DNA of 38,622 nt. Origin: Bacteroidia bacterium (GTDB lineage: Bacteria > Bacteroidota > Bacteroidia > AKYH767-A > OLB10). Location of the stretch: assembly GCA_016788185.1 (NCBI GenBank), contig JAEUTF010000005.1, forward strand, positions 1 to 38,622, written 5' to 3'. Positions within the stretch are counted from its first letter, which is position 1. The number at the start of each line of letters is the position of its first letter. This document shows, piece by piece, positions 1 to 38,622 of this stretch. Made by a program: the position numbers and the translations under genes. The notes below the pieces were generated by a model. It saw nothing but the letters and a program-made list of their open reading frames with translations, did not search any database and had not been told where the DNA came from.

Positions 1-69
1 GCGGTGCTAATCAGCGCCGTGGCCGCCGCCCTTGCAGGGTTGTTGATTTTTATCCCGCTGATCTTCTGA
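1..69 (+). CDS. C-terminal end of an unidentified membrane protein (partial)
   Basis: The first 69 bases form an open frame that enters from outside the window and ends in TGA. Its last 23 residues are almost entirely hydrophobic (A, V, L, I, F), with one proline four residues from the end, as expected of a C-terminal transmembrane helix. The rest of the protein is outside the window, so the family cannot be named. It converges on the next gene, leaving an 11-bp gap between the two stop codons. Confidence 0.55.
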   Translation, partial: AVLISAVAAALAGLLIFIPLIF

Positions 70-80
70 ATGCGCCGGAA

Positions 81-2954
81 TCAGTCCTGCGTAAAGATCA
101 GTTTGTCTTCATCCACCATATTTCCGTCTACAAACGTCCGGAGCAGGTAAATGCCCGCGGCCAGATCTCCCCGGTAGAGGATCGTTGTATTTCCAGTCGC
201 CGGCAGCATTTGAAGGGCGCGTCCGTGCAGATCCAGCAATTCAAACCGCACTCCGGAACGGCTGAAGTCTCCTTCCAGTTCGAGTCGTACTGCACCGGCA
301 GCCGGCACAGGTCCTACGCGTGTCTGGTTTGCCGGCGCGCCAAAATCACCCTCCCGGCAATTCACCACCACGGAGATGGCATTGGAGGTTTTGCTGCAGC
401 CGTTGGCGCTTTCGCGCACCGTGTAATTACCGGCCAGGGTAGCCGTATAGCTTTGTGCGGTGGCCCCTGCCAGGTCAATGCCATTGCGGCGCCATTGGTA
501 GGTGACTCCGGCAAAGGCATTGGCCGTTAGCACTACGCTTTGTCCGGCACAAAAGGTAGTAGGACCGCCTGCGCTGATGCTGGCGGCGGGATTGTTGATT
601 TTGGTACACACAACCGAAGCGGTGGACGTTACGCCGCAGGGGCTGGTGACCACCACGGAATAGGTCCCGCTCTGGCTGACCGTGTACGTGCTGAAGACGG
701 CGCCAGCTATGTTCACATTATTTTTCCTCCATTGAAAGCTGTATCCGGGCAGGCTGTCGGCGGAAATCAGCAGCGTGCTGCCCTGGCAAAATGTGGCCGC
801 TCCGGCAGGGCTGATGCTGACGGCCGGCGGTGCATTCACCGTCACCGTTTTGGCGACAGAAGTCACGCTGCATCCGGAAGCGGCGGTCAGGATCACCTGG
901 TAATCGCCGGCCACCGTGGCCGTATAGGAAGAAGCGCTGGCGCCCGCAATCACCTGCCCGTTGCGCAGCCACTGATAGGTGTAGGGTCCGCTGTTGGTAC
1001 TGAACGTAACCGATCCTCCGCTACACAGGGCGGTAGATCCTCCGGCGATGATATCGGCGAAATAATATTCCAGCGTGAGTTTGGGTCGGTGGGCCGCGAT
1101 CGCATCGTCGGAGGAGGCCAGGCGTATCCAGGTCTGGCGCTTCAATTCATCCAGGTGCAGGAGCATGCCGAAGTGCTGGGAGGGCACATAGGACCAGTGC
1201 CGCACCAGGTTCAGGATGCTGAGGTTCAGGTATGATTTTGAGCTGAGCGTGGAACAAGCCACGGACGAACATTGAAAATCGGTGGAGTCGATGGAACTGT
1301 TCCAGGTCACGTTGCTTTCCGTCCAGTTCTGGGTGTTCCGCTTGAAAAACAGGGAATTCGGCGGATACAGCGTCGGATTGATTTCGTTCACCGTATCCAC
1401 CCAGAGTCGAAGGCTGGCGCTCACGAGAGGACTGTTCGGCGGCAGGGCACTCAGATCAAACTTCAGATAGCCCCGCTCGGCGGTACGGAAGTGCTTGTAC
1501 CAGTTGGATACTTCTATCGTTGGCGCGCCCCCGAAATTGTTGCCGAAGTTACCGAAAGCGCAGGTGATGTAGGCATCGATGCCGCTGGTATCCGGCTGCA
1601 GAACCAGTGTCCGGGCAGGAAGTGAAGCGGTGGAGGCGTTGCTGACGGTCACATTGGACGATGTTTTCGTACATCCGATCAGGTTAGACACTACGCATTT
1701 GTATTTTCCGGCTTTTGTTATGTAAAGTGCCGGCGTATCGCCTCCCGGTAATGCCGTACCGTTCCGGTACCACTGATAGCCGCTGATGTTGTTCCCCGAA
1801 GCAGTGAGGCTTTCCGCACTGCCCTCGCAAAGCGTGAGGGTGCCGGCGGGATTCAGGCTGACCGTCGGGTTGGCGTAAAAGGTGATTTGCTTAGACGGGC
1901 TGCTGTTGCAGGTGAGTCCGCTGGTGTTTACCTGATAGGTTCCGCTCTGCTTCACCCAGATGCTCTGGGAAACCGCTCCGGCCATCGCTACGCCATTGCG
2001 TTTCCAGACATAGCTGGGGGCAGAGGTGCAGCTCAACTGAATGGAATCGCCGTTACAGGCCACGCTTACCGGGGAGGTAATGAAAGCGCCGGGGTTGACC
2101 GTGACGAGCACAGCATTTGAATTGCGGTAACAATACCCTCCGCTGCCTGAACTGGTTTTCCCCACCATGACGTAGGTGCCGCTCTCGGTAACCTTGATAC
2201 TGGTTTTCCCGCTGCTGCCGGAGATGGTGATGCCGTTCTTAGTCCAGCGGTCGATGGTGATGGCGGAGCTACCCTGAATCAGCAGGGTATCGCCTGTACA
2301 AAAAGTGGTGGGTCCCTGCGCGGTGATGACCGGGTTGGAGGGCTGCCAGAAATAATAGGGATCCGTACGGAGGGTATCCCCGCAGGTCAGTACCGTCTTG
2401 TACTGATACCAGGCCGAGTCGCTCAGCGGGCCGCTCAGCAGGTACGAGGTTTCGCCGGTGGCCACACCGTTTTTGTACCACATGGCCCAGCGGGGCGTAC
2501 CCCAGGGAATGGTGCTGTTCGGGTCAAAGCAGGGCGGAACCGACAAGCTGTAGCAGGATCCGAAAAAGGTGCCCGCCACGACCGGAATCGTCAGGTTTCC
2601 AACGCTGGACAACAGGTGCACCACACTGGCCTGAATGTAATTCCCGAGCGCATCGATCTCAATGGCCCTGATGGTGCCGCCGGGGCAATTCGTCATCGGA
2701 TAACTGTTCATGTTTAACACCGTGCCATAACCCAGGGTGAAAACCTGTTCTATGCCCAGACTCGCATAATTGCTGTAATCGCCGTATTCCCACATGATAT
2801 CATTGCCCGGGGCAGGCGGACCGGAGGTATACGTGATGGAGGTGTTGGTGCAGAAGTCACTGTTGTTGGGTGAAATATTGATCCATTGTGCATAGGCATT
2901 CCTGCCGCTGGCAAGGGACAGGAAAAAGATCAGGACAAGGGTCGTGGCTCTCAT
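81..2954 (-). CDS. Large secreted T9SS cargo protein with Ig-like repeats and a DNRLRE domain
   Basis: Probable secreted or cell-surface adhesin-like protein of 957 aa. I place the start at 2954, giving a clean signal peptide (MRATTLVLIF... ending NAYAQ); the frame is open 22 codons further but that extension is not signal-like. Ig-like modules with the signature YQW.rNG...aG....y.v..aG.Y appear at least six times, in two blocks (about residues 208-445 and 635-866). Between them (about 448-633) lies a DNRLRE-type beta-sandwich, recognised by RGYLKFDLSALP, NWTESNVTWN and the closing RPKLTLEYYF. The last ~90 residues are a type A T9SS sorting domain in which the usual YPNP is replaced by GPVP, ending AAGIYLLRTFVDG...KLIF. 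Such domains direct export across the outer membrane. The ligand is unknown. Confidence 0.85.
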   Translation of the reverse strand: MRATTLVLIFFLSLASGRNAYAQWINISPNNSDFCTNTSITYTSGPPAPGNDIMWEYGDYSNYASLGIEQVFTLGYGTVLNMNSYPMTNCPGGTIRAIEIDALGNYIQASVVHLLSSVGNLTIPVVAGTFFGSCYSLSVPPCFDPNSTIPWGTPRWAMWYKNGVATGETSYLLSGPLSDSAWYQYKTVLTCGDTLRTDPYYFWQPSNPVITAQGPTTFCTGDTLLIQGSSAITIDRWTKNGITISGSSGKTSIKVTESGTYVMVGKTSSGSGGYCYRNSNAVLVTVNPGAFITSPVSVACNGDSIQLSCTSAPSYVWKRNGVAMAGAVSQSIWVKQSGTYQVNTSGLTCNSSPSKQITFYANPTVSLNPAGTLTLCEGSAESLTASGNNISGYQWYRNGTALPGGDTPALYITKAGKYKCVVSNLIGCTKTSSNVTVSNASTASLPARTLVLQPDTSGIDAYITCAFGNFGNNFGGAPTIEVSNWYKHFRTAERGYLKFDLSALPPNSPLVSASLRLWVDTVNEINPTLYPPNSLFFKRNTQNWTESNVTWNSSIDSTDFQCSSVACSTLSSKSYLNLSILNLVRHWSYVPSQHFGMLLHLDELKRQTWIRLASSDDAIAAHRPKLTLEYYFADIIAGGSTALCSGGSVTFSTNSGPYTYQWLRNGQVIAGASASSYTATVAGDYQVILTAASGCSVTSVAKTVTVNAPPAVSISPAGAATFCQGSTLLISADSLPGYSFQWRKNNVNIAGAVFSTYTVSQSGTYSVVVTSPCGVTSTASVVCTKINNPAASISAGGPTTFCAGQSVVLTANAFAGVTYQWRRNGIDLAGATAQSYTATLAGNYTVRESANGCSKTSNAISVVVNCREGDFGAPANQTRVGPVPAAGAVRLELEGDFSRSGVRFELLDLHGRALQMLPATGNTTILYRGDLAAGIYLLRTFVDGNMVDEDKLIFTQD

Positions 2955-3101
2955 AATAAAAAATTGTTTGGTGGGCGTGTTGGCGGTGAGACGAATCATT
3001 TTCAAGCCATGATTCATCATCCCATGAAAGTAAAACTTCTACCGTTTACTGCCTAGAAAAAACCGGAGATTTTGGCAAATAGCCATTCAGGAGGGGTCAA
3101 T

Positions 3102-3839
3102 TCAGGCAATGACCTGTTCCTCCGCCGTCAGCAAAGGCTCTTGCTTCAGGCGCAACAGGATTTGCATCACCGTCACCACATCTTTCTGACAATAGGTAAC
3201 GATTCGTTCCAGGTTCTTCTCCGACCAGTACACCGCACCCACCTGTGAACCGTCAATGTCGTCCTTTGGACTCGGTATACCCAGAATGTGGGCGAGCAGG
3301 TTGAGCGGAGTGTAGCTCTTGTAATCACCAAACTTCCACAACTCCATCGTATCCAGGTGCGGCACCTCCCAGGGTTTCTTGCCAAACAAATCCAGCTGCG
3401 GAGGCAAGGCAATGCCATGGATCACCATCCTGCGGCAGAGATACGGAAAATCGAACTCGCGGGCGTTGTGTCCGCAGAGGATCATCGGCGCACGCCGGTT
3501 CCTGCCCCGGTATTCGCTGATCTGTTGAAGCAGCGCACTGAACTCTGTGAGCAAGGCGTTCTCATCGTCTCCGTAAAAGGACTTCAGGCGGAATTGCCGT
3601 CCTCCCTCCTTCCCGCTCAGGAAACCGGTGGAGATGCAAATGATTTTTCCAAACTCCGCATAAATGCCCGCCCGTTCATAGATGGAAATTTCATCCGTGC
3701 CTTCCTCGCGCTTCAGGTTGGAAGCTTTCTTCAGCCAGAGTTTTTGCAGCTCTCCCGGGACCTGCTCAAAAGCGGGGTACTGGGGTACGGTTTCAATGTC
3801 GAGGCAAAGGATATTTTCAAGTTGCAGATCGTTTAGCAT
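3102..3839 (-). CDS. PolB-type 3'-5' exonuclease (DNA_pol_B_exo2 family)
   Basis: Predicted stand-alone 3'-5' exonuclease of the DnaQ-like superfamily, related to the proofreading domain of family B DNA polymerases; probably cytoplasmic DNA repair. 245 aa from the chosen start. The three Exo motifs are visible: Exo I in LCLDIETVPQ (D and E bind metal), Exo II in CGHNAREFDFPYL, and Exo III in YCQKDVVTVMQ (Y...D). The frame is open 35 codons further upstream, but a perfect -7 element (3857-3864) lies inside that extension and the family begins close to the DIE motif, so ATG 3839 is preferred. It is divergent from the DUF5686 gene at 3972. The in vivo substrate is not predictable from sequence. 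Confidence 0.85.
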   Translation of the reverse strand: MLNDLQLENILCLDIETVPQYPAFEQVPGELQKLWLKKASNLKREEGTDEISIYERAGIYAEFGKIICISTGFLSGKEGGRQFRLKSFYGDDENALLTEFSALLQQISEYRGRNRRAPMILCGHNAREFDFPYLCRRMVIHGIALPPQLDLFGKKPWEVPHLDTMELWKFGDYKSYTPLNLLAHILGIPSPKDDIDGSQVGAVYWSEKNLERIVTYCQKDVVTVMQILLRLKQEPLLTAEEQVIA

Positions 3840-3856
3840 AGGCAGATCGTGAATTT

Positions 3857-3864
3857 CAAAAATA
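3857..3864 (-). promoter_or_regulatory. Bacteroidota -7 element for the exonuclease gene
   Basis: TATTTTTG on the minus strand is a full match to TAnnTTTG, ending 17 nt before the start codon at 3839. I see no convincing -33 TTTG at normal spacing. Confidence 0.6.
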
Positions 3865-3959
3865 GGCAATGCGCGTCTTCTTTCCGATGACAAGCGGATA
3901 CAAACGTTTAAAGCGGAGAAAGCGATGTCCGGAATAAATTTCAATCTCCGTTCTTATTC

Positions 3960-3967
3960 TATTTTTG
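3960..3967 (+). promoter_or_regulatory. Bacteroidota -7 element abutting the DUF5686 gene
   Basis: TATTTTTG followed by CGGC and then ATG at 3972. Only 4 nt separate the element from the start codon, so transcription would begin at or very near the ATG. Confidence 0.6.
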
Positions 3968-3971
3968 CGGC

Positions 3972-6401
3972 ATGCGAAATATTTTATGCGTCCTTGCCCT
4001 CCAGCTGCTTTTTTTCACCGCCGCGGCGCAGAGCATACGGGGCCGGGTATTCAACCGCGCCGGTCGTGTTCCGCTGGCATTCGTTACCGTGGTGGAGGAA
4101 GGCAGTCAGAATGGCACCTATAGCGATATCGATGGTTATTTCAGCCTGAAGCTGACCCGTGCCGGTTCCGCGCTGGTCTTCTCCTGCCTGGGTTTCGAAA
4201 CCCAAAAACTACCCCCTCCGTCAGATGCATTGTGGATCGTGGAAATGGCACCGGCTTCCATCAGCATGAAAGAAGTGGTAATTCTACCGGGAGATAATCC
4301 GGCGGAAGTCATCATGCGCAGGGTGCTGCAAAACAAAAAGCGCAACGACCCCGAAAGGGCATTGTCCTTCACCTACGACAGCTACAACAAACTGGTGTTT
4401 GCCGGGGTGCCGGATACCACCAGCCGCGAGGTGCCACAGGTAGAGAACAGCCTCGATACCGCCCTGGTGAAGAAGAAAGATTATTTCGATGACAAACACC
4501 TCTTTCTGCTGGAGAGTGCCAGTCACCGGAAACACCTGCCGCCCGGAAAAGACGAGGAACAGATCCTCGCCACCCGCGTGTCGGGACTGAAAAATCCGGC
4601 TTTTGCCCTGCTGGGCACACAGCTGCAGTCTTTCTCTCTCTACGGCGACAACGTTAGCATACTCGATTTGCAATACCTCAGTCCGCTGAACGATGCCGCC
4701 ATCAGCAAATACCTTTTTATTCTGGAAGACAGCTCCGTGATGCATAACGCCACGGTCTATACCATCCGTTTTCTTCCCCGGAAAAACAAGAAGTTCAACG
4801 GGCTCAAAGGAACCCTCTTCATCAACTCCGATGGCTGGGCGCTGCAAAATGTACTCGCCGAACCGGCCGACAGCGCCGCTTCCGTGGGCATCCGCATCCA
4901 GCAGCAATACAGCAGGAAGGAAGGGGTGTGGTTTCCCGAACAACTCAATTCCTTTCTCAGCATCCCCGGCATGCAGGTGAACGGCGTGACCGTAACCGGC
5001 ATTAGCAAATCCTACATCCGCAACCTGAACATCCAACCGAGTCTGCGCAAACGTGATTTCGGACCCGTAGTGTTGCGCATGGCGCCGCGTGCCACCCAGG
5101 TGCCCGACTCCGTGTGGAATCAATACCGGGAACATGCGCTGGATCCGAAAGAGCAGCAAACCTATGTCTACATGGACAGTGTCGGCAAAGCGGAGAATTT
5201 TGAGCAAAAAATAAAAGTCCTGGGCATCCTGGCCAGCGGGAAACTGCCGCTGGGCCCGGTCAGCTTCGACATCAACCGCCTGATACGGATGAACGATTAC
5301 GAAGGACTGCGTTTGGGAGCGGGCCTTCACACCAACGATTTTTTGTCGGAAAGGTTCAGCATCGGCGGATACTATGCCTACGGCTTTAAAGACAAAGCCC
5401 ATAAATACGGCGGCGATGTGTTGGTGCACCTGTACCGCAGGCGCAGTGCCTGGATACAGCTGCGCTATGAAGACGATGTATTGGAAAGCGGGGGCCGCCA
5501 GCTGGATCCTCGTCCCGGAACGTTTCTGAACACCAACTATTACCCCTTTTTTATCAGCCGGATGGATCACGTTACGCTGAAGGAAGTCTCCCTGAATGGC
5601 CGTCTGATCGGTAACCTGAGCGCTACGCTTTTTGCCAATGAACAGGAAACAGAAATGTACAGGGACCTTGGCTTCCTCTATCCGCGTACCGAAGAAGCCG
5701 ATCTCATCATCCGCCGTTTCACCCTGCAGCAGGCGGGCATCACGCTGCGTTGGGCTCCGGGCGAACAACTCGCCGTGGCCGGACAAAGAGAAGTCAGCAT
5801 GGGCGGAAAATGGCCGGTATTCTATTTCCGTTATGCCCTTGAAAGAATCGATGAACTGGACCGTCTGAAGCAGTACGAACGCGTGGATGCCATGGTGGAA
5901 AAAACCTTCCGGAGTACCTTGTACGGCGACTTCATCCTCCGTGCCCTTGGCGGATATGTGCCGGAAGCCCTGCCCCTCTCCCTCTATTACAATGCCCGTG
6001 GCACCAACACGATCAATTACGACAGGAAAAGGTACATCGGCATCGCGGCACCCAACACTTTTGAAACCATGCGCACCAATGAATTCATGCACTCCGCGTT
6101 TCTGGCGGTACATGTGCGGCATCAATTCCGCGACCTGCTGTTCCGGTCAAAAAATTTCAGGCCGCAGCTCAGCATCGTCAGCAACATGCTTTGGGGACGC
6201 CTTACGAAACCGGAACAACAACTCCACACCGGCCGTGTGGCCTCCAGGGGTTATTTTGAGAGCGGGCTCTGCATCGACCGCCTCCTGCACTCCGGTTTTT
6301 CCGGCTTCGGACTTGCTGTTTTTTATCGCTACGGCGCGTATGCCCTGGAGAAAAAATCCGACAACATCGTGGTGAAACTGAGCGTATCCTTCGGTTCCTA
6401 G
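3972..6401 (+). CDS. DUF5686 / carboxypeptidase-like regulatory domain outer-membrane protein
   Basis: Predicted outer-membrane protein of 809 aa. A signal peptide (residues 1-19, ending TAAAQ) is followed by a carboxypeptidase-regulatory-like beta-sandwich (about 21-100: IRGRVFN...PLAFVTV...GTYSDIDGYFSL), the N-terminal plug-like module common in Bacteroidota outer-membrane proteins. From about residue 110 the sequence matches the DUF5686 family (AEVIMRRVLQNKKRNDPE..., YNKLVFAG), with many alternating aromatic beta-strands to the end and a terminal ...VVKLSVSFGS strand typical of a beta-barrel. The start codon sits 4 nt after a -7 element. The family occurs throughout the phylum, but no transport substrate or enzymatic role is established to my knowledge. 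It is monocistronic, with no gene downstream for 375 bp on this strand. Confidence 0.85.
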   Translation: MRNILCVLALQLLFFTAAAQSIRGRVFNRAGRVPLAFVTVVEEGSQNGTYSDIDGYFSLKLTRAGSALVFSCLGFETQKLPPPSDALWIVEMAPASISMKEVVILPGDNPAEVIMRRVLQNKKRNDPERALSFTYDSYNKLVFAGVPDTTSREVPQVENSLDTALVKKKDYFDDKHLFLLESASHRKHLPPGKDEEQILATRVSGLKNPAFALLGTQLQSFSLYGDNVSILDLQYLSPLNDAAISKYLFILEDSSVMHNATVYTIRFLPRKNKKFNGLKGTLFINSDGWALQNVLAEPADSAASVGIRIQQQYSRKEGVWFPEQLNSFLSIPGMQVNGVTVTGISKSYIRNLNIQPSLRKRDFGPVVLRMAPRATQVPDSVWNQYREHALDPKEQQTYVYMDSVGKAENFEQKIKVLGILASGKLPLGPVSFDINRLIRMNDYEGLRLGAGLHTNDFLSERFSIGGYYAYGFKDKAHKYGGDVLVHLYRRRSAWIQLRYEDDVLESGGRQLDPRPGTFLNTNYYPFFISRMDHVTLKEVSLNGRLIGNLSATLFANEQETEMYRDLGFLYPRTEEADLIIRRFTLQQAGITLRWAPGEQLAVAGQREVSMGGKWPVFYFRYALERIDELDRLKQYERVDAMVEKTFRSTLYGDFILRALGGYVPEALPLSLYYNARGTNTINYDRKRYIGIAAPNTFETMRTNEFMHSAFLAVHVRHQFRDLLFRSKNFRPQLSIVSNMLWGRLTKPEQQLHTGRVASRGYFESGLCIDRLLHSGFSGFGLAVFYRYGAYALEKKSDNIVVKLSVSFGS

Positions 6402-6512
6402 AACACTTCTCAGGCCTGATGGATGGGTCAGAAACAAACCGCACGGAATAGAAAGATTTAGCGAAGGAAACAGGCTATTCCGCCCACAATTTCAAAAATC
6501 ACCTGCGGGTAC

Positions 6513-6554
6513 ATCATAAGCCATCCTACGCCATCATGAAAATCAGTGGCCCAT
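6513..6554 (+). repeat. 42-bp direct repeat, copy 1
   Basis: Begins ATCATAAGCCATCCT and ends GTGGCCCAT. It matches copy 2 (6688-6729) at 39 of 42 positions by hand alignment. Weaker similarity extends upstream to about 6486, with one indel, and possibly to 6461. Confidence 0.85.
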
Positions 6555-6687
6555 CAAACATGAAAGTATCGCTTCGCTGAAATAAAAAGCAATAGCCCGT
6601 TGCGGTATCATGAATTACAGGGAAGAGGAAACTCCCGAGAAGGTAACTACATCTCCTGTCCGATTATCAAAAAATACCTAAGCGTAA

Positions 6688-6729
6688 ATCATAAGCCATC
6701 CTCCTCCATCATGAAAATCCGTGGCCCAT
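6688..6729 (+). repeat. 42-bp direct repeat, copy 2
   Basis: Second copy of the repeat at 6513-6554, in the same orientation and offset by 175 bp. The three mismatches lie in the trinucleotide after CCATCCT (two) and before GTGGCCCAT (one). I found no third copy in the window. Confidence 0.85.
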
Positions 6730-6776
6730 TAACGCATTCTTTGACCATGCAGGTATGGTGATTCCGGGAAATGACA

Positions 6777-7190
6777 CTAACGTATCATCACCCCGCGCTT
6801 GCCCAGCAAAGGAATCATGGTGAAATACGATTCACTGATGGACTCGGGAAGAAAGATGTATTTCTTATCAAAAATTTCGCGGTCTATGTAAAAACTCAGC
6901 CAGTACTCGTTGTTCAACCCGAACACCGTTTCCTGAATCGGTTCAATCAGCATATAACTCATCGGGCTCATATCGCCCAGGTAATGCCGGAGCGTAGACG
7001 TTTTTACTTCCTCTCCCTTAAAAACACCATAGCCTTTGCTGGCAATGATTACATTTTCAATGGGCGCCTGCTTGAGGTTCAGGAGATAGACTTCCCACAA
7101 CGGTCCTTCCGCATCCGCTGCTGTCTGTTCCTTGGGGAGGACGGCGATGGCGATGTCCTCCACCGATACACGCTGAATGTCTCTTAACAT
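6777..7190 (-). CDS. Conserved Bacteroidota protein of unknown function (137 aa)
   Basis: Small soluble protein with no signal peptide or membrane segment. It resembles a ~140-aa Bacteroidota family I recognise by its pattern: N-terminal DIAIAVLP, a central NLKQAPIENVIIASKGYG, then GEEVKTSTLRHYLGD, FGLNNEYWLSFYID and a conserved C-terminus KKYIFLPESI...PLLGKRGVMI. I recall members annotated as phenylalanyl-tRNA synthetase alpha subunits, but nothing here supports that: there are no class II synthetase motifs. No function is assigned. A good -7 element (7235-7242) lies about 44 nt upstream, and no longer in-frame start exists. It is followed downstream by the repeat-bearing gap. Confidence 0.8.
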   Translation of the reverse strand: MLRDIQRVSVEDIAIAVLPKEQTAADAEGPLWEVYLLNLKQAPIENVIIASKGYGVFKGEEVKTSTLRHYLGDMSPMSYMLIEPIQETVFGLNNEYWLSFYIDREIFDKKYIFLPESISESYFTMIPLLGKRGVMIR

Positions 7191-7234
7191 GGGGAATTTC
7201 TGCTCATTTTAACGATTTCCGTGTGCTATGGTTG

Positions 7235-7242
7235 CAAAGATA
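7235..7242 (-). promoter_or_regulatory. Bacteroidota -7 element for the 137-aa gene
   Basis: TATCTTTG on the minus strand is a full match to TAnnTTTG, ending 44 nt before the start codon at 7190. Confidence 0.55.
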
Positions 7243-7398
7243 AGGCCATTCGCTGCCATCCTCCGGTAAAAAAACGCCGCCCTTTCAGGCATTCTGTCTT
7301 CATTGCTTACATCCTGAAAAACAATGAATACCCTACTCCGTTCCGCTGCTTCCAGGCTTTCACAGGTTCAGGTCCTGAGGGAAGAAGGCCATTCTGCA

Positions 7399-8553
7399 TC
7401 AGCGGCCGGCCTCCGCTTTGGCGGCCATCTGCAGGGCACCGCGCACATAAAGGGGGAGGTCCAGCAGCGTGCCGTCAGCGGCCTGGCGACGCTGATGCCC
7501 CAGCCTGACCATCACGATATCCTTGTCGGGAATGGCCACGATGTACTGCCCCAGAATACCGCGGCAGTAAAATATTTTATGGCCATCCACTTCGGCTATC
7601 CACCACTGATAGCCATATTCCACATTGGGTGTTCCTTCGTCGAGCAGGGGAGCCGGCACCACGCTCTCCTTCACGAAGGCGCTATCGAGCAACTGCTGTC
7701 CGTGCCAGTTGCCGAGATGCAGGTACAGCGCCCCGATCCGGGCAAAATCACGTGCATTGGAATAAATGCAGCAGGAAGCCTTTTCCATGCCGCCCTCCCG
7801 GTCGATGGTCCATTCGGCCGCATGTTCGGCGCCGAGTGGCCTCCATAGTTTCTCAGAACAGTATTCGCTGAGGCTTTTTCCGGTCGCCCGCATCAGCACC
7901 ATGGCGAGCAGCTGTGTGGCGCCGCCCTGGTACTCATAGTTCTTCCCCGGTTCACCTACCACTTCCAGCCGGTCCATCAGGCCTTTGAGATCCTTTCCAT
8001 AATAGGCTTCGGTGGTAATGCTGAAAAGACTGGCATAGGCCTCGTCCCAACTGAGCGCGGCCGACATGGTGATGAGGTTGCGCAGACTGAGTTTCCCCTT
8101 GCTGTTGCCGGCATACTCGGGAATGAAATCAGCCACCTTCTGATCAAGGCTCCTGATTTTTCCCTCGCGAAAGGCGATTCCCGTGAGTACAGCAACGACA
8201 CTTTTCGACATGGAAAAGGAATTGGAAAGCGAGGAATCGCTGTATCCGTCCCAATAGGCTTCGTACAAAATCGAATCCCGGTGAATGACCAGGTAGGCCA
8301 CACTCCGCTCACGCAGCAATTCATTTTCCGTGGCCGTATCGGGTTTCAGTTGGTTGTAAAGACGAGACAGCGGCCAGGGGCGCGGGGCGCCGGCCGGCAC
8401 TTCGCGTTGAATGAAAATCGTATGGTCGTCAATGTTGACATAGTTATAGACGAGCGCTTTGTAGACCCAGGTCTTCCCGCTGAGGAGCAGCCACACATTG
8501 AAAAGGAGCAAGACCGTCAAAAGCAATACACCCGTGCGCTTTACATATTTCAT
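7399..8553 (-). CDS. Serine hydrolase of the beta-lactamase class C / penicillin-binding protein family
   Basis: 384-aa predicted serine hydrolase of the beta-lactamase superfamily, held in or exported across the inner membrane by one N-terminal hydrophobic segment (about residues 7-25). The nucleophile motif SxxK is visible as SMSK (S114, K117) in NSFSMSKSVVAVLTGIA. A second-motif region YEYQGGATQLLAMVL lies at the usual place. The C-terminal region YGYQWWIAEVDG...YCRGILGQYIVAIPD stands where the KTG/HxG motif is expected, with GILG instead of a canonical HTG. The family spans esterases, D-amino-acid peptidases and true beta-lactamases, so the substrate cannot be inferred, and nothing nearby suggests an antibiotic-resistance context. 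The nearest -7 match upstream (TATTTTTC) has one mismatch. Confidence 0.85.
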   Translation of the reverse strand: MKYVKRTGVLLLTVLLLFNVWLLLSGKTWVYKALVYNYVNIDDHTIFIQREVPAGAPRPWPLSRLYNQLKPDTATENELLRERSVAYLVIHRDSILYEAYWDGYSDSSLSNSFSMSKSVVAVLTGIAFREGKIRSLDQKVADFIPEYAGNSKGKLSLRNLITMSAALSWDEAYASLFSITTEAYYGKDLKGLMDRLEVVGEPGKNYEYQGGATQLLAMVLMRATGKSLSEYCSEKLWRPLGAEHAAEWTIDREGGMEKASCCIYSNARDFARIGALYLHLGNWHGQQLLDSAFVKESVVPAPLLDEGTPNVEYGYQWWIAEVDGHKIFYCRGILGQYIVAIPDKDIVMVRLGHQRRQAADGTLLDLPLYVRGALQMAAKAEAGR

Positions 8554-8684
8554 CGGCGTCAGAAATTAAATTCTTCCGAAAAATAGCGATTCGCCTGAAA
8601 CAACTAGTACAGCCGAAGACCGGCCTGTTCACAAATGAAATCAACAAGTGTTGGTTGCCGGACGGCAATACGGATGCATCCGGT

Positions 8685-9431
8685 TCAGCTGCTTTGCAGC
8701 GGCCAGGGCAGTTCTTCATTCACTCCTGCCTGCAGACGAAAAGGGAACAGGCTCATCAGGTGTCGGAGCACTTTCTCTTTCACTTCTTCCAGGTCAATTT
8801 CACGGCCCAGCTCCTGCCGGAGGGAGGTCACGCCCTTGTCGCTGATCCCGCAGGGAACAATTTTGCTGAAATACGACAAATCACTGTTTACATTGAAAGC
8901 GAAGCCGTGCATGGTGACCCAGCGGCTGCAGCGTACACCGAAGGCACAAATCTTCCGGGCTTTCGCCGGGTTGTCCTCGTCGAGCCAGACACCGGTCAAG
9001 CCTTGAATACGCCCGGCACGGAGCCCGTATTCCGCGCAGGTGCGGATCACGCTTTCCTCGAGCAGCCGCAGGTACTGGTGAATGTCGTTGAAAAAGTGGT
9101 CGAGGTCGAAGATGGGATAGCCCACCAATTGACCCGGTCCGTGATAGGTGATGTCACCTCCCCGGTTGATTTTATAATAGGTCGCTTTGATCTCGCTGAG
9201 TCCCTGGGTATCGGCCAGCAAATGCTCTTCCGAACCGCTCTTCCCGAGGGTATATACATGCGGATGCTCGCAGAAAAGCAGAAAGTGCCGTGAAGGATGC
9301 TGCGCTTCAGGAGCCAGGCTTCTGTTCTCTGTTTTTTGCCTGACCGTTTCGGCAAGCAGGGTCTCCTGCAAGTCCCAGGCCTCTTTATAATCGATCTGGC
9401 CGAGGTCGTGAAAGCGTACGGTTTGCATCAT
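8685..9431 (-). CDS. lipB: Octanoyl-[acyl-carrier protein]:protein N-octanoyltransferase LipB
   Basis: Transfers octanoate from acyl-carrier protein to the lipoyl domains of 2-oxoacid dehydrogenases and the glycine cleavage H protein, the first step of endogenous lipoate synthesis; cytoplasmic. Family signatures are clear: RGGDITYHGPGQLVGYP, then GLTGVW, the catalytic lysine in RKICAFGVR, and the catalytic cysteine C194 in KIVPCGI. Length is 248 aa from ATG 9431, at the upper end for LipB. The frame stays open 51 codons further upstream, but that stretch is non-homologous and contains a perfect -7 element ending 7 nt before ATG 9431, which fixes the start (a second ATG follows directly at 9428). 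lipA is not in the window. ispG lies 167 bp upstream with its own promoter. Confidence 0.95.
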   Translation of the reverse strand: MMQTVRFHDLGQIDYKEAWDLQETLLAETVRQKTENRSLAPEAQHPSRHFLLFCEHPHVYTLGKSGSEEHLLADTQGLSEIKATYYKINRGGDITYHGPGQLVGYPIFDLDHFFNDIHQYLRLLEESVIRTCAEYGLRAGRIQGLTGVWLDEDNPAKARKICAFGVRCSRWVTMHGFAFNVNSDLSYFSKIVPCGISDKGVTSLRQELGREIDLEEVKEKVLRHLMSLFPFRLQAGVNEELPWPLQSS

Positions 9432-9438
9432 TTCAGCG

Positions 9439-9446
9439 CAAAGATA
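9439..9446 (-). promoter_or_regulatory. Bacteroidota -7 element abutting lipB
   Basis: TATCTTTG on the minus strand, 7 nt before ATG 9431. The same TATCTTTGC with the same 7-nt spacing occurs before ispG. Confidence 0.65.
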
Positions 9447-9598
9447 AGCGGTCGGGGTCAGCCGGCGAAAAACAAGCCACCGTATGCTTCCGGAGACCGG
9501 GTGGCGGAGACGATAAGTGCTACCAAATTCTCTGGTGCTCCCGGAAAAAGGTGGATGCGGAACCCCGGAGCGGGAGGAAGACACCGCACATCTTTTTT

Positions 9599-11590
9599 TC
9601 AGCTTCCTTTCTCCACCCAGTCGCCGTGCTCCCTAATGAGGTCAATGAGGGCGTCCACGGCAAGATCGGTGTTGATGCTTTTGCGCACCACCTCACGGCC
9701 TTTGTACAGCGTGATTTTTCCCGGACCGGATCCTACGTACCCATAATCCGCGTCGGCCATTTCGCCGGGTCCGTTCACGATGCAGCCCATGATGCCGATT
9801 TTGAGTCCTTTCAGGTGATCGGTCCGGGCACGTATTTTAGCGGTGGTCTCCTGCAGGTCAAATAGGGTTCGGCCGCAGCTGGGGCAGGAGATGTACTCCG
9901 TTTTGGAAATGCGTGTGCGGGCCGCCTGCAGAATGCCGAAAGCCAGGCTGTTCAGCTTTTGCGGTGACACTTCGCCGTTAGCGCTGATCATCACCCCGTC
10001 GCCGTACCCGTCCAGGAGGAGTCCGCCCAGGTCGGTCGCCGCCTGCAGCTGTACCTCCTCCTCCGTCAGTCCGCGGTAACTTCTCCACACCACCACCGGC
10101 AGGCTGCTGTTGCGCAGCTGCAGTTCCAGGAAAGCCCTTCTCAGCGCGGGCATGGCATGCATGTTCTCGGTATGCAGCAAAATGACACAGGTGGCATCGA
10201 GTTGCTCAATGTTGAAGCGGTGACTGCTGATATCGTCGGCCTCCAGGGCTACAAAATTCAGCTGCGCCGACCGGCGGTCGCTGTGAATAAACTCCTCACC
10301 TCTGAACAAGGGATACATCCGTTCCGTATTGGTCAGTGTTTTCCAGGCGGGGGCATCCAGGATGATGCCCAGGGTGCCTGGGATCGCAAAGCCAACGAGG
10401 CCGCTTCCGGTGTAGATGAAATCACAGGCCTGGTCGCTGAGGTTCCACTTGTCGGTCGAAACGGAATAACTATAGCCGGCAGCGAAAAAGGAGGCGGCGC
10501 TCAGCTTCTCCACCCGGCTGTAGTCGGCAATCACACGGGGAACCTGGTGATGGCCCATGTTGAGTACTTCCCGGGTGGGACGGCGCTGGTATTCGAACGG
10601 ATGGAAGGGAAAATCCCTGCCGCTCTTCAGCACGACTTTGCCGTCTTTCAGTTCCGCGGGGGGGATGGCGGGAATGAGCGCATGATTACTGCGGCGGTTG
10701 TAGCGTTCCACGAGGGCGCGGGCCACGGGAATCTCGAACTCCGGATCTTCCGTCAGCGAAACCCTAACGGTATCGCCTATGCCATCTTCGAGGAGGGTTC
10801 CGATGCCGGCGGCCGACTTCACCCGGCCGTCTTCGCCTTCTCCGGCTTCGGTTACCCCCAGGTGGAGCGGATAATTCATCCCCTCCAGCGCCATGCGGTG
10901 TATCAGGGTACGGTAGGCCTGCACCATCACCTGCGGATTACTCGACTTCATGCTGAGCACAATCTGGTGGAAATTCTCGGCCGCGGCGATCCGCAGAAAC
11001 TCCAGGGCCGACTCCACCATGCCCAGGGCCGTATCGCCGTAACGGCTCATGATGCGGTCGCTGAGCGATCCGTGATTGGTGCCGATGCGCAAGGCGGTAC
11101 CGTATTCTTTGCAGATGCTGAGCAGGGGGATGAAACGCTCGCGGATCCTTTCCAGCTCCTCGTGGTAGGCGGCATCGTCGTATTCGATGAATTCAAATTT
11201 CTTGCGGTCGGCGAAATTGCCGGGATTGATGCGCACCTTCTCCACGATGCGGGCGGCCACTTCGGCGGCATTGGGCGTAAAATGGATGTCGGCCACCAGC
11301 GGTGTCCGGTACCCCCTTGCCCTCAACTCCTTTTTTATATTCGCCAGATTTTTTGCTTCGTTGATGCTGGGTGCGGTGATCCGCACGTACTCACAGCCGG
11401 CTTCGATCATGCGGACCGACTGCTCCACGGTAGCCTGGGTGTCCATGGTGTCGGTGGTCGTCATGCTCTGCACGCGGATCGGATTCTTCCCGCCCAGCGC
11501 GACATCGCCGATTTTCACCTCACGTGTCAGGAGACGCTCGTAGCGGGTGAGGCTGTGGCAATAAAGCCCTTCAAGAAACTGTTTTTCCAT
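9599..11590 (-). CDS. ispG: 4-hydroxy-3-methylbut-2-enyl-diphosphate synthase IspG (GcpE), long form
   Basis: Penultimate enzyme of the MEP isoprenoid pathway: reductive ring opening of MEcPP to HMBPP, using a [4Fe-4S] cluster. 663 aa, far longer than the ~370-aa E. coli type. It is the long form with a large domain inserted between the N-terminal TIM barrel (VKIGDVALGGKNPIRVQSM; RITAPSINEAKNLA; VADIHFTP; RINPGN) and the C-terminal cluster domain. The cluster cysteines are visible as CPSCGRT and, further on, GIMGCIVNGPGEMADADYGY. This form is known in Bacteroidota, Chlamydiae and plants. The start at 11590 sits 7 nt after a perfect -7 element. It is divergent from the LamG gene. Other MEP genes are absent from the window. 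Confidence 0.95.
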   Translation of the reverse strand: MEKQFLEGLYCHSLTRYERLLTREVKIGDVALGGKNPIRVQSMTTTDTMDTQATVEQSVRMIEAGCEYVRITAPSINEAKNLANIKKELRARGYRTPLVADIHFTPNAAEVAARIVEKVRINPGNFADRKKFEFIEYDDAAYHEELERIRERFIPLLSICKEYGTALRIGTNHGSLSDRIMSRYGDTALGMVESALEFLRIAAAENFHQIVLSMKSSNPQVMVQAYRTLIHRMALEGMNYPLHLGVTEAGEGEDGRVKSAAGIGTLLEDGIGDTVRVSLTEDPEFEIPVARALVERYNRRSNHALIPAIPPAELKDGKVVLKSGRDFPFHPFEYQRRPTREVLNMGHHQVPRVIADYSRVEKLSAASFFAAGYSYSVSTDKWNLSDQACDFIYTGSGLVGFAIPGTLGIILDAPAWKTLTNTERMYPLFRGEEFIHSDRRSAQLNFVALEADDISSHRFNIEQLDATCVILLHTENMHAMPALRRAFLELQLRNSSLPVVVWRSYRGLTEEEVQLQAATDLGGLLLDGYGDGVMISANGEVSPQKLNSLAFGILQAARTRISKTEYISCPSCGRTLFDLQETTAKIRARTDHLKGLKIGIMGCIVNGPGEMADADYGYVGSGPGKITLYKGREVVRKSINTDLAVDALIDLIREHGDWVEKGS

Positions 11591-11597
11591 CTGCCTG

Positions 11598-11605
11598 CAA
11601 AGATA
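11598..11605 (-). promoter_or_regulatory. Bacteroidota -7 element abutting ispG
   Basis: TATCTTTG on the minus strand, 7 nt before ATG 11590. Identical in sequence and spacing to the lipB element. Confidence 0.65.
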
Positions 11606-11669
11606 CTGGATACAGGCTGAAACAAGTGGAATCCAAAAAGGTTAGCGGAAGCCATTTCCCGGAAATTCC

Positions 11670-11677
11670 TACATTCG
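11670..11677 (+). promoter_or_regulatory. Probable -7 element for the LamG gene
   Basis: TACATTCG matches TAnnTTTG with one mismatch, 20 nt before ATG 11698. The frame is open further upstream, across this site. Confidence 0.35.
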
Positions 11678-11697
11678 GCATATTGAAAACCAAAACC

Positions 11698-12915
11698 ATG
11701 CGTATCCTCTCCTCCATCCTCTTTGTTTTGATCGTTCAGGCCGGTCTTCAGGCCCAGCCCTGCATCAACAACACCCACTCCCTCACCTTCAATTCGGCTT
11801 CTGTCAGCTTCAGCAACGGCAGCGACCTGGCCCCCGCCAACGCCATCACGGTGGAAGCCTGGATAAAGGCCAGCAGCTGGGCGTTCAATGTGTTTGACGG
11901 CACCATCGTTTGCAAACACAGCTGGAGCAACGGCGAACAGGGCTATGTGCTCCGGGCGGGCAACAACGGACAGGCCGATTTCACCGTTTGCGGCCTCGAT
12001 CTGCTGGGCAATCCCATCAGCTGGCAAAGCGCCACCAGCGCCAGCGGCATCATGAACCTGAACACCTGGTACCATGTTGCCGGCACCTATGACGGCGACA
12101 CGCTTCGCGTTTTTGTGAACGGCATCCAGCAGGGTGCCCTCCCGCTGCCGGGCGGCATGCTCACCGGCACCGCTTACCCCGTGGCCATCGGCCGCCTTTC
12201 CGACCAGGCGCAGTTCCAGACCCGCTACTGGACCGGACAGATGGATGAAGTCAGGATATGGGACCGGGCGCTCAGCTCTTCGGAACTGCTTAGCCGTTAT
12301 AACACCCACCTGGATGCCTCCCAGGAAACCGGGCTGATGGGCTATTGGCGCTTCAACGAAGGCACCGGCACCCTCCTGAACGACTCCAGCGGCAACGGCA
12401 TTCACGGAACCGCCAATCTCACCACCTGGAGCACCAATGTGCCTTTCAATCAGACAGCCGCCACGCCGGTGATCATCCCTAATGGCTTCAACCTCAGCTC
12501 CAGCCTGGTGGCTTCGGCCTATCAGTGGAACCTGAACGGTACACCCATTCCCAATGCCAACACGCAAAGCTGGACCGCCCTGGCCAACGGCAGTTATACC
12601 CTAACCATCACCGATTCGCTGGGATGCACCGCCACGTCCGGACCTTACATCATTGCCGGAGTAGGGATTGAAGAAATCAGTGCCGGACACATCCTCCTCC
12701 GCAACGACGATCAGCAGTTCAGCATCAGCCTGAAAAACGGCGAAAAAATAAGCAGCATGGAAATTTTTAACCTGTCCATGCAACGGATGGCCGCCGAGAA
12801 GGGTCTTTATACTGAAATCACCTGGCAAAAGAGCGAACTCGCCAAAGGGATCTACCAGGTACTCATCCGTACAGTGGAAGGACGGAGCGCCCTTATAAAA
12901 GTGGCCGTCCTGTAA
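11698..12915 (+). CDS. Secreted LamG/concanavalin A-like domain protein with T9SS sorting domain
   Basis: 405-aa exported protein. A signal peptide (MRILSSILFVLIVQAGLQAQ) fixes the start at 11698 although the frame is open 24 codons upstream. Residues ~24-244 form a LamG/pentraxin-type jelly roll: ITVEAWIKASSW, then NTWYHVAGTYDGDTLRVFVNG, MDEVRIWDRALS and LMGYWRFNEGTG, all family hallmarks. These domains commonly bind glycans. A short Ig-like/PKD-like segment follows (YQWNLNGTPI...GSYTLTITD). The tail from about residue 322 (GIEEISA...MEIFNLSMQRM...LAKGIYQVLIR) is a type A T9SS sorting domain without the usual YPNP box. It is transcribed divergently from ispG. The ligand is unknown. Confidence 0.85.
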   Translation: MRILSSILFVLIVQAGLQAQPCINNTHSLTFNSASVSFSNGSDLAPANAITVEAWIKASSWAFNVFDGTIVCKHSWSNGEQGYVLRAGNNGQADFTVCGLDLLGNPISWQSATSASGIMNLNTWYHVAGTYDGDTLRVFVNGIQQGALPLPGGMLTGTAYPVAIGRLSDQAQFQTRYWTGQMDEVRIWDRALSSSELLSRYNTHLDASQETGLMGYWRFNEGTGTLLNDSSGNGIHGTANLTTWSTNVPFNQTAATPVIIPNGFNLSSSLVASAYQWNLNGTPIPNANTQSWTALANGSYTLTITDSLGCTATSGPYIIAGVGIEEISAGHILLRNDDQQFSISLKNGEKISSMEIFNLSMQRMAAEKGLYTEITWQKSELAKGIYQVLIRTVEGRSALIKVAVL

Positions 12916-13013
12916 GCGGCGGAAGAGGATCTCCCTTTGCGATCCGTACTCCGGAGCCATTGAACAGCGGTGTATTCTGTTCGGGAATTTCACTGATCTT
13001 TAAAATTTTAAGC

Positions 13014-14780
13014 ATGAGAAATTCCATTGTAGGACTGACCGTCCTCTTTACGCTGTTTCTGACGTCCTGTCACAAAGACGAGAACAATCTTCCGCTGACA
13101 GGCGCATCCTCCGGTGACCAGGTCCGGTTTTCGCTGGCGGGTATGGTGCTGGATGAAAACGGTCAGCCGGTAGCCAATGCCCGGATTGTTTTGGAAAATC
13201 ACATCCAATATACCGACCTGTCCGGGATGTTCGTCTTTCAGCATATCCTTGCTTCAAAGAAACGGGTGTATATCACCGCCGGTAAAAACGGATACTGGAC
13301 CGCGATGAAAGCCTTTGTGGCCAACAAGGAGCGGGTCAACTACTGCTCCATGACTTTAGCGGTGAAAACATTTCCCTACTCTTTTTCCGGAGCCCTTGGC
13401 GGCAGTGTACCGGCTGACGGCGCAAGCATCAACTTCCCGGCCAATGCCGTTGTGAACGCCGACGGCACGCCTTACACAGGCAATGTACTTGTTGCAAGCA
13501 AATTTCTCAGTACGGGCGATCCGATGATGAATGCGCTGATGCCCGGAAACGACTTGTTTGCCGAAGACCAAAATGGCGAAGAAAAAATCCTGATCACCTA
13601 CGGCATGCTGGGCGTTGAACTGAAGGGAAGTTCCGGAGAGGCGCTGCAGCTGGCCTCGGGAAAAACGGCCGGCATCTCCATGCCCATTCATGCTTCACAA
13701 CTGGCGGCAGCTCCGGCCAGCATTCCGCTCTGGCATTTTGATGAGGAAGAAGGCCTGTGGAAGGAGGACGGCGAGGCCCTGAAAACCGGAACCTCGTACG
13801 AGGGCGAAGTTTCGCATTTCAGCTGGTGGAACTGCGATGTTCCGGGTGATTTGGGAACTGTCAACGGAAGAGTAGTCGATAAAAACGGAAAGGGAATTCC
13901 TAACATCTGCGTGTATGCCAACAACCGCAGCGGGGTGTATACCGACCAGGACGGATACTACATCGGGCGTGTTCCGGCGCAATTGCCGCTGGATATATAT
14001 GCTGAAGTTTTTTCCTGGTTCAGTACTCCCATCCACGTCACCGCGTTGTCGGTGGGAGAAGTGCGCACTCTGCCCGACATGGTGGTGAACATGGCACCGG
14101 TCAAAATGGTCAAAGGCAGGTTCATCAACTGCGACTCCTTGGCGGTACCGGCAAGAATGGTCATGACAGAGGCCTCTGGAAGCAGGTATTATTTTTTCTC
14201 AGCCGATGGTCGCTATGAATTTCTTTTCCCCTGTGGCTCTGCCACCGTGAAAGCCACCAGCGGACTGATCCTGGTCAGCCAGTCGTATACCGTGTCGTGT
14301 ACGCAGGACAGTACAGACCTGGGGGATTTTTTACTGTGTAACGGAAGCAATGTTTCGGCTTCCCTGATCACGATGCAGCTCAGTCCGAATCCCACCGGCT
14401 TTACCCAACTCAGCGACAGCGCCTTCACGTATTTGAGTATCAACCCGGGCTTCTTACAGGTAAACGATGTTTACAACAGCACCTATGATCCAGCCATGAG
14501 CCTCTATCTCTCCGGCATGAACTTTAACCAGACGGGATCCTATCTGCTGAGCAACAACCCCATGTCCTTTGCCGCCATCAGTTTAAAAGTCAATTCGAAA
14601 TTCTACACCATCATCGGAGTGCCCTCTTCCGGATTTTCCATCTCCATCTTCACCGATGGACAAGCAGGATCCCCGATGGAGGTGAACATGATGGGGCCCG
14701 TCACCATCACTGACCAGGAGTTCGGGAATGTCATCAATTGCAACCTGAATTCTTTCCAGGCCACCTTCACCCGTCTCTGA
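13014..14780 (+). CDS. Surface lipoprotein with carboxypeptidase-regulatory-like domains
   Basis: 588-aa predicted lipoprotein. The start at 13014 gives a type II signal (MRNSIVGLTVLFTLFLTSC) with the lipidated cysteine at position 19. The residues after it, HKDENN, contain K-D-E, resembling the lipoprotein export signal that places Bacteroidota lipoproteins on the cell surface (inference). Two carboxypeptidase-regulatory-like beta-sandwiches are visible: about residues 40-80 (LAGMVLDENGQPVANARI...TDLSGMFVF) and about 280-330 (VNGRVVDKNGKGIPNICVY...YTDQDGYYIG). Between them is SVPADGASINFPANAVV...GNVLV, a ZU5-like or VCBS-like strand pattern I cannot firmly name. No enzyme motif is seen. It starts 98 bp after the LamG gene on the same strand and could be cotranscribed with it. 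Confidence 0.8.
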   Translation: MRNSIVGLTVLFTLFLTSCHKDENNLPLTGASSGDQVRFSLAGMVLDENGQPVANARIVLENHIQYTDLSGMFVFQHILASKKRVYITAGKNGYWTAMKAFVANKERVNYCSMTLAVKTFPYSFSGALGGSVPADGASINFPANAVVNADGTPYTGNVLVASKFLSTGDPMMNALMPGNDLFAEDQNGEEKILITYGMLGVELKGSSGEALQLASGKTAGISMPIHASQLAAAPASIPLWHFDEEEGLWKEDGEALKTGTSYEGEVSHFSWWNCDVPGDLGTVNGRVVDKNGKGIPNICVYANNRSGVYTDQDGYYIGRVPAQLPLDIYAEVFSWFSTPIHVTALSVGEVRTLPDMVVNMAPVKMVKGRFINCDSLAVPARMVMTEASGSRYYFFSADGRYEFLFPCGSATVKATSGLILVSQSYTVSCTQDSTDLGDFLLCNGSNVSASLITMQLSPNPTGFTQLSDSAFTYLSINPGFLQVNDVYNSTYDPAMSLYLSGMNFNQTGSYLLSNNPMSFAAISLKVNSKFYTIIGVPSSGFSISIFTDGQAGSPMEVNMMGPVTITDQEFGNVINCNLNSFQATFTRL

Positions 14781-14963
14781 ACATTTGTTGAAAGCGGAAA
14801 GGCCGGCGTGACCTCTCTTTCCCGATCCGGTGATGCCGCAGTGCAACAGATACAGCACGGTATTAGCCTGCCTCCCGGCATACGATCATGTGCCCCGGAT
14901 GCTTTAGGCATCTCCCCGCAAGAGGAAAAATGTACGCATGCAGCGCTACAGCGCTAATACTGC

Positions 14964-15374
14964 TTAGTCCTCCTTGCCCAGGGTAAAATAATCGTTCAGG
15001 GGATCGAACACAAAATCGATCCAGCCATTGGCATGCTTATCGGCCTCTTCCTGTGAAGGGAAACCGGTATGCACCAGGACCACATCGGTGCCCGCAGCAT
15101 GCGGCATGAACTTCAGGTGTACACTGGAAGCCTTCGCCTTTTTATCCCACTCGGAAGGTTTCCAGGTATACCCCAGTTCTTTTCCGGCCTGGTAGTGCGT
15201 CACTTCACCTTTCACCCAGCCGTCAAACAATTCAAAATGTCCGCCGATCCGGGGTTCGAGCACCGAGAGGCCTCCGCCCCAGGCGCCAATGATGCCCGGA
15301 TCGGTGAGCGCTTCAAAAACCTCATCGGGCTGCGCATACACGACGTAGGTGGTTTTCCAGCTGATATCTGCCAT
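14964..15374 (-). CDS. SRPBCC / AHSA1-type START-like domain protein
   Basis: 136-aa soluble protein of the SRPBCC (Bet v 1-like) fold, AHSA1 subgroup. It begins KTTYVVYAQPDEVFEALTDP, the typical first strand and helix, followed by IIGAWGG, GGHFELFDGWVKGEV, ELGYTWKPSEWD and the C-terminal helix HANGWIDFVFDPLNDYF. These proteins have a hydrophobic cavity and bind small ligands; no specific ligand can be named. ATG 15374 is chosen because an upstream in-frame extension shows no family similarity. A near-match -7 element (TGATTTTG, 15396-15403) lies 21 nt before it. It follows the M43 protease gene by 46 bp on the same strand, so read-through is possible. Confidence 0.85.
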   Translation of the reverse strand: MADISWKTTYVVYAQPDEVFEALTDPGIIGAWGGGLSVLEPRIGGHFELFDGWVKGEVTHYQAGKELGYTWKPSEWDKKAKASSVHLKFMPHAAGTDVVLVHTGFPSQEEADKHANGWIDFVFDPLNDYFTLGKED

Positions 15375-15395
15375 GAACAGAAGTTTTGGTGAATG

Positions 15396-15403
15396 CAAAA
15401 TCA
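15396..15403 (-). promoter_or_regulatory. Possible -7 element for the SRPBCC gene
   Basis: TGATTTTG on the minus strand has one mismatch to TAnnTTTG and ends 21 nt before ATG 15374. Confidence 0.3.
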
Positions 15404-15420
15404 GATTTGAACGCAGATCA

Positions 15421-17505
15421 TTACTGAACGAAGGCGATCCGGCGTACAAATCGCTCGTTATCTACGGTAATGCGCAAGAGGTAGATGCCGGATAATCCTT
15501 CGCCATCCATCTCTTCCTGCATCATGCCGGCCACTACGCCCGCATTCCGGGTATGGATCAGCCGGCCGCTGAGGTCGGTCAGTTCCAGCAACACGGATGA
15601 AGGCTGCTCCAGGTTCATCCGGATCCGGATTTTATCCTGTGCCGGATTGGGAAATGCTTCAAAGGCGTATTTCGCCGCGAGCACTTCGCTGGTGCCTACC
15701 GTGCCTGTGAGGTTGATGTCATCGAGGTAAATGTTGTTTCCGTTCACATTCGTGAACTGGAATTTCAGGCGCACACTGGGTTTGCCGGAGATGGTGCCGG
15801 ATACCATGTTGACACTTTGCGTGGCCCACTGGGACGCCACCGGTACGAAGTTGCCCGTGGAATTGGGCGCGGTGCGAAGGCTCACTCCTTTCTTCAGAAA
15901 ACGCTGCGACCAGGTATCGCCGCAATTGGTGGAGACAAAAACGCGCAACTCACTGCTGTCGCTGTTGTTCTTGGCGGCAAAAGCATATTTAAAGCTGAGC
16001 ATCGTTCCGCTTACATTCGAGAGGTTAAACGTCGGCGTGATCACGGCATCCACACTGCCCGGTCCATTGCCGGCCTGGTTGGTCAGACGCAATGATTTCA
16101 CTCCGGTGGCTCCGGCCACGGAGGTCAGGATCCAGGGATTGTTGTTGTCGGGATTCTCCACCGCCCATTCTCCGCCGGGAAAAGCGATGGCCTCAAAACT
16201 TTCCGCGTACGGGATGCTGTTGCTGCCGGGCATGGGCAAGACCTCCACGATGCCGGCACGGGTAAGGATGTCGGTACCCGATCCGTTGCTGACCGTCAGG
16301 GTCACGTTGTAAAGTCCGGGGGTGTTGTATATAACGGTAGGGTTAGCCGAAGTGTCGGTAGCCGGTGTGCCGCCCGGAAACTGCCAGGTCCGGGAAATTA
16401 CCTCCCCGTTCCAGGATACATCCTTAAAGCTGATGGCCGTTCCGGCGCAGACCCCGCGGCGGTGGTTGCTGAAGTCGGCCACCGGTACGCAGGTCTGGAT
16501 GTTGCGTCCGATTTCCGTACCCGTCAGCAGCCAGTTGGAGGGGGTGGAAAGATTGTCGCGGCTGCCCACCGGCGCGTTCAGCGTGGCATGCATGGCCGAT
16601 TTCTGTCCTTCGGTAAACATGTAATGGCAGCTGGCGTAATCCATGTAGTTCTGCACATTGTCAATCGCCCCGCAAGTCGACTGCGCTGTGTTGCAGCTGA
16701 AGTTGCCAACACCAATGGTATTGGGGGTATCCCCGATCCCATCGTCGGTATTGCAGTTGGAAGGAAGGCCGGGAAAGTTGGTGGAACCCCAGGTATGCGG
16801 CAGGTCGAGCCAGTGTCCCACTTCGTGCGCCAGCGAACGCTCCGAATAATTGCTGCCGTTGGAGGTGCCGATCCCGCCCACATAATCGTGGAGGATCACC
16901 ACGCCGTCAATCGCCGCGTTGATGCCGGGATAGTAAGCGTAGCCCGCCGCGCCGCTGGCAATGTTCTGAACCACCCATACGTTGAAATAGCGGTCGGATG
17001 GCCAGCCGATCAAGCCTTTTACATTGTCACCGGCTTCCGCGGTGAGCGGCGAATAGGTGCGGGTAATACCGTCGGTGCAATTGCCATCCGGATCAAGGTT
17101 GGCTAATACAAATTCTATCTGGCAATCGGCAAAGATGGGCTGAAACAGGGGTATCACCATGCCGGTATCGCTGTTGAGCTTTTGAAAACTCTGGTTGAGA
17201 ATTTCCATCGCATCAAGAATCTGCGCTTTGCTGATGTTCTCCGGTCCGTAGGTGTGAATCACATGAAATACAATGGGAATCCGGTACAGGATGGTACCAT
17301 TGGCCGTGGTGCCCCTTTGTTTGGAGGCGAGAAAGGATTGCCGGAATGCACGAAGTTGCGCATTCCGCTGCGCAGCGCCGGGATCGGCCTCCACGGCCGC
17401 TTTCCATTTAAAGTCCGTGTCGCAGGTCCGGTACGCCGGTGTCTGTGCCTGAGCATGGAGAGTGGCCAGAACGAAGAACGCGACAGCCAGGATAACTTTA
17501 TTCAT
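15421..17505 (-). CDS. Secreted M43-family metalloprotease with PKD and T9SS sorting domains (paralogue 1)
   Basis: 694-aa exported zinc protease of the pappalysin/cytophagalysin family (M43). Signal peptide MNKVILAVAFFVLATLHAQAQ; a propeptide; then a catalytic domain opened by IPIVFHVIH and GPENISKAQILDAM. The zinc site is HEVGHWLDLPH (H227, E228, H231, H237) followed by TWG, and a Met-turn region MDYASCHYMF. The usual glycine of HExxHxxGxxH is aspartate here. A PKD domain (about 340-420) precedes a jelly-roll 'choice-of-anchor'/MAM-like domain ending in the YLDDINLTG strand, then a type A T9SS sorting domain with FEAFPNPAQDKI. It is a tandem paralogue of the next gene upstream, separated by a hairpin terminator. 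The substrate is unknown; nutrient proteolysis or processing of surface proteins are both plausible. Confidence 0.9.
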   Translation of the reverse strand: MNKVILAVAFFVLATLHAQAQTPAYRTCDTDFKWKAAVEADPGAAQRNAQLRAFRQSFLASKQRGTTANGTILYRIPIVFHVIHTYGPENISKAQILDAMEILNQSFQKLNSDTGMVIPLFQPIFADCQIEFVLANLDPDGNCTDGITRTYSPLTAEAGDNVKGLIGWPSDRYFNVWVVQNIASGAAGYAYYPGINAAIDGVVILHDYVGGIGTSNGSNYSERSLAHEVGHWLDLPHTWGSTNFPGLPSNCNTDDGIGDTPNTIGVGNFSCNTAQSTCGAIDNVQNYMDYASCHYMFTEGQKSAMHATLNAPVGSRDNLSTPSNWLLTGTEIGRNIQTCVPVADFSNHRRGVCAGTAISFKDVSWNGEVISRTWQFPGGTPATDTSANPTVIYNTPGLYNVTLTVSNGSGTDILTRAGIVEVLPMPGSNSIPYAESFEAIAFPGGEWAVENPDNNNPWILTSVAGATGVKSLRLTNQAGNGPGSVDAVITPTFNLSNVSGTMLSFKYAFAAKNNSDSSELRVFVSTNCGDTWSQRFLKKGVSLRTAPNSTGNFVPVASQWATQSVNMVSGTISGKPSVRLKFQFTNVNGNNIYLDDINLTGTVGTSEVLAAKYAFEAFPNPAQDKIRIRMNLEQPSSVLLELTDLSGRLIHTRNAGVVAGMMQEEMDGEGLSGIYLLRITVDNERFVRRIAFVQ

Positions 17506-17530
17506 GTGAGGGGGGTGTGCTTAACAAATA

Positions 17531-17555
17531 GCGCCCGGGATGAAGACCCGGGCGC
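17531..17555 (-). terminator. Hairpin terminator between the two M43 genes
   Basis: A perfect 9-bp stem, GCGCCCGGG paired with CCCGGGCGC, encloses a 7-nt loop 28 bp downstream of the stop of the upstream paralogue. On the minus strand it is followed by TATTTGTT, a weak U-tract, so termination may be partial. Confidence 0.6.
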
Positions 17556-17582
17556 AAAATTGAGGTTAGAATGTAATTCAGA

Positions 17583-19685
17583 TTATTTGAGTACCACTTT
17601 CTTGGTGACTGAACGGTCGCCAAAAGTCAGCCGCACAAAATACAGGCCTTTGGCGAGATCGTGGTTCATCGTATACTGATGCTCGCCGGCGGGCAGCTCG
17701 TCCTGGAAGGTGCTGACCATGCGTCCCTGCGCATCCGTCACATCAATCTTCACCGCGCCACCGATCGTCAGGTTGAAGTCAACATAGGTGGTGGAAGCAG
17801 AAGGATTCGGATAGATGCTGACGTTAGCGTTGTCGGCATTCACTTCGTCGATGCCCACGGTTCCGGTGAGGTTAATGTCATCGATGTAAATGTTGTTTCC
17901 GGTATCGTGCGTGAACTCGAAGCGGAAGCGGACATTGGGCTTGGTGGAGATGGAGGTCGGTGAAAGGTTCACGGTTTCCGTTCTCCACTGTGCTGCCGAA
18001 GGAATGAAGTCGTTGGCTACTGCTGCCGTGGTGGTTTGCAGCGCCGATCCCTGGCGGGTATAGCGCGGTGTCCACGACTGTCCGCAGTTGGTGGAGAAGT
18101 ACACCACCAGCTTGTCGGTATTGGATTGTGTGGCGGAGCCGAAGGCGAAGGCGAGTTTAAAGGTCATCACGGCCGCCGTCACGTTGGAGAGATCGAAGGC
18201 ATTGGTGATGAATTCATCGGGACCTTTGTCGTTGCCGGCGAAATTATAGAGGTTGATGGAATACTGTCCGGTGGCGGCGGCGGCATTGTTCACCTCCCAG
18301 GCACTGCCGTCGTTGGGGTTGAGCAGGTACCAGTCGTTGGCGGTGGGGAAAGCAGCGCCTTCAAATCCTTCGGAGAAAGGTACCGTGCCGGCGGCCGTGT
18401 TGGGACTCACCACCACCATGCCCGTCACCGTTTTAGTATCGGTACCGGCGGCATTGGTCTTGGTCAGCGTAACATCGTAGGTGCCTGGAGCCGCATAGGT
18501 CACGACCGGATTCGCCGAAGTGTCGGTGGCCGGTGTTCCGCCGTTGAAGGTCCACAAACGGGAGGTGGCTTCACCGCCCCAGGAGGCATCGTTGAACTGC
18601 GTGGAAGCGCCCTCGCAGATGAAGCGCTGCCGTGTGGCGAAGTCCGCTTTGGGCGCGCAAAGTACCGCGGGACTTCCGTCGGTACCGGTGGCCACCAGAT
18701 TGGCCGGCTGTGAGAGGTTGTTGCGTCCGCTCACCGCCGATGAAAGGGCCGCGTCCATGCGCGCCGCCTGTCCGGCAGAGAACATGTTCTGGCAGTCGCC
18801 GTTGGTGTAATCCATGTAATTGGTATACATATCGCCGTTAGGCGCGTTGTTGGGGCAGTTGCTGAGATGGGGAAAAGAAGGACAGATGGAAAGATTGGCT
18901 TCGAACTGAGGCGGGGTGTCGGATACGAAATCATTGCCACAGGTGGCATCGCCCCAGATGTGGCGCAGGTTCATCCAGTGTCCGATCTCGTGGGTGGCGG
19001 TGCGTCCGTTGTTGCCGCTGTTCGACGCGGTGCCGATGCTGCCCATGAAATCGTGTTTGATGACGACTCCGTCGGTGGTGGGGAGACCCGTTCCCGGGAA
19101 CTGTGCAAATCCAATCACCTGACCGGGTGAACCGCCGGTGTTGGCAATGCTGTTCACCACCCAGATGTTCAGGTACTGGTTGCTGGGCCAGTAACTCAGC
19201 GCTTTGACATTGTTTCGTGCATTGTAGGTGAGCGGGGAATAGACGCGAACAATCCCATCGGTACAGTTGCCGTTGGGATCCAGCTGCGCCATGCGGAATT
19301 CCACGTTGACGTTTCCGGCCAGGGGCCTGAATGCGGGCGGAATGTTGATGGTATCGAAATTGGTCAGACTGAAGTCTTTGTTCAGGGAGTCGATCTGATC
19401 GAGAATCTGCGCCTTTGAAATGTTTTCCGGTCCGCCGTAGTGGATCACATGCACCACCACCGGAATCACCCGGGGAACCAGGGAAACATTTTCAGTACCC
19501 AGTCCGGGATGCTGCTGCAGATATTCTGCGGTCCAGTCTTCAAGGGCCTGGCGGCTCTGCAGGAGTGCGGGATTTTTGGCAGCCTCTTCCTGGAACAGGA
19601 TTTCAGAGATGCATTTCTCCTGAGCCTGTACTCCGTTCAATGCAGCGGCGAAGAGCATGGCTGCAACAAGTAAAACTTTCTTCAT
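17583..19685 (-). CDS. Secreted M43-family metalloprotease with PKD and T9SS sorting domains (paralogue 2)
   Basis: 700-aa exported zinc protease with the same architecture as its neighbour: signal peptide ending GVQAQ, propeptide, catalytic domain (IPVVVHVIHYGGPENIS, DPNGNCTDGIVRVYSP), zinc motif HEIGHWMNLRH (H232, E233, H236, H242) with IWGDATCGNDFVSDTP, and a Met-turn region MDYTNGDCQNMFSAGQ. Then come a PKD domain, a jelly-roll domain ending YIDDINLTG, and a sorting domain with VSIYPNPSAS and a final LAKGLYFVRLTFGD...KKVVLK. Asparagine replaces the usual Gly of HExxHxxGxxH. The WGD-C-N..SDTP segment is complete here and less canonical in paralogue 1, so this copy looks closer to the ancestral form (inference). 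A near-match -7 element lies at 19719-19726. Confidence 0.9.
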   Translation of the reverse strand: MKKVLLVAAMLFAAALNGVQAQEKCISEILFQEEAAKNPALLQSRQALEDWTAEYLQQHPGLGTENVSLVPRVIPVVVHVIHYGGPENISKAQILDQIDSLNKDFSLTNFDTINIPPAFRPLAGNVNVEFRMAQLDPNGNCTDGIVRVYSPLTYNARNNVKALSYWPSNQYLNIWVVNSIANTGGSPGQVIGFAQFPGTGLPTTDGVVIKHDFMGSIGTASNSGNNGRTATHEIGHWMNLRHIWGDATCGNDFVSDTPPQFEANLSICPSFPHLSNCPNNAPNGDMYTNYMDYTNGDCQNMFSAGQAARMDAALSSAVSGRNNLSQPANLVATGTDGSPAVLCAPKADFATRQRFICEGASTQFNDASWGGEATSRLWTFNGGTPATDTSANPVVTYAAPGTYDVTLTKTNAAGTDTKTVTGMVVVSPNTAAGTVPFSEGFEGAAFPTANDWYLLNPNDGSAWEVNNAAAATGQYSINLYNFAGNDKGPDEFITNAFDLSNVTAAVMTFKLAFAFGSATQSNTDKLVVYFSTNCGQSWTPRYTRQGSALQTTTAAVANDFIPSAAQWRTETVNLSPTSISTKPNVRFRFEFTHDTGNNIYIDDINLTGTVGIDEVNADNANVSIYPNPSASTTYVDFNLTIGGAVKIDVTDAQGRMVSTFQDELPAGEHQYTMNHDLAKGLYFVRLTFGDRSVTKKVVLK

Positions 19686-19718
19686 TGTGGTTTTGATGGA
19701 TTTTTTGTTTTGGTATCA

Positions 19719-19726
19719 CTAAGATA
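19719..19726 (-). promoter_or_regulatory. Possible -7 element for M43 paralogue 2
   Basis: TATCTTAG on the minus strand has one mismatch to TAnnTTTG and ends 33 nt before ATG 19685. Confidence 0.35.
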
Positions 19727-19828
19727 CGACATACAGGTACCGTTTCAGATAACAGATGTTACACAGTCCTGTTTTAATTCGGGAAGGCGAATGTACAAAA
19801 TCATTGAATGTGAAATGGATAAAGCCTG

Positions 19829-19869
19829 AAAAAAAAGCCCTCCCTGGAATCATTATCTTCCGGGAGGGC
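19829..19869 (-). terminator. Rho-independent terminator of the DUF349 gene
   Basis: An 8-bp GC-rich stem (GCCCTCCC at 19862-19869 on the minus strand, GGGAGGGC at 19837-19844) is followed by eight consecutive T on the minus strand. It begins 36 bp after the stop of the DUF349 gene and is the best intrinsic terminator on the minus strand. Confidence 0.9.
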
Positions 19870-19904
19870 AATTATTCCTTGATATTTTACAATTGACTGA
19901 CGGC

Positions 19905-21953
19905 TCAGGAGGCGCTTTTCAGTTCCTGCAGGCGGGCCTTCAGTTTGCTAATTTCATCCTTGGCCTGCTGGATCTTGCTTTCGTATTCCTGCTTCAGGGC
20001 GGAAGCGTTCTTGGAATTGGCAAAAAATCCCAGGTTGTTTTCCCAGAGCTGCACCTCACCGGTCAGCTTGCTGACTTTGCTGGCCAGATTCCGTTGCTCC
20101 TCATTGCCAGTACTTTCCGCAGCAGGCCGGTAGGATCTTTCGGGTCTTTCACCGCGCTCCGCTCTTTCCGGACGATCACCGCGCTGGCGGTAGGACTGCC
20201 TGTATTCCGGTTTGGCTTTCAAAGCGTCGAAATGCACCTGGATGGCGCTGCGGAAGCGCTGCTGGATATCGTCCTTTTGCTTCAGCGGCACCAGTCCGAT
20301 TTCGGTGAATTTGCGCTGGAAGGCCTTGAGCTGTTCAAGGGCTTCGTTGGGGTCAGCGGGCAAAGCAAACTGCTCCACTTCCGTGATGAGGGCGTTTTTC
20401 TGTTCGAGGTTACCGGCCTGTGACTGATCCTGGTCGGCAAAATGCGCGCTCTTGCGGTTAAAGAAGGCATCGCAGGCTACTTTGAAGCGCTGCCAGATTT
20501 TCTCGTTGCGGTCGCCCGCCGGTCCTACCTTCTTCCATTCCTGCTGCAATCGAATCAGTTCATTGGCGGTTGATTTCCAGTCGCTGCTTTCTTTGAGACT
20601 TTCGGCCTGCATGCAGAGTTCGGTTTTCTTCTGGAGGTTGGCGGCATACTCCTGCTTCTTCTGCTTGTAGAACTCATCTTTGTTTTTAAAGAACTGGTCA
20701 CAGGTGGATTTAAACGTATGCCAGACGCTGTCGTTGTGCTCCTTTCCGGCCGGGCCGATTTTCCTCCATTCCGTCTGTAACTCCAGCAGCTGTTTCAAAC
20801 CTTCCTGCCACTGCTGGTGTTTCGCGAAGGCTCCCTTCACGATTTCTCCGGCCTTTACAATGAGGGCGTTTTTCGCCGCGAAATTATCCTCAAACACTTT
20901 TTTCTGTGAATCGAGGTAGGAGCGTTTGTTCTCGTAGATTTTGTCGACGGCCGCCTTGAAACGCAGCCATATTTCGGTACGCTTCTCTCTGGGCACGGCG
21001 CCTATTTCGCGCCATTTGTGCTGCAGCGCCTGGATCTCCTGGAGCGCTTTGTTGAGGGAGGGCTCGAGGAGCATTTCTTCCGCCCGTTCGCAGAGGTGCA
21101 TTTTCATCTCGAGGTTTTTCTTCATCTCGAGATCCTGCAATTCGCGGTTCAGGCGTATAAACTCATAAAAGCGGTCGCTGTAGAGTTTATAGGTCATCCA
21201 CAGGTCGTTTACATTTTGCGGAGGTACGGGACCGATACCCCTCCACTTTGCCTGCAGGTCGTGAAATTCGTTGAACGCTTTCGACATGTCCTCTTCTTTC
21301 TGCAGGATGTTCTTCATCTGCTGCAGAATCTCGTGCTTGAGCCGGAGGTTCTCTGTCCTTATCTTTTCCTGGCCGAGGATGAATTCCGAGCGGCGCTTCT
21401 GAAAATGCTTGTAGGCCTCAAAAAATTTCTCCTCGAGGCTATCCTTGTAATCAAATTCCTCTTTGATGCCACCGGCCTCCAGGAAGGCGGCATACGCCAC
21501 ATCCTTCTCCTGATTAAAAATGGCCTGAAAAGCGTCGCGGGCCGCCTGTACCCTGTTCTTTACGCTGTTGACATCCTGCTCCTTGCTGAAGGCTTCCATC
21601 CGCAGCACCAGTTCTTCTTTCGGCATGTGGCCGAAGTTTTCCAGCGGCTCCGCTTCCAGCTCTTCGTGGTGCTCCGCGATCACCTCGAGGTGCACGCTTT
21701 CATCATCGTGAGGCGCGGGGGCGGCAGGATCCGCTTCCCGGGTTTCAGCCGGCTCTTTATCCGGAATCTCCAGTACGGGGTCCGGACTGTTCAGGGCTTC
21801 TGCCAGAGGTTCTTTGACAGGTACTTCTTCTGTGGGTTGAGCAATTTCCTCCTGGTTTTCAGGGGTTTCAATTTGCTGGGGGGCTGTCTCTTCAGCCCGG
21901 GCTTCCGGTTGCTTGCGCTCCTCCGGGCTGGCCTGGTTGCTATCCATGTTCAT
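19905..21953 (-). CDS. Multi-repeat DUF349 protein
   Basis: 682-aa cytoplasmic, highly helical protein. Residues ~1-95 are low-complexity and acidic, rich in E, P and A, so probably disordered. From about residue 105 to 600 there are five or six DUF349 repeats, each ~75 aa, with the recurring core W..IG.vP......W..Fk...D.Fy (examples: KWRGIGPVPPQNVNDLW, KWREIGAVPREKRTEIW, EWRKIGPAGKEHNDSVW, EWKKVGPAGDRNEKIW). A short R/E/P-rich linker and a C-terminal coiled coil (about 615-682) close it. No catalytic motif is visible. Proteobacterial DUF349 proteins have been linked to nucleic-acid or ribosome processes, but the role in this phylum is unclear. ATG 21953 or 21947 may be used. A perfect -7 element lies 140 nt upstream. 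Confidence 0.85.
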   Translation of the reverse strand: MNMDSNQASPEERKQPEARAEETAPQQIETPENQEEIAQPTEEVPVKEPLAEALNSPDPVLEIPDKEPAETREADPAAPAPHDDESVHLEVIAEHHEELEAEPLENFGHMPKEELVLRMEAFSKEQDVNSVKNRVQAARDAFQAIFNQEKDVAYAAFLEAGGIKEEFDYKDSLEEKFFEAYKHFQKRRSEFILGQEKIRTENLRLKHEILQQMKNILQKEEDMSKAFNEFHDLQAKWRGIGPVPPQNVNDLWMTYKLYSDRFYEFIRLNRELQDLEMKKNLEMKMHLCERAEEMLLEPSLNKALQEIQALQHKWREIGAVPREKRTEIWLRFKAAVDKIYENKRSYLDSQKKVFEDNFAAKNALIVKAGEIVKGAFAKHQQWQEGLKQLLELQTEWRKIGPAGKEHNDSVWHTFKSTCDQFFKNKDEFYKQKKQEYAANLQKKTELCMQAESLKESSDWKSTANELIRLQQEWKKVGPAGDRNEKIWQRFKVACDAFFNRKSAHFADQDQSQAGNLEQKNALITEVEQFALPADPNEALEQLKAFQRKFTEIGLVPLKQKDDIQQRFRSAIQVHFDALKAKPEYRQSYRQRGDRPERAERGERPERSYRPAAESTGNEEQRNLASKVSKLTGEVQLWENNLGFFANSKNASALKQEYESKIQQAKDEISKLKARLQELKSAS

Positions 21954-22093
21954 GCGTTAGATCTGTCCGCCGGCAGCCTTCCGGTACATTCCGGGTTTCG
22001 CTGGCGAACCAAGGGGTCCTTTCTGGTTATTGATTTAGTACGTATTACAATGCCTCACGTAAAAAAAGGCCCTCATATCAGGAGAGCCGTAGA

Positions 22094-22101
22094 CAAATGT
22101 A
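22094..22101 (-). promoter_or_regulatory. Possible -7 element for the DUF349 gene
   Basis: TACATTTG on the minus strand is a full match to TAnnTTTG, but it lies 140 nt from the start codon, implying a long 5' leader. It is back to back with the tRNA-Pro promoter. Confidence 0.4.
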
Positions 22102-22147
22102 CTTCAAAAAAGAGCCCAACGCAAGTATTTTCATGCAAAGGAATCGT

Positions 22148-22155
22148 TATTTTTG
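22148..22155 (+). promoter_or_regulatory. Bacteroidota -7 element for tRNA-Pro
   Basis: TATTTTTG is a full match to TAnnTTTG, 48 nt before the mature tRNA 5' end. The leader between them holds an 8-bp hairpin (CTGATTTT at 22161-22168 with AAAATCAG at 22179-22186) and a 14-bp palindrome. Confidence 0.6.
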
Positions 22156-22189
22156 CGATCCTGATTTTAGATTCCTTAAAAATCAGCGC

Positions 22190-22203
22190 ATGAATTAATT
22201 CAT
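22190..22203. repeat. 14-bp perfect palindrome abutting tRNA-Pro
   Basis: ATGAATTAATTCAT is its own reverse complement and ends exactly one base before the mature tRNA 5' end. Confidence 0.8.
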
Positions 22204-22277
22204 CGGGGTGTAGCGCAGTTGGCTAGCGCGCCACGTTCGGGACGTGGAGGCCGGAGGTTCGAGTCCTCTCACCCCGA
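22204..22277 (+). tRNA. tRNA-Pro (anticodon CGG)
   Basis: Complete cloverleaf of 74 nt. The acceptor stem is CGGGGTG paired perfectly with CACCCCG. The D-arm is GCGC-AGTTGGCTA-GCGC. The anticodon arm is CCACG-TTCGGGA-CGTGG, with anticodon CGG reading CCG. There is a 5-nt variable loop, and the T-arm is GGAGG-TTCGAGT-CCTCT. The discriminator base is A. CCA is not encoded (CCC follows), as is common in this phylum. A strong terminator follows, so it is a single-gene transcript. Confidence 0.97.
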
Positions 22278-22289
22278 CCCATGTTAAAC

Positions 22290-22323
22290 AATCCCGGCAT
22301 ACGGTGCCGGGATTTAATTTTTT
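22290..22323 (+). terminator. Rho-independent terminator of tRNA-Pro
   Basis: A perfect 10-bp stem, AATCCCGGCA paired with TGCCGGGATT, has a 5-nt loop and is followed by TTAATTTTTT. It starts 12 nt after the tRNA. Confidence 0.92.
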
Positions 22324-22483
22324 ATCCCCTCCTTTACCCGAATGACGGAGGTATTTTCGGTTGTTCTGACCTGACCTGACTCCCTCCACGGTGCATTTTT
22401 CTGACCTTGCACCCAAACAGCATGATAATTTCCAAATAGAACAGGAGTATTTCCATACCTTGGTATTTCCAAATTTCCATTTT

Positions 22484-23458
22484 ATGAAATGTTCTGCGCT
22501 ATTCCTGATCATTCAATGCTGGACCTTTTCCTCGGCCGGACAAATTAGTTGTCCACCGTTCATCAGCGATATAGATGGCAACTCCTACCCGACCATCCAG
22601 ATTGGAAACCATTGCTGGATGCAGGAGAACCTTAAGGTAACACGATATAACAATGGCGACAGCCTGCTCAGCGGATTTTCAAATGCCGCATGGGCAGCTC
22701 TGGACAGCGGAGCGTATTGTTATTACAACAATAGCCCGGCCAACAATCCTATGTTTGGGAAATTATACAATTGGTTTGCCGTGGCAGATCCACGCGGTCT
22801 TTGTCCGGCTGACTGGCGCGTCCCCACTGACAGTGAATGGAAGGCACTGGTATATTATCTGGACAACAGTGCCGATACCAGTTGTTCACTATGTCTTCAG
22901 AGTTTTACGGCCGGTGGTCTTTTAAAGGAAACCGGATTTGCGCGCTGGAATGCGCCAAATGCCTTAGCGAGCAATGCCACCGGATTCACGGCATCAGCAG
23001 GAGGTACACGGGACCAATCGGGCGGGTTCTGGGGAAACATGCAAAGGATGCAGATCTGGTCTTCTACAGCACATGTAAACGGCACTCACGCTTATAATGT
23101 AATCATCCAAAATCAAAACGGCACGACTTACCGGCATGAGGATTATTTTGCTGAAGGAAACTCCATTCGTTGTATCTATGGGAACAGCATGACGGGAGGC
23201 CATGAAAATCACCCGGGCAAGCTTCAGCATCTTTACCCCAATCCAAACAAGGGGCGGATTTTTTCAGAGCAGCCCTTTACAAATGGAACCATGAAAGTGA
23301 TAGCGGCCCAAGGCACCTGCATCCTTCAAATGAAAACCATCAATGGAATTCAATCGCTGCACCTACCGGAAACTGTTCCCAATGGCTTTTATATTCTTCA
23401 ATTCGAAAATGAAAAAGGAGAATTAACCGGAACTCAGAAATTATTCTTAATCCGTTAA
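22484..23458 (+). CDS. FISUMP-domain secreted protein with T9SS sorting domain
   Basis: 324-aa exported protein. Start 22484 gives a signal peptide (MKCSALFLIIQCWTFSSAGQ); the open frame extends 31 codons upstream without signal character. The body matches the FISUMP (Fibrobacter succinogenes major paralogous) domain: DIDGNSYPTIQIGNHCWM, QENLKVTRYNNGD, YCYYNNSP, GKLYNWFAV, GLCPADWRVPTDSEWKAL, a GG-rich stretch, WSSTAHVNGTHAY and NSIRCIYG. The tail LQHLYPNPNKGRI...VPNGFYILQFENEKG is a T9SS type A sorting domain. Base composition is clearly AT-richer than both flanks, and it stands 206 bp 3' of tRNA-Pro, which suggests acquisition (see findings). The biochemical role of FISUMP domains is not established. 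Confidence 0.88.
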   Translation: MKCSALFLIIQCWTFSSAGQISCPPFISDIDGNSYPTIQIGNHCWMQENLKVTRYNNGDSLLSGFSNAAWAALDSGAYCYYNNSPANNPMFGKLYNWFAVADPRGLCPADWRVPTDSEWKALVYYLDNSADTSCSLCLQSFTAGGLLKETGFARWNAPNALASNATGFTASAGGTRDQSGGFWGNMQRMQIWSSTAHVNGTHAYNVIIQNQNGTTYRHEDYFAEGNSIRCIYGNSMTGGHENHPGKLQHLYPNPNKGRIFSEQPFTNGTMKVIAAQGTCILQMKTINGIQSLHLPETVPNGFYILQFENEKGELTGTQKLFLIR

Positions 23459-23577
23459 AAACTGCTCCTGAGGAAAGAGCCGGCCAATCTGTTTGACGGC
23501 ATTTCTCCTCTCTTCAACTGGCCCGGGGCCCACAGGTTCATCTGTCCCGCAAACCTCCGAGCTACCGGACACTCCCC

Positions 23578-25422
23578 TCACTCCACCAGCAGTTTCTCCC
23601 TGGCCATCTCCTTCCCTTCCGCATCTGCCACTACTACCTGGTACAGGCCGGCGCTGAGCGCTTCCGTTCTGAACCGGATTTCATTGCTTCCGGCGCTGAG
23701 CGATCCGTGAAAAAGTTGATGCACCAGCGCTCCTTTGTTATCGTAGATACGGATCGTTATACGTCCGGGAAGGGGTACCTCAAAACGGATGCTGGTCATG
23801 TCCTCCGCCGGATTGGGGTACAGCAGGGTCTGATTCTCCCGGCCCGTTTCCCCGAGCGCCTGGGCGGTGGTGACGGTCAGTTCTCCGATCCAGGTTCGCG
23901 TGACCCCGTTAAAAATGGTATAGGAACCGTTCACCCATACATAGCCCGGCTCGTTGTAGCGGGTCTGGCAGCCTGTATAATCGCCCCAGCGTTCATCGCC
24001 GATGAGCATGTTGCAGAAAGAGGCCCCGACCTTCACGATGGTCCGGGTGGAATAGGATGTGCCGTCAAAGGCCGCGGCGGCCGTCCCCGGAAACTGCGAA
24101 GGGGAAGCGTAGAGAAATCCAAAAACAGACTTGTGGTCGCCCGGCCCTGCTCCCGCCCAGGCAATGTTCGGATAGGCGATATCGGTATTGGGTACGGTAT
24201 AGATGAAGGCCGAGACATTGGGCGCGGTGGAAACCTGATGCACAAAGCCGTGGTAAATGCCGTCGTAGCCGCTGAGGGTATCCAGCACCGTCATCACAAA
24301 CTGAATCTGGTCGTCGTGCAGATAGGCCCCCATCACGCGGGCGTCGTTCACGATCAGCCGCTCCACGGTGCCCAGCTGATCGGCATCCACGGGCATGCGG
24401 TATTGCAGGGGACTTACCAGGGCCTGAATACTGACCTGCTGCGTGGCGCTGCCGATGGTGTCGCTGACATGCACCAGGAACAGCGTATCGTTGCCGGCGG
24501 AAAAGTTACGGTTGGAAAGGAAATAGGCGCCCGGTCCGTAGGTGCCCGGACCGCCCTTTACCGGACAAAGATTTCGTAGCTGCGATCCGTTATACTGCAT
24601 GTTTCCGTGCAGCTGTGTGTTCAGCGGCTGCCCCAGGTATCCGTTCTCCTTGTTGACCTGCCAGATGATCGTCTGGTTGAAACCGGTTTGCCAGGTGGAG
24701 TCGTTGTACAGGAGGTTTAAGGTGATGAAGAGTTCCTTGTCGCTCACGCTGAACATGGGAAAATCGGTCCACAGGCCGTTGTTGAAGGGATCGCCGGGCA
24801 GGGTATAAAAGTTCCAGAGACCGCTGGAGCTGTTTCCCTGCGAAAATCCCAGAATGATGTTGCTGGTGGTATCGTTGAATCCGTTGAGAAAGGCGATGAT
24901 GAAGCGGTCGCTGTCCGGATCATAAAGTATTTTCGGATCAAACTCTTCCATCGTCAGGCCGAGGCTGGCCACCAGCGAATGCAGGGTGACTGAACCGAAT
25001 ACCTGGTTGGTCGCCGTATTCTTGCCGTACAGCATGGTGTTGTTTACGCTGGCCACAAATCCTCCGTTGGAGATGGCCACATCGTTGTCGTTCGGCACAT
25101 ACAGGTTGAAGCCGTTACCGATAAAATTATCGAGCAACACCGGGGCATTGGCCGCGGTTTTTTGCGCTGAGGCCGGAGCCGCCTGCCGCCGCGAACGGTA
25201 TTGCGCATCGAGCGAAGCTTTGACCTGGCGAACCAGGGCCCGGTCGGCGCCCGGATGCGGCTTGGGCAATTGCTGATGCTTCAGCACCGGCAGCCAGGGA
25301 TCGCTTCCGGGACCCATGTTGTACACCGCTTTCAAAGGAAAGGTCATCACCGGCGAGGTGTAAACCTGTGCCTGAAGCTGTATGGAAATACACAGAACGA
25401 GAAGCAGTAATACTTTTTTCAT
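23578..25422 (-). CDS. Large secreted protein of unknown fold with T9SS sorting domain
   Basis: 614-aa exported protein with a standard signal peptide (MKKVLLLLVLCISIQLQAQ). After a proline-rich, basic linker (about residues 50-85), residues ~90-500 hold repeated strand patterns such as VPNDNDVAISNGGFVASVNN, FDPKILYDPDSDRFIIAFL and GLWTDFPMFSVSDKELFITL, resembling a beta-propeller. I cannot name the family with confidence. Only a few cysteines and no catalytic motif are evident. From about residue 530 a type A T9SS sorting domain is clear (TLLYPNPAEDMTSIRFEV, IRIYDNKGALV, LSAGLYQVVVADAEGKE). It is convergent with the FISUMP gene. A -7-like TATTTTTA lies 20 nt before the start. Confidence 0.8.
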   Translation of the reverse strand: MKKVLLLLVLCISIQLQAQVYTSPVMTFPLKAVYNMGPGSDPWLPVLKHQQLPKPHPGADRALVRQVKASLDAQYRSRRQAAPASAQKTAANAPVLLDNFIGNGFNLYVPNDNDVAISNGGFVASVNNTMLYGKNTATNQVFGSVTLHSLVASLGLTMEEFDPKILYDPDSDRFIIAFLNGFNDTTSNIILGFSQGNSSSGLWNFYTLPGDPFNNGLWTDFPMFSVSDKELFITLNLLYNDSTWQTGFNQTIIWQVNKENGYLGQPLNTQLHGNMQYNGSQLRNLCPVKGGPGTYGPGAYFLSNRNFSAGNDTLFLVHVSDTIGSATQQVSIQALVSPLQYRMPVDADQLGTVERLIVNDARVMGAYLHDDQIQFVMTVLDTLSGYDGIYHGFVHQVSTAPNVSAFIYTVPNTDIAYPNIAWAGAGPGDHKSVFGFLYASPSQFPGTAAAAFDGTSYSTRTIVKVGASFCNMLIGDERWGDYTGCQTRYNEPGYVWVNGSYTIFNGVTRTWIGELTVTTAQALGETGRENQTLLYPNPAEDMTSIRFEVPLPGRITIRIYDNKGALVHQLFHGSLSAGSNEIRFRTEALSAGLYQVVVADAEGKEMAREKLLVE

Positions 25423-25442
25423 GCAGGAGGGATTGTGAAAAG

Positions 25443-25450
25443 TAAAAATA
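25443..25450 (-). promoter_or_regulatory. Possible -7 element for the 614-aa secreted protein
   Basis: TATTTTTA on the minus strand has one mismatch (final G to A) and ends 20 nt before ATG 25422. Confidence 0.35.
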
Positions 25451-25598
25451 ATAAAAAGGTTCAGAATCTCCTCTATTCACAAACAGCACAATACCCCACA
25501 CTACGGTCAAGCTACTCAAAGCGGCTCCGCGAGGGTCAGTCGGTAACAGAAAGCAAATTCCTTCATTTTCCGTCGAGGGGAGCTGCTTCCCCGAAATT

Positions 25599-27161
25599 TC
25601 AGATGAGCTGGAGGAGCTGCCTTTGCAGGCTCACCCGGGCATGCACCAGGTCGGCCAGGCGATCGATGGCCACGCGTTCCTGCTGCATGCTATCGCGGTC
25701 GCGGAGGGTCACCATGTGGTCTTCCAAAGTCTGGTGATCGATGGTGAGGCAGATCGGAGTGCCGATGGCGTCCATCCTGCGGTAACGCTTTCCGATGGAA
25801 TCTTTCTCCTCGTAGAGGCACAGGTGATCCAGTTTGAGGCGGTCCATGATTTCACGGGCCTTCTCGGGCAAGCCATCCTTCTTCACCAGGGGGAGCACAG
25901 CGACTTTGTAAGGTGCCAGGAAGGGGGGTATGCGCAAGACCACGCGTGTGCTGCCGTCTTCCAGTTGCTCCTCCGTATAAGCCTGCGAAAGGGTCGCCAG
26001 GAAAAGACGGTCGAGACCGATCGATGTTTCAACCACGTAAGGGATATAATTCGCGTTTTCCTCCGGATCAAAATACTGCTGCTTTTTGCCGCTGTAGTGC
26101 TCGTGGTTGCGCAAATCGAAATCGGTGCGGGAATGAATGCCCTCGAGTTCCTTGAAGCCGAAAGGAAATTCAAATTCAATGTCGCAGGCCGCGTTGGCAT
26201 AGTGTGCCAGCTTGATGTGATCGTGAAAACGGTACTTGCTCTGGGGAAATCCCAGGCTGTGGTGCCAGGCGATGCGGGTGGTCTTCCATTTCTCGTACCA
26301 CTCCAGCTCGGTGCCCGGTTTTACGAAGAACTGCATCTCCATCTGCTCGAATTCACGCATGCGGAAAATAAACTGCCGCGCCACAATTTCATTCCGGAAA
26401 GCCTTGCCGGTTTGGGCGATGCCGAAAGGAATTTTCATCCGGCCGGTTTTCTGCACGTTGAGGAAATTCACGAAGATGCCCTGCGCTGTTTCCGGCCGCA
26501 GGTAGATGGTGCTGGACTCTTCGCTCAGCGATCCGAGCTGGGTACTGAACATCAGGTTGAACTGCCGTACATCGGTCCAGTTGCGCGTTCCGCTGACCGC
26601 GCAGGTGATCTCCAGGTCCAGGATGATCTGTTTCACTTCGGCGAGATCATTCGCCTCGAGTGCGTTTTTAAAGCGGATATTGATTTCATCGATCTTCTTC
26701 TGATTCTCCAGCACACGCGCATTGGTGGCGCGGAACATGGCTTCATCAAAATTCTCAAAGCGCGCAGCGGCTTTCTCCACCTCCTTGTTGATTTTGGCTT
26801 CGATCTTCGCCACATGCTCTTCAATGAGCACATCGGCGCGGTAGCGCTTCTTCGAATCCTTGTTGTCAATCAGCGGATCGTTAAAGGCATCCACGTGTCC
26901 GGAAGCCTTCCAGGTGGTGGGATGCATGAAGATGGCGGCATCGATGCCTACAATGTTTTCATTCAGCTGCACCATCGCCTTCCACCAGTAGTCGCGCAGG
27001 TTTTTCTTCAGCTCGGCACCCATCTGTCCATAATCGTACACCGCACTGAGTCCGTCGTAAATCTCGGAGGATTGAAAAATAAATCCGTACTCCTTGCAAT
27101 GACTGATGATGTTCCGGAAGAGCTCTTCGCCGCTTAATTTCCTGGTGATGACTGTTGACAT
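25599..27161 (-). CDS. glyS: Glycyl-tRNA synthetase, homodimeric type
   Basis: Charges tRNA-Gly; class II synthetase of the single-chain (alpha2) type found in eukaryotes, archaea and many bacteria, not the E. coli alpha2beta2 enzyme. 520 aa from ATG 27161. Class II motifs are visible: ETAQGIFVNFLNV, motif 2 GKAFRNEIVARQFIFRMREF with EQMEMQFF, and motif 3 VVETSIGLDRLFLATL. The C-terminal anticodon-binding domain starts at PPFLAPYKVAVLPLV. The frame is open 29 codons further upstream, but that region contains a perfect -7 element ending 5 nt before ATG 27161. It is divergent from the cysteine desulfurase gene, sharing a 76-bp intergenic promoter region. Confidence 0.96.
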   Translation of the reverse strand: MSTVITRKLSGEELFRNIISHCKEYGFIFQSSEIYDGLSAVYDYGQMGAELKKNLRDYWWKAMVQLNENIVGIDAAIFMHPTTWKASGHVDAFNDPLIDNKDSKKRYRADVLIEEHVAKIEAKINKEVEKAAARFENFDEAMFRATNARVLENQKKIDEINIRFKNALEANDLAEVKQIILDLEITCAVSGTRNWTDVRQFNLMFSTQLGSLSEESSTIYLRPETAQGIFVNFLNVQKTGRMKIPFGIAQTGKAFRNEIVARQFIFRMREFEQMEMQFFVKPGTELEWYEKWKTTRIAWHHSLGFPQSKYRFHDHIKLAHYANAACDIEFEFPFGFKELEGIHSRTDFDLRNHEHYSGKKQQYFDPEENANYIPYVVETSIGLDRLFLATLSQAYTEEQLEDGSTRVVLRIPPFLAPYKVAVLPLVKKDGLPEKAREIMDRLKLDHLCLYEEKDSIGKRYRRMDAIGTPICLTIDHQTLEDHMVTLRDRDSMQQERVAIDRLADLVHARVSLQRQLLQLI

Positions 27162-27166
27162 GGGCG

Positions 27167-27174
27167 CAAAAATA
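27167..27174 (-). promoter_or_regulatory. Bacteroidota -7 element abutting glyS
   Basis: TATTTTTG on the minus strand, 5 nt before ATG 27161. Confidence 0.65.
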
Positions 27175-27223
27175 GTGCATTTCCCGGCTTTTGGCGACAG
27201 GTAGAAGCTAAAGACGGTTCCAT

Positions 27224-27231
27224 TACTTTTG
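27224..27231 (+). promoter_or_regulatory. Bacteroidota -7 element abutting the cysteine desulfurase gene
   Basis: TACTTTTG, 6 nt before ATG 27238. It is back to back with the glyS element, 49 bp apart. Confidence 0.65.
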
Positions 27232-27237
27232 CAAGGC

Positions 27238-28398
27238 ATGCAAACCATCTACCTCGATTACAACAGCACCACACCGGTCGACCCGCTGGTGCTGGAAACC
27301 ATGCTGCCCTTTTTCACCGAGAAATTCGGGAACGCCGCCAGCAGGACGCACCGCTACGGCTGGACGGCTGAAGCGGTGGTGGAAAAGGCACGCGGACAAG
27401 TGGCCGGGATGATCGGCGCGGAACCCGCGGAAATAATTTTCACCTCGGGCGCTACCGAGTCGCTGAACCTGGCCCTACGGGGCGCAATGGAAGCCTACCG
27501 CAGCAAGGGCAGGCACCTGGTCGTTTGTGCCGCCGAACACAAGGCCGTGCTGGACACGGCCCGGGATCTTGCATTCAGCGGAGTGGAAACGAGTGTGTTG
27601 GGGGTTGACCACGAAGGAATCATCGACCTGCAGGAACTTGAAAAGCTCATCCGGGAAGACACCGTGCTGGTGGCGGTGATGCAGGCCAACAACGAAACCG
27701 GCGTGATTCAGGATGCGGAAGCCATCGGTCGTTTGTGTCGTGAACGGGGTACCCTCTTCCTCAGCGACAGCACCCAGGCCGCCGGAAAAATAAGGGTGGA
27801 CGTACAGGAACAGCGCATGGACCTCTGCAGTTTATCGGCGCATAAACTGTACGGACCCAAAGGGGTGGGTGCTCTCTACGTGCGCAGAAAAAATCCAAGG
27901 GTGAAGCTGCTGGCTGAAATCAGCGGCGGGGGGCACGAACAGGGGCTCCGCTCCGGAACGCTCAACGTGCCGGGCATTGTGGGTTTCGGGGAAGCCTGCC
28001 AACTGGCGGCCGAACGGCTCTGGGAGTATGGCACACACACCTCGCGCTGGCGGACCTTTTTGGAACAGCAGCTCACCGTAGAAAGAAAACACGGGTTCAT
28101 CAACGGCAGCATCCGGTCAAGACTGCCCAACACCAGCAACCTGTGTTTCCCGGGAATGCGGAGCGAACACCTCATCAAAGCCCTCCCCGAAATCGCGATG
28201 AGCATGGGCTCCGCATGTACCTCAGCCCTCCCGCAGCCCAGCCACGTTTTGCAGTCGATGGGACGCAAGGATGACGAAATTTTTTCAAGCGTACGCATCA
28301 GCATCGGCAAAGACACCACCGAAGCGGAGATCAGGGAAGCTATTTTACGTATAGGCATGGAGTTAGATAAAGCCGGCCTTACCCCGCCGGCCGTCTGA
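27238..28398 (+). CDS. Cysteine desulfurase, NifS/IscS family
   Basis: PLP-dependent enzyme that removes sulfur from cysteine as an enzyme-bound persulfide, for Fe-S clusters or thio-modified tRNA; 386 aa, the normal length for the family. It starts IYLDYNSTTPVDP. The PLP lysine is K203 in LSAHKLYGPKG. The persulfide cysteine is C327 in SMGSACTSALPQPSHVL. ITSGATESLN-type and NNETGVIQ motifs are present. ATG 27238, 6 nt after a -7 element, is preferred over the in-frame ATG 9 bp upstream, which lies against that element. No iscU, sufE or other partner gene is adjacent, so it could serve Fe-S assembly or tRNA thiolation (IscS-like or MnmA partner). I leave the symbol blank for that reason. Confidence 0.92.
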   Translation: MQTIYLDYNSTTPVDPLVLETMLPFFTEKFGNAASRTHRYGWTAEAVVEKARGQVAGMIGAEPAEIIFTSGATESLNLALRGAMEAYRSKGRHLVVCAAEHKAVLDTARDLAFSGVETSVLGVDHEGIIDLQELEKLIREDTVLVAVMQANNETGVIQDAEAIGRLCRERGTLFLSDSTQAAGKIRVDVQEQRMDLCSLSAHKLYGPKGVGALYVRRKNPRVKLLAEISGGGHEQGLRSGTLNVPGIVGFGEACQLAAERLWEYGTHTSRWRTFLEQQLTVERKHGFINGSIRSRLPNTSNLCFPGMRSEHLIKALPEIAMSMGSACTSALPQPSHVLQSMGRKDDEIFSSVRISIGKDTTEAEIREAILRIGMELDKAGLTPPAV

Positions 28399-28538
28399 GA
28401 CGCGGTACGGAGGGTGTATGGAAAGAGGTGGCAGGAAATGCCTGAAAAACGGAGGGTGGGCGGCCTGAACGGCCACTTTTTGTTCATAATTCCGCGGTAC
28501 GGTTGATAATTTTCCGGGCATGGCATGTCCGGGCTTTG

Positions 28539-28546
28539 TACCTTTG
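28539..28546 (+). promoter_or_regulatory. Bacteroidota -7 element for the hemerythrin-like gene
   Basis: TACCTTTG is a full match to TAnnTTTG, 26 nt before ATG 28573. The open frame extends upstream across it, so the downstream ATG is the likely start. Confidence 0.6.
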
Positions 28547-28572
28547 TTCATCCCAGGGGTTTCGTGAAAAAA

Positions 28573-29271
28573 ATGTATCCGATCAATTACACCGGACAAA
28601 TTCTGCAGCGCTATGCGCTTCCCTCCACCTATTCGGTGATGAAGGACCAGCGCGGCTTCAACGATCTGGTCTACGAACTGGCGCAGGCGTTTGAATGGCC
28701 CTGGCATTTCAATGAAAAGGCCTTCATGCATTTTCCGGCTGAACTGATCACCGATTACATCCGCCGGACCCATCGCCTGTACCTGTTCCGGAAACTGCCG
28801 GAAATCGAGCAAAGCATCGGCTTGCTGCTGCAGGACTATACCGACGATCACCCCATCCTTTCGATACTTCGTGATTTTTATACGAGCTACAAGGTGGAGC
28901 TGAGTCTGCACATTTGTGAAGAGGAACAGCACCTGCTGCCTTATGTTGATTTCCTGGTGGAAACGCAGCAGAAAGGGCTCGACCCATACCGTTTCCTCCT
29001 GCAGCGTAAGCGCTATTCGCTCGCTGAATTTGAGCAGGATCACCACGATGATCACGAAAAGAGCCTGGAAGAAATCCGCGAAACCATTTTACTCCATGAA
29101 CCGCCGGTCACGAATGCCACGCCCTACCGCATCCTGTTGCGACAGCTGGAGAATTTTGAAAGGGATTTAACGGTTCACGGACTGATAGAAGACCGTGTTT
29201 TACTCCCCAGGATGAAAATGCTGGAAGAAAAGCTGCAGCGGGATTTCGAGCAGATCGTAAAAAACAATTAG
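28573..29271 (+). CDS. Hemerythrin-like di-iron protein (YtfE/ScdA-related)
   Basis: 232-aa soluble helical protein that probably carries a non-heme di-iron centre. The ligand pattern matches the hemerythrin/RIC (repair of iron centres) group: a histidine in IRRTHRLYLFRKLPEI, an H-x3-E in LHICEEEQHLLP, a histidine cluster DHHDDHEKSLEEI and a second H-x3-E in VHGLIEDRVLLP. An N-terminal segment with FNDLVYELAQAF...FNEKAF precedes the four-helix bundle. YtfE-type proteins act in repair of Fe-S clusters or nitric-oxide detoxification; this role is inferred from family. It lies downstream of the cysteine desulfurase gene on the same strand but has its own promoter and a 174-bp gap. It is convergent with nrdB. 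Confidence 0.82.
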   Translation: MYPINYTGQILQRYALPSTYSVMKDQRGFNDLVYELAQAFEWPWHFNEKAFMHFPAELITDYIRRTHRLYLFRKLPEIEQSIGLLLQDYTDDHPILSILRDFYTSYKVELSLHICEEEQHLLPYVDFLVETQQKGLDPYRFLLQRKRYSLAEFEQDHHDDHEKSLEEIRETILLHEPPVTNATPYRILLRQLENFERDLTVHGLIEDRVLLPRMKMLEEKLQRDFEQIVKNN

Positions 29272-29390
29272 TGTTTCCTTCCGGATTATTTTCCTGATCC
29301 GTTCTCCCCTCTCCGGTAACATCCGGAGCAGATGCGCTGCTGCCTTCCGGCGATCTTACCGGAACAACGGTAGCCGGCTACACATCAGAA

Positions 29391-29428
29391 AGCGCTGAAA
29401 AAAGCCGCGAACGACCTCCTTCAGCGCT
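29391..29428. terminator. Possible bidirectional terminator between the hemerythrin-like gene and nrdB
   Basis: A perfect 9-bp inverted repeat (AGCGCTGAA with TTCAGCGCT) has a 20-nt loop in the 180-bp convergent gap. The loop is long and the flanking T-runs are short, so this is tentative. Confidence 0.35.
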
Positions 29429-29451
29429 TCCGCATGCTCGTCAGAAAACGA

Positions 29452-30432
29452 TTAAAAGTCTTCGTTGAATTTCAGCTCCTGGTCGGCCCGGTCAACACCC
29501 ACGCCCGCTTTTTTGTATTCCGACACACGCTTCTCAAAGAAATTGGTTTTCCCTTCCAGCGAAATGGTCTCCATGAAGTCGAAGGGATTTTCGCTGTTGT
29601 ACACTTTCGGATAGCCGAGGGAGTTAAGCAGCCGGTCGGCCACAAACTCGATGTACTGGCACATCATTTTCGAATTCATGCCGATGAGGTTCACGGGGAG
29701 GGCATCGGTTACGAATTCCTGTTCAATACGAACGGCATCGGTGATGATGGCATACACTTCCTCCTGGGTAAGTTTGTGCTTCAGCATGCCGTAGAGCAGG
29801 CAGGCGAAATCGCAGTGCAGACCTTCGTCGCGTGAGATGAATTCGTTGGACGTGGCCAGGCCCGGCATCAGACCGCGTTTCTTCAGCCAGAAGATGGAGC
29901 AGAAAGAACCGCTGAAGAAGATCCCCTCCACGGCGGCGAAAGCTACCAGGCGGTGAACAAAAGAGCCGTTGTCGATGTAACGCAGAGCCCACTCCGCCTT
30001 TTTCTTCACGCAGGGAACCGTTTCCATCGCATTGAACAAACGATGTTTTTCGGCAGGATCTTTCACGTAGGTATCAATCAGCAGGGAATACATCTCGGAG
30101 TGGATGTTCTCGATCATGATCTGAAAACCGTAGAAGCAACGTGCCTCGGGGAGTTGCACCGCATTCATCATGTTCACGGCCAGGTTTTCATTCACGATGC
30201 CATCGCTGGCCGCAAAAAACGCGAGCACATGAGTGATGAAGTGACGTTCTCCGTCATTCAGGCGCTCCCAGTCTTTCAGATCAACGGAAAGATCCACTTC
30301 TTCTGCCGTCCAGAAGCTGTTTTCAGCCTGTTTATACATGCTCCAGATCTTGTCGTATTTAATCGGGAAGAGCACGAAACGGTCTTTGTTTTCCTGCAGA
30401 AGAATTTCATCGTTGACGTAATGGTTTGCCAT
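29452..30432 (-). CDS. nrdB: Class Ia ribonucleotide reductase, beta subunit
   Basis: Small subunit of aerobic ribonucleotide reductase, housing the di-iron centre and tyrosyl radical used to make deoxyribonucleotides. 326 aa. All metal ligands are present by alignment to class Ia enzymes: D77 (AASDGI), E108 and H111 (ENIHSE), E169 (AAVEGI), E203 and H206 (DEGLHCD). The radical tyrosine is Y115 (HSEMYS). The sequence is strikingly like eukaryotic R2 ([43 protein letters not shown]), and the tail ends in a NrdA-docking peptide, KFNEDF. The partner nrdA is not adjacent on either side. No full TAnnTTTG is seen upstream; a 9-bp direct repeat there may be regulatory. Confidence 0.96.
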
Positions 30433-30538
30433 GAATGTTGAGTGTAAGGTATGATAAGAGGAGTGAAATCAGAACCAAAGTTCCTGCAGTACAAAAGAAG
30501 TTAAAACAGCCGCAACAGACAAAATTCACAGGGTCTTC

Positions 30539-30568
30539 TTTTGAACAGAATGCGATGTGTTTTGAACA
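30539..30568. repeat. TTTTGAACA direct repeat upstream of nrdB
   Basis: TTTTGAACA at 30539-30547 and again at 30560-30568, same orientation, offset by exactly 21 bp (about two helical turns), 107-136 bp upstream of the nrdB start. Confidence 0.6.
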
Positions 30569-30724
30569 TCGACACAGGTCTGTACCGGGATGATTGCAAT
30601 CAGGCGCGGGCCACCGCGGTTTCATCAGAAAAAAACAGCGCTTCTGAGGTGAAAACCACCGGGATTATCCACCGGACCGAAACCGGACACGGGTGATCCC
30701 TGATGCCTGGTTCGCCGACCTGAA

Positions 30725-30759
30725 AAACAAAACCCCGGCACCAGAACGTACCGGGGTTT
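30725..30759 (-). terminator. Rho-independent terminator of rpoD
   Basis: On the minus strand AAACCCCGG pairs with CCGGGGTTT around a 12-nt loop, followed by a T-rich run (TTTTGTTTTT). The stem begins 17 bp after the rpoD stop codon. Confidence 0.9.
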
Positions 30760-30776
30760 CTATGTGTAGTGAAAGA

Positions 30777-31640
30777 TTATCCCAGATAGGCTTTCAGCAA
30801 TTTGTTTCTTGAGTTCTGGCGCAGTGTTTTGATGGCTTTCTCTTTGATCTGACGAACGCGCTCGCTGGTGAGGTCGAATTTCTCGCCGATCTCTTCCAGG
30901 GAGAGTCCGTGCTGGATACCAATGCCGTAGAACATCTTCACCACATCCTGTTCGCGCTCACTGAGGGTGGCGAGCGAACGGTTAATCTCTTTCTGCAGCG
31001 ATTCGTTGATGAGGGCGGAGTCGGCACCGGGGCTGTCACCGTTTTCCAATACATCCAGCAAGGTGGAATCTTCACCCTGAACCAGGGGAGCATCCATGGA
31101 AACGTGTTTGCCCGGCATTTTCATGGTATTGGCCACCTTATCCATGGGCAGGTCGAGCACGGCGCTCAACTCTTCCGGGCTGGGTTCGCGCTCATATTTC
31201 TGTTCCAGTTCAGAGAAGGCTTTCTTTACTTTGTTGGCGGCACCCAACTGATTGAGCGGCAGCCGCACTATGCGTGCCTGCTCCGCCAAGGCCTGCATGA
31301 TGCTCTGACGAATCCACCAAACGGCATAGGATATAAACTTAAATCCCCGGGTTTCATCAAATTTCTTGGCGGCCTTGATCAGTCCAAGATTTCCTTCGTT
31401 GATCAGATCGGGAAGGCTAAGGCCTTGGGTCTGATATTGTTTTGCCACTGAAACCACGAAGCGCAGGTTGGCGCGAACGAGTTTTTCGAGGGCTTTCTGA
31501 TCGCCCTGGCGAATGCGGCGGGCTAATTCTACTTCTTCTTGTGCGGTGATGAGTTCTTCTTTACCAATTTCCTGCAGATACTTCTCAAAAGAGGCGCTTT
31601 CGCGATTGGTGATGGATTTCGTGATCTTTAGTTGACGCAT
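30777..31640 (-). CDS. rpoD: Housekeeping RNA polymerase sigma factor (RpoD/SigA)
   Basis: Primary sigma factor, 287 aa, the compact Bacteroidota type with no region 1.1. Region 1.2 is [19 protein letters not shown]; region 2 runs from [17 protein letters not shown] through [18 protein letters not shown] to [19 protein letters not shown], which includes the -10/-7 reading helix; region 3 is around [13 protein letters not shown]; and region 4 is [14 protein letters not shown]...[20 protein letters not shown], with the helix-turn-helix for the -33 element. This factor would recognise the TAnnTTTG/TTTG promoters seen across the window. It is monocistronic, with its own terminator. I could not identify its promoter with confidence. 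Confidence 0.96.
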
Positions 31641-31961
31641 ATCTTACTGTTTATTAGTTCTTTACACACGAAAAGCATCCGGGGGATTGTCTTTCAAACA
31701 GGTGCGCAAGTTACGCATTAAAACGTGCTTGTCAACACCTTTTTTTAACCTGAATTTAATTTACCAACGGTGCGCTGTTCAATTCCCCTGATTCAGAGGT
31801 TTTTCAAACGAAAAATATCCGGCAATATTTTAGCAGGAGTAAAAAACAGGGCCCTACACCTTATATATAATACACCCGGTACTGTTGATAAACCTCCCTC
31901 TGCTTCATCTGCCATGGACCTGTTGAATAGTAAATTAGACCTCTGATAATGTACCATAGTC
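31641..31961. other. 321-bp divergent gap between rpoD and the 79-aa gene
   Basis: AT-rich upstream region of two divergent genes. It contains a perfect 7-bp inverted repeat (AAAATAT, 6-nt loop, ATATTTT at 31812-31831) and a TTATATATAATA stretch near 31860. I see no full TAnnTTTG element and no coding frame. Confidence 0.55.
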
Positions 31962-32201
31962 ATGAAAATCAACAGGAATCAGCAGAAAGAATTGAAGAAA
32001 ATCGACCACTGCCTGCAACAGGTGGAAGAACTCAGCGAACAATTCAACCTGGACCTGGAAGACATCACCTTCATGACCAGTTTCCCTGATATTTCCCTGC
32101 AACTAAAAAAGGAAGTTTTTTCCCGAAACAAAAGCCGTCAGGAAGTTTTTGAAATCTCCCGCCGCGAAGCCGAAAGGAAGAGTGCGAAAATGATCCGCTG
32201 A
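31962..32201 (+). CDS. Small charged helical protein, unknown function (79 aa)
   Basis: 79-aa hypothetical protein, rich in K, E, Q and R, predicted to be mostly helical (KELKKIDHCLQQVEELSEQF and a basic C-terminal helix ISRREAERKSAKMIR). Codon use and the strong third-position pattern look like those of neighbouring genes, which is my reason to call it real. No family recognised; no signal peptide or membrane segment. It lies 74 bp before the sensor kinase gene on the same strand, so it may belong to the signalling cluster, but this is unproven. Confidence 0.65.
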   Translation: MKINRNQQKELKKIDHCLQQVEELSEQFNLDLEDITFMTSFPDISLQLKKEVFSRNKSRQEVFEISRREAERKSAKMIR

Positions 32202-32275
32202 ATTCCGGTCGTTCCTATTCACCCTGCTCCGTTAATTTTCCTTATTTTTTGGCTCTCAAAAATCCATCGTCCCTG

Positions 32276-34474
32276 ATGAAGAGGGCTTTAGCATTGTTCA
32301 CCCGGCATCCCCGTAAAAAATCCCTGCGCATTCGTCTGCTCATTTTCATCCTGTTTCTTATTTCGGTACATCAACAAGCCGGGGCACAGGAGGGCGACTT
32401 CTATGAATACCTGGGCACCTCCACATCGGTCAACGATTTCCTGAAACCACAGTTCAGCCGGCGTCCCCTTCCCTTCGCGGGCAATGAAGCGATCAACAAA
32501 AAACGTTTGCAGCAGGCGGTAGCCGAACGCCACGACAGGGGCATCGTCCAGGCCGCCGGCCATCTCGGGCTGATCTATCTGAAAAAAGAAGATCCGGCCA
32601 CCGCGCTGAAGTATTTCAGCCAATCGCTGGAATCGGCGCAAAAGCTGAAAGACGACAAAGCGGCGGGCGTAGCGCACATACAATGCGGACTGGCCCGGCA
32701 GCTTTTGGGTGATTTTTCGGCTGCGCTCAACAGTTATGAGCAGGCGACCCTGCTGGTCTCCGTTCAGAACCTTCCCAAAGTCAGCGCTTACCTCCTGGCC
32801 CAGAAAGGACAATGCTATCTTTCCCTTCGTGAATTTCCAAAGGCGGAAGAATCCTTTTTGCGTGCCGCAAAAGCCTATGCGAGCCTGCAACTGAACCTGC
32901 AAACCGCAGCCTGTTACAACAGCGCCGGGGAAGTGCAGCTGCGGCAGAACGATTACAAGCGCGCCCTGGAGAGTTTTAACGCGGGCATAAATGTGATTGC
33001 TCCCGGCAAAGAAAACAGCCTGCTTGCCATCTTGTACCGCAACATGGGACTCACCGAGTTCAAGCGGGGCAAATTTGAAGAGGCCATCAACTATTTCCGA
33101 AAAAGCCTGAGCTTCGACCAGCAGCTGCTGGTTCACAAACTGGTGAAGGATGCCTACATGCAGCTGTTTACCCTGTACAGTTTCAGCAACAATTTCGCGA
33201 AGGCAGACTATTACCACGAAAAGTACCGTTCACTGAAAGACTCCCTGGCTACCGCGGTGAAGAAAGCGCCGGGCAACAAAGCGCAACTGAAATCGGAACT
33301 GGAGGAGAAGCTGCGGGTAATCGAACTGCTGCAAAAGCAAAGCCAGGAACAGGCCCTGGCCACCAATGCCCGCCAGCTGGAGCTGAGCCAGATGATCACC
33401 AAGGCGGACATCGAGCTCCACCAGAAGGACCAGGCTCTGGAAGCGAAGACTGCAGAAGTGGAGCAGCTCACCAGGGAAAAAGCCATCCGGGAACGCGACC
33501 TCGCCAGACAGGAATTGCTGATCAGTAATCAGAAAAATTTCCGTAACTTGCTGATCGCGGTATCGGCCGTAGCGTTGCTGCTCGTGTTGCTGCTGTATAA
33601 CCGCTATGCCTTAAAGAAAAAATCCAATCAGAAATTGCAGGATTCAAACCGGGAACTGGAAGATACGCTGAAGCAGTTGCGGGCTACACAGGATCAACTG
33701 ATTCAGAGTGAAAAGATGGCGTCGCTGGGCCAGCTCACCGCCGGCATTGCCCATGAAATTCAAAACCCGCTCAACTTTGTCAATAATTTTTCGGAAGGAG
33801 CCCAGGATGTACTGGACGAATTTCTGGAGGCCAGGAGCGAGGAGGAAAGATCGGAACTGGCCAAAGAACTTCGGGAAAGCCTGAAGAAAATCAACCAGCA
33901 CGGACGGCGCGCCGAACGCATTGTAAAAAGCATGCTTCAGCACAGCCGGCAGGGCAACGGCGAAATGGAACTGAGCGACCTGAACCAGTTGCTGCACGAA
34001 TCCATCCACCTGGCCTACCACGGCATGCGCGCCACGCACAAGGATTTTCAATGCTCCCTCGAGGAGGATCTGCAGGCCGATATCCCCAGGCTGTCGCTCA
34101 TCCCGCAGGACATCAACCGGGTGTTCCTGAACATCGCCAACAATGCCTTTTATGCCCTGAGTGAAAAAGCCAGGAAAAACCCGGGGAGCAGAAGCATTTT
34201 CAGAGTCAGCTCCAAAGTCCGGGACGGACAGGTGGAAGTGCGCCTCAGAGATAACGGTCCGGGTATACCGAAAAAGGTTTCCGAACAGATCTTTCAGCCT
34301 TTCTTCACCACCAAACCCACCGGACATGGGACGGGTCTGGGTCTCAGCATGAGTTACGACATTATCACGAAAGTACACCAGGGAAAAATCGAACTGCAGA
34401 GTGCGGAAAATGAATTCACCGAATTCATCATTACCCTGCCCCTCGCTGTAAATCAAAATGCCAATGAAGCTTAG
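32276..34474 (+). CDS. TPR-containing membrane sensor histidine kinase
   Basis: 732-aa membrane sensor kinase from ATG 32276. An N-terminal signal or membrane segment (LRIRLLIFILFLISVHQQAGAQ) leads to a periplasmic sensor of about six tetratricopeptide repeats (roughly residues 75-310, e.g. AAGHLGLIYLKKEDPATALK, AAYNSAGEVQLRQNDYKRA-type units). A coiled coil (about 335-420) and a second membrane helix (about 425-445, LLIAVSAVALLLVLLLY) follow. The kinase core has the phosphorylated H493 in IAHEIQNPLNFVNNFSE, an N box NIANNAFYAL, and DNGPGIP...FFTTKPTGHGTGLGLSMS for ATP binding. A TTG start at 32249 is possible but gives no better signal. Its 3' end overlaps the next gene, so the two are translationally linked. 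This TPR-kinase layout is common in Bacteroidota; the stimulus is unknown. Confidence 0.9.
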   Translation: MKRALALFTRHPRKKSLRIRLLIFILFLISVHQQAGAQEGDFYEYLGTSTSVNDFLKPQFSRRPLPFAGNEAINKKRLQQAVAERHDRGIVQAAGHLGLIYLKKEDPATALKYFSQSLESAQKLKDDKAAGVAHIQCGLARQLLGDFSAALNSYEQATLLVSVQNLPKVSAYLLAQKGQCYLSLREFPKAEESFLRAAKAYASLQLNLQTAACYNSAGEVQLRQNDYKRALESFNAGINVIAPGKENSLLAILYRNMGLTEFKRGKFEEAINYFRKSLSFDQQLLVHKLVKDAYMQLFTLYSFSNNFAKADYYHEKYRSLKDSLATAVKKAPGNKAQLKSELEEKLRVIELLQKQSQEQALATNARQLELSQMITKADIELHQKDQALEAKTAEVEQLTREKAIRERDLARQELLISNQKNFRNLLIAVSAVALLLVLLLYNRYALKKKSNQKLQDSNRELEDTLKQLRATQDQLIQSEKMASLGQLTAGIAHEIQNPLNFVNNFSEGAQDVLDEFLEARSEEERSELAKELRESLKKINQHGRRAERIVKSMLQHSRQGNGEMELSDLNQLLHESIHLAYHGMRATHKDFQCSLEEDLQADIPRLSLIPQDINRVFLNIANNAFYALSEKARKNPGSRSIFRVSSKVRDGQVEVRLRDNGPGIPKKVSEQIFQPFFTTKPTGHGTGLGLSMSYDIITKVHQGKIELQSAENEFTEFIITLPLAVNQNANEA

Positions 34475-34847
34475 GCTGCTGATTGTGGATGATGAAGAAG
34501 ACGTGGAATTGCTTTTCAGGCAGCGCCTTCGTAAAATGAGCCGGGATGGCCAGGTAGAACTGGACTTTGCCTTCTCGGGAGAACAGGCGCTGGACCTCCT
34601 GCAGCAATCCGCACCACCGGCTATCACCCTGATTCTGTCCGACATCAACATGCCGGGCATGTCGGGCTTTGAACTGCTTGAAAAAGTGAAGCGCGATTAC
34701 CCCGGACTAAAGGTTATGATGATCAGTGCCTACGACGACCATGAACACGAGAAGAAGGCACGCACGCTCGGCGCCGACGACTTCATCCCAAAACCGGTCG
34801 ATTTCAAACGGCTCGAAGAAAGACTCCATAGCCTGGCGGAAATGTAA
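34458..34847 (+). CDS. Single-domain response regulator (CheY-like)
   Basis: 129-aa stand-alone receiver domain with no output domain. Acidic pocket D11-D12, phosphoacceptor D62 in LILSDINMPGMSG, the conserved Ser in VMMISAYDD and the lysine in FIPKPVDF are all present, so it should be phosphorylated. The start codon overlaps the 3' end of the sensor kinase gene by 17 nt (11 nt if ATG 34464 is used), a strong sign that the two are a cognate pair. Its sequence is close to the N-terminal receiver of the hybrid kinase at 35646 (shared D-E-x-D-x-E-x-L-x-x-Q-R-x-R-K, A-x-x-GEQAL, DINMP, KPxDF). Likely acts by protein contact or as a phosphate relay. Confidence 0.92.
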   Translation: MPMKLRLLIVDDEEDVELLFRQRLRKMSRDGQVELDFAFSGEQALDLLQQSAPPAITLILSDINMPGMSGFELLEKVKRDYPGLKVMMISAYDDHEHEKKARTLGADDFIPKPVDFKRLEERLHSLAEM

Positions 34848-34921
34848 AGGGCAGCACCGCCGGTAAAAAACACCAGAACCAACACCTTGAATCACCTTGT
34901 GACCCCACTGAAGAACAAACC

Positions 34922-35623
34922 ATGTTGATCCATCCGGCTATACAGCGGGAAGTAAATTCTGCTTCCGGTAAAAGAAAAGGTTCCGTCGTGCCGGTGCTGC
35001 TGCTGCTGCTTTTGGCAGGACCGACGGTAGCGCAAAAAAAAGCGGTCTTGATCAATGCCAGTCTGAGCCAGCCGGAAAAGCCCATCGCCTATACCGGGGT
35101 CGACAATGTTATCATGCTGCGTGGTGATTTGAAAGGAAGTTACATCCGCCTGGAACGCAGCGGCGGAGATATTGAAATGCGGGCAGGCATGGCCGTTAAA
35201 ACCGTTTTGCGGTATGATCAGGAAGGGCTTGATACCCTCCGGGTTTACAGCGACGGGCAACTGGTGATCGAAAAAGTGTACACCATCAAAAAGCCAGGCC
35301 CCTATGCAGCCGCACCGGCCGACTGCAGCGATCCCTTGCTGACCAGGGAGGCCCTGCTGAAAGCAGGCAAACTGGAGCTGACCATGCCCGGAACCTGGTA
35401 CAAAGCCAGGGGAAAGGTGCTGTCCTACACCGTGTCGGTACAGGATGCGGAAGGCAGAAGTCAGGGCAAATACAAAATGGAATCGGCCCCCTTCAGCGAA
35501 GCCTTAAAAACCGTCCTGGGCCGCCTGTCCTCCGGAAGTCAGCTGCACATCAGCAGCATCAAAGGACTCAGCTCGGAAGGAACGGTACTCAGCCTGCCGG
35601 ATTTGAAAATCAGCATCAAATAA
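34922..35623 (+). CDS. Secreted protein resembling the C-terminal domains of GldM
   Basis: 233-aa exported protein; signal peptide with a long basic n-region and a leucine run (VVPVLLLLLLAGPTVAQ, cleavage near residue 38). The mature part follows the pattern I know from the periplasmic D3-D4 part of the T9SS/gliding motor protein GldM (PorM): YTGVDNVIMLRG (Y57; GldM has a GVDNP motif here), an Ig-like strand set, a KKPGPYAA-type linker in place of the RIPDP linker, REALLKAGKLEL, VLSYTVSVQD, then a GSQLHISSIKGLSSEGTVLSLP end resembling the last strands of GldM. The transmembrane helix and D1-D2 domains of real GldM are absent, so it cannot be the motor subunit itself. No adjacent gldK, L or N. 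Placed between two receiver-containing signalling genes. Assignment is by eye, not by a profile search. Confidence 0.6.
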   Translation: MLIHPAIQREVNSASGKRKGSVVPVLLLLLLAGPTVAQKKAVLINASLSQPEKPIAYTGVDNVIMLRGDLKGSYIRLERSGGDIEMRAGMAVKTVLRYDQEGLDTLRVYSDGQLVIEKVYTIKKPGPYAAAPADCSDPLLTREALLKAGKLELTMPGTWYKARGKVLSYTVSVQDAEGRSQGKYKMESAPFSEALKTVLGRLSSGSQLHISSIKGLSSEGTVLSLPDLKISIK

Positions 35624-35645
35624 TTACCTTTATATACATTCAACC

Positions 35646-37223
<1,578 letters not shown>

Positions 37224-37340
37224 TACAAACTACCGGAAGCGGGAGGTCTGGAGAAAAATCACCCTCCCATCCGTTCCGGAACCGGTGCCCGCCACGCTTT
37301 GCCCGGGCCAGTGGCAAGGAAACACCGGGGGATTTAATTT

Positions 37341-37369
37341 TTTGTTTAACCTTAAATACTATAATTTTA
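37341..37369 (+). promoter_or_regulatory. Promoter for the HPt/REC-TM pair
   Basis: TTTG at 37341-37344 and TAATTTTA (one mismatch to TAnnTTTG) at 37362-37369 are separated by 17 bp, fitting the -33/-7 layout of Bacteroidota. It ends 4 nt before ATG 37374. Confidence 0.5.
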
Positions 37370-37373
37370 CGGC

Positions 37374-37736
37374 ATGGATCAGCAAGGCCCGTTGACCGAT
37401 CTCAGCTATTTACGCAGTCTGACCGGTGGAGCAAGCGACAAAATGTCGAAATACATCCGGATGTTCTTAACCGGTGCCCCCATCAGCATTCAGCAGATGG
37501 ATTTGTACATGATGAGTAAGGATTGGTCGGGCTTGCGCCAGACGGCCCATGCACTGAAGCCCCAGCTCGGCTATTTTGGCGCCAAGGGAACAGAAAATCT
37601 AATCAAGGAGATTGAGCGTATGTCGGGCGACCAGGTAGAACTGGAACGCATCCCCGAAATGCTCGAGAATTTCCGCAGTCAATATGAAATCATCAGTGCG
37701 GAACTCGAACAATCCCTTCGTGAAATAGGCAATTAA
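37374..37736 (+). CDS. HPt (histidine phosphotransfer) domain protein
   Basis: 120-aa stand-alone histidine phosphotransfer protein. A helical bundle with phosphorylatable H59 in QTAHALKPQLGYFG; the H-x-L-K arrangement and the Gly four helical turns on are as in known HPt domains. In a phosphorelay it would take phosphate from receiver 2 of the hybrid kinase upstream and pass it to a final receiver. The only separate receivers in the window are at 34458 and, directly downstream with a 7-bp gap, 37744. No kinase or output domain is present. Its own promoter lies in the 150-bp gap after the hybrid kinase gene. Confidence 0.88.
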   Translation: MDQQGPLTDLSYLRSLTGGASDKMSKYIRMFLTGAPISIQQMDLYMMSKDWSGLRQTAHALKPQLGYFGAKGTENLIKEIERMSGDQVELERIPEMLENFRSQYEIISAELEQSLREIGN

Positions 37737-37743
37737 ATCCATC

Positions 37744-38265
37744 ATGGCAGACAAAACACTCGTTTTTATTGTTGATGACGAACCCCTTCAACGGGACATG
37801 CTGAAAGATCATCTTTCCAAGATGTCATCCTATGAAGTACACGACTTCCCCACCGGAGAAGAGTGCATTGCCGCCGCCAGGGTACGCCAACCCAATATTG
37901 TATTTCTTGATTACAACCTGAATTCGCAGGTGAAGGAAGCCATGGACGGCATCGATGTATTGAAAGAACTTAAAAACATTCAGCCCGACATGGAAGTGGT
38001 TATGATTTCGGGTCAGGATAAAATTGAAGTGGCCGTGAACTCCATGAAGTATGGCGCCTTCGATTATATCGTAAAGGGAGAGGGCGCTTTTCTGAGAGCT
38101 GAAAAAGCCGTTTTCAACATTTACAGGTTCCACAAACTGCAGGGCAATGCCACCCGCTACAAAAAACTGATGTTGTTTTTCGGTGTGGGCATGCTGGTGA
38201 TGATTGCCATTGTGATTTATCTTCAGACCTCCGGCTACATCCGCTCGAGTCCGGGCTGGTATTGA
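37744..38265 (+). CDS. Receiver domain protein with C-terminal membrane helix
   Basis: 173-aa protein. Residues 1-~125 are a receiver: D11-D12 pocket, phosphoacceptor D56 in VFLDYNLNS, conserved Ser in VVMISGQDK, and lysine in YIVKGEGAF (the following residue is Gly rather than the usual Pro). A basic helix follows, then a single transmembrane segment at about 142-162 (LMLFFGVGMLVMIAIVIYLQ), and a short tail (SGYIRSSPGWY) predicted to be periplasmic. No DNA-binding or enzyme domain. The 7-bp gap to the HPt gene indicates one operon. This puts a receiver at the inner face of the cytoplasmic membrane, presumably to act on a membrane partner; that role is inference. Confidence 0.88.
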   Translation: MADKTLVFIVDDEPLQRDMLKDHLSKMSSYEVHDFPTGEECIAAARVRQPNIVFLDYNLNSQVKEAMDGIDVLKELKNIQPDMEVVMISGQDKIEVAVNSMKYGAFDYIVKGEGAFLRAEKAVFNIYRFHKLQGNATRYKKLMLFFGVGMLVMIAIVIYLQTSGYIRSSPGWY

Positions 38266-38622
38266 GCCTTCGCGGAAATTTGCGGATCACGGCTATACGA
38301 AACTACAAGGCCCCGATGGAGTAAAACTTCTCCCGCCTCTCTGTCTGCCCGCTGAATGCCCGATGCGGTCGTCCGGTCTTTTTTTGCCGAAGTACGATAT
38401 TATTAGTACGTATACCTTTGCAACTTTTACTACGCTTTTTAATCAGCCTCATGGCGGCAGCGGGGACACGGCAATCAGGGCACCTTTGATCCGGATTAAA
38501 TTCACCCTGCCACGAACGGATGCGTTGCGGAGCGTTCACATTACGTGGATAACGACAGCGGCTATGCGCTGGTCGAGGAAGCGTTTCAGCCTGCGTGAAC
38601 AGCAGTAACCATTCGTATCCGA
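38266..38622. other. 357-bp terminal region with a promoter but no assignable gene
   Basis: Open frames here do not look coding. It contains one full -7 element at 38413-38420. A gene starting beyond the window edge is the simplest explanation. Confidence 0.5.
38413..38420 (+). promoter_or_regulatory. Bacteroidota -7 element near the window end
   Basis: TACCTTTG is a full match to TAnnTTTG. A TTTG at 38383-38386 lies 26 bp upstream, slightly too far for a standard -33. No convincing start codon follows inside the window. Confidence 0.45.

Follow-up and report, generated by a model that had tools for sequence, protein, structure and literature searches.

The predicted protein P0001, encoded in a window of 38,622 nucleotides (the whole stretch of DNA analysed) from a freshwater Bacteroidota bacterium, is a paralogue of the GldM tail without the motor (transmembrane helix, D1 and D2) and not a second GldM. 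Judged from profile comparisons, the mature protein is homologous to the D3-D4 domains of GldM/PorM over its whole length, beyond chance. The secretion signal, the D3-D4 homology, the lack of motor parts and a conserved position in a signalling cluster lead us to favour, with evenly divided confidence, the explanation that P0001 is a GldM-tail-derived free periplasmic accessory (an input or adaptor) of its trans-envelope signalling system. The features of the locus are the following.

32249..34474, + strand: sensor histidine kinase with signal/TM, TPR region, TM 431-449, HisKA and HATPase (Pfam, hydropathy)
34458..34847, + strand: single receiver (REC) protein (Pfam)
34922..35623, + strand: P0001, stand-alone secreted GldM D3-D4-like protein of 233 aa (profiles; homologues L007/L171 and L008)
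34922..35032, + strand: signal peptide, residues 1-37, cleavage PTVA/QKK near A37/Q38, judged by eye
35054..35296, + strand: D3-like Ig domain, about residues 45-125, with the YTGVDN signature (hhalign and MAFFT against 58 GldM tails)
35300..35620, + strand: D4-like domain, about residues 127-233 (Pfam GldM_4th, 17.5 bits, residues 141-222)
35646..37223, + strand: soluble hybrid histidine kinase REC-HisKA-HATPase-REC (Pfam)
37374..37736, + strand: Hpt phosphotransfer protein (Pfam)
37744..38265, + strand: receiver with a C-terminal transmembrane helix (Pfam; hydropathy peak 2.75 at residue 142)

The P0001 gene begins with ATG. It was considered a real coding sequence because diverged homologues occupy the same context in two congeneric genomes (41% and 44% identity, the second ending at a contig end). 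A scan for promoters and terminators at the locus found fewer sites than in shuffled sequences. By hydropathy, the protein has a single hydrophobic stretch, the signal peptide (peak at residue 20), and no further membrane helix. The AQK at the predicted cleavage site is kept in alignments A1 and A2, and there is no lipobox Cys. The N-terminal transmembrane helix with the conserved Glu, which GldM inserts into the GldL pentamer, is absent, and Pfam found neither GldM_1st nor GldM_2nd (the D1 helical bundle and the D2 domain), nor a T9SS C-terminal sorting domain (Por_Secre_tail or CHU_C). The GVDN motif (residues 59-62) and the final strands IKGLSSEGTVLSLP (residues 212-225) are present as the preliminary description had claimed.

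Searched alone against Pfam, P0001 reached GldM_4th with 17.5 bits (E=0.0065), under the cut-off of 24.6, so the resemblance escapes a single-sequence scan; a PDB search with the single sequence returned nothing relevant. An AbrB-like Pfam match (19 bits, cut-off 25), covering 33 residues and absent in relatives, was rejected as chance. Across the host genome, the only GldM_4th matches were the true GldM (69 bits) and the P0001 gene (18.9 bits). The genus-only profile (A3) gave weak HMG-box matches only in the PDB, and it matched full-length GldM with up to 28.9 bits (E=6e-8). Aligned by hhalign with the D3-D4 tails of 58 GldMs, it scored 77.4 over 184 columns (97.5% probability), while 60 column shuffles used as control stayed at scores of 18.8 or less and probabilities of 1.2% or less. 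The profile of the wider subfamily scored 155.8 against the GldM tails (99.6%), and in the PDB it found PorM/GldM chains only (E=3.8e-11). Moreover, one member of this subfamily (L117) matched GldM_4th with 29.3 bits, above Pfam's own cut-off. An AlphaFold2 model of P0001, built with three sequences, was too poor for reading interfaces (pLDDT 51.5, pTM 0.36). Foldseek nevertheless placed seven PorM/GldM chains on top of its list, the best match being the PorM D3-D4 crystal 6ey6 (E=1.4e-6); as the TM-scores are low, this ranking is counted as support only. Together with the lone signal peptide, these profile and fold comparisons bear out the earlier description of a secreted protein that has only the D3-D4 part of GldM and no motor helix. 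In the tree, the window clade falls outside the group with the true GldMs, the deep forks being weak.

GldM/PorM (Pfam GldM_1st, GldM_2nd, GldM_3rd and GldM_4th; PDB 6ey4, 6ey5, 6ey6 and 7cmg) is the axle of the T9SS/gliding motor. P0001 is like it in the D3-D4 pair over the mature length, the YxGVxN signature, the D4 hairpin and the last strands. It is unlike GldM in having a signal peptide instead of the transmembrane helix, in lacking D1, D2 and the NFDF motif that is common in GldM D4, and in lying outside the gldKLMN operon, which the host genome carries complete and in one copy elsewhere (G000:C225), together with a PorP/SprF-like gene.

The genes around P0001 are closely packed. The REC gene shares 17 bp with the kinase gene, and 74 bp separate it from the P0001 gene, which is followed after 22 bp by the hybrid kinase. 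The preliminary description had set the gene between two receiver genes; this holds upstream, but the downstream neighbour is a hybrid histidine kinase with REC domains at both ends. The cluster is closed by the membrane-anchored receiver (37744-38265), which is 80% identical in G001, and an ORF of 79 aa without Pfam match (31962-32201) precedes the TPR kinase; G001, G002, G007 and G022 have counterparts of 81-92 aa in the corresponding position. The order kinase, REC, GldM-like gene, hybrid kinase is the same in the window and in G001 (L171), and in G002 (L008) as far as the contig end, which lies inside the GldM-like gene. The linkage of the P0001 gene with a membrane sensor is therefore kept completely in two genomes and to the contig end in a third, and placement in a signalling cluster is conserved within the genus. 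In a fourth congener (G003), neither the GldM-like gene nor a hybrid-kinase match was found at the threshold used.

Outside the genus, the relay occurs in other forms. In the sister genus g5 (G007, G022) the hybrid kinase directly follows the TPR kinase, and in g4 (G006, G017, G019) the receiver adjoins the hybrid kinase, in both cases without a GldM-like gene. Since the gene is confined to the version of the relay in this genus, it was most simply added to an existing relay. At two g4 loci (L162 in G017, L164 in G006), the orthologues of the receiver and the hybrid kinase lie beside PorP/SprF-like and OmpA-type genes (Pfam, G017), beyond which G006 carries an SprB-repeat/CHU_C gene; at these loci the sensor kinase carries, as tested in G017, a Reg_prop propeller in place of the TPRs. 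These neighbours hint at a T9SS connection of the relay.

According to the favoured explanation, a copy of the GldM tail would have dropped the transmembrane helix, D1 and D2 and become a free periplasmic protein exported via Sec, folded as a D3-D4 pair and possibly as a D3-swapped dimer. The D3-D4 pair would bind a partner in the envelope, perhaps the T9SS ring or GldM, perhaps a different one, and P0001 would hand the state of this partner to the TPR sensor kinase; binding to the TPRs and the direction of signalling are presumed. The kinase would then signal to the receiver, the hybrid kinase and the Hpt protein. Because hydropathy predicts a periplasmic TPR region, the kinase and P0001 could meet. 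The recurrence of free D3-D4 or D4 proteins beside ECF-sigma/anti-sigma-like pairs, including one fusion, also speaks for an accessory. Against it stand the closest relatives beyond the genus, which have no signalling neighbours (L117, L122, L124 and L183), a relay that runs without P0001 in a sister genus, and the origin of the sigma-linked proteins from another branch of a poorly resolved tree.

This recurrence was found by searching a profile of four free proteins (A1) in 296 Bacteroidia genomes, which yielded, GldM aside, some 30 stand-alone proteins. These are roughly 209-288 aa long, and in most of them a signal peptide or a lipobox was recognised by eye. An anti-sigma-like gene for a single-TM protein lies upstream of the free D3-D4 gene in 21 of 33 loci (9 families), which is not an unbiased rate, as A1 contained one sigma-linked protein; an ECF sigma gene comes before the single-TM gene in 17 of the 33. 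The single-TM proteins, of about 490-710 aa with a short fused form in L126, have no Pfam match, and their gene position suggests a putative anti-sigma role. To lessen the search bias, 18 other loci were taken via the TM family's own profile: an ECF sigma gene was present in all 18, and in 7 of them one to three free D3-D4 or D4 genes that were new to the survey followed directly downstream. The fusion (L126:5614-6396), directly after an ECF sigma gene, joins an anti-sigma-like N-terminus and transmembrane segment to a GldM D4-like domain; it scores 34.5 bits with A1 and 40.2 bits with the anti-sigma-like profile. A third context is seen at L172:9834-17347, where three SpoIIE phosphatases, two of which have TPRs, are encoded together with three lipoproteins, two of them of D3-D4 and one of D2-D3 type. 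Across Bacteroidia such free proteins are widespread, and pieces of the motor appear to be reused as signalling parts. As further observations, the operon of ECF sigma, single-TM and secreted D3-D4 or D4 genes was seen in L103-L120, L123, L131, L134 and L191-L208, the secreted genes sometimes standing two or three in tandem; an HK-RR pair follows it in L109, L114 and L115; and L121 has upstream a large protein starting PYPGLRPF, nSTAND-like by eye.

We also considered a wider and doubtful proposal, that free D3-D4 and D4 proteins form a widespread Bacteroidia class of periplasmic signalling inputs that would read the T9SS/gliding ring via a copied piece of the motor. It would cover ECF sigma/anti-sigma-like operons, TPR phosphatases and the kinase phosphorelay. 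Some free copies were placed among the true GldMs, suggesting several origins. In ECF sigma/membrane anti-sigma systems, the ECF sigma and single-TM genes adjoin many free D3-D4 proteins, whereas the window has a kinase relay and no ECF pair. To our knowledge, the sensing of T9SS assembly or load and its feedback to gene control are poorly understood; a motor-derived tail, free in sigma-factor and kinase operons, would, if this is true, be a concrete candidate T9SS sensor. The known T9SS regulatory circuit PorXY-SigP is similar in that two-component and ECF-sigma signalling are tied to the T9SS, and differs in that the abstracts on this circuit mention no free GldM-like subunit (PMC4800418, PMC8265659). 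Unlike PorX, the window receivers stand singly or in a hybrid kinase, without a further PorX-type domain, and their T9SS link is presumptive. The open-access library searched contained no paper joining GldM with ECF sigma and anti-sigma, and no description of a free GldM C-terminal protein, the "GldM homologs" of the one relevant paper being full-length proteins; this absence is no proof of novelty.

Among the rival explanations, the one that survives best, possible although we would not expect it, is that P0001 is an orphan envelope protein (for example of an envelope structure) built from a GldM-derived Ig pair, unrelated to the kinases and inserted as a hitch-hiker. The closest homologues outside the genus (L117, L122, L124 and L183), which form the P0001 subfamily with the signature NxSLxxP...YxGVxN, lie in unrelated contexts, and the protein drifts fast. 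The gaps on the two sides of the gene, 247 and 366 bp in L007, are also wider there than in the window. However, the short distances in the window, the gene order kept between species though the protein is down to 41% identity, and the fact that this domain pair keeps turning up in signalling operons across many families all argue against an orphan.

Less probable, and in our judgement improbable, is a T9SS/gliding modulator that takes the place of GldM D4 on GldN/GldK and tunes the coupling between GldLM and the ring, its dose being set by the relay. Besides the D3-D4 homology, this would fit the finding in P. gingivalis that D4 is the PorN-binding domain of PorM (PMC5790014, PMC12421860), that D4 alone is enough for binding, that D3 and D4 together make a stable fragment (PMC5790014), and that PorM S460 crosslinks to A241 (PMC12421860). 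The D4-like hairpin of P0001 (DAEGRS, 175-180) aligns with this PorN-contacting hairpin, S460 falling on A176 with a hairpin of similar length (mapped by hand), so the contact element seems retained in outline. The genomes with free copies also have the T9SS (SprA in 29 of 30, the exception being incomplete; the GldM N-domain, GldM_1st, in 29 of 30), which is a weak result because the system is present in about 90% of the sampled genomes anyway. Against a modulator, P0001 is only 20.7% identical to the tail of the host's own GldM and lacks NFDF. Rates of change point the same way. Within the genus, P0001 is 41-44% identical, compared with 87-89% for GldM, 89-92% for GldN, 97% for GldK and 93% for GldL. 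Between the window and G001, the identity of 41% divides into 56% for the D3-like half and 32% for the D4-like half, the least conserved part; the TPR kinase (53%), the hybrid kinase (78%) and Hpt (80%) are better kept. A GldN surface shared with GldM would make D4 the best-kept part of the protein, and it is the worst kept. Therefore, competition for the GldK/GldN contact, raised in the preliminary description, has become less likely. The connection of the relay with the T9SS and gliding proposed there keeps indirect support, from a single other genus in which hybrid-kinase orthologues lie beside PorP/SprF, OmpA-type and SprB-repeat genes and from free D3-D4 proteins in sigma-factor operons of T9SS-positive genomes; we infer a T9SS link of P0001 from these.

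Finally, it is hardly credible that P0001 is unrelated to GldM and that generic Ig-like strands resemble each other here by accident: such a match would suit the sub-threshold single-sequence searches, with the AbrB-like family as top sub-threshold Pfam match and HMG-box matches from A3, but it is effectively refuted by hhalign matches over the full length far above the shuffles and by the subfamily PDB search, and the fold search too put PorM/GldM chains first.

The window also encodes T9SS cargo at 15421-19685 and 23578-25422: two M43 metalloproteases, which carry PKD domains and T9SS sorting tails, and one further protein that has a T9SS tail.
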